From NCBI GenBank assembly GCA_025449115.1, contig JAHLKC010000190.1:1-60992 (forward strand): a DNA stretch of 60,992 nucleotides, read 5' to 3'. The notes under the pieces are model-generated. The model saw nothing but the letters and a program-made list of their open reading frames with translations. It was not told where the DNA came from and did no database searches. Of the stretch, positions 1-60,992 are shown piece after piece. Both the position numbers and the translations under genes were made by a program. Position 1 is the first letter of the stretch, and every line of letters begins with the position of its first letter. This DNA is from Chytridium lagenaria. Taxonomy: Eukaryota; Chytridiomycota; Chytridiomycetes; Chytridiales; Chytridiaceae.

Positions 1-226
1 ATGAAGGTGGGACAACTTGCGGCCAAATGTCTTTTTGGGCTATGTTGTATCACCATTAAACGCGTCTTTTTTGGTCATAAAAAGGCTGATTCTCCCCTCA
101 CCACTTTATCACTCATCAACCAGCAGCATCATACCCACATCCCATCCAACTGCACGCCTCTAAAAAAAGAACACTGTTTTACATCTCACACCTTTATTTT
201 TTTTAAGAAACCTATCCTATCCAAAA

Positions 227-1265
227 TGAAGTTCTCTGCCATCATCTCTCTCATCGCCATCGCTGCGTCCACCGTCTCTGCCGTTCCTTCTCTTCAGAGG
301 AGGGAAGTCCCCAGGAGCACTCCCACGACTTGATCGTTAACGCCGTCCGCAACATTGTTCGTGAAGGCAACAACCAAAACGCCTTTGTGGGCGTCGACCC
401 CATCTTTGCTCTTCTCGGTGACGGTGCCGCTAACACTGGTATCGCCCAAGATGCTAAACTGACCAACGCTGCCCAAAAGAACCCCGACTGTCTTCAACAA
501 AATATCGCCGACGAATGTATCTCCAACGCCAAGAAGGTTGGCAACAGCAACCTTGGCGCTGTCAACACCAAGGTGGCCACCTGTCTCCAGTTCCGCGCTC
601 TCGAGAAGAACACCATCGGTATCGGACTCAACTCTAAGCAGTGCACTGCTGCCCCTCGTAATGCTGAGCTCGCTGGTCTCAAGCAGCACCAGGATCCGCG
701 CCAACGGTGCCACCGCTGAAAACAAGGCCATTGAGATTGAGCTCGGCAAAAAGATCTTTGCCCTGGGTGGTTTCTCTGCTGACGCGGCCGCCAACCTTGC
801 TCTTCAGACTGCTACCTTTGCCCTGGTGACAAGGGTGACAACACCTTCAAGGGAAACACTTGCGATGACTTGAACGTTGTGGCAAAAGCCAACGGTGAAT
901 TCTTTGGTCGCAGGATTGCTGCGTCAGGTCAGTGACTGTATCGCTGAGGCCACGATCGCCAGGGGAAGGTCGCAAGCTGTTCCCGCTGCTTCCAAAAATG
1001 AGATCGTGGCTGCTCTCGGTGGTGCTGCTGCCGGTGGTGCCGCTGCCGGTCAGAACAACAACCAAGGTCAAGGCAACAACAACCAAGGTCAAGGCAACAA
1101 CAACAACCAAGGTCAGGGCCAGAACAACAACCAAGGTCAAGGCCAAAACAACAACCAAGGTCAGGGCAACAACAACAACAACCAAGGTCAAGCTGGTAAG
1201 GCCCAACAAATCGCTCAAGCAGTCAACTCCTCCAGCAAGCCCTCGCCCTCCTTAACAGCATCTAA
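227..1265 (+). CDS. Secreted low-complexity protein, frame broken
   Basis: An ATG at 227 opens a typical signal peptide: Lys-Phe, then a hydrophobic stretch ending in VSAVP. The reading then jumps frame near 300, 700, 840 and 930, but each piece continues the previous one: a conserved-looking segment with NAVRNIVREGNNQNAF, an Ala/Lys/Leu-rich segment, and a Gln/Asn/Gly repeat. A likely end is the frame giving QLLQQALALLNSI and a stop at 1263-1265, followed by AATAAA at 1405-1410. The overall look resembles fungal extracellular proteins with alternating helical repeats; I cannot name a family. The shifts are single-base, so either the gene is decayed or the consensus has indel errors. The second reading is favoured because other genes here show the same pattern. 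Function unknown; probably extracellular or cell-wall associated. Confidence 0.55.
1048..1200 (+). repeat. In-frame Gln/Asn/Gly minisatellite
   Basis: The DNA repeats AACAACAACCAAGGTCAAGG with small variations about six times, encoding N(3-5)QGQG(Q) units. It forms the C-terminal low-complexity part of the secreted protein. Unit lengths differ by whole codons, which fits in-frame expansion and contraction. Confidence 0.9.
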
Positions 1266-1713
1266 ACGCCCAACCGTCGTTCCCTTTTTGACACGTTTCC
1301 AGTTTTTTCCAAGTCTTTTCTCGGTGATTAGAAAAACCAAACCGTTTTTTCTCGTTCCGCTACCTCAAATCCCCGCTTTTTCATCATGTTTATGCAAAGG
1401 TGTAAATAAATGCACACACACACACAATTAAAAGTCGTTTTGAAACGTCTATACCAACATATTATACTGAATACCTCTTTTAACGTCATATCCATTTTTT
1501 TTTAAAGCCATTGCTAAGCGAGATACCAAAAAAAAAGGAATAGGTTTATTGATAAGAGCTTTACCGCAGACACATCAAACCGTTAGAAGAAAAGCTACGG
1601 CGTCGGCCGACTTGCAAGCCGCAAAACGTTAACACAAGAAAACAGAACCAGAGAAAAACAAAACTAGAAAAACAAAAAAAAACCAAACATATCCAAAAAA
1701 ACCGGGTTCAACA
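1266..1713. other. Intergenic, convergent 3' ends
   Basis: Between the stop of the secreted protein and the stop of the CBS/PB1 gene on the opposite strand. It holds AATAAA at 1405-1410, a CA dinucleotide run at about 1414-1426 and A/T homopolymers. No gene is supported here. Confidence 0.6.
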
Positions 1714-4518
1714 TCATCGAAACGCCCTCCCCAACAAAAACGCACACACAATCGCAATCCCCGTCCCAACAAGCACCGGCGCCAACACATCCATCCCCCT
1801 TCCTCCCCTTCCCCCCCACCCCCCTGCTGCACCCCCATCCCCGGTACAGACACCGTCGATCCAACCCTCCCAAACCCAACATCCACCGACCCCGCATCAC
1901 TCTCCGCCCGATTCGATCCCCCAAACGATAAAATCGACGCTCCACTCCCTCCACCCCCCAAAAACCTCCCAACCCCAACCCCAACCACCTGCGCATCCAT
2001 ACACAACATCACTCGATTCCATCCCGCCCCAGCTGCCATCGTCACGGCTTCTTCAAGATCATCGTCGCTCCCAAGATGCACGGTATCGCCTTCATCGTCA
2101 ATGTAACTCAGCGAGATCCACGGGGTCGGTGGTGATGGGAAACGCGGGTGAGAGGGACCTAGACGGGATAAAACGGCGGCAGTGAGTGCTGAAAGGGAGT
2201 TGGAGGGGGATACAACGAGACGATGGATTTTGCCAGTATCAAGTCACGCAGTTTAAACGTGTAGGAATCGGAATGGGAGGCAGTTGGACCTGTGTGATCC
2301 GGCCCTTGTGGAGACCCCACCGTAGATCCTTGTCGTCGATTCTGTTGATAGGTGGAGGCACCGGATCCACATTCACCGCCACCCTTGACGCAGAGTCTTC
2401 CGGAAGCACCGTAGAATCATCCGGCACAGATTCATTTGACGGACTCGGTGACGCAACGGTACGAAGGTGATGATGGGTGATGTCGTTATGTGGGCGGGAG
2501 TGTTTGCGACGGTAACCGCTTCGAGAACCGGCGTTGCTTTGTCCACCGAGGTTAGAGCTGGGTCGACGACGTTGGGGGTTGCTGCCGTTGATTGAGAGGA
2601 ATGGGGGATGGCGTTGGGGTCGACGGAGAGTCGCTTTCATTGTCGGAACCGTCGAGGACGGATCCACCGTGGACGCTGCCGCCGCTACCGGATTCCCAAA
2701 ATCGGTTCCATAGTTGACCACCTTCCAAGGATGGATCGGTTTGAAGGCTATTTAACTAGAAATAATGATTGAGCATTTTTAACGTTAAGAAGAATTAAAG
2801 TTTTCAAACAAAAAAGTGGAGAGTTATATTCCCACCTGTCCAAGGGTGTGTAGGTAAGCTTTAAAACATCCACAAGACCCTCAACAACTCCACTAGGATC
2901 GACGACAGGTAAATGAAGGTAACGACCAGCTATTATGAGAGAAAACCATTAGCCACATATAAAGATTGAAAGGAAAGAAATAATAACAATGGCCTAGATT
3001 ACCATGCATTTTTCGTAGCGCGTCAATAACAGGAGTCTCGGGAGTGACGCAATCAGGGTGAGGAGTCATCACTCTATAAAAACAAAATCATTAGACTGAT
3101 TATTCTAAAAGGCATAACAAAGGGAAGAGGTAGATATTTACCTAACAACCGGGGTCGTGGCAGGATCCAGCCCCGCCGCCAACACCCTCAACACCAAATC
3201 CTTTGACGTAAAAATCCCCGCCAAATCGCCCAACCCCCCCGACCCACTCCCATCTCCCGCGCTATCAGCATCAAACACCAACGCCGCCGTCTCCCTAGCT
3301 CCTCTCATCCGTCTTGCAGCCTCCAACACCGTATCACCCAACGCCACAACAGGAGGCGGGGAGGTATTCCCGTCCGCATTCAAAAGAGAGGAAAGATCTG
3401 GGAAGGCCAGATGATCTCGAAGAACAGAGCGTAGGATGAGGAGGGACGAGGTGGGTTGTTCAAGTCGGTGGCGGGAGGATTCGTAGAGACGGTCGAGCTT
3501 TTCAAGGGAATCGTAGAGACATTTGGTGATGTCGAGAACGGCAACGACGCCGCCACCAGTATCGGGGTCGTCTGGGCTGACATCGTCAACCACGGGAAGG
3601 TGACGAAAGTGACCAGCGACCATCTGCAAAAACGTGTTAATGAAAAAGGTTTATAGTTTAAATGCCAACCTTGTTCAAGGCATCGGCTGCCGATCCTACG
3701 GTGACAACGCTAACAGGATTATGTGTCATAACCTCAGACACAAGAGTAGATCTGGGATCCAGACCTTCAGCGACCACTCTAAATGTCATATCCTTATCAG
3801 TGATTATACCAGAGAGATGACCTTGGTTGTCAACAATCAAAACAGCGTCGACGCGTTTAGCAGCCATATGAGCAGCAGCCTAAATTATTGAAATTAGAAT
3901 CATAATCAACCAGTACTGTTTAGATGTAATAAAAATGGTATACATCAAGCCCAAGGGAATCTCTTACCTCAACTACTTTGGCAGACTCGTGTAAAGCCAC
4001 AGCTGGCGTAGGATTCATTGCAGCAACCGTGCCCCTCTTTGGTCTCCCCTGCGGACCCCTCGCTGTGCAGCCTGTGCCCTAGTAGGACTCAACGCTCCAC
4101 CACCACCATACCCACCCCCAACCTCCGACCCCGGCCTCGACCGAGATCCTTGCGCCTGTGATCCCATCACCGGCAGCCCCGACGATGACGAAGACAGCGT
4201 CGACATGGCCCTTGTCGGTCCCGACACCACCGACCTGATGGCCCCGACCTTCTCTTCCGAGCGTTCAGTTCCATTTCAATATTCCGACGAATGGCCTCGT
4301 CGTTAGTGCGACGGGATGAGAGGGTTGAGGAGGGTGGAGAGCGGTTGGGCTGGCCGGAAGAGGAAGGTGGAGGAGATGGAGGAGGTGAGGGATTCATTGG
4401 ATTCTTGCTTGCGGATGGATCCGGATGGGCGACGTTGGGGATCGGTGGGATCTGAATCGCGGTAGGAGGATGAACGAGAGTATTGGGTCGAGGTTGGGCG
4501 ACGGTTGTTGTTGGACAT
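1714..4518 (-). CDS. CBS-domain and PB1-domain protein (Mug70-like)
   Basis: Start MSNNNRR at 4518, then a Ser/Pro/Arg-rich disordered N-terminus (4518-4030). Four CBS motifs follow as two Bateman pairs. The first includes DAVLIVDNQGHLSGIITDKD (about 3810) and SEVMTHNP; the second includes HFRHLPVVDD, GVVAVLDITKCLYDSLEKL (about 3540) and LAGIFTSKDLVLRVLAAGLD (about 3200). A PB1 domain lies at 2260-2000 (GKIHRLVV, then YIDDEGDTVHLGSDDDLEEA). The C-terminus is a single hydrophobic tail (LVGTGIAIVCAFLLGRAFR) ending at 1714. This order is that of fungal CBS/PB1 proteins such as S. pombe Mug70; CBS pairs usually bind adenosine ligands, and the tail suggests membrane anchoring. Several introns are visible (for example 3624-3668). 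Single-base shifts occur in the N-terminus, near 2300, 2245 and in a G-run near 1815. Confidence 0.85.
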
Positions 4519-4933
4519 TTTGGGGAGGTGTCGAGAATTTCAAAGGTAGAGATGTTGGGCGCTGATGCATGGGCTTTTGGTTGGTAAAAAGTCTCAATTC
4601 AAGGGGATCTTGCTGGATGCTATTCAAGGGGTACTAATACGGAATGGGATATGATGGACGTATCGATATCGTATCAACAATCACCCTTTCTACTACGGAT
4701 AGAAGGATGACAGGGCGATGGGTATAGCAGATCCTGCTTCAAAGGGGATTGATTCGTATCTTTTCCTTCAAGGCTCTAGACGACGGCCATGCAACAACAG
4801 CGATGAGCAAGGTCGGTCTCAAAGATGAAGGCCGAATTTTGTCTGAAGAGAACGTGACACTCGAGATTTTTGTTGGAGCTACCGTCCTTCGTTCATCTCC
4901 ATAACCCACCGGAACCACTGACCACTGCTGACG
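4519..4933. promoter_or_regulatory. Divergent intergenic region
   Basis: Shared upstream region of the CBS/PB1 gene (-) and the Sec2-like gene (+). It must contain both promoters, but I see no TATA box or known site that I can call with confidence. Confidence 0.4.
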
Positions 4934-7218
4934 ATGGCCTCGTTTCCTGGATGGGCGGATAGCTCTGCATCGATGCCCCTCTGGTGGAGATCCCAAAACC
5001 TGCTGCATATCCGGGAGGGGCGGCGAATGCGTCAGAGAATGCCGCCCCATGTCTCAACGGGAGAGTACAAGACCGCTGCTGACCAGTTGGCCTCATTGCA
5101 AGAGAGACTGTCTACGCTGTCAATGTGGGTATTGGTTTGTTTTTATTATTTGACGAAGTAATGTGGTTCTTTGGAGTAAGAAAACTAATGGTCATCTCTG
5201 CAGAAAACACAGGCGGACAGGCTCAACAGCCTCCATCGACGTCAAACCAGTACCCGTAGATCAACCATCCTTGAATGCTTCAACTGCCACATCACCGGTT
5301 GCAGATTTCGAAGAGGCGCTTAGAAAGTCGAGGCACTGTCGTCATGCGCTGAACCCGACCCTTCTTGCTCATGTCGGAAAGTGGTAGATCCATTGGATCC
5401 AGCGTATGCGGCAGCTGCCACGGAGTGATACGACCCATCTTTCGCATTGAGCAGGACCGACTTCGGACCATCGAAGCGACTGTAGATCTTCGCAAAAAGC
5501 TCCAAGAATCCCACAAAAAGGAAGCAGCAACCAAAGAAGAAGCTGGACGACTTTCAAGCAGGATTGGAGAGCTTGAGATCGTGATGGATGAAAAAGCTAA
5601 AGACCTTGATGAGCTGCACACAGAGTTAAGATTGATGGGGGAACGGGTCATTGAGGAAATTGAGAAAAGGGCCGAACTGCAGGTCAATAAGGATGCATTG
5701 CAGGATGAGCTTGAGGAAGTTACAAAGGAGCTGTTTGAGAATGCAAACATGTTGGTGTCGACTGAGGCTAGGAGGGGTCATCATCATGAGCAGAAGGTGA
5801 AGAATTTGGAGCAAGAGCTTGTCGAGATTCGTCTTCAGCTTCAGATGGAGCAACTACAACTCCGTGAGCTTAAAGTGAAAGATGGATGAGGAAGCAGCTA
5901 CGAAACCCAAGAGGAAGGCCGAAGCGGTACAATTGATGGTCAAGATGCAAATTCCGCGGCTCCTCTTCCACGAACTACTATTCCTTTGAGCAGAGGAGAC
6001 GATACAAAAGAGGTTACTCACGTTCCGCTGGTGGACGACCCTATTGATCCTCTACTATTTGCAGAGTTTGTGGATTTCATGAACCAAAGTCCTAGTGTGA
6101 AGCTGAACAAACTTCATACTATTCCATTCATGAAGAACACCAAAGACGATGACATCAACCCTTGTCTGCGTTTTGGTGGCAACCCACGCACTTTGACCAA
6201 CAAACTTGTCGAGGCCATCATGATGAACTCGTGTTTTGTAGAAGAGATGAGTGCTGCCCAGATTGCTGCTATCAACCAGCATCTCGAACCAACACCGGGC
6301 TCTTCTACTGAACGGCTCAGCGGCACCCCTGTGGTCGGTGAAGGCCGTTCACGTCGTCCGACGGTCGAGCTTGACAAACCCCATTCCTCCTCTGGCGCTT
6401 CAACTCCGACCCAAGCCATCTTTCATCAACGAACTGTCCTCGAACGTCTCTCTACATGGACATCTCTCGCCACCGCAACTCCCCCTACACCCTCAGTTCC
6501 CTTACCCGCCTCTGGCTCAACATCCCCCAACCGACCCCAACTATTCCCTCTTCAAACAACTCTTCCATTCCCTCTACAAGTCAAGGCTGCACCGCTTGTG
6601 GCCGCACCGTCCCCTCCGCTACCATTCCGCGTCTCCGAAAACCCTGACGACGCTTGGTGTCCCATTGTACATCCTGCCGCGACCGTCTCGTCTCCGTCTG
6701 CGAGTTTTATAACTTTGTTCGTCACGTTCGTCAAGGTCTCTACTCTACACGTCGTCGCGAAGACTTGTTTCTTGAAGTTCTCGCGTTGAAGCGGAAAATG
6801 TTTTATGCAAGAGCTGGGTGTGCGATGCTTGCGAACGCCAATGAGAAACCGTTTGGGAGAGGGGGAGAGGGGTGCTGGTGAGACCGGATTCGCAGCTTTT
6901 GAGAGAGTTGCAGGTGCTGACGGGGAGGGAGGGGCAGATATAACGCCGCCGATGCCGGCGAGAATGTCAATGTCGACGCAGTTGTTTAGGTTTTTGAATG
7001 GGGATGGGTCGGAGAGGGTTGCCGTGGATACGGGGAGAAGGACAGGGCCGACTGGTATCGCGTCGCCGACTGTTACTCCGGCGACACCGCTTTCGCCACA
7101 GTTAGTTTTTGAATGTAATCTATCCGACCTCACACCTATTGATATTATTGATTTTTTGTTCTCTTTATTAATTGCTCATGTTGCTGTAGCCTGCTTTTTA
7201 ATCTTTGTCTTGATATAA
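4934..7218 (+). CDS. Sec2/Rabin8-type Rab guanine nucleotide exchange factor
   Basis: ATG at 4934 (MASFPGWADSS) with an intron of about 5122-5202. The middle (about 5440-5885) is a long coiled coil with the Sec2p signature: KRAELQVNKDALQDELEEVT, LFENANMLV, NLEQELVEIRLQLQMEQLQL. In this family that coiled coil opens the Rab GTPase (Sec4/Rab8) for GDP release on secretory vesicles. The C-terminal half has WTSLA, a Cys pair (CTACGRTV) and CRDRLVSVCEFYNFVRHVRQ (about 6675-6740), also typical of fungal Sec2 homologues, then a basic/Gly-rich tail. Frames change near 5350, 5890, 6430, 6640 and 6880, each by one base, while the protein match continues. The exact 3' end is uncertain: the last open frame stops at 7218. 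Confidence 0.85.
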
Positions 7219-8229
7219 ATGCCATTTGCCTTTTACATTAATGGTAACTCAGTAATGGCACTTCTTGATAGTTACTGCATCCCCATTTCCCCTTTCCTTC
7301 GGACCCCTATCCCAACTATAAAATGAAAAGCATCTGCGGGCATGTTCTTCATCGTTTTAAAAGTATTTTATGACACAGAACAGAATCATTTACTAAAAAA
7401 ACGATTTCGCTACTGATGCATGCCTTTAGCATATCAACCTCCGTTACCTTTCACCCTTTTGCCTGGTTGTTTTTTGTTTTTTTTGGCTCACTTTGTTTCC
7501 GTCCTGCATGATGATATTCTAATTTCATTAGACAATCCGATTGTCAGCTCTGTAATTTTGCTTCTGTAATTGTCACCCTCACCATCGTACAGTATTCTCC
7601 AAACCAACCTTCGTCCATCGTCAGATTTGATAACGTTACAGGTGTTAAACCAGCATATTCTCTTGGCTTGAACGCTTGACAGTAGTTTGTCATAAGGGAC
7701 CTTTCTGCAGTACTTGAACGGGGTGGGGCGTTCAGTTGGCTTTGACAGTATATTGTGAGTGCAGAAATTCATCTGCACCAAGACGTAACAAGGAACACAT
7801 CAAGCGAATTGCAGCATCAGCTCATCATACTTCGGGAGAGGCTTCATCACCATGCCTAGGTCTCCACTTCACTCTGACACGACAAAAGAGTACAAACATG
7901 AGCAGCATCAGACGATAAAAGACGACAAGGTACATGAAACAAGTGAGTTTATTCTTTATAAAGCGTGATGAAATTACATCAACTAAAACACACTTTTAAA
8001 GACACACTATCAGATTATTTCGCCGCTGCCGAGCAATTTCCAAATACGGCAGCGTGAATGCAAAAATCGGGAGTAAGAATATCTTTTGAAGTTTTCGTTC
8101 TTACTTATTTGTGACTATGTTAGATGCCGCAGCCGATGTTAGAATCTTATTCTTAAAGGTTTATGTTTCTCCTTCTCCTTCTTTTTTCTGCGACATCAAA
8201 TCACAAAAAGCATTACTCCATAACAATTT
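7219..8229. other. Intergenic, no supported gene
   Basis: Mixed A/T-rich sequence with poly-T and poly-A runs. Short open frames exist on both strands but show no domain, codon pattern or splice logic. It may include the 5' end of the following gene. Confidence 0.4.
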
Positions 8230-10319
8230 TTGAATATCCATTCGTTCTTCGTCTTCAGATTTGTTGAAAGATTTGTATTGGCTTTCAAAAGATACATAAG
8301 AGATATTGAATTAGGTAAAATGTTTCCTGGAATCAACTCACACCAGTTTGTAGCTGTTAAGATGAAGCGCTGGGCAAACCGTGGAGGAAGACACCGGAAC
8401 CATTCAACGACCTTTGATGAAGTCTTAACAGTATTGTTCAAACGTGACTTCATTGTCCGCCCATCTAAATGCCTTTCTAGGTTACCAGAGTCCTTCACTC
8501 AAAGTTTCCAAACCGATTCAGTCATGGCCGTCAAAGTGAAATGTTCTTGGACGATGGTAGTTTATTTGCGGAAAGGTGGTTTGGGAGAGCCAATTTTATC
8601 GAAATCTATCTGAGAACAGACCTTAATGATTACGAGAACCGGATACAGGATATTGGTTCTCATAAAGACGGAAGCGTGACTGAGGAGGAGAAGTTTTGCG
8701 TGTGCTTGGAAGTCTCTTAGAGAATCGATGGTAGATTACTATAAAACCTTGGAGGTTTGTAGTCGACAGAGAAGTGAATTACGGCGCTGGACAAAAATGT
8801 TTAATTTGGAACCTTACGTCTACAAAGCCCCACGTTCCTCCTTTTGACAGGTTCAATACCATTAGGAGCCGAGCCCATAATTGTTTCGACTGGTCCTTCC
8901 TCTTTATCGTCTCAATCTCCCTCACCTTATCATTCTTCTCAATCTCCATCACCTTATCATTCTAATTTCAACATCACTCCATCGAAATTAATCATCGATA
9001 TTTCTTCTGAGTCCCCGACCGCGGACGTATATCAGCTGAGTCTTTCGAACAGCTCCTCTGTCAATATCGCCGGAAAGCTACAGCGTCTACTGATTTAAAA
9101 ATGGTGGAAACAGAGGAATATGAGCAGAAAAGTGTTAATGATTCCGCGAGGAAAGAAGATGATGATCAAAGTAACTTTGATTATGAAAGAGGAAGCTACA
9201 ATTATATGGATGATGAAGAGGATGAAATTGTTTCCGAAGGTTCAGTGGCGCCTCCTCGAACTTCATATTATTCTGCATCGCCCTTTACTCGCCGCTATCA
9301 TACACCACCCTAAGTTTCCATCAAAACGACGCTTTTAAGTCCCCAAACAACTCCACTCCTCCTCCCGCATTCAAAACCCGCAAGCAAAGCCATAGAAATT
9401 CACGTTCCGGCTCATCTATTTCCGCACCCTCTATAGTGAAGACAAAGCGCGATATAGGGAATGATCTTAAACGTCGATTCCCTTCACACAGGACTCTATC
9501 GCATCGCAACCCACAAAATATGACGACATCCAGAGTTTGCCAGTCTCTCCTCCGGAATCTTCACTAAACTCAGCAGCATTTTCGCAGAAGTCTACAATGA
9601 ACTTTTATCCTGCCTCACCAGACGGTGGATTGCCTGCCCTTCATCTCTACAACTCTGAGTCAGCCAACCCTCAAACCTCCGTGCACCATCAGGGTCGTCA
9701 AGGCGATCCCGGACGAGGTTTTGGTCTCCTCAATCACCATCATACCCCACCTCTGTCCCTCTAAATAACCCTGATTCTTCAGCCTTCGAACAATTATCTC
9801 ATCAAGCTACTTCCCTGTGTCATCTCGCATTCAATGCTCAACGTCAGACGTCTCGAAACTTAGCATTAACAAACCACCTCCTATCAATCTGGAAACCCAA
9901 CATGACGACACTGATTCTCTCAAAATCACTACAAACCCGGCACAACGCCGTAGATCCCAAACCTTCCACCATCAGATATTGCAACAACCTCTTTCCACCT
10001 CTCCGCTCAAGAAGAAGAGATCGCCACTACGGCGAGTTACAATGCACATCTATCCCGGAAACGATATTACGAGGACTATGCAGATGAAGGTGATAGTCTA
10101 CTATCTAAGAGGCTTTGCGAAGCCGTAGACGTGGTTGACGTGACGCATCTGGAACATGATAATGAGCGTTTTATCAGAGATCGCGAAAGGAATGACATGG
10201 CTGGACAGCGAAACCAGCATGACGCGGGGAATCACGTTCGGTTGTGCGTGAAACGGTCAGCTGAGGAGTTTGACGAAGATGAAGTAAGGGTCAACGGGCT
10301 AAAAAGAGTGCGGAATTAG
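8230..10319 (+). CDS. Uncharacterised Ser/Pro/Tyr-rich protein, fragmented frame
   Basis: Not recognised. Open pieces from 8230 (basic/aromatic segment with KRYIRDIELGKMF) continue into ANFIEIYLRTDLNDYENR (about 8590-8640). Next comes an exon from about 8851 with two copies of QSPSPYHS (about 8915-8965), an acidic Ser-rich stretch (9101-9310), further Pro/Ser/His-rich pieces in changing frames, and a C-terminus with CVKRSAEEFDEDE and a stop at 10319. The Ser/Pro/Tyr repeats followed by K-R-S-A-E-(E/D) and an acidic tail parallel the next gene downstream, so the pair may be tandem paralogues. Limits and exon structure are rough. A nuclear or regulatory role would be a guess. Confidence 0.4.
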
Positions 10320-10915
10320 GTTGAGAATTGTTTCAAAGGTTTGGTGATGATGATGATCACACGCTTTCGTCGTGGGTTTAATGCGCTGGAGTCACCACCA
10401 GTTCATCGTTTACTTTTACAGTTTTTTTGGTCAATATGTCAGTTTTTCATAACATTCCACCGTCACGTATATCAACCCCCTACCGGATTTAAAAATACAA
10501 GTTTTTTATTCTCATTACAAAAACTTTGGTGCTGTGGTAAATATTGTTACTGAGATGTTTGCCGTTGCGAAATTCGTGTCATTAAACTTAGAAAAGACAT
10601 TCTTTATCCAGTTATTACAGAGCAAGTTATCTCTGAATTGGAGTAAGAGCTCACAAACCACATGTGAATTGATTTACATGGGTGGCAACTATGCCGTGGA
10701 TACGGGATCATCACTCGACGCAAAAGCATAATCTAGAGATTGCCCTTTACTCTTTCCAATGCTCTATAGTTTGTAAAGGCCTACATCCAGTTTTTTTGTC
10801 CTTCACCCGACATTGACATTCACTCAGCAGCAACCCGTATCAGATAACTTACACAGGTATGCAGTCGATGTTCGTGTCGTCTCTTCCAGGGATAACTGTA
10901 TCCTTTCTATTAGTT
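10320..10915. other. Intergenic
   Basis: A/T-rich spacer between two similar + strand genes. No RNA gene or repeat is seen. The promoter of the downstream gene must lie here; no defined site is visible. Confidence 0.4.
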
Positions 10916-13413
10916 ATGTCTAGTTCCGATCGAAAGAATAGGTCTTCTCCAGCGGATGTTGCAAGAGCGGAGGCAAACGATCCCCGAATCGAGCCAATCT
11001 TTCCGAGCGCAAGCTTCGAGGTATCGGAAGACGTCTCAGTTTCAAAATGGAACTCGCCAACTCCAGCGTTCCATGAAGATGAAGCCGATGACATGGAGTT
11101 AAATGAAGTTGATAGAGCCACCGAACGTAAGTCTCTCATACGTCAAGCTGCTTTATAGGGCGTGCTAACGTAAACTTTAAGGGTGCGACACGATTCCCGA
11201 CGCGAAAAGTCAAAGTTCCTCTGGTAGCAGAAGCAGTCGAAATGGCAGCCGCCAGATGACGATGACTGAAGACTGTTTTGAAGGCAATGACCCAAATGAC
11301 TCTGACGGTAAGTAGTTATCGTTTTATGCTTAAATGAGGGCTTCCTTAAAGAATTGACTGTGGTTTTTTTCTGTGACTTTCTTTGACGCAAACTTTCAGA
11401 TGATCAAGTGGCTTCGGGGCCAAGCACTTTGACTTTTGGGACAGCATCTGAAAATATTAGCAGACATGTTCAGCACACTGCTGCAGCAGGTGACGATTGC
11501 GACGATGAAGCGATGTCGAGGACAACGCTCTCAGACTTTGACGATACTGAAAGCCCGTACGCTTCATACGGTAAGTAGATTCTGCCCCTTTTCTGGTATC
11601 TCTTTTTATTCCATGTGAGCGCTAATACGTATATTGCAGGAGAAGATATGATTTTAAGTGGAAGCAGTTCGCCAAGTTCTATCCGAAGCACACAAAAGAG
11701 TCAATACAGCTCTCCTTCCTTTGCGGAGGAGGAGGAAGGTAAAATATTCTTCATTTTCTCACCGACGATTATATCTGCACGTTTAAGTTTTCTTACTCTT
11801 TTCATTTCAAAATTAAGTGGCTGCACGAAGAGGCGTTCAGCTCAGATCGACCTTCAGAAAATTATTACGTACATTCTGCAGGTTATAGCATAGCTGACTC
11901 TATTTGCAGGAGATATTAATGAAAGGATCTGCGAATTCGGGGAATTTATCAATGTTTTGGCAGAACGTAGGCTTTGCTTTCAATGCTACTCTATGTGAAC
12001 AATTTATCTGTAAGATTTAGAATTTAGCAAAGCCTCAACCATGGAAGAACTGTACAGAGAAGTTTTCAAAGAACTTGACGAAGGTATACAATCTTCAATT
12101 AAATTCTATACCCACACATACACACAAGCGGACAGCTGCGAATTCTTGTTTCTTGAATCCTTTCCACAGACTAAGGCGGTTGGTGACTATCGACTTTTCT
12201 GTTTCTTGGATCAACTCGATGAGGCCATAACGACTGGAGCTAGCGAATACGAAGACTTTCTCATGATCCGTTGGTAATTCATCGCGACGCATTCAGAACC
12301 AAAGGTTTTCTTGACGCCGTGCGCATTCGACTTAAATCGGCAAGAACTCAATTTCAAAATGGGGTCGCGGAATTCCATGATATTTGGTTTCAGATTGTGA
12401 TAGGTTTGAAAGTCAGAATCAGACAGGTGTGTTCATAAAGCTGCAGTTTTTTTCCCAGGGAAATTAATGGTCCTGTTTGTTTGGTCGGGTTTCCAGGGTC
12501 TTCGCGTGAGTCGTCACCGTCTTACTACCCACCATCCCCGGGGTACATTCCCTCCTCGCCATCGTACTACCCACCCTCCCCCAGTCAATATGACACTAGC
12601 GAACCAGCCAACTCCTCCGTCACCACAAATCCACAATCCCACTACACCCTGCCATCACCACACCTGGGCTCCTCCACTCTGGCCGCCAGAGAGGTACCGA
12701 ATATGCTGCGGGTTTGCAAATGTCCTCAACAGCGTCATCCCCAAGCTATCCCTCCCTCCCCCAGCTATGTCCCTTCATCGCCAACTTGGCCCCCGTCGTC
12801 ATTAATTCAACCGGAGAACGACGAAACACCAGCTAGCCCATATGACTTCAATTCACGATTATTGTGCACCCCATACGCCGGACCCACCTCGTCGACCATT
12901 TCTCCTTTGACCCACGAAGCGAGCGAGCCTCCTACTATTTATCCACAACCTTCCATCAACGAAGATCACTCACTCATCTCCACTCCTGATATCTCGACAT
13001 TGACGCCTTCAAGACGGTTATTAGCTCCATTGCCTCGTTCCAGGTCAGTCGCAATCCAAACCAATTCACCAATGGGTCCCATCACCGAAGTAATTCTTCA
13101 CCTCCCTCCTTTACTCCCAAAGTCTCTCAAAACCTTCCCGTCGTGACAAAGCAGCAAGTCCGGGGTCGCTTAAACGATCAGCGGAGGATGATGAAGGTGA
13201 TGAAGACAGTCAAGAGATTAAGAAAACCTGCACATGTTGGATGCTTTTGAAGATTCTACAGAGGAGGTGAAACGGATGGAAGAAACTGTTCCGGTGTCCA
13301 CGAAACGTCGGGCTGAAGACAGCGAAAAAATTGGTGAACATAAGAAAGAGGATTCGGGAAGAGCGCGTGGAGAGAAGTTACGCCCTAAGACGATGATGGC
13401 ACGCAGGAGGTAG
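10916..13413 (+). CDS. Uncharacterised multi-exon protein with SPSYYPPSP repeats
   Basis: Start MSSSDRKNRS at 10916. At least six short acidic/Ser-rich exons join cleanly across GT-AG introns: exon ends at about 11130, 11308, 11570, 11740, 11966 and 12082. Introns have GTAAGT donors and branch sites such as GTGCTAAC. The later exon (about 12495) carries Pro/Ser/Tyr heptad-like repeats, SPSYYPPSPGYIPSSPSYYP and again SPSYVPSSP, which recall RNA polymerase II CTD-like sequence without being canonical. The C-terminus has LKRSAEDDEGDEDSQEIKK and a Lys/Glu-rich end with a stop at 13411. Shifts appear near 12170-12270 and 13235. It resembles the gene at 8230-10319 in the repeat and tail. Function unknown; a low-complexity scaffold is likely. 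Confidence 0.55.
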
Positions 13414-14166
13414 GGCCTGGAATATGGAGACGCCCCGTGGATACTCTCCGAATATGGTAATGGTTCAACATATTCAAGATTATCTCTACATTCCCCTCAA
13501 CTTGCTTTATTGTTATTGTTAGCCTGCCATTCCCTTTTTTTTATTTCCCCACATCTTCATTTAAAACCTAAGTAAAATAAAAATGAACTTCCCTCTTCAA
13601 TCACGAGAAATCAAAGAGTGATGTGACATCAACCGATCAAAATCGGATACTCAAAAATGTTGAATGACAACAATACCGCCGTCTTTGGCGGTATCTGGTT
13701 AGCGTAAAGACATAAGCTAACCAGATTCAAGAAAATATATTATCGGCTTCACAGTTCTCTAACTTTTAAATAAGGAAAAGAAATCCATAACTTTTTTTTC
13801 CCTCTACCTCGTTCTAATACTTCGACTCCAACTTTCATACCAATCTATCGCTTTTGTGTCAATGTCAATCTTGACAATAATTGACATAGTGCAAAGTTAC
13901 GTTTTTAAAAAAAAATTCTCAAAAAAACACGAGAACTGAAAAGAAACCCGTATATTGTTCTTAATGTTATGAAAGAAACCGCAACAAAGAAAGCGGGGAT
14001 GAAACAAGAACCAAAAGATAACACGAAGAAAAATAAAAATCACAACGAGAAATCCCCGAAAAGTAGAAAAAGAATATGCAAGTTAATTAATGAGAAGGAT
14101 GTGCCTTCAACGCAATAGAGGAGAAAGAAAAAAAGGATGTGTAGAGACCGCGAAAAAATCGCAAAT
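13414..14166. other. Convergent intergenic region
   Basis: Between two convergent genes. It contains a cluster of three perfect hairpins (13633-13725, listed separately), short inverted TGTCAAT/ATTGACA words near 13860-13890, and A-rich stretches likely to hold poly(A) signals. No coding gene is supported. Confidence 0.5.
13633..13725. other. Three consecutive perfect hairpins
   Basis: CCGAT-caaa-ATCGG (13633-13646), ATACCGCC-gtcttt-GGCGGTAT (13673-13694) and TCTGGTTAGC-12 nt-GCTAACCAGA (13694-13725). The second and third abut. All stems are perfect. It could be a structured 3' UTR, a small RNA or a remnant of a mobile element; no known RNA family is recognised. Confidence 0.55.
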
Positions 14167-16539
14167 CTATTTCTTATCTGCGGACGAAAGTGGGGATCCC
14201 CCAATAGTGACGTCGCGATACCAACACTCTTGTGGTAATGGTTTGGAGGGGTCGGGAGGACGGCGACGATAGATGTCATCATAACGTCCATTTCACTGCG
14301 GAGACGTTGGTACGCTTGAACACGGTGTTCACGAAGATTATCAATCTAATGTGAAGAGGTAAGACACAAGGCGTGATATGGAAGAGTAAGTAAGAAGAAG
14401 AAAAATAAAAAACGCACCTCCTCCCGTAATCCCGAGATATCCCTATCCCAACACTTATTACGAATGCTGGTCAACCAAGGCGTCCACTCCCACTCTGCTT
14501 TCCAGTCGCCTCTGCCAAAACCATCGCCAATTCCCCCCTCGCTCCTCCCTGCTGCAAAGCCACAACATCACTCCGATCCATCCACCTAACTCTCATCTCC
14601 TCCAACTGCTCCCTCAACTCGCCATTCTCCACCTCCAATCTCCCACATACCTCCTTCAAGCCATCAATCTCCCTAGCTCCCTCCTCAAGCCTCAAATAAC
14701 TCTCCCTCAACCTTTCAACCTCACCCATAGCTCCACGAAACTTCCGCTCAGCCTCTCGTCTACCAGTACGGCCCGTCACCGAGCTCCCCTTCACAGTCTC
14801 TTAGGCGTTTCTGAAGATCCTGGATTGTCATGGTGTCGGTCATTCGACGCCTTGAGCTTCACGAGCGCTTCATGGCGTTCACGATGAGACGACGACGCTC
14901 GGATTCAACTCTTGGGCGGCGATAGAGGCGGATGAGAGATCGAACGGAGATGTTCGAGATCGGCTTCCAAAGATGCCACGGCAGTGCCGTGGAACGTTCG
15001 GCGTCACGGAGGTCTTGAAGAGTAGAGCGAGTTGTCTTAAGGTTTGAGTTGGCGCGACGGAGGAGGTTACGGTGCTTTTGTGGACTCGTCAGCGTCTTGG
15101 AGGTTTTGGACGCCACTGTAAGTTGTTCCGGAGCTCTATGTTGAAATTAGTTCGTTGTTTCGTTCTCCAAAAAAAATTCAGTCTCACCAGCGTTTGCCCT
15201 CTCAAGAGAAGCGACGTACTCGTAAACTCCTGTTGATGATTTCCTTTTTATGCTTCTTTCAGTTCTACCTTCAGAACCACCAGCCATTCCTCCCACTTTG
15301 CCTTCTCCGTCTTCAGGCACAGAGTTCAGAGTCCTCACATCTTCATTCGAAGGTGGGGTACCAGGCTGTCCATCCATGACTACATCCTCAATATCCAGCC
15401 GACTCATTGACAAATTCATACTTGCACGTTTACTAGCCTTAAGTGCAGCAGGCTCGGATGATGGAGATGACGGAGGTTCATGATGATAACTGTGTTTAGG
15501 GATAGGGATGGTGCGAGGTGATGTAGTTTCGGGCCCACGGGAGAGAAGATCCTTGTATTCGGAGACGAGGGAGGTGTTGGCAGCGACAAGCTGTTGGCCA
15601 ATCTCCGCAGCGATAATAAGGTCTTAAGTAAAATGTAAAAAGTTAATGACCTTAGACTGGGACTATGGCTCGAAAACAACTCAATAATGTCAAGGGACCA
15701 TGAAATCAGTGTTCTCAAAAGCAGCAAAGGATCCATCAAACAAAGTTATAAGGCATCTCTCAACTCACCTCTCTCCTTCTCTCGGATGGTGGCTAATGCC
15801 TCCTTCAACCTATACCTCAGGTCCTCTGTTGACATAGTGTTCAGAATATCGTCTTCGTCTTCGTCCGGGGGTGATGGAGGAGGTAAAGATAGAAGGATTG
15901 GAGAGGAAGGGTTGGTATTTGCTGCAACTTCTGAGAAGTGTGCTGCCAGTGAAAGTTCGATCTGATGTTGTAAAGAAGTGCTGTTTGCTGCGGTGGTTGA
16001 CGCTTTGACGACGGGATGATGATGCGGATGCAGATGCAAGGTATAGATCTGTTCGTTGCAGCAGTTGGTTAGACTATGAGGTGATCAAGGGGAGACAGCA
16101 AGAGGAAAACGACGGACGACAATAAGGGGAAAATTTTAAGACCCAGCCAGAGTGTGGGGTAGCGCTGCCCGTCACAAACAGGCATGAGAGAATGGACAGG
16201 ATGAGGAGGTCAGGACGAAGCGGCAGCAGTAGACATCGCTTTTTTCTGTGGAGGTGACATGCTTCCAATCGCATTCAGTTCCATCGGACTCCTTCACGAT
16301 TCTCCTTACAACTATGTAGTTGTTGATAACTCCTACAATAGAAGCGATTGCATTTGCCGGATGCTCACCTTCGGAGATATCTGTCAAGGCTCCGCACTTC
16401 TGGGAACCTTGTCAGAAGAAGACGAAGCCGACGGAGGACGGTTGGTTGACGGTGATGCCTCCAAACCCCCAGACACGGGAGCAGGGATTTCGACGGTGGA
16501 AGAAGACTCTGAATCTGCGTTGACGATCTTGAATGGCAT
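14167..16539 (-). CDS. Coiled-coil protein with CC1-box-like motif (dynein-adaptor-like)
   Basis: Start MPFKIVNADS at 16539, then a Ser/Pro-rich segment. Next comes MSTEDLRYRLKEALATIREK, joined by an intron (donor AGAG|GTGAGT near 15765, acceptor near 15620) to RDLIIAAEIGQQLVAANTSL. The A-A-x-x-G core (15597-15611) inside a coiled coil with REKE-R/D-L matches the CC1 box of dynein adaptors such as BICD, Spindly and TRAK/HAP1. Downstream are DIEDVVMDGQPGTPPSNED, YEYVASLERANA and further coiled coil (SLEADLEHLR, TIQDLQKRLRDCE, MGEVERLRESYLRLEEGARE), then IDNLREHRVQAYQRL and a likely stop at 14167. Several one-base shifts. The adaptor role is inference from the motif; a generic coiled-coil scaffold is the alternative. 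Confidence 0.6.
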
Positions 16540-16984
16540 TCTCTATCCTTTCTTCCGCTTATTGTTGGTGCTTCAAGGGAGACGGGATGCAAGGTTTGGA
16601 TGTGTGTATGTGCGTATTGTTAGGATGTGTAGGATGTGAATGAATGATGTGAATTCAAGAGCAGGCCCTTTCTCCTTTTGTTTCCTCACTTTCCTTCCTC
16701 TCTCCTTCACAGAGGGCCGTGGATGAATGACGGACTCGAGCGAGACGACGAGATGAAGGAAGGAAGGAAGGTGGCAACTGGATGATGAATGGGTGGGATG
16801 AGCCCCGTTTCAAAACGAAGATTTTTTGCCCCAAAAGGAATTACTTTGGGATTCCATGCTCTCATTGGCCCAACGCTGAGCACATGACTATAGTTCCAAT
16901 GCTTGGATTTAAAGGTGTTTTGTACTACAAAGTGGCTCAGGGTACCGGTTCCATGGAATGGGTTCACTCTTTAAAGTTCTGCTG
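16540..16984. other. Intergenic left of mobile block
   Basis: Upstream of the coiled-coil gene; it contains GGAAGGAAGGAAGG near 16755-16771. Small open frames here lack any support. The sharp drop in GC content begins just after 17040, where the mobile block starts. Confidence 0.5.
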
Positions 16985-17012
16985 TCCTCTTGGGATCTAC
17001 CCAAGAGCTGTC

Positions 17013-17034
17013 CTCTTGGGATAAATCCCAAGAG
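17013..17034. repeat. Terminal 10-bp hairpin of element 1
   Basis: CTCTTGGGAT-aa-ATCCCAAGAG is a perfect inverted repeat. Its right arm is the same word found at the right ends of both elements (22152 and 35059), so this looks like terminal signal sequence rather than chance. Confidence 0.6.
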
Positions 17035-17364
17035 CTGTCGCAGAAAAACGGCCTCATTCCGTCCCAACTAAGAACATGATTGGACAAATTATTAAAAATA
17101 AAAAAAAATTCATTCGTTAAAAGTCACGTGAGGCCGTCCCTACAAGACTCATCATTCGCTCAAAGTCACGTGACAGATGTGTTACACAAGCACCCAAATT
17201 ATTAATTATTGGCATAATAATATTTAATAAATAATATATTTATATGAATTTCCAAAATCTATTACTTAAAGACGATATCCTACATATATACTCCGACATA
17301 ATAATAAATAATGTTCCTTGTCTAAAACATCAACCAAGTCTAAAAAAATTATTATCTATGGCTC

Positions 17365-17404
17365 CTCCCGTAACGGGCATCTTCCTTCTTCCTCCCGTGA
17401 CGGG
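17365..17404. repeat. GC-rich palindromes in element 1, left
   Basis: CTCCCGTAACGGG (17365-17377) and CTCCCGTGACGGG (17392-17404), two slightly shortened members of the element 1 hairpin family in an otherwise very AT-rich stretch. Confidence 0.8.
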
Positions 17405-18239
17405 ACAAACACTCAAAAGTTAAAATGTTATGCTCAGGATATAACTCAGTAAAATACATAATACTACAGCAAATAAAAACGTGTAAATAAAAATAATTAT
17501 AATTATAAATGAATTGTAAAATAATATATAATAGAGACGACTCGCAACCACTACATTTGAATGTGCAATGCTGGTGGCAGAAAAAAAGGAAAGTCTTTAT
17601 TTATGCTGCCATGGTAAAAAGCTGTTTAACTTGCCCAACACTTCACAAATGCCAGTAACATATTACTTTCACCATCCTTCCGTAAAGTATCAGGGTCAAC
17701 ATGTTGACTATCAGCGAGAACTATCCATATGGGAATAAGAGCCCATTTCTCGTCTGTCACATTGATAGAAATCCTAACTAAAATAATGTTGCTTCCATGT
17801 AAAGGCAGCTTTCCTTCATTTTAGAACCGGAAGGCTTTGTATTTTATATGGACTGACTATATTATCACGTCTGTCATACACTTGCGTCATGTTTTTACGC
17901 CCTGCATAGCTGTCTCCGTTCCTTTGCGCAAGCCGGCTCATTAGTCTGTAAAGTGTCATTGCTGTTAAAAAACATACTTTCTTAATATCTAACCGCTAGA
18001 TGGATTCACACATGTGCGTCATGTCCTCCCTCTTTCCTCCTGCAAATTTCATCCATTTCACCGCCGACTTTACGTCATTGTTCATATCCTCCTCGTGGTT
18101 GGTGGTGCTATTTACTTGCTTCTAAATCTCTCTTGTTTCTTTCGTTAACATCTTAATGAGGATTTTTCCAACATCATCTGGGGCGGCATTGTCCTCCTGT
18201 GTATTAGGTGCCGCTACCGTGCGCGTCGCAATCCGTTTG
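17405..18239. other. AT-rich remnant, no gene resolved
   Basis: Part of element 1. Short open stretches are interrupted by stops in all frames. It may include decayed 5' exons of the accessory gene whose recognisable part starts near 18240, but I cannot align them with confidence. Confidence 0.4.
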
Positions 18240-18570
18240 CCGTCTGAGCCCTACTTCTGCTTTGCTGAGCATAAATCATTTGACGGCACTAACAAGGCAT
18301 CTGACAACAACGAACATATTCTACCAGCAAAACCGGAGTGTAAAAGACGTAAGAAGACAAAAGACGGACCTGGCTGACGATCCGTTGCGGTTTTAAAATA
18401 GTATTTAGTGATTGTAGATCAAACTAGCTATATTTCTGATACTCACAACTTCAGCAGCTTCCTGCCACCCACCAAAACCGTGTTTCTTAGTAGTGCTGAC
18501 TTGGTGTTCAAAATCGTTGCGAGGGCTGGGGTTTTTTGTGTCGACCTTGATATGTAATAAAATGTTGACA
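18240..18570 (+). pseudogene. Accessory-gene fragment, copy i
   Basis: Encodes FCFAEHKSFDGT, a basic KRRKKTKD stretch and LADDPLRF. After an intron-like gap comes VFLSSADLVFKIVARAGVF followed by V-D-L-D. The same series occurs at 20130-20460 (FAEHKAFDDT, RKRRKKASDED, SADSVFEIVARVGI) and, more diverged, in the accessory gene of element 2 (ITENDAFRS, RKRRR, DVLFEVAALYI, V-I-D-I-D). Only the middle of the gene is recognisable, and no start or end survives. Confidence 0.6.
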
Positions 18571-19173
18571 TTTTTAAGTGACAGAACTATTGCTTTTATA
18601 CATCTTTTCATTGAAATAAATATTTCTTATATTTTCAACAAACCTGTCCACCGAATTTTAGTCTGGTTTTATTTTTTCGGGCATGTTCTGCATTTATTAC
18701 ATAAATCCTCATTCTACCTCATAAATGCAATTACATCTTTTTTCAACGTTGACACATCTTTGCTCTACGGTGGGTACGTTCTTTATTCATAATTCAATTC
18801 TAAACAATACCTTAACATCCGAAACTTCTTCTTTCTACTACCCTCCCTACTTCGATGAAGCACCAAAATCCTGGCCCTGTTTCTATCGTCGACAACCAAA
18901 CAGAGCCACTATAAATTTCTGCATACTAGACGCCATCCCCTTCAAACGTTCCTCCCCTTCCTCACTTAGAGTTGTCTTGGACCGCACCTACAAAGCACCG
19001 TATCTTTGGTGGAAAACACGTTCCTATGTTTGATATTCTGCCATAATTCTTGCCAATAGGAACAATATGTAAGATCAATTTGATTTTATAATTATTTTAC
19101 TTACAACATCTTACCAACCCAAACTTTTTAAACATTGATTCAAAACTCAAACTTTTGAAACATTCATACAAAA

Positions 19174-19302
19174 CTCCCGTGACGGGAGCACTGAATTGAA
19201 CAAACAAACATAATATCGCTGTTCCTCCCGTGACGGGAAAAGTTTAACGTTGTATTAGAAATCCTGTTAATGTCATATGAAATTCCTCCCGTGACGGAGG
19301 AA
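19174..19302. repeat. Three GC-rich palindromes ahead of a helicase exon
   Basis: CTCCCGTGACGGGAG (19174-19188), TTCCTCCCGTGACGGGAAA (from 19222) and TTCCTCCCGTGACGGAGGAA (19283-19302), about 50-60 bp apart. They lie just 5' of the splice acceptor at 19397, so they are probably intronic. In the third copy both arms changed together, extending the pairing. Confidence 0.85.
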
Positions 19303-19397
19303 CACACATACATGGTTTTAATGCAGTTACTTTCACAATCCTTTGCCTAAACCTTGGTTGTTATACTGTAATCTTAATAATATTTCCTAATTTTCAG

Positions 19398-20130
19398 CGC
19401 ACTAACTCCTCCACAAGAGCAAGGTTATGTTGTGTTCAGAAAAATAAACTTTACAGTGTTCCTCACACAAAACATTCGGCAACGGGGCGATCCAGCTTTC
19501 ACTAAAATAGTGAGCAGCCTTCAATATAGAATGCTGTCAGACAGTAATATGGCCCTGTTTAACACAAGACATATCAGCGACCCCGACTTTGTTGTTGGCC
19601 CAATAATAACAGACGTTGCTGGAGTAGGATACTTTCAGCCAATGGTGTGTGCTTTTAATGAAGACAGGTCAGTTATTGGCCACAAGATGCTTTTGGATAT
19701 GGCTCCTAAGGACAGACCGATACACGTTTGTCTACCTGACCTTTCTAAAAGGCTTCTGTTTCGTCAAGGAATGCAATGTCTTCTTTTTATTGCTTCCATG
19801 ACTACCTCACACACTTCATTCCTTCCCTCTTGACTTCCTTTGTTGGCATGCCCATCTTGTTTATAAGAAAATCCGATGGGCAGAAGATATCTAATGATGC
19901 CGAGACAGGAATCATTGTTGCCAAAGGGGCAATAGCTACAATTGTCGATATTCAATTGCATGACAACGATAAACGGCATGAACTCACTGGTGGGGCAGAT
20001 GGCGACACCGACATCTGTCACTTGCATCAACTGCCACAATTTTTATTTGTGAAGATGCGTGGAATATGTGACGTCGTCTTGTATGAAGATTTCCCTTATG
20101 GAGATGGAATTTACGAAGAGTTACCCGGCA
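19398..20130 (+). pseudogene. PIF1-type helicase fragment of element 1
   Basis: After an acceptor at 19397 the frame reads INFTVFLTQNIRQRGDPAFT, CAFNEDRSVIGHKMLLDMAP and, after one shift near 19780, DYLTHFIPSLL, GMPILF, IVAKGAIATIVDIQL and CDVVLYEDFP. This aligns along its length with 33760-34400 of element 2 (INFCVFLTENMRQRDDP, DHITDFIPMTL, LIPKGSVATIVGVQL, NKVLYKG). P-loop and Walker B are missing. Near 20130 the similarity switches abruptly to the accessory gene. Confidence 0.75.
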
Positions 20131-20940
20131 AAGGAGATATCCATATCTGCTTTTGCGGAGCACAAAGCTTTCGATGATACAGGCGAGACTTTGAATAACA
20201 ACGACAACATTCCGACAAATAAACAGGAAAGAAAACGACGAAAGAAGGCAAGCGACGAGGACCTGGCTGATGATCCGTTGCAGTTTACAAATAGCATCTA
20301 GTAAGTAGATATGGTCTTATTCTAGTTACTGATCAATCTTGTTTAACGCCTAGCTTACCTTCACCGGCCGAAATTGTGTTTCTTTAAAGTGCTGACTCCG
20401 TCTTCGAAATTGTTGCTAGAGTTGGCATTCTTCGCGTCGATCTCGACAACTCCACACGGCTGCGTTGGTCATGAGTAAGGCTTTTGGTAAAGACTACGGC
20501 GACAATAGCACCTCTATACCTGCCCACCTCGTGTTGCTTGCAACCTCATTACTCAAAACCCCACTGTTTTACCGTTGGCACGTCAATATTTCGACAAGAA
20601 TTGGGCTTTACCGGCGGATGCTGTTTTTTACGTCTTCAAGTCACAGTAAAAGTTTATACACGTTGGTGGTTTTTAATATTGTTCTTTTCATCCTATACAG
20701 TTTCAACGTGTGTGCCAATCTGGAAGAGCGGCATCTTTGCAAAGTGTTATTGACTCATTACCGACTCACGAGGTAAAGGATTTCCTGGATGGTTGCCGTT
20801 CAACCTTTTCAGAACTTGCTGCTTCATGGTACCGTCTCTTTCACACGTCTTTGCATTTCTTAACCGCGAGAGCGAAACTTCGTATTCCATCGGTCTTCGT
20901 GTTGGCGGTCAATTGACTGCGCGACTCTGGCTGACGAAAA
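20130..20940 (+). pseudogene. Accessory-gene fragment, copy ii
   Basis: Reads KEISISAFAEHKAFDDTGET, a basic KRKRRKKASDED, LADDPLQF, then after an intron SADSVFEIVARVGILRVDLD, WALPADAVFYVFKSQ and, after another intron, CRSTFSELAASWYRLF with IGLRVGGQLTARLW. These match in order exons of the element 2 accessory gene: ISISQITENDAFRS, RKRRR, DVLFEVAALYI, STCKHLFRSLATSWRSL, IGLDYTMVAELL. Internal stops are present. It sits between two parts of the helicase, so element 1 is a rearranged chimera or an insertion product. Confidence 0.6.
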
Positions 20941-21594
20941 CACAGTGCTTTTACGCGGGATAATCGGTGAGTACATTTCATGGGTTGAACCTCTTTAACT
21001 TGAAATACATAAGGACTTCTATTTGGAACCTGTGCGACTAATGACAAGGCGATGCTCGAATTGTACGAATATGGAAATGACTGTGGTTGTTAACGAGGTA
21101 CTTTTCGTTAAATATATTTTGCTTGCTAAACGCCATAAACAGATCAAAGACATTGTAAATCACGTCTGCGTGTGCCATGCCGTTCCCTTACGAACTGGAC
21201 CGGGAAAACCTATTGTTTGTGATCATCATCTTCTTAAACGTGAATGTGCTTGTCGGTAACCTACGCGTTATTTTGCCGTACCTTATGCTGAATTTGAAAA
21301 TATTCTTTCTTCGCGTGAATGTTCTTGTTCGTAGCCAATGCGTTATTTTGCCAAACCTTATGCTGATATTGAAAATATTGCAATAAATGCTCTTTGTATT
21401 CAATAAGCTTTGAACTATGTACTGACTAACAACTCTATTCCAGTATAAACCAGGTTAGTACACTGTTGATTTAATCTAAATTAAGTCGACTTTCATTCCC
21501 GTGACGGGAGCCTTACAAACCGCTGTTACAATGCTACCTCCCGTGACGGGAGCCTCATTTCTATTGTAATTGCTAACGATTTCTTTTTCTCTAG
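20941..21594. other. Remnant and intronic sequence of element 1
   Basis: AT-rich, no supported exon. It holds an imperfect direct repeat (21250-21290 and 21310-21350, each ending in TTATGCTGA-TTGAAAATATT-like sequence) and two hairpins (listed separately). A TGCTAAC branch-like site precedes the acceptor at 21594. Confidence 0.45.
21496..21552. repeat. Two GC-rich palindromes before last helicase exon
   Basis: TTCCCGTGACGGGAG (21496-21510) and CTCCCGTGACGGGAG (21538-21552), 42 bp apart, placed immediately upstream of a splice acceptor at 21594. This is the same form as the other element 1 copies. Confidence 0.85.
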
Positions 21595-21813
21595 CTTTCT
21601 GGACCAAAAACAACGACAACATCGAAGGCACTGACTCTTCTGGAATGGATAACGCAGGAAGACACCACCTATTACTTCACACCAACAGAAGAAACCGTTA
21701 TTGCAATGCAATATTTAATGTCGTTGGTAATGACGCCAACATATGCTGCTGACGAACAATGGCAATATTTCATCGACTTCATACCATCCAACAATGCTCC
21801 GAATCTTGTGTAA
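21595..21813 (+). pseudogene. Helicase C-terminal exon of element 1
   Basis: Frame KTTTTSKALTLLEWITQEDT, then YYFTPTEETVIAMQYL and MTPTYAADEQW, stop at 21811. It aligns with the C-terminus of the element 2 helicase (TTSLKTLTLLTRLTREDVNY, FAPDEDNMNAM, IMPPYSTQ). The motif V-VI region expected just before it (LQGQT...VALSR in element 2) is absent from element 1. Confidence 0.7.
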
Positions 21814-22646
21814 CGTCGTACAACGAAAAGGACTCTAAAAAAAAAAAGTTGCAAAGAAACTCAACTTAACAAATATCATTCAAGTAAGATAGAAACATGA
21901 AAAATACAAGTAAATATACATACATCTTCTACATATGTATATAATAATATAATAAGAACAACAAAAATAAGAAAATAAAAAGTATTTATAAAATTATTAA
22001 AGATAGAATAAAATAAAAATTAAAAAAATGATATGCAATGCAATGCAAAAAAAATAAAAATAAAAAAAAATTAAAATATATTTCTTCAATCTCTTGAACT
22101 CTTCCACCTATTGCTTCAATCTCTCAATACTCTCTTCTCCCTACAAAACACATCCCAAGAGGTTATCGGCGGAGCTCAGTCGAAAGAAATCCGTCTCTGT
22201 CCGTTCCTCTAAGGATGATGATTGGCTAAGAGAGGGATATGTAATGAGTAATATGTGATGAGTAATACGATGTTATATTTATATATTATTTATATATAAT
22301 GAGGAAAATAAATAAAATTAACAATAGTGATATCATATATTATTATATGGAAATTATTATACAATAATAATATTGTATATATTACCTAATATAGAAATAT
22401 GTAATATGTATTATGTGGTATTTATTTATTACATACTAATAAAATAAATAAATATGAAGAATAATAAATAAAAAAATGGTTACACCTGGGTCACGTGACA
22501 TGACATCATTTGAAGGTAACACGTTAGAATGAAAATGAATGACAAACACGCCACAAGGTGTGCAATCGCGTCATATGTAGAATGCAATACAAGTATTTAT
22601 AGAGTCAGTTAGAGCATGTCGTTGTAAAATGTCTCAAATACGACTA

Positions 22647-24415
22647 TCCCGTCGATGGGGGGTTCCGTACTGGTAATTATATGAAGGAATATACTTTCGA
22701 CCATATTTGAGTCTCACATTGCCGGAATTAGACGCTCCCGTCAACGGGAGTTACATTGTTCGCGTAACAGGTTCCCATTGCCGGGGTTTTGTTACCAAAA
22801 ACCCGGGATAAACGTCGCAATCATATAACTCCCGTCAACGGGAGTTGTGTTATTCGCGGCTCCCGTCGACGGGAGTTGTGTTACTCGCGGCTCCCGTCGA
22901 CGGGAGTTTATTATTGTGTAGATCGCTGTAACACTTCTTATTTACGGCTCCCGTCGACGGGAGTTGTTTTATCGAATACCAAAAACCCGGGATATACGTC
23001 GCAATCATATAACTCACGTCAACGGGAGTTGTGTTATTCGCGGCTCCCGTCGACGGGAGTTGTGTTACTCGCGGCTCCCGTCGACGGGAGTTTATTATTG
23101 TGTAGGTCGCTGTAACACTTCTTATTTACGGCTCCCGTCGACGGGAGTTGTTTATCGAATACCAAAAACCCGGGATAAACGTCGCAATCATATAACTCCC
23201 GTCAACGGGAGTTGTGTTATTCGCGGCTCCCGTCGACGGGAGTTGTGTTACTCGCGGCTCCCGTCGACGGGAGTTTATTATTGTGTAGATCGCTGTAACA
23301 CTTCTTATTTACGGCTCCCGTCGACGGGAGTTGTTTTATCGAATACCAAAAAACCCGGGATATACGTCGCAATCATATAACTCCCGTCAACGGGAGTTGT
23401 GTTATTCGCGGCTCCCGTCGACGGGAGTTGTGTTACTCGCGGCTCCCGTCGACGGGAGTTTATTATTGTGTAGGTCGCTGTAACACTTCTTATTTACGGC
23501 TCCCGTCGACGGGAGTTGTTTTATCGAATACCAAAAACCCGGGATAAACGTCGCAATCATATAACTCCCGTCAACGGGAGTTGTGTTATTCGCGGCTCCC
23601 GTCGACGGGAGTTGTGTTACTCGCGGCTCCCGTCGACGGGAGTTTATTATTGTGTAGATCGCTGTAACACTTCTTATTTACGGCTCCCGTCGACGGGAGT
23701 TGTTTTATCGAATACCAAAAACCCGGGATATACGTCGCAATCATATAACTCCCGTCAACGGGAGTTGTGTTATTCGCGGCTCCCGTCGACGGGAGTTGTG
23801 TTACTCGCGGCTCCCGTCGACGGGAGTTTATTATTGTGTAGGTCGCTGTAACACTTCTTATTTACGGCTCCCGTCGACGGGAGTTGTTTTATCGAATACC
23901 AAAAACCCGGGATATACGTCGCAATCATATAACTCCCGTCAACGGGAGTTGTGTTATTCGCGGCTCCCGTCGACGGGAGTTGTGTTACTCGCGGCTCCCG
24001 TCGACGGGAGTTTATTATTGTGTAGGTCGCTGTAACACTTCTTATTTACGGCTCCCGTCGACGGGAGTTGTTTATCGAATACCAAAAACACGGGATTTAC
24101 GTCGCAATCGTAAACTCCCGTCAACGGGAGTTGTGTTATTTACGGCTCCCGTCGACGGGGGTTTATTATTGTGTCGGTCAATGTAACACTTCTTATTTAC
24201 GGCTCCCGTCGACGGGAGTTGTTTTTATCGAATACCAAAAACACGGGATTCCGTCGCAATCGTAAACTCCGTCAACGGGAGTTGTGTTATTTACGGCTCC
24301 CGTCGACGGGGTTTATTATTGTGTCGGTCAATGTAACACACCCCAGAATGGTCGGCGGGTGTTTATGGATCTTTGTACGATTTCACGAAATATCATAAAC
24401 TCCCGTCCGGGAGTT
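22647..24415. repeat. Higher-order satellite of perfect palindromes (about 184-bp unit)
   Basis: About eight units of 183-187 bp, exactly 184 bp for several, each starting near CCCGGGAT. Each full unit has four hairpins: one CTCCCGTCAACGGGAG and three CTCCCGTCGACGGGAG, separated by short fixed spacers. I count about 22 perfect CTCCCGTCGACGGGAG sites. Two unit types alternate: A (GATAAACG with TGTAGATC) and B (GATATACG with TGTAGGTC), in the order A-B-A-B-A-B-B, then two degenerate, shorter units (24090-24340). Single degenerate hairpins flank it at about 22650, 22733 and 24398. Translations across it are artefacts of the repeat. Confidence 0.95.
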
Positions 24416-24475
24416 CTGTGTGTCGCTGGCATAATTTTGGATGGAAGATCATTTTATTAACACGTAACTTTATGT

Positions 24476-25699
24476 TTATATCAAATCACACGTTGTCATC
24501 CTCCACAAAATCCACTTGCGGTGACGTTGCATTTGTTCGTCGCGGTGGATCAATACAACCCAGTGCGGGTTAAATATCCAACCATTGCCCTGGACGGATA
24601 TTGATGTCCCGACGATAACAACGTCCCCTTCGAATAGGTCTTCTTTTTGTGTGCTGTTACTGTTCAGTTTCGGAAGGGTTTCCATTTGACTGTACTTGAA
24701 GTATTCGTCTGCGTCAGACCGACCATCGTACATGGGCAGATATGGTTTGTTGTCTGATCTGCGTTTGATTTCGACCCACGGCGGTACTTCGGCGGTTGTA
24801 TTGCTGTTATGGGTCAATGGAGAAGAGCCATGATAACCGCCTTTACTTGGTGTCGTTTGGGCTGCGGTCGATTTCGGTGGCCCTATGTTTGACTATGATT
24901 ACTAAAAACTATATAATGTATTGACTTACATATCGTGCTATTGAGTGTGAAGTATTGTGAATTAGCGTCAAACACCGGAAGTCCGCATCGAACACCAGTT
25001 GATTGCGATATGTTCTTGAGAAGATTCGTTAATTCGTTTGGATCCATCAAGACACTTCCGCCAAATCTTGATTTCCACAGGATTCTTCCGTCGGACCGGA
25101 GGATTTGTTGACGATATTCAACGGATTGCCTAGTTAGTATTCTGACGGGTAATGGAATCACAACAGGAAATGCTTCGTCCTTTATAGTTATGGTGGCGGC
25201 GTATCCGATACCGTTAAAGTATTTTCTAAATATTGACTTGGATTCTTTTACACCCTTCGGCGTGCACATGTGTCGATTGCCATGTGTTTTTGACCAGTTG
25301 TTGAATGTTCTAATGCATACATGTTACTTGGATGTTTCTTAAAAACACTGATCAGATCAACCTACTTGTGCAGTTTACTGTATTCCATAATTTTCGCTGG
25401 ATGGTCCTTGCACATGAATGCCAGTCATATCCATCGCATCTTTCGCATTTTCTGATATTGCCGGTGGTTTTACATTTTCTTGTTTGATCGGAACATCCCT
25501 GGTGCTCGGGCCGGTGGTCTTACGGATGATTCGTTGATTGTTGAAGTTATGTCGCTGGACGTATCTCGTCATGTTCGTTTTGGTGTCGGCTTTCGTTGTT
25601 ATCACAGTCGTTAAATGGATCAGAACGTTCTGAATCATGGTAGGAGTCTTCACACGGCATCGGTTCCTTCGAGTTTCTCAATTTTCTAGGGGTTCGCAT
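24476..25699 (-). CDS. Uncharacterised accessory gene 1 of element 2
   Basis: Not recognised. Start MRTPRKLRNSKEPM at 25699, an acidic His/Asp/Asn-rich N-terminus, and a possible zinc site in one frame (CERCDGYDWHSC, about 25430). An exon then reads SIFRKYFNGIGYAATITIKD, VVIPLPVRILTRQSVEYRQQ, NELTNLLKNISQSTGVRCGL (25269-24930), followed by an intron and a C-terminal exon with VPPWVEIKRRSDNKPYLPMY, GDVVIVGTSI and FNPHWVVLI, stop at 24476. Splice sites are present (GTAAGT near 24930). It is divergent from accessory gene 2 with about 200 bp between starts. No homologue was seen in element 1. It could be a captured host gene or a transposition helper. Confidence 0.5.
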
Positions 25700-25729
25700 T
25701 TTTTTTTGGTGTACTCCCGCCGACGTCTG

Positions 25730-25792
25730 TTGCTTTTATTAAAAGGCTATAATATTCCGAGTTGCTTTTATTAAAAGGCTATAATGTTCCGA
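25730..25792. promoter_or_regulatory. Duplicated 31-bp TATA-like block
   Basis: A 31-bp sequence running from TTGCTTTTATTAAAAGG to ATTCCGA or GTTCCGA is present twice, 1 bp apart (25730-25760, 25762-25792), differing at one base. It lies between two divergent accessory genes, and TATTAAAAGG could act as a core promoter. The role is inference; the duplication is seen directly. Confidence 0.55.
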
Positions 25793-25900
25793 CAATTTCA
25801 TTGGTATTTTTTTCTATATTTTTTTATTCTCCGTATTGTTTCACTATTTTGTTCTTTTTTTTTATTTTTAATACAACACTTATTTATCCGACCCCGTCTC

Positions 25901-27330
25901 ATGCTTACTGACGTTGTTGCGGATGTCGTTGCGAATATGTCGACTGATGACGACGACGGTGCTGAAACTGATGCACTCGTTGGTCTCTCCACCACCGAGG
26001 AGGCCTATAACGCCAACCTGTTGAAGCAGTTTACCGCTTACGCTGCCACATGTGTCCGCGACGCCGCCGTCAACCTGCTGACATCATTTGCTGTAACCAA
26101 TATTCAATGGCGAGGGAACAACTTTAAAGACCATTTTAAGAAGATGTTTCTCACAATCCCTAACAGGAAGAACTTTATTACTGCATTTAATCGTCTTATG
26201 CAGGCGGGTACTGATCGATCCGGATATAACAACACTAAGGTGGTCGCCTCGATCGAATTGGACTTCGTTTGTTGGCCTGCTTTCATTGATGATGCAAAAC
26301 CGTTTGAAGATAATGTTCGGTAGGCAGTTTCTTTATATTTTATACACGGACCTTCGTATTGATCATGTTTGTGTAGGATCTGCAGGGACTTCATGGAGAT
26401 CGCTTATCTCCGACAATACAAGAATGTTATATCCATTTCACAAATTACCGAGAACGATGCGTTTCGATCGGTAAAACCGACAAAGAAGGTACTCCGGATA
26501 ACGGCGGGCGGTGAGCCTAAACGTGCATCTACTAGGAAACGACGTCGCATTGCGGTATGCTGTCGAATCATCTATGTTTACTTACCCTTATATAGACTAA
26601 GGGAACGTTGGACGACGAAAATACTTCCGATAATGTGTCAGACCTTGACGGCTCAGTTCCACCGTCGCTAAGAATTAGGTGACTTTAATTTTCTATTTTT
26701 GGATCATTCTAAGAACCTTCCGGTCAGTACACCTTCGATTGCAGACGTCGAGTTTTTGTTGGCGTGTGATGTTTTATTTGAGGTCGCAGCTCTATACATC
26801 GCCTCATCTCGCGAGGTTATTGATATCGATGCGGTGGTAATATTTCAGAAGGTTTGGCCACACAAGAAAATAGAGGATTACACTCAGGCTGATGCCCTCG
26901 CATGCGCAATGGTATCAGTTAACTTCTACCTTGTTACCATTGCCGTCCAATTCCTTCGTGATCAGAACTCGTCATGGAGGTTATCCTGCTCTACTGTTAT
27001 GGGTAATTTTCGATCTGCTGTAAGTTTACGCATTTCAGTTTAAATTCGATTACAGTATAATTCATGTTTTCAACTGATATTTATTATATCTCATAGTATT
27101 TCAAGTTGGCTTCATCTTCTTCAGTGTCACGCAACATAGCGAATGCAAGTGTTCGCGCAAAAGTGTATTCTGTTGTCAAGCCCAACGATGCTGAAGACGT
27201 GCGATCTACATGCAAGCACTTGTTTCGATCTCTAGCAACGTCTTGGCGTTCGTTGTCAAGCTCTGACTCCCTCATTGGTCTTGATTACACGATGGTGGCA
27301 GAGCTATTGTTTTGCGGTCAATGCGCCTGA
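25901..27330 (+). CDS. Uncharacterised accessory gene 2, conserved in both elements
   Basis: Not recognised. Start MLTDVVADVV at 25901. Exon 1 contains LLKQFTAYAATCVRDAAVNL, KDHFKKMFLTIPNRKNFITA and ends near 26320. Exon 2 has CRDFMEIAYLRQYKNVISIS, TENDAFRS and a basic nuclear-localisation-like STRKRRRIA. Exon 3 is acidic (LDDENTSDN). Exon 4 (from 26710) contains DVEFLLACDVLFEVAALYIA and DALACAMVSVNFYLV. Exon 5 (from about 27098) has STCKHLFRSLATSWRSL and IGLDYTMVAELLFCGQ, stop at 27330. Introns are GT-AG and keep frame. Diverged matches at 18240-18570 and 20130-20940 in element 1 support a real gene family. The basic patch suggests a nuclear protein; function unknown. Confidence 0.65.
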
Positions 27331-27754
27331 CCGTACCTGACACCGAATCCCCTCAGCCGCTGTGTCTGGAGTACTTTGTGAGTAGTAAAAAATTTCTCGT
27401 TCACTGTTTTAATATCTTGTAGTGGGTACCACTTTGACGGGACCTGCTCGAATGCTTAACTCCACGTGTTTGTTGTGCCAGGTTTTGTCGCCAAACTGCA
27501 CACTTCGAACGGTATGATTTGTTGAATCGTTTGCTCATAGCTAACTTTTGCTTTTTAAGGTGAACAGCAGTTATAGCCTGCTGCCGTTAAGCACTTTGAA
27601 GGGTGATATTTTGTTTTGTGATAATCAGTTTCTGAACCATATGTGCGTGGCGTCTATGAATTGAGCATGTCAATAAAAAAAAACCCCGTTTTGCACAATT
27701 TTTGTTCTTGTTTTTATTTCTCCGACGAAACTGGCGCAATAAAATCTTCCACAA
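27331..27754. other. Spacer before the transposase
   Basis: Short non-conserved open stretches. AATAAA followed by A's at about 27670 could end accessory gene 2. The spacer ends in a T-rich stretch ahead of the transposase start. Confidence 0.45.
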
Positions 27755-27886
27755 ATGAGATGCAGTGCATGCAAACGGGAAGGCCATAAGCGATCAAGCC
27801 GCGAATGTCCGTACTTTATTAGATATTGCTTACGATGCGGTCGCTTTGATCATACTCGGTCTACAAGTAACCGCTGTTCTGGTATG
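27755..27886 (+). other. Two CCHC/CCHC-like zinc knuckles
   Basis: CSACKREGHKRSSREC (C-x2-C-x4-H-x6-C) is followed by CLRCGRFDHTRSTSNRC (C-x2-C-x4-H-x7-C). They form the N-terminus of the transposase and probably bind nucleic acid. An intron donor (GGTATG) follows at about 27881. Confidence 0.8.
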
Positions 27887-30800
27887 AAAACTTAAATCTT
27901 ACTTTAAACCTTCATGAACTTAAACCTTGAACCTATTTTAATCTGTAGGTAATGTCGCAGTGTCTGCCCATGGATCACTAGACCCATACCAAATTCTGTT
28001 GGTGATCATGATGTACATGGAGAGACCAGGCTGATTCGACGCAATGCCATTCTGAATGCCGGCAATGATCCATCAATGACCGACGGATTGTCAACTTCGA
28101 TACATGATGTCTTACCTCCCCTGGATGTCGTTGTGAGCCCTCCCAACCCATCTTCTGCATCGCGTAAACGGGAGCGAGTTCAGTATCGTCGTGCCATTCG
28201 CACAGCACAAGAGATGCTATCCGACCGCATACAAGATACGGCTAATCGACAACGCTTACGGCATTTGCAATCAACGGTTGCTTCTGCTGAGACTGCTTTC
28301 TTAGATCGATCAGCTCATAGAACGGTCTACAATCACGTATCTGCAGACGACCGTGGCTGCCCGCAATACCAGTCGTGCTGCTGAAGATCTTGCAAAACGC
28401 ACAATCAACTTGATGGATGATGTTCATCTGCACAACATGGACAAGACAAGAACATTTCATATCCCTACGTCTGATGATATCGACCGCGTCAGAAAAAATA
28501 GCGCGTCAATGCTTTGTTTGCAAGGTGTGCTGCATATTATATGTGCTGTTTGTGACCGTTACCTACTCCAATCTGCAACACGAACGCATGTTGTCACCGC
28601 AGAAGTTATTGACGCGTTGCTCCGACACTTGGAAGCTCCTGTTGACTTACCTTCCGAATTAGTACGCCAATACGATTGCTCTACCATATGTGATGCGTTC
28701 GCTGGACTGCTATTGAGTAAAAAAGGTACGACATATTCATACCATTATTTTTTTTCTACGGTTGTTGGAGAACCACCCATCAATTGGTGATGTTTCATAC
28801 CTCTATGTAACTCCCGTCGACGGGAGTTTTATGACTTCAACGTATACTTCAAAACTCCCGTTGACGGGGGATTAATGGCTACTTTTACATCTCGCGTCGA
28901 GGGGGCTTTATTGGCTACTTTAACAACTTCCGTCAACGGCGGTTTACTGGCTACTTTAACAACTCCCGTCGACGGGAGTTTGCTGGCTACATTAACAACT
29001 CCCGTCGACGGGAGTTTTATGATTGCGACGTATATCCCGTTTTATTGCATTCTTACCTTATCGTGTTTTATAGGTGTCATTGATTGTCCCGTAGGATTAA
29101 TACGAACGTGCGAGGAGTGCTGTTCGTCACTATTCTGTGACCGTGTCATGCCAAAGTATGCTATCGCAAACGGTCTATATATGGGTTACCTGCCCGATCA
29201 ATTCAGGATGATCACACGAACAGAGGAGCAGATGGTGTCACTTGTGACATCTTGCGCTTACCTATCAACCGTCACTGGTGGAACTACGCGAACAATCAAG
29301 TCACACCACTACTGTGTTAAGAATACTCGTGGGCCTATTATTAGGATGTTACCATCCACGTTGGTTGGGACGTGTCGCGTTGTCCTGGTGGGATCTATGA
29401 CGCCCTTGCAGAAAGCTGCTGTTCGTCAAAAATATGCAGTTAATCTTGATGGTGTGTGTCGTCCGTTCCTAACCTTCCTTCTCGCCAACCACAAGGATTA
29501 CTTTGATGTACTTAATACACTTGACAATGTTGAAGATAATGTTGGTAAGCAGAATCCTTGGTATTCTAGATTGTGTACTTACATTATTCACAGATCTTAT
29601 TGTTGACCGCACGGATGATAACACTACTGGGGAGACTCCACTTTCCGAAGCCGCCATGTCGCATATATTGGCGTCTTCATCTACTCATCACGCTACTGGC
29701 AGTATCATTACGCACGTCGAGAACGACGACATGACGTTAATTGACATAGAGCGGCAGACTTTGATACATCAGTTGAATCCAGATCATATATCGGAAGGGT
29801 TCATATGCTACAACTCAAATCAGTACTCGTCTGACCGCCGTCTTGGTAATATTGGTTGTATGTATCCATCACTGTTACCATTTGGAAGAGGCGGTCCAAC
29901 TGAGTCGCGAACTAAACCTCTCAGTGTTGAGTCTTGGATTCGCTACTGTTTGGATCGCCAAGGCAACAGTTTTGAACGGCATTATGGGTTTGTGATGATG
30001 GCGTATGACTTTGTTGCAACCAAATTGGCTTACGGTCGGATGCATCACACCCTATCCGTACGTAAAGAGGCTTTGTTGGCGGGACAGCTCAACTCGGACG
30101 TCATCAAGGACGTGATTCGGTACTCTGATAGTGTCTCGAGGGCCCAGAGAAATGGTACAGACCTACCACCAAAGCCAGATAACGTACGATCGGTTTTGGG
30201 CCTCCGTTCGGGGATAGAAGCAGGGGAACGCGCGTATTTAGGATCAAACGCTGCACGATCGTTTGCGAGACATCTCGCGTTTGGTCGCCTTCACCGTTGG
30301 GGTGTTTTCCAACTATTCGTTACACTCTGTCCCGACCCAAAAGGCATATACACCGTTGGGCATCTGGCAGGTGTTCTGAGTGAGTCGACGATCTCATCAA
30401 TTAATCATATGCTATTACCCAACGCTGCAGAGATGGTTGCAATAGCAGAGAGGCATCCAGCAAGTTCCGCAAAATATTATGACTACGTTGTCAATGTGTT
30501 CATAGAAAAGGTCCTTGGTTTTGACCCCGTATATCGAAAACCACAAAAGGCATCAGGTCTCTTTGGATATGTTCGGGGATATGTTGTTTCTACAGAAACA
30601 CAACGAGGTAAGCTCCACTTTCAAAGTTGGATTTAACACATCCTCCATATAAGGTAACATATATGCTCCACTTTGTTTTTTAACAGGTGGTACTTTGCAT
30701 GGTCACATTTTAATATGGCTTCATGGTTTCCCTAACACAAGTAATGCAATGCAGGACATGTTGCAGACTGATTCGGTTTTTCGACGACGTGTGCTGCTGT

Positions 30801-33800
30801 TTGCAGACTCCATATCAACCGCAGACGTTCCATTGCTGCCGCCAGGCGAACCTTGCCCAGCACGGTTGTGTCCAGGTTTCCTTGTGTCAGTATCAAAACT
30901 TCCTGGAGAAGCTTTCAAACGGCCCGTGCCAGGAGCTATTCCTGTCACTACATCTACATGCACAACGTGTAATACAGATTATGCGCACGTTGATGTTATC
31001 GACTCTGTTCTTCGCCAAGCTCGGACACCTGGATACTCTGTCACCCTCGATAACTTTGACTGCTCCGAACTTGAAATAGATTTTATGCATTGTCAACCAC
31101 CACAGGTTGGCGCTGTACCCTCATCAACACGTACGGCACTTGAGGTTACTATCATTGTTAAGAAGTATAATGTTCATTTTTGGACTCATGTGAGTTCATG
31201 TTTTAAGGTATGCTTAAGTAATCATCAAAATAATACCATACCGTTGCCCAATGTACTCGACGCAATTCCTAATATTTCCATTTCCTGAAAAGATAACGGC
31301 TCGCACACCCCGCGGGCAAGTCTGTCGAATGTTTTTTCCTATGCTGCAACCAAAGAAACATTTATTGATGACGACTTTGAACTTCATCTAAAGCGCTCCT
31401 GCGGTTCGGAATACACAAATCCCTTCAACCCAACCATTGCCTATCTTCTGCGCTGTAATCACGATATTAAACTTGTGGTGGGGTCAGAAACAAGCATTTG
31501 GTTGCATACATTTTGAAGTACACGCTAAAACCACAAAACGCCATCTACAACAACACTGCCTTGTGTGCTGCAGCTTTTGACAAGGCATTTAAAAAGGTTT
31601 CTTCGCATCCGGATCGAGTGACATGACGCCACGTCAAGTCGGATCCGCAATTCTTCGATCTGTTATGTACTCTCTCACTAGTCCCATGGAAATGGCCGCT
31701 ACCATGTGCGCACTCTTGCTTATACGCGGTGACAGCACGTATTGGAGTCACGATTCTGCTACGGTTTGTTTAGGTCCTGTGTTCAGTTGGATGGACAACA
31801 CAACGGAGGATGTTGATGTTACCATAACCATAATAATTCAACGACGCACCTTCAGACCTCACCTTCACACTAAACATGCCGCTGTCGATTACTGGCACCG
31901 ACCTGACACAATGGAGGACATGTCATTGCATTTGTAGTGGAAAATTACCACCTCACAACGGTCAAGGGACATTGGCGCCACACTAAAGCATCCCCATCCT
32001 AAGTCGGGTCGCTACATTATGTCAAAAATAAAGCAAAAGCGGTTTTGGTTTTGACTGGTCGTTACTCGAACTACCTGACATCACACACCTGGCTACAGGG
32101 GACATTGAACGTGAAACGTACTTCAAAATACTACTCGTTCTTTTCAAGCCCATCGATTTGGAAACTTGATCACAGTGGACGGACTTTGGGAGAATGCCTA
32201 CAATAACTTTGTTGCGGACAGCACAAGTTCATCAGTTTTGGATGCACTGTTGTTCAAGGAGAATGTTGACGGATTTCATATTAGTGCGCGTAATGACACA
32301 TCCAATTCTCAAACAAATGAGTGACGAGGATGTTTGTTTGCTGAATCATCCATGTGCATTTCCCGACCATCCGAATCAGATGCAAAATTGCCGTACCATG
32401 AGGATCATCACCAGAGACATGACATGGACCCAGAGGATGACAGTTGTTATCAAACCTTACAACCGAAAATGGACGCTACATATTTAGAACGTGAAGGGGT
32501 ATTCAATCAATTTCAACATAACCAACTCACAACCCTAGTACTGTAACGCGCAGCTTGATGAAATTCAGCGAAAAGTCGTCCATCTATCAATATTTGATGA
32601 TGCAGTACAGAGGTGTCCAGATGGAACACATACTTCTATGTCAGGACCACAGCATCGATTAATTCCTGAAACCTTTCACACCGGGTATACCGCGCTTACG
32701 TCCAACGACCCCACGATTGGAGCTCAAAACAATGGAACATCATATTTAAAGTGCGTTGAACCCCATCATGACCTCCCGTCGACGGGAGTCTTATATGTAC
32801 AACACTCTCCCGTCGAAGGGAGTCTTACATCTTTTATATACTCCCGTCGACGGGAGCTTATTGTTACATTAGCCACATACATATACTCACACTAATGACC
32901 TCCCTTTACAAAAGGACTCAACAATTATCAACCTCAACTCAACTAATTCGTCTTCATGAATCTTTGGCTCCGGTACCATACCTTAATCCATTGCTGATCC
33001 CTGAAAAAGACTGGATTCCGCCAAACAAGCTGAACGTTTGCATCCATTGCCAGCGTCTCCTCTTCGTTCAAGTTGAACTTTGGCAGCACTACGCGTTTGA
33101 AACAATAGCGGAAGTTTCTTTTTTCTTTCCTGACCGACGCCACCGACAACAGCTCTAACTTGCCAATGTATCAAGCCATCACGTCATTGTCTTCTCATGT
33201 TAAACATGCTATGAGTACCCAGATCATTGCATACATTGGAGGAGAAGCCGGCTCTGGCAAGTCGGCGGTAATCAACGCCCTGCTAACGTTTGTCTCCATC
33301 TGGCGTCGAAGGAATACACTTCAGACATCAAGTTTCACTGGATTGGCGCTATGATGGTTGACGGTGCCACCATACACTCACTGTACAATATTAATCCTAT
33401 GACGGGAAACATCGGGAATCCATCCACAATGGACAAAGACCGGCATGATGCGGTAAAGTTGAAGTGTGTTGATGAGATCTCCATGGTCAGTCAAGAATTA
33501 CTGGGTCAGATGGATCTCTCGTCACGCAAAATGGCTGGTGCGAGGGACCCAGAATTGGCCAATTTGGTGATGGGAGGAAAACACACCGTTTTCTTTGGTG
33601 ACTTCATGCAATTTCCACCAGTCGGTGGAACACCAGGTTCGTCCACTGTTAAATCCATTCCCATTGTACCTTCATCTACGAAATGCATATTTATTGTTAC
33701 ATTCTAGTATACCGAATCCCTACAGACGCATCAACACCACATCAACGGCAGGGATATCATGTTTTTGAAAGCATTAACTTCTGCGTCTTCTTGACTGAGA

Positions 33801-34828
33801 ACATGCGCCAAAGGGACGACCCCGATTACACCCGAATAGTTCGCGGTCTTCGATACGGACATATAACGACGTCTGATCTTGACGCCTCAATTCAAGATAC
33901 ATTGAAGATGTCCGATACATCCCGCCCCTAAACCGCTTGACGTTGCAAAGACCGGTTATTACGCGCCTGTTGTGTGTTCACGTAATGAGGACAGAGCCGC
34001 TGTCTCGCATCGGATGATCTTTGCTCTGTCTCCGCCGGAAGAACCCATTTACATTGTCCGCGCTTTGCCATACGACCACTCTCGCATGAAAGAGTCTTAC
34101 TATTCTTTGCCAGATCACATCACAGATTTCATTCCCATGACCCTGACGTTTTTTAAGGGCATGCCGGTCATGTTTACAGACAAGATCATTCACAAGGACA
34201 AGATCGGCGTGAGAGACACCGTGCTAATACCAAAAGGTTCAGTGGCGACAATAGTAGGAGTACAGCTTAACAAGGACGACATGCTCACAGGGGGTATGCC
34301 CTCTGACCACTCTGAGCACAACGTTCGACATTTGAAGAGCCTGCCGGACTTCATCATCGTCCACCTTCGTGACTGTAACAAGGTTTTATACAAGGGATGC
34401 GATCCTGGGATAATTCCCATTCGGCCAAAGCATCGGAGCGTTGAGATGAAATTCAATGCCGGCCAAAATCCGTATATCACTTTGACACAATACCCCTTCA
34501 TCCCGTTCTTCGCCTGCACGCCAGAGAAGCTGCAAGGACAGACACTTAAAGACGGCGTCTCGGTGTTGAATCTGATGCTGAGATCCTATGGTTTGCCCAA
34601 GGCTGCGCTTTACGTAGCGCTGTCACGGACAACGTCATTGAAGACTTTGACTTTATTGACACGCCTTACAAGGGAGGATGTGAACTATTTGCACCGGATG
34701 AGGATAACATGAACGCGATGAGAATACTTGCTGATAAGGTCATCATGCCACCATATTCAACACAGAGTGATCTTACCGCATTTAATGCATGGAAACGTGA
34801 TAATCATCTCCTTATTACACAACAGTGA
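27755..34828 (+). CDS. Helitron-like Rep/helicase transposase, several frameshifts
   Basis: Composite gene from MRCSACKREG at 27755 to a stop at 34826-34828. Order: two zinc knuckles, a Ser/Arg-rich linker, DUF6570 cysteine domain (about 29074-29640), Helitron_like_N Rep (about 29700-31900) and PIF1 helicase (about 33150-34828). In Helitrons this protein nicks and joins DNA through HUH and tyrosine residues and unwinds it with the helicase for rolling-circle movement. All key motifs I can check are present: HGH (30698-30706), YILKYTLK (31507-31530), GGEAGSGKS (33238-33264), DEISM (about 33470) and VALSR (about 34618). In-frame introns lie at 28726-29073 and 30608-30686. One-base shifts occur near 27975, 28370, 29560, 31495, 31620, 33350 and 34680; whether it is intact depends on whether these are sequencing errors. 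Confidence 0.85.
28726..29073 (+). repeat. Intron carrying a 36-bp hairpin minisatellite
   Basis: Donor AAAAG|GTACG (28725/28726) and acceptor TATAG|GTGTC (29073/29074) join SKK to GVIDCPVG in frame. The 348-bp intron holds a perfect AACTCCCGTCGACGGGAGTT at 28809-28828, then five units of exactly 36 bp (at 28853, 28889, 28925, 28961, 28997). The last two are perfect palindromes and the middle two are degenerate. The fixed spacer is like GGCTACTTTAAC. Confidence 0.85.
29074..29640 (+). other. DUF6570 cysteine-rich domain
   Basis: CEECCSSLFCDRVMPKYAIA, NGLYMGYLPDQF, the segment ending CAYLS, RVVLVGSMTPLQK and FLLANHKDYFDVL match the pattern of DUF6570, a domain found directly before Helitron_like_N in fungal and animal Helitron proteins. 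Its role in transposition is not known. Confidence 0.8.
29700..31900 (+). other. Helitron_like_N Rep nuclease region
   Basis: Family landmarks in order: GCMYPSLLPFGRGG, WGVFQLFVTLCPDPKG, AKYYDYVVNVFIEKVLGFDP, GLFGYVRGYVVSTETQRG, then across the intron GGTLHGHILIWL (HUH motif H-G-H). Further on are DFELHLKRSCGSEYTNPFNP, LRCNHDIKLVVGSET, AYILKYTLKPQ (two tyrosines plus Lys), KVSSHPDRV and QVGSAILRSVMYSLTSPMEM. The catalytic residues expected for a Y2 HUH nuclease are retained, although one-base shifts separate the pieces at about 31495 and 31620. Confidence 0.85.
31901..32770 (+). other. Linker region between Rep and helicase, frames broken
   Basis: Open pieces such as FDWSLLELPDI (about 32050) and the segment around 32334-32560 (DEDVCLLNHPC, HHQRHDMDPEDD, then FNQFQHNQLTTLVL) are consistent with the variable acidic linker of Helitron proteins. 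No domain is assigned. Stops occur in all frames, so some introns or errors remain unresolved. Confidence 0.45.
32773..32856. repeat. Three hairpins in the helicase-proximal intron
   Basis: CTCCCGTCGACGGGAG (32773-32788), CTCCCGTCGAAGGGAG (about 32806-32822) and CTCCCGTCGACGGGAG (32841-32856), about 34 bp apart. They lie between conserved coding pieces and are probably intronic. This is the element 2 form of the palindrome. Confidence 0.85.
33150..34828 (+). other. PIF1-family helicase domain
   Basis: AYIGGEAGSGKSAVINALL (P-loop, 33226-33282), TGLA and MMVDGATIHSLY (33351), VDEISMVSQELLGQMD (Walker B), FFGDFMQFPPVGG (33593), INFCVFLTENMRQRDDP (33773), FIPMTLTFFKGMPVMF, LIPKGSVATIVGVQL, ACTPEKLQGQTLKDGV (34513), KAALYVALSRTTSLKTL (34594). 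This is the full PIF1 motif order. An intron separates QFPPVGG from the next block (about 33634-33707). One base appears missing at 33350 (the shift falls within GGCGCT), and another near 34685 splits VNY from FAPDED. Confidence 0.9.
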
Positions 34829-35241
34829 ATATATGTAACGTCCATCAGAACAACACCGGTCACGTGACCTGTTATTATTCACATTTACTTCAATTTTTTT
34901 TTTCAAAAATAATAATACATTACCACTCAACTCAACAACCCAGGATCAGGATCCATATCAAAAGTTGATACCTAGCTATCTGCCCCCACGACCACATTGA
35001 CTTGTAACGGCCTGTGCTGTGTGTCAATCAAACGACAAAGACGGACGGATCCCGTGGGATCCCAAGAGGCGATTCACGCGGAGCTCAGTTGGCATCCGTC
35101 TCCCTCGGTGACCAGTGCACAGCCCAATGAGCCCTCTGGCGTCACGCTTGCATGCTACTCGAGAACAATATGATCAAAGAAACGATAGCAAAGATATACG
35201 TAAAGCCCATCCTCAGGATTGTTTAATTCTAATCATTTTCT
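34829..35241. other. Right end of element 2 and junction
   Basis: AT-rich, with GGTCACGTGACC at 34858-34869, then terminal words ATCCCAAGAGG (35059), GGAGCTCAGT (35080) and ATCCGTCTC (35094) shared with the right end of element 1. GACGGACGGATCC and GGCATCCGTC around them could fold back. Host sequence with the membrane-protein gene resumes by about 35230. Confidence 0.6.
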
Positions 35242-37334
35242 TCACTCTCCATTGCACAATCCCTCCCAGAGAGCAAAGAACCGAATCTCACACTTCTCCA
35301 TGCTAATATTAAAAAATACAGAAAGAGGAACCGCCACACACAACAATAAAACCAAAAACATCAACACAGTTTTTGTGGCAATCATCGTCAAGATGGAACC
35401 TACGAACAAAACACCGCTTAAAATCAGGAACATGTCGATCAGGAGCACGGCTGACCCGCACCCTACAAAGAGCATACCAATGATTGTTCTGCGTAGAGTA
35501 AGTCGTAAACATAGCGGCTGGAATCTTACGAGAGGATTAGAGATGAAGTTTCGTCTTTCGGGTCTTGCTTCATCATAGTTCCGTAAATTGCTCTGATATT
35601 GTTAATGAAGCCTTCATAAAACATCTTACTCTAATATCTTTTATCATCAATAATTTAAAGTCAACAATCAAACTTACCAGTCCACGAATGCTCAAGGTGA
35701 TAACAAACAACCACTGGCTGATTTGTGTCGACTCGTTCACCTTCTTTACATGCGTCAACAGCGCCGCTCCACCAAAAGCGGAGGAAACGTTAACCGAATA
35801 TTCCGTATCGTAATCCCTTTGCTGCCGCAAAATGATGGAGAGATAGTCATACGGCCACTTTCATTGCAATAGCTGAATTTTCGTCAATTATGACTCACAA
35901 GAGACTGTGACAACACCCACCTTGTGATGTTTATAAAAGCGGAAAGAAGGTCAAACAACGCCAATACGTACAAGCTCTGCCTGACTTGAAAAATAAAAGG
36001 TTTTTGCCTCCACAAAAGGTACTTGACCTCGAATGCTTTGTCTTCGCATTTTACTAAAACCTTTTGGCGGACCCAACGCTTCCATCTCGCCCACCGACTG
36101 ATGGATTCAACCTCATTTTCCTTGGATATTTCTTCCCCCTTGTTTGTGTTCCTCGCTTTAAGTAGTCCTATGATATCTGTAGATGACATCTCACTAACAA
36201 TTTCGACAGAAAGAATATTGCGTTCTGCCATGACTCGTTCCATGAGATAAATCCGACGAAACTTTAGTTCCCGTTCTCTAACTGTTAATAGCGAGGTAAG
36301 AGCACTGCAGATTAATATAAGAAATGCTTGGTAGTGTAGTTACATGACAGCGTAGAATCCCGGTATGGTTATAAACCCTAGCGGATCCATAGTTTCCGTA
36401 GCAAATGTCACTGTTATCCTAATTCTGTAAGAATGCTTGTATAGCTTGATTCACGTACCAAGGTGCACACACCAGAAAAATTCCGATAGCAAGTGCAATT
36501 ACAAACCTGATTTATGTTAGGGCCAAAATACAATAAGAACAATGCAAGCTAGAAAACTTACGGATGATGAACAATAGCCGTCGCAATAAATATCATCGTC
36601 ACTGATGTTGCATACACAAACTGTCGAAACACTTGAAACTTCTCCAAAATAGCCTAAAATTAGAACTCATTAGGTTCAGCTTTTCTCCCTAAGTATAACA
36701 CTTACGTTCCGGGAAGGAAAATAGTACGATGCGATGAACAGCGGCGCGAAAAACAACCACACGAACATTGCAACATAAATATATGCATATTTTTCGATGG
36801 TTTTTGAGAAAGGCATCGGAATAGGATATAGCCTGCAACACCGAATGATACGCACGAAATCATAATGTAAGTCTCTACAAAGCTGTTAGCGAGTAAAGCG
36901 AGCAGGTGAAAAATCAAAACTAACCGTAGTATGGCCCAACGATGAGAGCAAACAGTGAACCGTAGAGAAACAGACCAAACACCCCTGTTACCATAATCAA
37001 CTTATTGTACGCGAATGACTTGATGTTATACTGCAACTATCCATCTTAGCTCCTCAACTATAAAATAGCTCACCATGAAGTCTCGCTCAATGGATCCATC
37101 AACAAATGTCAATGCCCAAGGCCGAATAGGATGTCTCCGAAATGTCTCTTCCAACGTCCTTGTCACAGGTGATGCCCCTGCAGGTTCAGTGGCGGTCAAC
37201 GATAGAAGGCTGTGGTGATGGATTTGTGACCAGCAGTTGCTGTGGTGTCGCTTCGTTGAACAGTAATGGGTACCAGATGTTGGGGTTTGATGGTTGGAAG
37301 GCTGGAGACTGAGCCGTCGTGGGACTGATCGCAT
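35242..37334 (-). CDS. Multi-pass membrane protein, family copy A
   Basis: Start MRSVPRRLSL at 37334. A soluble N-terminus ends in GASPVTRTLEETFRRHPIRP and VDGSIERDF. After an intron come membrane segments KLIMVTGVFGLFLYGSLFAL, DTYIMISCVSFGVAGYILF, RITVTFATETMDPLGFI, a cytosolic-looking linker with RWARWKRWVRQKVLVKCEDK and YLLWRQ, then LYVLALFDLLSAFIN, WLFVITLSIRGLVSLIV and a C-terminal hairpin (IDMFLILSGVLFVGSILTMI) ending in MEKCEIRFFALWEGLC. About 9-11 membrane segments over many short exons. Two + strand copies lie at 49915-52288 and 52706-54908. I do not recognise the family; it could be a transporter or a receptor-like protein. Copy A sits directly beside the mobile block. Confidence 0.65.
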
Positions 37335-38034
37335 GTCGGAGAGCTCTCTATGTCATGTAAGGGTTGGCCATGATGGCTTTAGTACCGATAATTGAAAATC
37401 ATTGGGTAGTTGTATACATGGGATCTCCATGGATACTGCAGAAAGTCCTCTTACCAGTAGTGTTATGCCATCGACGCTACCTTTGAAAATCTAAGGTTTT
37501 TGATAGATCTTTCTGTTTGAGCGTGGTATAGGAAGTAGAGAGCCTGGTATAAGAGGAGCTAAAGTTTCGCATCTATCCATCTGTCAGAGACTACGGCGAT
37601 AAATAAACAGGAAAGATGGAGATGAAGAATACATCAGCGTTTCAAAAATAATATCGTACGCTAATGACTCTGGCGCCATCGTCAACGGCTCTGATCCGAT
37701 AGCTATATGGCAAGATGTCCGCGGAAGTTACACTGGTAAAGGAACTGGTTGCAAAACATATTTGGGGCCAGCGACAGTCATCGAAAATCAAAGCTGATCG
37801 ATTTTAACTTCTGCACAGTGAGCAATGGATTCGATAACATACTCCATTCAGCATTAAAAAAAAGGCCTACAGAAAATATCTTCGCCAGAACATTCACATC
37901 ATGTGAAAACAAAACTGAAATCGCAAAACCAGAAAAGAAAGAGATTTCAACAAACAACCGAAATAAGAATAAAAATAAGGTCCTAATCTTAAAAAGCGTA
38001 GTTGCAAAATGGCAATAAAAGGTCATTAAAAATA
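37335..38034. other. Intergenic
   Basis: No gene is supported. The region is upstream of membrane protein copy A and downstream of the PH-domain gene (both -). Open frames at 37749-38026 on both strands have low-complexity Lys/Asn composition without any domain; the A-rich part at 37960-38030 probably contains the 3' end of the PH gene transcript. Confidence 0.45.
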
Positions 38035-41000
38035 TTATAACGCAACCTTCCTCCGAACTTCCTCTATAACCTCCACGAACCTCCCCACAATCTCCCTCCT
38101 CTCATCCACGACCCTCTTCACCTCTCCGCCATTCCCAGCATTTTTCACCAATCTAACCACTTCCTCCCATTCTCCCACGCACCCCTCCACCCTTGCTCCA
38201 AGCGTTCTCCTTCCTCCCTTCTTCAAAACTCCGCCGACACGTTTCGCGAAAAACGGCACCGAAACCGTTACAAAGGACATCACAAATTCCTTTGTAGGGT
38301 AAACACGTACGGCAGGAAGAGGCGAGGTGATGGGGTTTCGACGGGTCGAAGGGATGGGACTGGATTCATCGGAATCGTCGCCTTGAAGACGGCGGAGGAT
38401 ACGGAGGAGAGAGGTGGTGGCGTTTTGAAGGTCGGTGAGGGATTGGGGATCGAGAGCGATGGGATCTTCGTCGTCAATTTTTTGGAAACGCGGTACAGGG
38501 TTGAGAGGCGATGGAGAGTGTGTGGGTTTGTTGAGGTAGGCGGTGGGGATAGCGAAACCATCAGAGGAGATGACGGACATGCGGTGGTCGGTGGCGCGTT
38601 GCTGTTAACAAAAAAAAAATTCAAGTGAATTAATAAATTGAGCCAAGACTTATAGAAATGGAACAGGAAGAATAGGCAACTTGGTAAAAGAGGACTCACC
38701 ATTTGTCTGATAGACGCCCCCTTTTTCAACGGAGGTGACGGCGTATCCCCCACATCCGATGCTGGCGACGGACCATCCCTACTCCCACCTCCACCAGGTC
38801 CTATGATTGGCGTGGTTGGATGCACACCAGCAGCAATAGCCGCTCCAAAAATAGTGGGTCCCTTCATTACCCTCCCATCCGGTGGTTGTAGTTGCTCCGG
38901 TCGTAACGGCACAGGCATAGGATAATTCGGTCTCGGCGGTGTCCCATTATTGGGGCGTCCATTCAGCGAATCACCACGTGTAGGTTTCAAATTCTGCGGA
39001 AACGTTTGCGGAATCGCTGGGACAGGTGGCGCACCGGCTGTCAAAGGTGGATAGCGATACCCTTCTGAACCGCTAGAATTGGTGAGCCTGCTGCGTCGGT
39101 TGGTGAGACCACGTTCCATGGTGGTTGTACCGTCAGAGTTGCTGACAGACATGACACTGGTTCCGGCGGCTTGGTCGCGAACGATAAGGTCGGCGACGGA
39201 GCGTTGCCAAGCCCCCATACGAGCAAGAGAAGGGTGGGTGGGATCCATAACAACTTGACGGGGTTGTTGAGGGGGAAGAGGGTGAGGTTCTGAGGCATCT
39301 TGATCGTTATCCTCGTCATCATCTTCGTCTTCAACTTCGTCGTTATCGCGAACCATAGCGGTGAGTTCGCGGTTGGAAGGAATGAGTGAGGCGCTGTCAC
39401 CGCCTGCGGCGGACATGCGGGAGAGGAGGAAGGTCCAGCGACGGTATTCAGCGGCGGTGGAGGCGCGGAGGATGTAGTCGCGGTTTTGGGTGTGGATGAC
39501 AAAGGTGCGAGCGGCTTTGGATTCGGGATCCCTTGCGGGGTGTGGGACGACGGATTGGACGGACTGCATTGCGGCTGTTGGAATTATCCACTGAATTACA
39601 AAAGAGAAAGGTTTTAATGACACAATCCCATATTTTCTGCTTATCATTCTTTGTGGCCTAAAGATATACGATAACTAACCTTAGGCATATGATAATACTT
39701 GGTGTAAATATCCGGATTGCTCCCTTCCTTCCCTTCTCCTTGATAACTCGCAATCAACGGATTTGTCAACGCAGGCATAGGTGGATTCGTCGGATAGAAC
39801 CTTCCCAAAGCCGAAATAAACTCCTTAGACACATCAGTTCTCGTATGCCTCGCCGGATCAAACGTCAACAAATTAATATGTTCCGGTAATCGATGCCGTT
39901 TAGGTGACAAGCAGATCAAGAGGAGTCCATCGAAGCGAAAAAGACGTTTTTGAAATGTGCCTCTGCGGTTTTGTTTAAAGAGGTGCCCGGAGAAGATCAC
40001 GGCCATCAGGTCGTCAGCAGCGGAAGGGGGTGGGTAGTTTGCGGTGGGAGACACGGAACGATCGATGGATTTTTGACGAGGGTTGGATCGGATACCAGCG
40101 TTGTCGGCTGAACGTGCTTCACGTTCGTTTTCAGGGATGAGTTGTCCTGGTGGCGGGTAGCCCTTCCATCTGTCGTCGTCCTCCATCGTCGAATTATCCA
40201 CTGGTCCAGCATTCCTCATACCAGGATGTTGTTGTTGTTGCTGAACAGGCTGCCTTGTGTTTTGAGGCCCGCCATATCCAGACGGCTGTCCGGCATAGCC
40301 TTGAGGTCCGCCCATCACTTGCTGAGAGGGTTGCTGCTGGTAATTCCCATATCCCTGCGACTGTTTGTGTTGTTGTTGCTGCTGCTGCGGTGGAGCAGCA
40401 TATCCCTGCGGCTCGTCATCATCCTCCTCCAACTGGCCGAAATCGGGTGACAGCGTTTCAGTGTAAAACGTCGTAGGTGCCGCAATATGGCCCATACCAA
40501 CACCAAACTTCACAGGCGCCTGCGCCTGAGTCTCGTCGATGTACTTCAGCTCCTGGTTTTGACCCAGCTGGGAGTTGGGCTGCAACCAACCTTCTTGACC
40601 AGTAGGTCCTCTTTGATATCCAGTATCGATTCCAGGAGTGCTCTAAAACAGAAGGGTGAGCGATGAAAGAAAGATCATACACTCACGGTGCCAAAGCTTG
40701 TAGATGCAAACAACTCCTCAGCCATACGCCTGGCCTCATCTTTTAAATCTCTAGAGTCTCTGTTGGCATTACTCGCAAGTTCTGAAGAATCCGCCTGGGA
40801 TTCCATCGCTCCATATTCCGAGTAGATAGAGTAGTGTGGGTTGAAAGGTGGTCGATTTTGGGAAGTGTTTTGAGTAGGCGGCGAAGGGTAAGATGCAGGT
40901 TGGGAGGGCTTCTGCTTACAAACCGTTAAGATGGATCACCTTAAAAAAACTTGAAAGAGAAAACAAGAGAGATAAATTACCATAGCACCCTGAACCGGTC

Positions 41001-41169
41001 CACCAAACCGTTGTGATGGATAAGCGCTTCCGCCTGGACTCAGCGGTCCGGAAGGCACTCCAGGTCCACCGACATTTGTAAGGTTGAGAACGTTGGTTTG
41101 AGGAGGAGGTGGCTGGAAGCGTGGACGCTGCTGTGATCCTTGCCTCTGCTGTTGTTGCTGCTGCTGCAT
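38035..41169 (-). CDS. PH-domain protein with Gln/Pro-rich N-terminus
   Basis: ATG at 41169 followed by a poly-Gln run (MQQQQQQQRQG). A Gln/Pro/Gly-rich region covers exons 2-3 (YIDETQAQAPVKFGVGMGH, DDDEPQGYAAPPQQQQQQ, YGGPQNTRQP). The pleckstrin-homology domain spans an intron at about 39595-39680. Its first half is AVIFSGHLFKQNRRGTFQKR, LFRFDGLLLICLSPKR; its second half is KWIIPTAAMQSVQ, FVIHTQNRDYILRASTAAEY and RRWTFLLSRMS. A long Ser/Pro region follows, with acidic EVEDEDDDEDNDQD, and after an intron (about 38603-38700) a helical C-terminus (LQNATTSLLRILRRLQGDDS, FVEVIEEVRRKVAL) ends at 38035. PH domains usually bind phosphoinositides, so a membrane-associated scaffold is likely. This gene reads nearly without frameshifts. 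Confidence 0.8.
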
Positions 41170-41774
41170 GATCACTAGCCGGATAGATGATCAGCTGTAG
41201 GAGGTGAACAAAGACGGGCTGTGTGTGTGTGTAGATGACGGCCTCTCACTCTCGCAACGTCCTCTGGAGGAAGCGTTTTTTTTGCGTGAAAGACGGTCTG
41301 GAATGTGCAAAAAATTAATGTCCCACCTCGTGCCACATGGGCAGAGGTGGTGCTCGTGGAATGCCAGAAACTCTAGACGCGCACATGACAAAAGACGCGC
41401 AGGAGATGGGGGTCGCCATCTCCCTATCGCCGCTAGTGCAAATGTGACGGTCTGCTATCCTCGCCATCGTCAAGTTCTAGATTGATACATGAAGGAGTGG
41501 ACCGTGAATATGCAAAAACTACTGGCTGATGACTGGCAACCTGTAAGCCATGCGGTTTCTGACGGTGAACGAGCTAAAATCAATTGGAGAAAAAACAAAG
41601 GTCATTGAGCCTTTCAAAGTGTAAGCGATATTTGCATAAATAAATACTTTAATGAGCTTAAGAAAAATATGTGAAAACGGTGTAACTGCAACAGAAAAAG
41701 TAGAGTAACTGAACAATTAGAAACAAATGAACGCTGTAATGGCGGAAAATAAAAGTAGTTAACGATCTTGGAGT
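41170..41774. other. Intergenic
   Basis: Upstream of the PH-domain gene and downstream of the Cys-rich gene, both on the minus strand. It contains a GTGTGTGTGTG run near 41219-41231 and a T-run at 41274-41282. No gene is seen. Confidence 0.45.
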
Positions 41775-42565
41775 CTAGATGCCACCCATTGCAAAGAAGA
41801 TGGCGCCTGCAGCTCCCAACCCCACACCACAGATGGCCGCCTTGGAGTCAACACCAGATCCCGCATTCTTTTTAGTCGTGGTTTGCACAGCAGGAGCAAC
41901 GGTACCAGTTGCAACCGGGGCTCCCGTCGTTAAGCCAGTAGCGGGAGACGTGGGAGCGGCCGCTGCAGTAGTAGCAGTGGCGGTGGCAAATAGTTCGGTA
42001 GCACCTAATTGGAGGGCAGCCTGGCAGTTGGACGTCACCGCGCCGCTGACAGTCGAGAATAGAGGATCAGCCGAGCAAGCAGAATTGACGAAGCTGTAAA
42101 ATGATAAAATAACGAGAAACGGTTAACATATGGTTGAGAAGACGACTTGTTGCATTGCCAGCCAGTTTCCAACTTACCAAACTTCGATTTTCCGGAACTA
42201 CGTAAATTGATAAGGGAAAAAGTTATTAATGATTTCAGATAAAAACGACTATGCAGAAACGAAAACGTAAGGAATACTATCTAATATCAACATAGGGACT
42301 ACAAAAAAAATAGTTATCCCACTCACCCCTCGACACATGCAAGAGAAGGAAGCAACTTGCGAGAATGACTGACTGGTGCAAGAGGTAGGCACATCTGCAA
42401 ATGTCACCCCGTTCGCCTCAGTCAACGCATTCTTGATGCACAGGTCAAGACAGCCTGGTTATCACCACAGCGAGCACTGTAAGCAGTTTGCGTGGTGGTG
42501 GTCTGCGCAGAGACGACAGCAGCTGTGGCAAGGATCACCGACGAGACGATGGAGACGATGTGCAT
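41775..42565 (-). CDS. Secreted Cys-rich, Thr/Ala-rich surface protein X
   Basis: Start MHIVSIVSSVILATAAVVSA at 42565 is a clear signal peptide. A cysteine module follows (CGDNQAV, LDLCIKNALTEANGVTFADV, TSCTSQSFSQVASFSCMC, one base shifted at about 42450), then after introns SACSADPLFSTVSGAVTSNC, a Thr/Ala/Pro-rich stalk (TATATTAAAAPTSPATG) and a hydrophobic C-terminus (CGVGLGAAGAIFFAMGGI) that could be a GPI-attachment tail. The layout resembles small fungal GPI-anchored Cys-rich proteins, though CFEM spacing is not met exactly. Its tandem neighbour at 42832-43518 has the same plan, indicating duplication. Likely on the cell surface. Confidence 0.75.
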
Positions 42566-42831
42566 GGTTTGAGGGAGTAGTGGACGGATGGATGGATGCA
42601 AAAAGTATCTGGAGTTTACAGTCTTTCACTGAAGGAAGGGATGACGCCGGTTGGAGGGGCAGTCAAAAATTCAAAGTTTTTTTCATTTGTTCTTTTTCTG
42701 GAACGAATTATATTTCACGGTTTTGTGGTGAAGCCGCAACATTCATTTTGTTTGGTGAGCAAAAGAATCATCTAGAGAAACCTTCGCGTCCATCAATCAA
42801 TCAATCAATCATCACCGTCATCACGGTGAGC

Positions 42832-43518
42832 TCAAAGAGCCGACGCTGCTGCTGCGACGCACACTGCTCCAAACACGCTGATCAAGGCAGAGTGGAGGGT
42901 GCATGAACGCCCTGCCGCGCTTGTCTTGGTGGTCGCCGCTGGTGCGGTAGTTGCGGTCACAACACCAGTAGTGACTGCAACTGAGGGAGAAGAGGCCGAC
43001 CCTCCAGTGGTCGTGGCTGTAGCCACAGAACGGGTCGTACTGAATTGCGCCGCGGCGTCACAGTTGCTGTCGCGGCACTGCTGATTGTGATTGCGAAAGG
43101 GTCGCCGAACAAAGATTGAAGCTGTTGCATAATAAAATGATATTAAATAAACATGACAGGACGACAACAATAAAACGCAGGCTGACTTACCAGTTTTCAA
43201 CTTTGCGGTACTGATTTATCAAAATCACGCAAAACAGGAAAAATGGTGTCAGCTCTGATCAATTCTGATGAAATCTCACCCAAAAACATTGACAGGTAAA
43301 TTGCTCAAGCTGCGATGCCGTCTGGCCGATGCAAGCAGTGGGAACATCCGCATAGATAATCAAGCTCGTATCTGTTAGAGCGTTTTTGACGCAAAGGTCA
43401 AAAGTGGCCTGGTTCTGACCACAACTCGCCGGTAAGAAGGGACGGTGGTTGTGGTCTGTGCCGATGCGAAAGAAGCAACAGCGACGAGAGCAGCGGAAAT
43501 GACGGTAAGGGCCTTCAT
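42832..43518 (-). CDS. Secreted Cys-rich, Thr/Ala-rich surface protein Y
   Basis: Start MKALTVISAALVAVASFASA at 43518 (signal peptide). The module continues with CGQNQATFDLCVKNALTDTS, LIIYADVPTACIGQTASQ and LEQFTCQC, one base shifted near 43430. An intron is followed by SNCDAAAQFSTTRSVATAT, a Thr/Ala stalk (TTGVVTATTAPAATTKTSA) and a hydrophobic tail (LISVFGAVCVAAAASAL) with stop at 42832. It shares the order of Cys module, stalk and tail with protein X, as well as CxKNALT and ADVPT(A/S)C, so the two are tandem paralogues. Confidence 0.75.
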
Positions 43519-43940
43519 GTTCTTCCAGTGAAAAGAAAAATTAAAAATCTTTGAGCTTTAAGTAATGCAATAAAATATTATTCTATTTTCGGATTCCCTC
43601 GTCCGATTTGAGTTTTAATCGTATCTACGTGTTCCAAAAAATGGCCCTCTCTCGTCAGATCATTACTACTTCTTCAGACAATCATCGTTTCTTGGTAACG
43701 GGGCAAAAGGGCACCCTGCTAAGAGATTAACGCGTCAATCTCGTTCATCAGTTGATATCGGGCATCACATAAAGAGACTCAGAACCACACATCGGGAAAC
43801 ACAGTATCTTGATCCTGCATACAAAGAAGTGAAGGCTGCACCCGAGGGAGGCCACAGGCTTTTTTTGGTAAACATCTTGTTGCGGTCAGGGAATTGCAGA
43901 AGAGCACAAGAATAACCGAGGATATGCTGGGGACCACAGT
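43519..43940. promoter_or_regulatory. Divergent intergenic region
   Basis: Between the Cys-rich gene (-) and the cyclase (+). It must hold both promoters. The A/T-rich portion at 43555-43630 lacks a clear motif. Confidence 0.4.
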
Positions 43941-46900
43941 ATGAGTCAAAATGAGATTCAGGCATTTGTTAGCCGTTACATTCTTGATACGTCAAGAAGC
44001 CCGACAAAGCGTAAAGAGGTCATTGAAACATTGGACTCTGGAAAACCACATTGTAAAATAGTCAACGCTGCTGTGGCTTTGATCGATATCTCGGGATTCA
44101 CGGCTTTAACGGCTGAACTTGTAGTGACCTCACGTCGATCACTTGCTGGAAATAGACTGATGTAATTTACATAGGCAAAGAGAGGAAAGATATCGTCCGA
44201 GCTTATCACTCAAACAGTGTGCGAGTACTTGAGTGACATTATTACTGTAGTGTGGACTTACCAAGGAGACATAGTCAAATTTCTTGGTATGTTTATCTTT
44301 TCTTCAGCGAATCTGATCTTTGCTCGCCATAGGCGACGCCCTTTTAATTTGTTTTGATGAAAGCAAAAACGAGGATGTTACCAATGAGAGCTTTAGGGTG
44401 TCAGGTATGTTTCACCCTCGTCCTTTCATCGTTGCTCATCCACCAATATCAGCCTACAAAGCTGTCGCCTGTGCTGCGGACGTTATGATTAAATGCGGCA
44501 CTAAGCCCATTGAACTCCCAAACTATGACTCTTCACCAACGTCTGCAACAACAACGATCCAACTCAAGCTTCATATTGCGGTAGGAGCTGGCTCTGTGAC
44601 CCATGTGATCATCGGATCGCCGTTAAAAACAGGACGATGCGACTATTGCATATCTGGAGAATGCTTGCAGGATATCGGGGATATACTGGGAGAAACACTT
44701 CCAGGTACTTTTTGCGATAAAAGTAAGAAAGACTGATGCAAAGAAAAAGGCGAGATGAGTATCACAGCATCTATTCGAAACATCACAACATTTAGCAGCC
44801 CACCAACCTGGCTGTTCAACGAAACGCAAGCCCGTCTCGTTCCTGAAACAAACGGTCTTATTTTCACCCAAACCGCTACCGAAACTGTCCGTTCCATTTC
44901 CTCTAAAAACATCCAAAACCTCCATCTAAAGCTCGATAAAGTTAAAGGCTCTAAAGAATCCTCACTCGCTTCAGCGGATTTCATGGATGACACTTTGAAC
45001 GTGTTGACGTTTTGTAAAATGTTTGTAAATCAGAGTCTTGTATGGAAACTGGAGCAGGAGCAATTAATGACGGAAGGAGCTGGACAGAAACCGGGGATGA
45101 TCCATCGAACTTCGGTTTTCAGGAAGAGTATATTTTTGCCGAGTGGGGATGTGTTGCAGTATGACAGGAGTGGGGATGCGATTGCGGTCACGCCGAAATT
45201 TCAGATGAAAACAAGAATCTCTGGTGGGTAAGGTTCGCTTAAAGTAAATACTAAAATGTAATTTTTTGTAGAGTTTCGATGTCTTTCCATCATGTTCATC
45301 AAGCTCAACTTTCCCTACGATCCTCAAAAAGCACAAACGATTTTTGTAAAAGTGGACGAAATCCTTGCCGAATGTGCTGGCTACATTCAACAGTTTTCTG
45401 GTACACAACTTTCTTCTCTTAAATCCTTGCCTAATTCTCTCTCTATTATATAGTCGACGATAAAGGCCAAACCGTACTCTCCATCTTCGGTCTCCCACCT
45501 CGCACTCACGAAAACAACGCCACGTTTGCCTTAAAGGCCGCAACTCTCGTCTCCGCATTTCTCCAAAAGGCTGGAATAACCCCCGCAACCCTTGCCGTAA
45601 CCACCAACGAAATCCTTTACAGTACTCTTGGAAACTCTCTCCGTAGTGAAGCTAGCATCCTCGGGGACGTCGTGAACCTCGCAGCGCGTATCATGTGTTT
45701 ATCGGCGGACCAAATAAGTGACGACGAAGCTGTTGTGGTGTTATGCGATAATACAACACGAGAAGCCACTTCCGATGTCTTTCCGGCCAAAATGATGGGG
45801 ACGTTCAAGTTTAAAGGAATGAAGGAGGAAGTAAAAGTCTGGAAAGTGGATGCGGGGCAACATGAACGGAAGAAAAAAGAATCAGAGTATATTTCTCAAT
45901 CTCAATCATTTCTTGTGGGATACACGGAAGAAAGAGAGCAGGTGCGTTTCTTAGTTTTCGGTGGCTTACATTGTAGCTTCGGGTGTGCATAGACGATTGG
46001 CATTTCTTTGGAAAACGTGCGACTGCAATCATAGAAGCTTCGAGTGGAATGGGGAAATCAAGCCTCCTGAACTTCGGCCTTCAAGTTGCGCGCAATCGAA
46101 GATATCTGGTTATGGTAAGGACTAATGAAACCCCATTTTTCTTTTAGTTAAACTGGTTTTCTTGTAGCCAAGTGAAGGTAGCGAAATCGATCAGTCCACA
46201 CCAGTACGTTAATCTCTATATATTTTTTGTTTACGTCCAGCGTATGTGGTACTAATACCCAAAAAGTATTTCGCATTCCAAACCATTATCCCTAGACTTC
46301 TTGATCTTTCCGAACAACTCTTCTTCGATACATCCATCCAACGTTCTCGCTCCTTCTCACAACCCGAAGATGTTGAAAACACCTCTTTCTTTAGTCTCAC
46401 CAAAATGACCCAAACCCGGAACGACAAACGCCGAGGAAAGCGTCGTCAGCGGCGCATCGCGAGACTTGGCATCACGTCACAACACCAGGACTCGATTCGA
46501 AGGGATAATGCATCATACTCTCAGGAGCTCCTCCTATGATACGCATCGAAGGGACGAGGAGGGTGTTATTCAAGAGGAAAGCGACGACGGAGCATCGGTG
46601 AAGCTGTTACTCGATGCTATCAGATGAAGATGGTTCGGATCACAGCCGACTACGGGGAGGCGAAACTTGACGCTTCGAAGCCGAATCACTAGTCGTCGAA
46701 GGTTTGGTTCAGTAAATTCAGGTGCGGAACTTTGCTGTTTTTCTCCTGCTAACCCTGTGCAGCTAGTAACACCCATGAAATATCGCGCGGTTCGATTGCG
46801 ATATCCAGTCACATCAAAAGAATTCTTAATATTATAAATGCCATGAACGAGCCGTCAGATACAGCGCCTCTGTTAAATTTGATTCTGCCGTGGTTGAATA

Positions 46901-49777
46901 TGCCGGAAACGCCGCGAACCATGCATATGAATCCACAGGTAAGTTTCCTGGTTCATGGGCTTTCCCTATTAATATCAATTGACACATTTGAACTAAAGGC
47001 GAAGAAAGAGCTGCTGAAATCGTTGATAGTCAAGATATTACTAAAAGCTTCTGAACGAGCGAAACTCGCTTTTACATTCGACGACCTTCAGGTAACCATA
47101 GAGATATATTTGCTGTTAACAATATTACAAGTGGTTTGATTCTGCATCTTTGGAAATCGTTCAGATGATCGTGAGATCTTGCCCAAAGGTGCGACTTTTT
47201 TTTTAATTCTCTTCCGTCTTGTGCTTACAAAGTTATGTAGGTCCTCTGTATACTAGTGACTCGGCCTATCGAAGAATATAATCTCGTTGGAATCGGCCGA
47301 ATTTGCAAACTTCCCTACGTCATCCACCTTCCTCTTCGCGGATTCTCTATAGAGGAAACTCAAGAGTATCTTGTAAGCTCCATTTTTTATTGAAAATTTA
47401 CAAAGGAAAAGGTTTGGCGATTTCGCGATAAAGGAGTTCAATCCATAGACCAATCTCTCCTCTCCGAATTCTACAAACGTAGTGGTGGTTGCCCCTTATT
47501 TGCTGACCAAGCGGCCGAAACACTCATAGCCGCATTCAACGAACGCCTTCAGGTGAGCCCAGTTGGGGCGTTGGAGACCAATTACGACTTGGTTGATTAC
47601 GAGGCGCTTTTAATTAAAAGCGTTGACGCGGCCATCGCTAGTACTTTTGATCAACTCAACCCGACTTTTCAGTCTTTGCTTCGAGTTGCGGCTGTGTTTG
47701 GACAGTATTTTGAGTTAGACGCTGTTGCGGAGGTTATGGAGGCGGATGTTGAGGTGGAGGATTTGAGAAATTGGATTGAGGAGCATGATAAATTCTCTTA
47801 TTTGAAGCCACATGGGAACGCAGACGAACTGGGCAATGAGAATGAATACATGTTTCGGCATGTCATGATTCAAAGGTAGAATTCTGTTTCATGATGTATC
47901 GCTGATGATAAAATAGTGCGATATACAACGCTCTGCCTTTTTTAAATCGCGAAGAATGTCATTTTCGGATTGTGGAGCTGTACGAGTCCATTCTAGGCTA
48001 CGACAACCAACCCAAAATATTGCCTATGTTGACTTATCATGCGCTACGAACATCTGATAAACTGCGAAAGATCAAGTATCTTGACGAAGTTTCATCGTTT
48101 TACATAGGCCAATATCTTCTTCAAGGTTAGTCAGCATATTCTGCAATTAGTAATCCTTAAAACAGAGGCGGCTCTATCGTTGAAGACGGTGTTGTCTATA
48201 GCGGACACCGACGTCGAGATCAAAGCCAATACCTTACGTATGAGTAAATGGTGGTCCCTTCTAGCATTTGCGCAAGTGTATCTTCGTCAATATAAAGCGG
48301 GTCGTGAAGCAGGTCTTACGGCGCTCAAGCTCATAGGAGTGGATTGGCCAAAAACGCCAGCGGAATACATCAAACAAACGAAAGAAGAAGCGACACGACT
48401 TGTTCGCTTTGGTTAGCGACAGTGGGTGGACGGTTGCCGACGTATCATCGGTTACCGGAAGTGTTTAGAGATAAAACGGATATTGTGTTGAGGGTTTTAC
48501 CGGTGTTTAGGGAGATTGTTGGCGTATGACCCGACGTTACCGCAAAGCGAACAGCCGTTGATTGCAAACATGTACATCAATGCATCGATCACGATAGCTG
48601 CAAAGGGTGGAGTGGATGAATTTATCAAGGCGTTGGTGAGAAAAGCACAAGTACATCGTAAGTGCTTTTAAAATTTCATATTCTTACAGTAATCTTATTA
48701 TCTTAATATAAAATAGTTTGCGGTGGGGAAACTGCAAAGTTCTGGTTTTTTTTGAACAAGGCAATACCCATGTTACCAAAAGTGAAACTAGAATCTCACG
48801 TCACTTTTTTTGTGATGGGGTGCATCAGTTATTATCGCGGAGATTACGAGGAAACCATTATGTACTGGGAAAGAGCAATAAGGTAGGATAGACCGCATAA
48901 TTCATTAACTAATGGTCATATGCAGTAATGCTGATAATGTCGGTGACCACGGGTCTTTCCGCCTATACACCTCCTATATTATGGCGGCCTATACCAGCGC
49001 TGGAAAAGGTGATCAGGCCATTAAGATCTACGATGATCAGATGGAGGCAGCGATAGGGGCAGAGGATTTAGTCACCCAAGTGATTATTCTGTCAAATCAT
49101 CTACATATGTGCTCTTACTACCTCAGGGATACAGGAGAGGTCGCAGGGCATCTTAAAAAGTATGAACATATTTTGGGTATTCTGGCGCCGTATCGCCGTC
49201 TCGCCATGCTGTCGGCAACACTATTTCATATCCGTTGCGGGGATTTCGAGAATGCCTACGCGGTTATTGAAGGGTTTGCAGTGGCATCGGAGAAAATGTT
49301 GGCAAACCAGATTGTCCCGCTTATGGTAGGTTCTTAATGTAGTCTGTAGTTATAACACGATTAGATCTTTGCACATAGCTCCATTGGTGCTATTTTACTG
49401 ATAACGGAATGGAAGGACGCAGACAAGTCAAACTTGAAGCTACTTTTAAGAACCTTTTCACGCGCACAAAGGCCATTTGGTCAAGGGTCACCCTGCCCGG
49501 AAAGTTTGCATGTCAGCTCATCGAGGCGGCGATGCTGCTGGTTGTTGGTAAAAAAAAGGAGGCTGTCAAGGTTCTACGTAACGGATTGAGCCACAACACT
49601 TCTCCAAAAAATGCCGGAATCTTTGCCGCGTTTCATTCCGTGGTCATAGCCAGATTCTCTACAAATCCAGCGGAACGCGATAAATATTCACAGGCTGCCT
49701 TGGGCTTGCTGGACAAGTACAAGCTTGCGGGGTTTGCAGAGTGGATGGAGGGGAAGCCCTATGTCAAAATGAGATAG
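43941..49777 (+). CDS. Soluble ADCY10-like class III nucleotidyl cyclase
   Basis: Start MSQNEIQAFV at 43941; about 15 short introns. Cyclase domain 1 has AVALIDISGFTALTAEL and GDIVKFLGDALLICFDE, both carrying the aspartates that bind catalytic metals, then LHIAVGAGSVTHVIIGSP. Cyclase domain 2 (45270-45845) has GYIQQFS, DDKGQTVLSIFGLPP and LGDVVNLAARIMC, the soluble-type pattern. Next is an AAA/NACHT-like ATPase with P-loop EASSGMGKSSLLN (about 46045) and VLCILVTRPIEEYN, then long helical TPR-like repeats (LLRVAAVFGQYFELDAVAEV; MSKWWSLLAFAQVYLRQYKA; YTSAGKGDQAIKIYDDQME) to a stop at 49777. This C1-C2-ATPase-TPR order is that of bicarbonate-sensitive ADCY10. It probably makes cAMP in the cytosol; cGMP cannot be excluded. 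Frameshifts are few (46510-46700, 48420). Confidence 0.9.
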
Positions 49778-49914
49778 ATTAACAAGGATGCTCGAGGCCG
49801 CTTGCTGGTAAAGTGATCTCCAAAAATGTTAATCCGGAACGAAAGACCGCAGAAAAAGGTTAAAGAGATTGTAATAAAGATTGACGAAAATGAGACTTTA
49901 ACTTATGTGAGCCA

Positions 49915-52288
49915 TTGCATTATCGTCATGCAGGCGTCGGAGAGTCCGTCGGTGCTGTACCAATATACGAAAATAGGGGTATAGCTGTGGACTCAAATGA
50001 CACGTTTGTGGCAGCGCCCCGATCGCCTTCGCGATGGGTGACGCTGGCTTTGAGTGAAGGGCACCTCGCAAAAGATAGGGAACGACTAGAATCCATCACA
50101 CCGACGATAGTGCTGGATGGATCTAATGTCGATCTGGATCATAGAGACGGAGGGGGCCGATTGGAACGAAAAACATCACTTAAAGGGGTGGACCGGGGCC
50201 AGTCTATGATGGATGGCAATTACACTTCGATTATTAAGATTCGGCCTGTTACTATGAGGCGTTCCCCAAACAAAGTTGGAGTATCGCCAATATCCGCAGC
50301 CTTACAAGAACACTTTGACAGTCACCCCATCAACGCCTGGCTGGCCAGGTTTGTGGAAAAGGATACCGAGTTAGAGTTTTTGGTATTTGCCGATCGCTTC
50401 ATGTGCTTTCTAACTTCAGGTTCAGTTAAGCCATAATTGCAGTGCGTTGAAGGCGAACCAAAAATTGGTGCTAATGGGGATTCTGGGACTGTTCCTCTAT
50501 TCTGGCGGAAGTGCGGCCATGACTGGAGTGTATTTCGGTTTTCTACAAATTTGGTCAACTGAACAAACTGACGCTGTTGCAGATACTTACTTATCGGCCA
50601 TACAAGTGGCGATTGGAATAATTGCGCTTGTTGCAACATATTTGACTCCAAAGCCGATTGTGGTAGCATCCCATCATTATACTATGACGATATTTGTCGT
50701 AATTCTCTATGCGCCAACATTTATTGGTTCATATTACTTCAACGCGCGAAAAGTAGGTGCTCTTTGGCTAGCGTTGAATTGATAGTGGTCCACTTCTTTA
50801 GTCTGTTTCAGAGAACTTTACAGAGTTTCGAATATTCATCTATGCAACTTCCACGCTTATGCTGTATATTGCATCCACCATTGTTCAACAACCGTAAGAT
50901 TTTGCCTTGGTGTCTTCTTATCGTTTTTCAGCTTGGTGTCTGCCTTTCTTTTAACAGTGTACATGATTTTAGCTCCATGGTACAGCATATTTTGCTTTTC
51001 CAGTCATTAACTAAGCAAACGCAGGATAACAGTGACTATCGGAACAGGGTCGACGAATCCGTTAGAATTTATAGCTATGCCCGCTTTGTACGCCATGATG
51101 TATTTACACACTCAAAACATTGCTAAATGACATAGCTGTTTTTGTTGCCTCATGACTACCCGAGATCGCGAAATCAAGCTTCGAAACATATATCTAATGG
51201 AGAAGCTCATTTCAACAAACTTCGGAATATCGCTTGAAGACATTCAGGGAATGTCCACCTCCGACATATTATCCAACACACGCTTCAACGGATTAGTCAA
51301 CAACTTCTCCACCCAAACTTTTGGGACTGACATGATAATTAAACCTTCGAGCCGCTGGTCTCGGTTCAAGAGATGGGTCAAAAAGGACGTACTAGTTTGG
51401 TGGGAGAATGAATTGCTGCAGAGCAATTACCTTGTCTGGAGACAGGCTACGTTTTTGTTTCATCTTCGTACAAATTTTTGCATACTTGCCTTCTTTGATC
51501 TTTACTCTTCTTTTATTAATCCGCTGGGGTTCGTTTGGTTTTTATATCGTTGAACTTACAAGGTTTTAGCTTTTGCAAACTTAGAGAATTGTATGTCGTC
51601 TCTCCGTCCCTGTGCGGCGAAAAAGGTCATCTGTTAAGGAACTTAAGGCTGGCACTTTCACCAGCCTTGATGGTTCGCCTTTGCTTTGTCCTTTGTTAAG
51701 GCTATCTCAAACTCATCGAAAGCAAGCCAGCTACTACTGGTAGTCACTTTTAGTTTACGTGGGCTGGTAAGTCATTTCCGTAGGTTAATCATTTGCGTTA
51801 TACTAAAGTATTGTCTATACTCACAACGCTATGAAGGTCCTACAGTAAGTCTTTACTTCTCAGACGCTTTGTATAAACAAATGATGTAGGGCAATGTATG
51901 GATTAATTATGAAATGGGACCGACTAGACGAGACGAATTATTTGATTTTATCGTAAGTCTTAAAAACGACTTGATTTCACTTTGTTTCCGCGTTCTTTTT
52001 TTTCAGATTACTCTTCTGATCTTTTTATTTCCTTATTAGGACCCTAATAGCTCAATACTTTGTCTCCTGCGGCTCTTCACTTTTGTTAATGGAAATGTAC
52101 TTTCTCCAATGCCTAATCCTCATAATCGGTTCCGTCGTCATGCTATTGGCAACCCGAGTAGCCCTTATTTTGCTCATTCTGCTACTTACGATAGCCACGC
52201 TTATGGCTGCAACTTACAACATTCAGATGGAGAAAACGAGCATCGCTTTTTTGCTCTGTGGGAGGTGCTATGCGGGCAACCGAAATGA
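49915..52288 (+). CDS. Multi-pass membrane protein, family copy B
   Basis: Begins just after the cyclase; the ATG is uncertain (the frame is open from 49915 and the first in-frame Met is near 50205). The N-terminus ends in KVGVSPISAALQEHFDSHPI and ARFVEKDTELEFL. Membrane segments: LVLMGILGLFLYSGGSAAM, YLSAIQVAIGIIALVATYL, IFVVILYAPTFIGSYYFNAR, MLYIASTIVQQ, ITVTIGTGSTNPLEFIAMPA. A linker (REIKLRNIYLMEKL, SRWSRFKRWVKKDVLVWWEN, NYLVWRQ) precedes ILAFFDLYSSFINPLGF, QLLLVVTFSLRGL and a C-terminal LLMEMYFLQCLILIIGSVVM. It ends, with one base restored, in EHRFFALWEVLCGQPK at 52288. Same order of motifs as copies A and C. Family not recognised. Confidence 0.65.
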
Positions 52289-52705
52289 TTGACCAGATGA
52301 AGACCAGATGAAGGCATTCCGCTTCGATTGCGGGGGGAATACTTTACCTTTTCATGTAAATTGTTTAACGTAAATAGATACCCATAGTAGTAGTAAGTTT
52401 ATCAAGCGTGCTCTCGGAGTCCGCTCTTCTGACTTTGACCGAAATCTCAACTTGTTTTGCTTATTTTATTTGCAGCGACTCCTCTTGCTCATTCTTCTTC
52501 ATTTATTTTAAATCTACCTACGAGGCCACGCACTGTAATAGAAAGTCCAATGTAATTCACCATTTTCGTAGGAAACATTTATCGGCGTAAGTACTAGTTC
52601 CGTGGGTTTCTGGACACCGAAAATCTTGTAAATCCTGTATACTTCCCAAAGAAAGTCATAGAGTGATGTAGTGCTCGGTGACATATCTCTTCCGAATCTA
52701 TCAAG
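52289..52705. other. Intergenic between copies B and C
   Basis: No supported gene. Open pieces on either strand are short and without domain. Promoter elements for copy C are presumably here. Confidence 0.45.
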
Positions 52706-54908
52706 ATGGCTCCCTTTCCATCTGCGCATGTACTGATTTCTGAAAAGGAAGTCGCCGAGAGTATTGATAATGCTGGCGATGGATATCAGTTGAAAATAGA
52801 GACTGGAGAAAAGCCTGTCAAAGCGGCACGGAAGATTAAAGCGACGCCGATGTTGCAAGTATTCTTTGGGCAAAACTCTTCATACAAGCCAGAATCCAAG
52901 GACGTTGGCGTTTCGCCCATATCCGAATCACTGAAAGAATACTTTGAGAGCTTTCCGATTCTCTTTTGGAGGGCAGCGTTTGTTGAAAAGAGCATTGAAA
53001 GCGAGTTTTTGGTGAGAGCCATCATTGCACTCATAGCCTTTTCTTAATCCTTTTTCACCTTTAAGATGAGCTACAGCTTAAAAGCCATAGCAATAACAAA
53101 CAGATATATTTAATTGGTACTATTGGCGGATTTTTGTACGCTGCTACCATCGCCTTAGTAAACGGTGTTTATTTCGGTAGGTCGAGTCCTTTTAAGGTGT
53201 CTTACCGTCCATGCAGACACATATCTCATTGCATTTCAAACCGGATTCTGCTTTGCAATCTTGATAGTTTGGAGGTGGTTGCCCGAGTCATTTGTTAAAA
53301 GATATCATCATCACTGGTTTCCCTTCATCATGGCCGTTTCTTATAGTCCGATATTTATTGGATCTTATCACTTTAATGCGCGTCGGGTAAATATCCATCC
53401 TGTTCTACTTATGACTTCTAAAAAGTTTTGTTGATAAAGTCCGTTGATGAAGACTTTCAGGTCTTTAGAAGTTTCATTTATTCTACTTCAGTTTGCATGA
53501 TTTATGGTGCATCAACAGTTATGCAGCTACGGTAATGAAGGGATTCCAACTCCTTTTTCTAAAAATTACCAGGACGTCCTCGGCTCTGTACATTACATTA
53601 TATTTTGTTCTGGCACCATGGTAAGTAACTGGAGTAACATCAAATACGTGACCTTTAAACAGGATAACTATTGTGATTAGTACGGGGACGACAAATCCTC
53701 TCCAGTTTATTGCTGTTCCGGTTTTTTACGGAACAATGTTTGATATTGATCCTTGATTTATTTAATCTGTGATTATAGAGGATTTTTTTGCTTATGGACG
53801 GTGCGAAATAGGGAATATAAACTGAGGAGAATATATTATGGAGAAGCTATACTCGCAACGATTCAATATTGACATAGATACCGTTTGCAACATGCCGACG
53901 TTTGCTTTCCACCACCGCAGGTTAACGAAATGTTTTGAAGGCGACATCAAGTGCTGGAAATTCCGACCATCAAGCTAACCGTTGGCCGCGGTTCAAAAAA
54001 TGGTTTCGAAGAGACGTCCTCCTTACATGGGACGATTTAAATATCGAAAGAACTTACCTTGCATGGCGGCAAGCCGGTTTTTAAGCTACATGCGCCAGAC
54101 CGTTTTTTTGCTGGCGATTTTTGATTTGTATTCAGCTCTTATGGATCCATAAGGTGTGTTATTACACTTGCTTCTGGTCTTGACTTCACGGGCTAGTTTT
54201 TGCGAGCTAAAAGGGAGTCACGCGAAGTCTCCGTCCAATGTGCGGAGAAAAGGGCGAAATATTAAGAAACATCCGCCTATGTTTATTGCCAGTAATTTTG
54301 GCGTCTTTTGGTATCTCGTTTTCGAAATGTATACGCGAATATTCGTCAGGAAGCCAGAACCTTTTTCTAATTGTACTTAGCCTTCGTGGATTGGTATGAT
54401 GGTTTTTACAATGGAATATGTAACTTACCTCAGATATGCAATGTCCTTGTTTACTGATGTGCTCTTATATTCATTAAAACGCAGGCGTTGCTGTGAGTTG
54501 TTGTAGAGCTTTGTGCGATGTTTGCTCACCTTTGCTTAGTTTATGCTTGCCTGATAATACGATGGGACCGACGTGACGAGACGGGTTTTATAATCTTATC
54601 GTAAGTCCAGTGCTCTTTTATATAGCGGTTTTGTATCCTAACGATCACACAGAGCTCTCATCAGCCAATTTTTTATGGTCTGTGGATCTTCCGCGCTATT
54701 AATAGACAAGCTTATCATCCATTGTGGTGTTCTTTTGGCGGGAGCCGTCACAACCATCATTGCTAACAAGGAAGGGCAGATTTTCATGCTCATGCTTATT
54801 TTTGTCGTGATTTCTTTGTGTGTGTACTATGGCATACAGATGGAAAGGCATGAGCATCGGTTTTTTGCAATGTGGGAGGTTTTATGCGGAAATGATGTAG
54901 AAGTATGA
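52706..54908 (+). CDS. Multi-pass membrane protein, family copy C
   Basis: ATG at 52706 (MAPFPSAHVL). The N-terminus contains DVGVSPISESLKEYFESFPI and FVEKSIESEFL, nearly the same as copy B (GVSPIS..L.E.F.S.PI; FVEK..E.EFL). Then YLIGTIGGFLYAATIALVNG, DTYLIAFQTGFCFAILIVW, FIMAVSYSPIFIGSYHFNAR, ITIVISTGTTNPLQFIAVPV, a linker with WRQA, and a last exon VCGSSALLIDKLIIHCGVLL with LAGAVTTIIANKEGQIF, ending MERHEHRFFAMWEVLCGND. Intermediate exons (53750-54400) have more frame breaks than copy B, and the FDLYS (Ala-Leu-Met) region contains stops. It may be decaying or may carry consensus errors. Confidence 0.6.
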
Positions 54909-55277
54909 TTAGAGTAGGAAACATTTATGAGATAAAGGGGATAACATGGACTGTAATAATTCTGACTTTGAGCAGCTGGATCTGTTATTACTTGTTCCAA
55001 AATATATTCACCGCTGCTGACCATCGTTCAATTCGCGTGTAGAATCGTGTACGTGACTAGTTCCTTCAATCGATGATGGGTAGAATGACGCTATAAATCT
55101 TACCGTCGCTGTCTGACGTAGATTATGATCAATATGATCATATGCGACTGACTTAATAGAGACGACAAGCAAAAAAATGGAAGCACGCGAACGCCGGGCA
55201 ACATCCATGTATTAGTTGTTTGGAGTCGAAACTCTCAACAAGAGCGATAAAAACATATAAGAGTATTGTGTCAGAAT
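54909..55277. other. Convergent intergenic region
   Basis: Between the 3' ends of membrane copy C (+) and nitronate monooxygenase (-). AATAAA-like A/T words are present; no gene or stable hairpin was noted. Confidence 0.45.
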
Positions 55278-56506
<1,229 letters not shown>

Positions 56507-56930
56507 TGCTGTGTTAGTTGCGGGTGGATGTTGAGGGAGGACGGTTGGTTGTACGGATGACTGGTTGGATGGATGGGTGGATGGGAAGGTGATTTTTTAT
56601 CTGCAAAAATGAAAAGACGCCCTCGTGATGATGGACTGACGTCGGTTCTCAAGTCTCGGTCTCTGATTGGATTAAGTGGAAAATTATAAAACACCGCAAA
56701 CCACATTGTGGCAGCAAAAGAAGAGGCGACGGCGTGTTCAGCCGTCTTCATGCCTTCAACGCTCACGCGTCACTTGCCCATCATTTCTCATGACGACACG
56801 ACAGAGATGCGGAAGGATGCTGGTGAGCAATTATTCATCGCGGGCATAAGGTTGGTATCTATGCTATGCTCAGATACGAAAAAAAACACAATCACTAGAC
56901 ACAGAGGAAAACAACATGTACAAAGACCAT
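56507..56930. other. Intergenic
   Basis: Upstream of nitronate monooxygenase and downstream of the GDP-mannose transporter (both -). It contains GATGGATGGGTGGATGG near 56569-56585. No gene is seen. Confidence 0.45.
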
Positions 56931-58352
56931 TCAATTTTGCCGTCTCTCTTCCAGTGGTAACCCATCATCTTCAACATCTAGATCATCTGCCTTTCCCCTA
57001 TCGTTAGCGGTCACAGGCGTCGGGAGACTGCTATATCCCGGTGGTTTGCTTTGCTGGCTCTTGCTGTATGTGTAGAGAATGCCCGCTCCAAATGCTAATA
57101 CGTGAATAAAAGAAGGAATTGTAAGATAATGTTAAGAAATCCATTTCTTCTCACCAATAGCAATTCCAGAGATACTTGCAAAGGTAACGGGGTCGGCAAA
57201 GAACATCATACCCACAATAGCGATAGGAAGTTTGTTTAGAGCCCCAACCATACTTAAAAAAGGGTGTTGTCAGTAAGGATACTGTAGAAAAGTGTGAAGA
57301 AAGGTATCGCACCTGTAAGTCGTCGACGACGTTACCCTCACACACCAAGCACTTCCATAACTAATCGCAAAAGCCGACAGTGAACTCACAACCATCGACA
57401 CCACCAATCCCCAAAATTGATCTTCCTTTTCTCCTCCAGCCCCGTACTTATCCGCAGCCTTTCGATACTCATCTCCCTCCATTAATAATGAACATACAAG
57501 AAGAACAGGAACAGATAACAAGTTATTGTAAAACACTGTATCAAAGTCCTTGAAATTCTTCCTTGATCTTGGCTCGCATGATCAACGCGAAAAATGCAGA
57601 GGTTAAGCAGTTGAGAACCATCCAACCGTAAGCGACCACCAGGGGACGGTGTCGGCAGTTTTCTTAGGACTTTGCCTTCCACTATGTCGGACCATCCTTT
57701 ACTTCCATTAGAAACATAAATTACAAGATAACACTTTACCAGCTATAATAGACGACACCACCATCAACATGAACGCCGTCAACGTCAACGGCGTCACCTT
57801 CGAACCATTAAAGAACCACAACTCTGCATATGCAATCACCACAATCGTCAAGTTTTTGAAGATAGTAAACAGTGGAATGGACATGAATTGCAATGCTTTT
57901 GAGCCAGTGTAGATCATGACGACGAGCGCGAGGGATACCACGAACCACCTTTTTGCTTCGTCGTGGCGGTAAGGGCGATGACTGAGGAGGGAGAAGAAGG
58001 CGAAGATTTCAAGGACAATGACGGTGAGTGCATTCTATGTTGCATGTTAATGGATAAAGTCGATGGAAAGGGTGGTAGCAGGAAAAGAGGTTCCAAACCT
58101 GGACTGCGAGGACGAAAAAGTTCATGTGGAATTCGTAGCTTGAGAGGATGGCTTTGTTGGTGACCGTCATGAGCTAACCAAATATGTAAGAAAGAAACAT
58201 GTTGAAAACTTGGTCAGTATCTATCCGCAGTAAACATGAAGGATTGATGTTATCCATCTTTTCTGTATCATAAGGATATCACCTACGATGGATGCACCAC
58301 AGTAAGCTGCGATGGCGGCCAAAGGCCCATTCAGTAGCGACTCTTTTGCCAT
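56931..58352 (-). CDS. GDP-mannose transporter (VRG4-like, Golgi)
   Basis: Start [20 protein letters not shown] at 58352, followed by [149 protein letters not shown], then [20 protein letters not shown] and a cytosolic tail ending at 56931. FYNN and GALNK are the signature motifs of fungal GDP-mannose/GMP antiporters; GALNK binds the nucleotide sugar. It supplies GDP-mannose to the Golgi for mannosylation. About ten membrane segments and at least five introns. One-base shifts near 57560 and 57640. Confidence 0.92.
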
Positions 58353-58727
58353 GGCTCGACGACGCTCAGAAACGAGATGCAGCGAAATGCGCTGATGACG
58401 GGGATGAGTTGCTGTGAGTTGGAGGTTTCCACTTAGAAAACACCGCCAATAATAATCTCACCCTGAACTCTGACAATATTTTGGGTGCAGAATTTAAAGC
58501 ACTAAAGGTAATAAGCTGGTCTCCGTCTTAACTGTTGTTTTGATTCTTCAACAGTTAAGACGTTCGGCTTGCAGGTCGGTACGAAATATATTCAAAACCC
58601 CCCCTTACCCCCTGAAAACTCCCGGCGTTGTTAGACCTCCATCCCATCATGAAAACAAGTACCAAAAAAACCAAAAAAACCAAAAAAACCGACGCGAAAC
58701 ATAAGCCAGTTCGTTCAATTCATATCA
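58353..58727. other. Intergenic with hairpin and CCAAAAAAA repeat
   Basis: Upstream of the transporter and downstream of REI1 (both -). It holds a 14-bp perfect hairpin (58524-58562, listed separately) and four copies of an A7 run spaced by CC (58661-58691). No coding gene is seen. Confidence 0.5.
58524..58562. other. 14-bp perfect hairpin
   Basis: CGTCTTAACTGTTG, an 11-nt loop (TTTTGATTCTT), then CAACAGTTAAGACG. The stem is perfect with no bulge. It may be a terminator, an RNA element or a mobile-element footprint. Confidence 0.6.
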
Positions 58728-60347
58728 TCAACCATCTTTCTTGACAAAATGCTTCCTAAGGTTTCCGTAATTATTGATCATCCCCGTCTTCAACTTAAAA
58801 TCAGTATACGTCCTGCTCAACTCGCAGTTCTGTTTCTTCGCCTGTCTTTCTAAAACTTTCACGGCCATTCGCGTGTGAATGGGTACTGCACCCAATGAAG
58901 CGTACCTTCCTGCGAGGCGGACAATGGAGGTAGAGTTGGACGTGGTCGACGGAGTGCGGACGGCACCCATATTGCGACGGTGATGGTAAAAGTTGTGCGG
59001 GTGTTGGGATCGGTTATGAGGGTGCGGCCGGATGCAAGAGTTAGACGGGATTCGTCTTCGGAAAGAGTAAGGCCTTTCGTTCTTTTTAAGCGGTTAGATT
59101 ATTCAATCCCGCAATATAACGAGATAAAGGCATACCTCTCCGCAACATACGCTTCCTGCTCATCTAATTCCACCCAATCCTCACCAATGTCCTCCTCCAT
59201 ATTATCCACTTCCTCCTTCCCCACCTCCTCCTCCTCCCAAGTCATCCCAAAGTCATAAAAATCCACCAACTCCTCGTCATCCCCATCCTCATAAGCAACC
59301 TTACAGTGACCTTTCATAACCATATGATCTCTCACAGCTTCAAGCGAATGCATCGCCCTTCCCTTCCCATTGCAATAAATACATAAATTCCCAACACTGA
59401 TCTTTTCACCCAAATACGTGATCAATCCTTCAAGGTCGATGAGGAACTCGAGGTCAGGGATGAAGAAGGAATGAGAAACAGCCATGTGAGACATGGAGTC
59501 TTCGAGACTGGCGGAACGGTGCGTGCAGAAAAGGCAGTCTGTGAGTGCTAGTCTGGGGGAAGTGGAGGCCTTTTTGAGAAGGATAGCGTCGAATTCGGCG
59601 TCAGTTTTTGCAGCGGCAAGTTGGATACGCCAGGGGATGATGGGCTTTGGAGGCGATGTGGAGGGGTCTGCTTCTGTTAAAGGAGTGGATTCGGGAATGG
59701 TGTCGCCTTTGGACTCAATAATTCCTTATGTTTGTTGGATATGAGGTGATTCGAGAAGGCGTTCTCAGTGCTGTACGTTTTTCTAGTATAGATATTAAAG
59801 CATCAAATGATTAGCCAAAGATCAAGATAAAGCAGGGTTAACGGAAGCCAGAACAACAAATGATGGCGATCGGTAATATATTACGGGGAGGTGAACAAAA
59901 CAGAATATGTCCTCTTACCCACAAGGTACGCAAACCAATTGAAGGCTAGACCTCTCGGTTTCCGCATCATTTATCGCCTGCTGAGCTGCAAATAACCCAC
60001 CTTCAGCACTTCACCTTCAAAAAACGAAAACCCCACCTTTCACTCTATGCACAAACGCCTCCTGAGTCACTGGAGGCAGCTCCGCAACCTTCCTCTTCAT
60101 ATTATACCGATGCCAATCCGTTCGATGATGTTCTCTTTGATGTTCAGCGCTGTGAAAGGCTACATGGCACTAGTGGGGATCAGATAACGTTAATATGGAG
60201 GAGAGTTACAGCTAGGCATGTGAACATGGCGGACTTTGTCCCGATCTTGAGGGGGATGTTGGCGGAAAGAGTCGTAATGGTTGAGTGTTCGGAGAACTGA
60301 GAGGCGGTTTCAGCGTCATCATGGTGGTGGTCGTCGTGGTCCGGCAT
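58728..60347 (-). CDS. REI1: REI1/ZNF622-like 60S ribosome maturation factor
   Basis: Start MPDHDDHHHD at 60347. An intron (donor GCT|GTAACT, acceptor CACTAG near 60174) completes the first C2H2 finger: FTCLACHVAF, HREHHRTDWHRYNMKRKVAE, LPPVTQEAF. Later a second finger pair: CLFCTHRSASLEDSMSHMAV, SHSFFIPDLEFLIDLEGLIT, CIYCNGKGRAMHSLEAVRDH, MVMKGHCKVAY. An acidic stretch follows, then SGRTL, HRSQHP-type sequence, RLAGRYASLGAVPIHTRMAV and a C-terminus ending at 58728. In yeast Rei1 acts in the cytosol late in 60S maturation, in release and recycling of Arx1-Alb1, and its C-terminal tail probes the exit tunnel. One-base shifts at about 59050 and in 59560-59760. A second partial copy lies at 60610-60992. 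Confidence 0.9.
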
Positions 60348-60609
60348 GGTGTTGAGTCGTAAAGCTTGTGACTAAGATGCTTATCTGAAATTTGAATAGA
60401 AAATATCGGTTTCAATGGCTCCGCCTCCAGGATGCCGTCGCCACATTCACGTAAAAAAACCCATGATGCATGTATGGCTGCATCCAGCATTTTTATTCAC
60501 CCGATACAAAAGAAGTATAATGTAGACACGAAGGAAAGAAAAGTCACGGCAAACAAAGCGCGATAACGAAGAAACAAAGAAAGAACAACCCCGAAAAAAC
60601 GACAACCCC
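60348..60609. other. Intergenic between tandem REI1 genes
   Basis: Short spacer including the 5' region of the first REI1 and the 3' end of the second. No extra gene is supported. Confidence 0.5.
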
Positions 60610-60992
60610 TCAATCGAACCCAATTTGACTCCTGAAATGCCTGTTCATTGTACTCTTGTTCATCTTAACTCCTACTCTTGTCCTGAAGTTCTGATAACTC
60701 TTGTTAAACTCGATATTCTGGCTCTTCGCCTCCTTCCTTAACGCCATCTCCGCCCTGATCGTGTGGATTGGGAGGGCACCAAGCGCAGCGTACCGACCGG
60801 CAAGACTGACAATCGCCAGAGAGTCTTTAGAGGGTGCGGCAGTGCGTACAGGGATGACACCCATTTGACGACGGTGATTATAAACACTATGGGGATTTTG
60901 GGAGCGGTGGAGAACGGTGCGGCCTGAGGGAGGGTGACGGGTTTCATCTTCAGAGAGGGTGATGCCTTGGGTTCTATAATAAACGAATTTCA
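60610..60992 (-). CDS. Second REI1-like gene, C-terminus only (runs off window)
   Basis: Reads in one frame from the window edge: GITLSEDE, SGRTVLHRSQNPHSVYNHRR, MGVIPVRTAAPSKDSLAIVS, LAGRYAALGALPIHTIRAEM, FRTRVGVKMNKSTMNRHFRS, stop at 60610. It is clearly homologous to the C-terminus of the REI1 at 58728-60347 (LAGRYASLGAVPIHTRMAVK; LSEDESR) but diverged, so the pair is an older tandem duplication or two specialised copies. The N-terminal fingers lie beyond the window. Confidence 0.85.
   Translation of the reverse strand, partial: KFVYYRTQGITLSEDETRHPPSGRTVLHRSQNPHSVYNHRRQMGVIPVRTAAPSKDSLAIVSLAGRYAALGALPIHTIRAEMALRKEAKSQNIEFNKSYQNFRTRVGVKMNKSTMNRHFRSQIGFD

What the first reader, a model, noticed from the sequence alone, without database searches (positions are those of the whole stretch)
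17365..32856. Two Helitron-like elements each carry their own 'dialect' of one GC-rich hairpin, placed only in introns and ends
In element 1 the non-coding hairpins read CTCCCGTGACGGGAG (five positions, 19174-21552, plus two shortened ones at 17365 and 17392). In element 2 they read CTCCCGTCGACGGGAG or CTCCCGTCAACGGGAG (28809-29016, 32773-32856 and the large array). They sit upstream of splice acceptors, inside a frame-preserving intron, or near element ends, and I saw none in exons. HUH nucleases are known to recognise hairpins, and bacterial REP palindromes are tied to HUH transposases (RAYT). A eukaryotic parallel, with a hairpin family co-evolving with its Rep protein, is a testable idea. 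Alternatives: splicing or RNA-structure elements, or satellite spread by gene conversion.
Basis: partly seen in the sequence, partly recalled or inferred. Interest (0 to 1): 0.87.

Follow-up and report, generated by a model that had tools for sequence, protein, structure and literature searches.

The report
Helitron introns carry family-coded hairpins
In a chytrid fungus, five families of Helitron jumping genes carry the same short GC-rich hairpin stem in their introns and flanking parts but not in conserved coding sequence, each family with its own loop, which likely lets each family recognise its own transcripts.

Summary
The stem CTCCCG...CGGGAG occurs 192 times in the 41.9 Mb genome against 9 for the reversed pattern. 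Of 189 places I could locate, 180 lie within 10 kb of a Helitron Rep or helicase match. There are five dialects, not two: TNA, TNNA, GNA, ANT and ANNT. The dialect is the seventh pair plus the size of the centre; the middle bases drift. Each multi-copy dialect is one Rep clade. None of 45 hairpin clusters lies in conserved coding sequence, 25.2 expected. The same site in different families never has the same commonest code (0 of 17), while different sites of one element usually do (27 of 32), mostly without shared flanks. Stems change less than their flanks (31/797 versus 215/2368). The hairpins are not the element's terminal palindromes. Asymmetric loops follow local transcription, including the divergent gene X, in three families, but not in a fourth; the fifth is undecided. 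I favour an element-encoded protein reading the hairpins in pre-mRNA. A DNA-level Rep code or spread without function remain possible; no binding was tested.

The parts
16999..22204 (+). Element 1: deleted and decayed TNA-dialect Helitron copy
   Evidence: Homology to C265:10535-25993 and C2:262795-247162
17013..17034 (.). Palindrome CTCTTGGGAT..ATCCCAAGAG near the left end of element 1, unlike the CTCCCG hairpin
   Evidence: Seen by eye; end by homology
17365..17406 (+). Two shortened TNA hairpins near the left end
19174..19300 (+). Three TNA hairpins (one exact) in the intron before the helicase exon (site E), upstream of an acceptor ending TTTTCAG
21496..21552 (+). Two TNA hairpins (one exact), probably in an intron of a second copy of gene Y
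   Evidence: conserved block from 21613
22401..35090 (+). Element 2: TNNA-dialect Helitron (left end could be as far left as 22172)
   Evidence: Homology to C202:70-11816
22735..24415 (-). Array of about 33 TNNA hairpins, 184-bp higher-order repeat, starting about 60 bp past the stop codon of the last X exon; asymmetric copies read TTGA in the sense of X
24491..24883 (-). Gene X, conserved last exon, divergent from Rep-Hel
24925..25206 (-). Gene X, conserved second exon
25988..26320 (+). Gene Y, conserved exon of unknown function
27755..27886 (+). Probable first exon of Rep-Hel with two zinc-knuckle-like motifs seen by eye (C-X2-C-X4-H-X6/7-C; the strict CCHC pattern found none)
   Evidence: Translation; aligned to C117
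28726..29073 (+). Intron A of 348 nt holding TNNA hairpins at 28811, 28855, 28963 and 28999
29148..29510 (+). DUF6570 domain
   Evidence: PF20209, E 1.1e-15
29578..31207 (+). Rep part of Rep-Hel with HUH motif LHGHILIW near 30698
   Evidence: PF14214; motif scan
31208..31292 (+). Intron C, hairpin-free here but with hairpins in the GNA, ANT and ANNT families
31495..31540 (+). Y2 motif AYILKYTLK
32751..32914 (+). Intron D of 164 nt with hairpins at 32773, 32807 and 32841
32937..34691 (+). PIF1-like helicase exons; Walker A GEAGSGKS near 33241, Walker B CVDEIS near 33459
   Evidence: PF05970
35047..35062 (.). Palindrome GGATCCC..GGGATCC near the right end of element 2, unlike the CTCCCG hairpin

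Best explanation
Five families of chytrid Helitrons share one GC-rich hairpin stem in their non-coding parts, each with its own loop code, and a protein encoded by each element likely reads that code in the element's own pre-mRNA. Shown: the constant 6-bp stem, the five codes (TNA, TNNA, GNA, ANT, ANNT), exclusion from conserved coding sequence, joint switching of the code across sites of one element, and slower change of stems than of flanks. Inferred: that the stem is the common docking feature and the loop with the seventh pair gives specificity, so that coexisting families would not cross-react. Candidate readers are the N-terminal zinc-knuckle-like exon of Rep-Hel, gene X and gene Y; none was tested.
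For: Genome-wide 192 versus 9 in the reversed control. Outer loop letters kept, among hairpins with the family's loop length: TNA 38 of 38, TNNA 52 of 53, GNA 28 of 34, ANT 15 of 20, ANNT 22 of 24, while the middle varies (6 of 175 hairpins have another length and are left out). Each multi-copy dialect is one clade of the Rep tree with 99-100% bootstrap; six labels need five changes, the minimum, as low in 0 of 200 shuffles. Same commonest code within an element at different sites 27 of 32, at the same site in different families 0 of 17 (exact loop 23 of 32 and 0 of 17). Flanks differ between most sites of one element, for example ANT A versus C and TNA A, E and right side. 0 of 45 clusters in conserved coding, 25.2 expected. 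Stem 31/797 versus flank 215/2368 differences, p 3.5e-7 over six related pairs. The seventh pair changes on both sides: T-A, A-T, G-C. Orientation in local transcript sense: GNA five of five sites in C31, ANT three of three, TNNA array and intron A. GNA loops mostly keep G and A on the sense strand while the middle base varies. Single stem changes in Rep sense: 22 G-U versus 8 A-C.
Against: In the TNA family the hairpins on the X side read mostly TCA in X sense (7 TCA, 2 TGA, 3 TAA), against the transcript rule. When X-side hairpins are turned to X sense, the G-U excess shrinks to 19 against 11 (hand re-sorting). In C20 the rightmost hairpins are inverted, and near the upstream end of C30 an AGGT and an ACCT copy stand side by side. 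A sister family with open Rep frames (C236, C3, C40) has no such hairpin in the stretches held and shorter gaps between the same exons, so hairpins are not needed by every Helitron lineage here. One hairpin (GCC, at site E) is shared by the GNA and ANT families and did not switch. No element protein is known to bind the hairpin; gene X has no recognised domain and its model is unusable.
Confidence: 0.4

Rival explanations
1. The HUH Rep protein reads the hairpins as single-stranded DNA during rolling-circle transposition, so each Rep clade has its own hairpin code; internal copies act as regulators or decoys of the terminal signal.
For: Dialects match Rep clades. In Helraiser changing the loop and the pair at its base acted like deleting the 3' hairpin, while swapping the stem kept about 90% activity (PMC4778049, passages). 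In the TNA family the X-side hairpins lie mostly on the Rep-sense strand.
Against: The hairpins are internal; near the ends there are other palindromes. In the GNA, ANT and TNNA families the orientation flips in the divergent gene. The helicase tree fits the dialects too, with weaker support for two of them, so Rep is not singled out. W2 and C202 share a dialect although DUF6570 and the first half of Rep are only 55-64% identical, against 99% in most of the helicase.
Confidence: 0.2
2. The hairpins have no function for the element. They are a satellite that multiplies inside the Helitron by template switching or gene conversion, is homogenised within each lineage, and survives only where splicing or non-coding position makes it harmless.
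For: Array size differs between relatives: 13 versus 8 copies at site A in C67 and C31, about 32 versus 5 on the X side in W2 and C202. Spacers of sites A and E are similar in the GNA family. Absence from coding sequence needs no function.
Against: A freely homogenised unit should drift in the stem too; the stem is the same in all five families although their Rep and helicase parts are only about 30-60% identical. Elsewhere the hairpins of different sites share the 15-16 nt but not the flanks. Oriented loops and the G..A of GNA are not predicted.
Confidence: 0.27
3. The hairpins are double-stranded palindromic sites for a DNA-binding dimer, such as a silencing, insulating or transcription factor, with the loop as a spacer.
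For: Half-sites CTCCCGT or CTCCCGA with a free spacer of one or two bases fit an inverted-repeat site.
Against: GNA is not palindromic at the seventh position and mostly keeps its asymmetry (28 of 34). Loop orientation is biased. A host factor would not be expected to differ by element family.
Confidence: 0.1

Closest known systems
Helitron2-type fungal Helitrons (FoHeli, PMC5148889, passages read)
   Same: Rep plus helicase Helitrons of fungi; palindromes and inverted-repeat-like motifs near the ends
   Different: The hairpins in the passages sit at the termini; here 2 to 36 perfect hairpins per stretch lie inside, in introns and other non-coding parts, with a family code
Helraiser 3' hairpin (PMC4778049, passages read)
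   Same: A Helitron hairpin in which the loop and its closing pair carry the information and the stem can be exchanged
   Different: Single, near the 3' end, acts as transposition terminator; here internal and many, and it is the stem that is constant
Bacterial REP palindromes with TnpA-REP/RAYT (PMC6006769, passages read)
   Same: Short hairpins, each family tied to its own HUH protein family
   Different: REPs are dispersed between host genes and have a 5' GTAG/GTGG guide; these stay with the element and show no such guide
Retroviral Rev/RRE-type export elements and P-element intron control (recalled; for P elements only a search listing)
   Same: Element-specific reading of intron RNA to control splicing or export
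   Different: No RNA reader has been identified here
Mitochondrial hairpin elements and GC clusters of fungi and sponges (search listings only)
   Same: GC-rich hairpins in non-coding DNA
   Different: Organellar; no tie to a nuclear transposon family seen in the listings

Membership tests
Helitron (Rep-Hel rolling-circle transposon) | HUH motif in a Helitron-like Rep domain | tested here: met
   PF14214 E 5.8e-7; LHGHILIW in W2, LHAHIVIW in C67
Helitron (Rep-Hel rolling-circle transposon) | Two-tyrosine Y2 motif | tested here: met
   AYILKYTLK in W2, AYICKYTMK in C67, C117, C31, C265; not found by the pattern in C2
Helitron (Rep-Hel rolling-circle transposon) | PIF1-like helicase with Walker A and B | tested here: met
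   PF05970 E 8.2e-10; GEAGSGKS, CVDEIS
Helitron2 subgroup | Asymmetric terminal inverted repeats and terminal hairpins | tested here: inconclusive
   Shared end blocks with palindromes near them; exact ends and empty sites not determined
Bacterial REP/RAYT system | Tetranucleotide guide (GTAG/GTGG) 5' of the hairpin | tested here: not met
   Flanks listed vary and show no such constant guide (read by eye)
Bacterial REP/RAYT system | Hairpins dispersed through host intergenic DNA | tested here: not met
   180 of 189 located places within 10 kb of a Rep or helicase match
RNA-reading code (Rev/RRE-like) | Hairpins in introns, in transcript orientation | tested here: inconclusive
   Met in GNA, ANT and TNNA; X side of the TNA family against; ANNT undecided on the X side
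RNA-reading code (Rev/RRE-like) | Element-encoded protein that binds its own hairpin | not testable with these tools
   Needs binding assays

The most novel reading that the evidence does not exclude
Five Helitron families in one fungal nucleus share a hairpin alphabet: one fixed stem and five mutually exclusive loop codes (TNA, TNNA, GNA, ANT, ANNT). Each code is read on single-stranded RNA or DNA only by that family's own protein. This would be a self/non-self recognition code inside the introns of a eukaryotic DNA transposon, for which I found no precedent in eight searches.
Probability: 0.38. Interest if true: 0.92.

Novelty: new variant of a known kind. Interest (0 to 1): 0.75.

Why it matters
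If read by element proteins, it would show how related transposons sharing a nucleus keep their machinery separate, a question hardly touched for Helitrons. It gives five natural hairpin codes with a constant stem, which makes specificity directly testable by swapping three or four bases. If it is instead homogenisation without function, it is a clear case of concerted change of a 15-nt hairpin across unlinked introns mostly without its flanks, which also needs an explanation.

Tried and rejected
Terminal transposition hairpin: rejected, because element ends by homology lie outside and other palindromes stand near them. Coding repeats (the frame is open through intron A): rejected, because the flanking frames also join across 28726-29073 without a stop, and no cluster falls in conserved coding blocks. 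Freely mobile hairpin or REP-like spread: rejected, because few copies lie away from elements. Of 189 located places, 9 are not within 10 kb of a Rep or helicase match: C10 (1), C30:9-13 kb (3), C32 (1), C93 (2, contig end), C120 (1), C253 (1, contig end). Two of the 180 are doubtful: C76:86391 lies 5.3 kb from a Rep of another Helitron class, and C3:203938 lies 8.4 kb from a helicase remnant. I could not read these eleven. Three of the 192 were never located. Distances were taken by hand from the call listings, and no random-placement control was run for them. Phage or viral source: two scans of viral contigs found 14 contigs with two such hairpins near each other, 13 of them with 62% GC or more and none with Rep or helicase similarity in the stretch held. 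Protein search with the W2 Rep ORF found nothing. AlphaFold of the last exon of X gave mean pLDDT 39.7 and was not used. The G-U versus A-C test is suggestive only. Copies are related; outside the X side and collapsed by hand it is 14 to 5, or 14 to 7 if two copies near the upstream end of C30 are counted. With two stem changes it is 20 G-U to 12 A-C with 43 others. The coding control defines coding by conservation between families, so an unconserved coding stretch could escape it. The strict zinc-knuckle pattern found nothing in 12 stretches. One search gave no exon map because of a wrong program option and was redone. Literature: eight searches of open-access papers, most with capped lists, showed no report of family-coded intron hairpins in Helitrons.

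Full report
Setting. The window is contig C190 of a 41.9 Mb genome in 356 contigs. The nearest listed relatives of a host gene in the window are proteins of the chytrids Dinochytrium and Phlyctochytrium, 85-88% identical over 82% of the query, so the host is a chytrid fungus. The two elements of the finding are Helitrons: Rep (PF14214), DUF6570 and PIF1 domains are found, and HUH, Y2, Walker A and Walker B motifs are present in element 2. Element 2 spans about 22401-35090. Element 1 (about 16999-22204) is a deleted copy of a 15.5 kb element present at C265 and C2.

Observation. The genome holds 192 perfect CTCCCG-N0-5-CGGGAG sites against 9 for the pattern read backwards. I located 189 by loop-specific searches and fetched sequence. 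Of these, 180 lie within 10 kb of a Rep or helicase match, two of them doubtful; distances were judged by hand from the listings.

Dialects. I read hairpins in local gene sense in 12 element stretches, one mismatch allowed, 175 hairpins. Among those with the family's loop length (169), the outer loop letters are kept while the middle varies: TNA 38 of 38, TNNA 52 of 53, GNA 28 of 34, ANT 15 of 20 (three of the other five G..C), ANNT 22 of 24. The dialect is thus the seventh base pair (T-A, A-T, or a G.A mismatch) together with a centre of one or two bases. In the Rep tree of 20 copies (of 28 tried; 8 had too little Rep) every dialect with more than one copy is one clade with bootstrap 99-100; ANT has one copy. 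The six labels, 'none' included, need the minimum of five changes, and 0 of 200 shuffles do as well; three rows have long branches. The helicase tree of 15 rows also needs the minimum of five changes, but its support for GNA (36) and ANNT (90) is weaker, and a decayed hairpin-free copy, C110, falls beside GNA.

Placement. No perfect hairpin of 129 lies in a block conserved between families. Clustered within 250 bp there are 45 clusters, 25.2 expected in such blocks, P 1.5e-17 for none if independent, which the copies are not. Mapping exons onto element 2 shows shared sites: A (before DUF6570), B, C (inside Rep), D, E (inside the helicase), an intron of the divergent gene X, the region 3' of X, and the right side. 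At site C the exon ends TTTAAG|GT and AG|AT are seen in five of eight stretches printed, with or without hairpins. In element 2, introns 28726-29073 and 32751-32914 join open frames.

Concerted switching. Taking the commonest loop per site in one element per family (site ranges set by hand), the code is the same for 27 of 32 pairs of different sites within an element and for 0 of 17 pairs of the same site in different families. Flanks of the hairpins mostly differ between sites of one element, though GNA spacers at A and E resemble each other. One hairpin with loop GCC at site E is shared by the GNA and ANT families with its flank gtga and did not switch. Between copies the stem differs at 31 of 797 and the 25-bp flanks at 215 of 2368 aligned positions over six pairs. 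Two pairs carry most of that signal (C265-W1 and C67-C31); C265-C2, W2-C202 and the two near-identical pairs are not significant alone, and some copies are used twice.

RNA or DNA. In GNA (five sites), ANT (three sites) and TNNA (array and intron A) the asymmetric loops read the same in the sense of whichever gene they lie in, although gene X runs opposite to Rep-Hel; a single weaker ANT copy on the X side reads the other way. In TNA the sites in Rep-Hel and the right side agree, but the X side is mostly the other way round (7 TCA to 2 TGA). ANNT is consistent in C63 and mostly in C30 and partly inverted in C20. Single stem changes in Rep sense give 22 G-U, 8 A-C and 16 other mismatches; 14 to 5 after collapsing related copies outside the X side, or 14 to 7 with two copies near the C30 upstream end, and 19 to 11 if X-side copies are turned to X sense (hand counts). 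I read this as a moderate lean to RNA.

Against necessity. Families C236, C3:464 kb and C40 are a sister clade of ANNT, carry no such hairpin in the stretches held (10, 8 and 3.5 kb), and have shorter gaps between exon matches where ANNT has hairpin introns: 29-50 versus 294-315 nt at B, 38-42 versus 81-84 nt at C (C236 and C3 against C30). So hairpins are an acquired or lost feature, not a part of every Helitron here.

Comparison. In the reconstructed bat Helitron, changing the hairpin loop and its closing pair acted like deleting the hairpin, while a foreign stem was tolerated (PMC4778049, passages). That is a precedent for loop-based specificity in a Helitron, but for one hairpin near the 3' end. 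Fungal Helitron2 elements have hairpins at termini (PMC5148889, passages). Bacterial REPs are tied family by family to their HUH protein and carry a 5' guide (PMC6006769, passages); no such guide is seen here. Eight literature searches, most with capped lists, showed nothing like intron hairpins with a family code.

Conclusion. The facts need something that holds the stem constant, lets the loop switch for a whole element at once, and keeps copies out of coding sequence. A co-evolving reader encoded by the element explains the first two, and the third follows if it acts on introns and untranslated parts. Homogenisation without function explains the second and third but not the constant stem. 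RNA is the more likely level, not the proven one.

Noticed in passing
window 22401-35090 versus C202:70-11816: Mosaic relation: most of the helicase and X is 94-100% identical, DUF6570 and the first half of Rep only 55-64%, later Rep 80-86%, as if part had been exchanged between copies of one dialect.
   Followed up: partly
window about 31480-31500: The reading frame of element 2 shifts between HUH and Y2 relative to C67, so this copy may be broken.
   Followed up: no
C265:13386-15011 and 23502-25094; C2 likewise: TNA elements carry two copies of gene Y about 73% identical, one before Rep and one after the helicase; the right copy has hairpins before a conserved block.
   Followed up: partly
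window 17124, 17165, 22490, 34860; L056:848; C30 and C63 near their upstream ends: CACGTG palindromes recur near element ends in several families, including one without CTCCCG hairpins (seen by eye).
   Followed up: no
C236, C3:463-471 kb, C40: Closely related Helitrons with open Rep frames and no hairpins, sister to the ANNT family; the helicase matches of C40 and part of C3 hold stops. A natural control.
   Followed up: partly
C31:230217, C67:22392, C117:68676, C45:166044, C7:419141, C27:292582: One GCC-loop hairpin (site E where mapped, in C31, C67 and C117) is conserved across the GNA and ANT families and escaped the dialect switch.
   Followed up: partly
window 22793-24163: Array is a 184-bp higher-order repeat of four hairpins (one TCAA, three TCGA), about 7.5 copies, 97% matches.
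   Followed up: no
window 27755-27886: Two zinc-knuckle-like motifs, by eye, at the probable Rep-Hel N-terminus; a candidate reader of hairpins.
   Followed up: no
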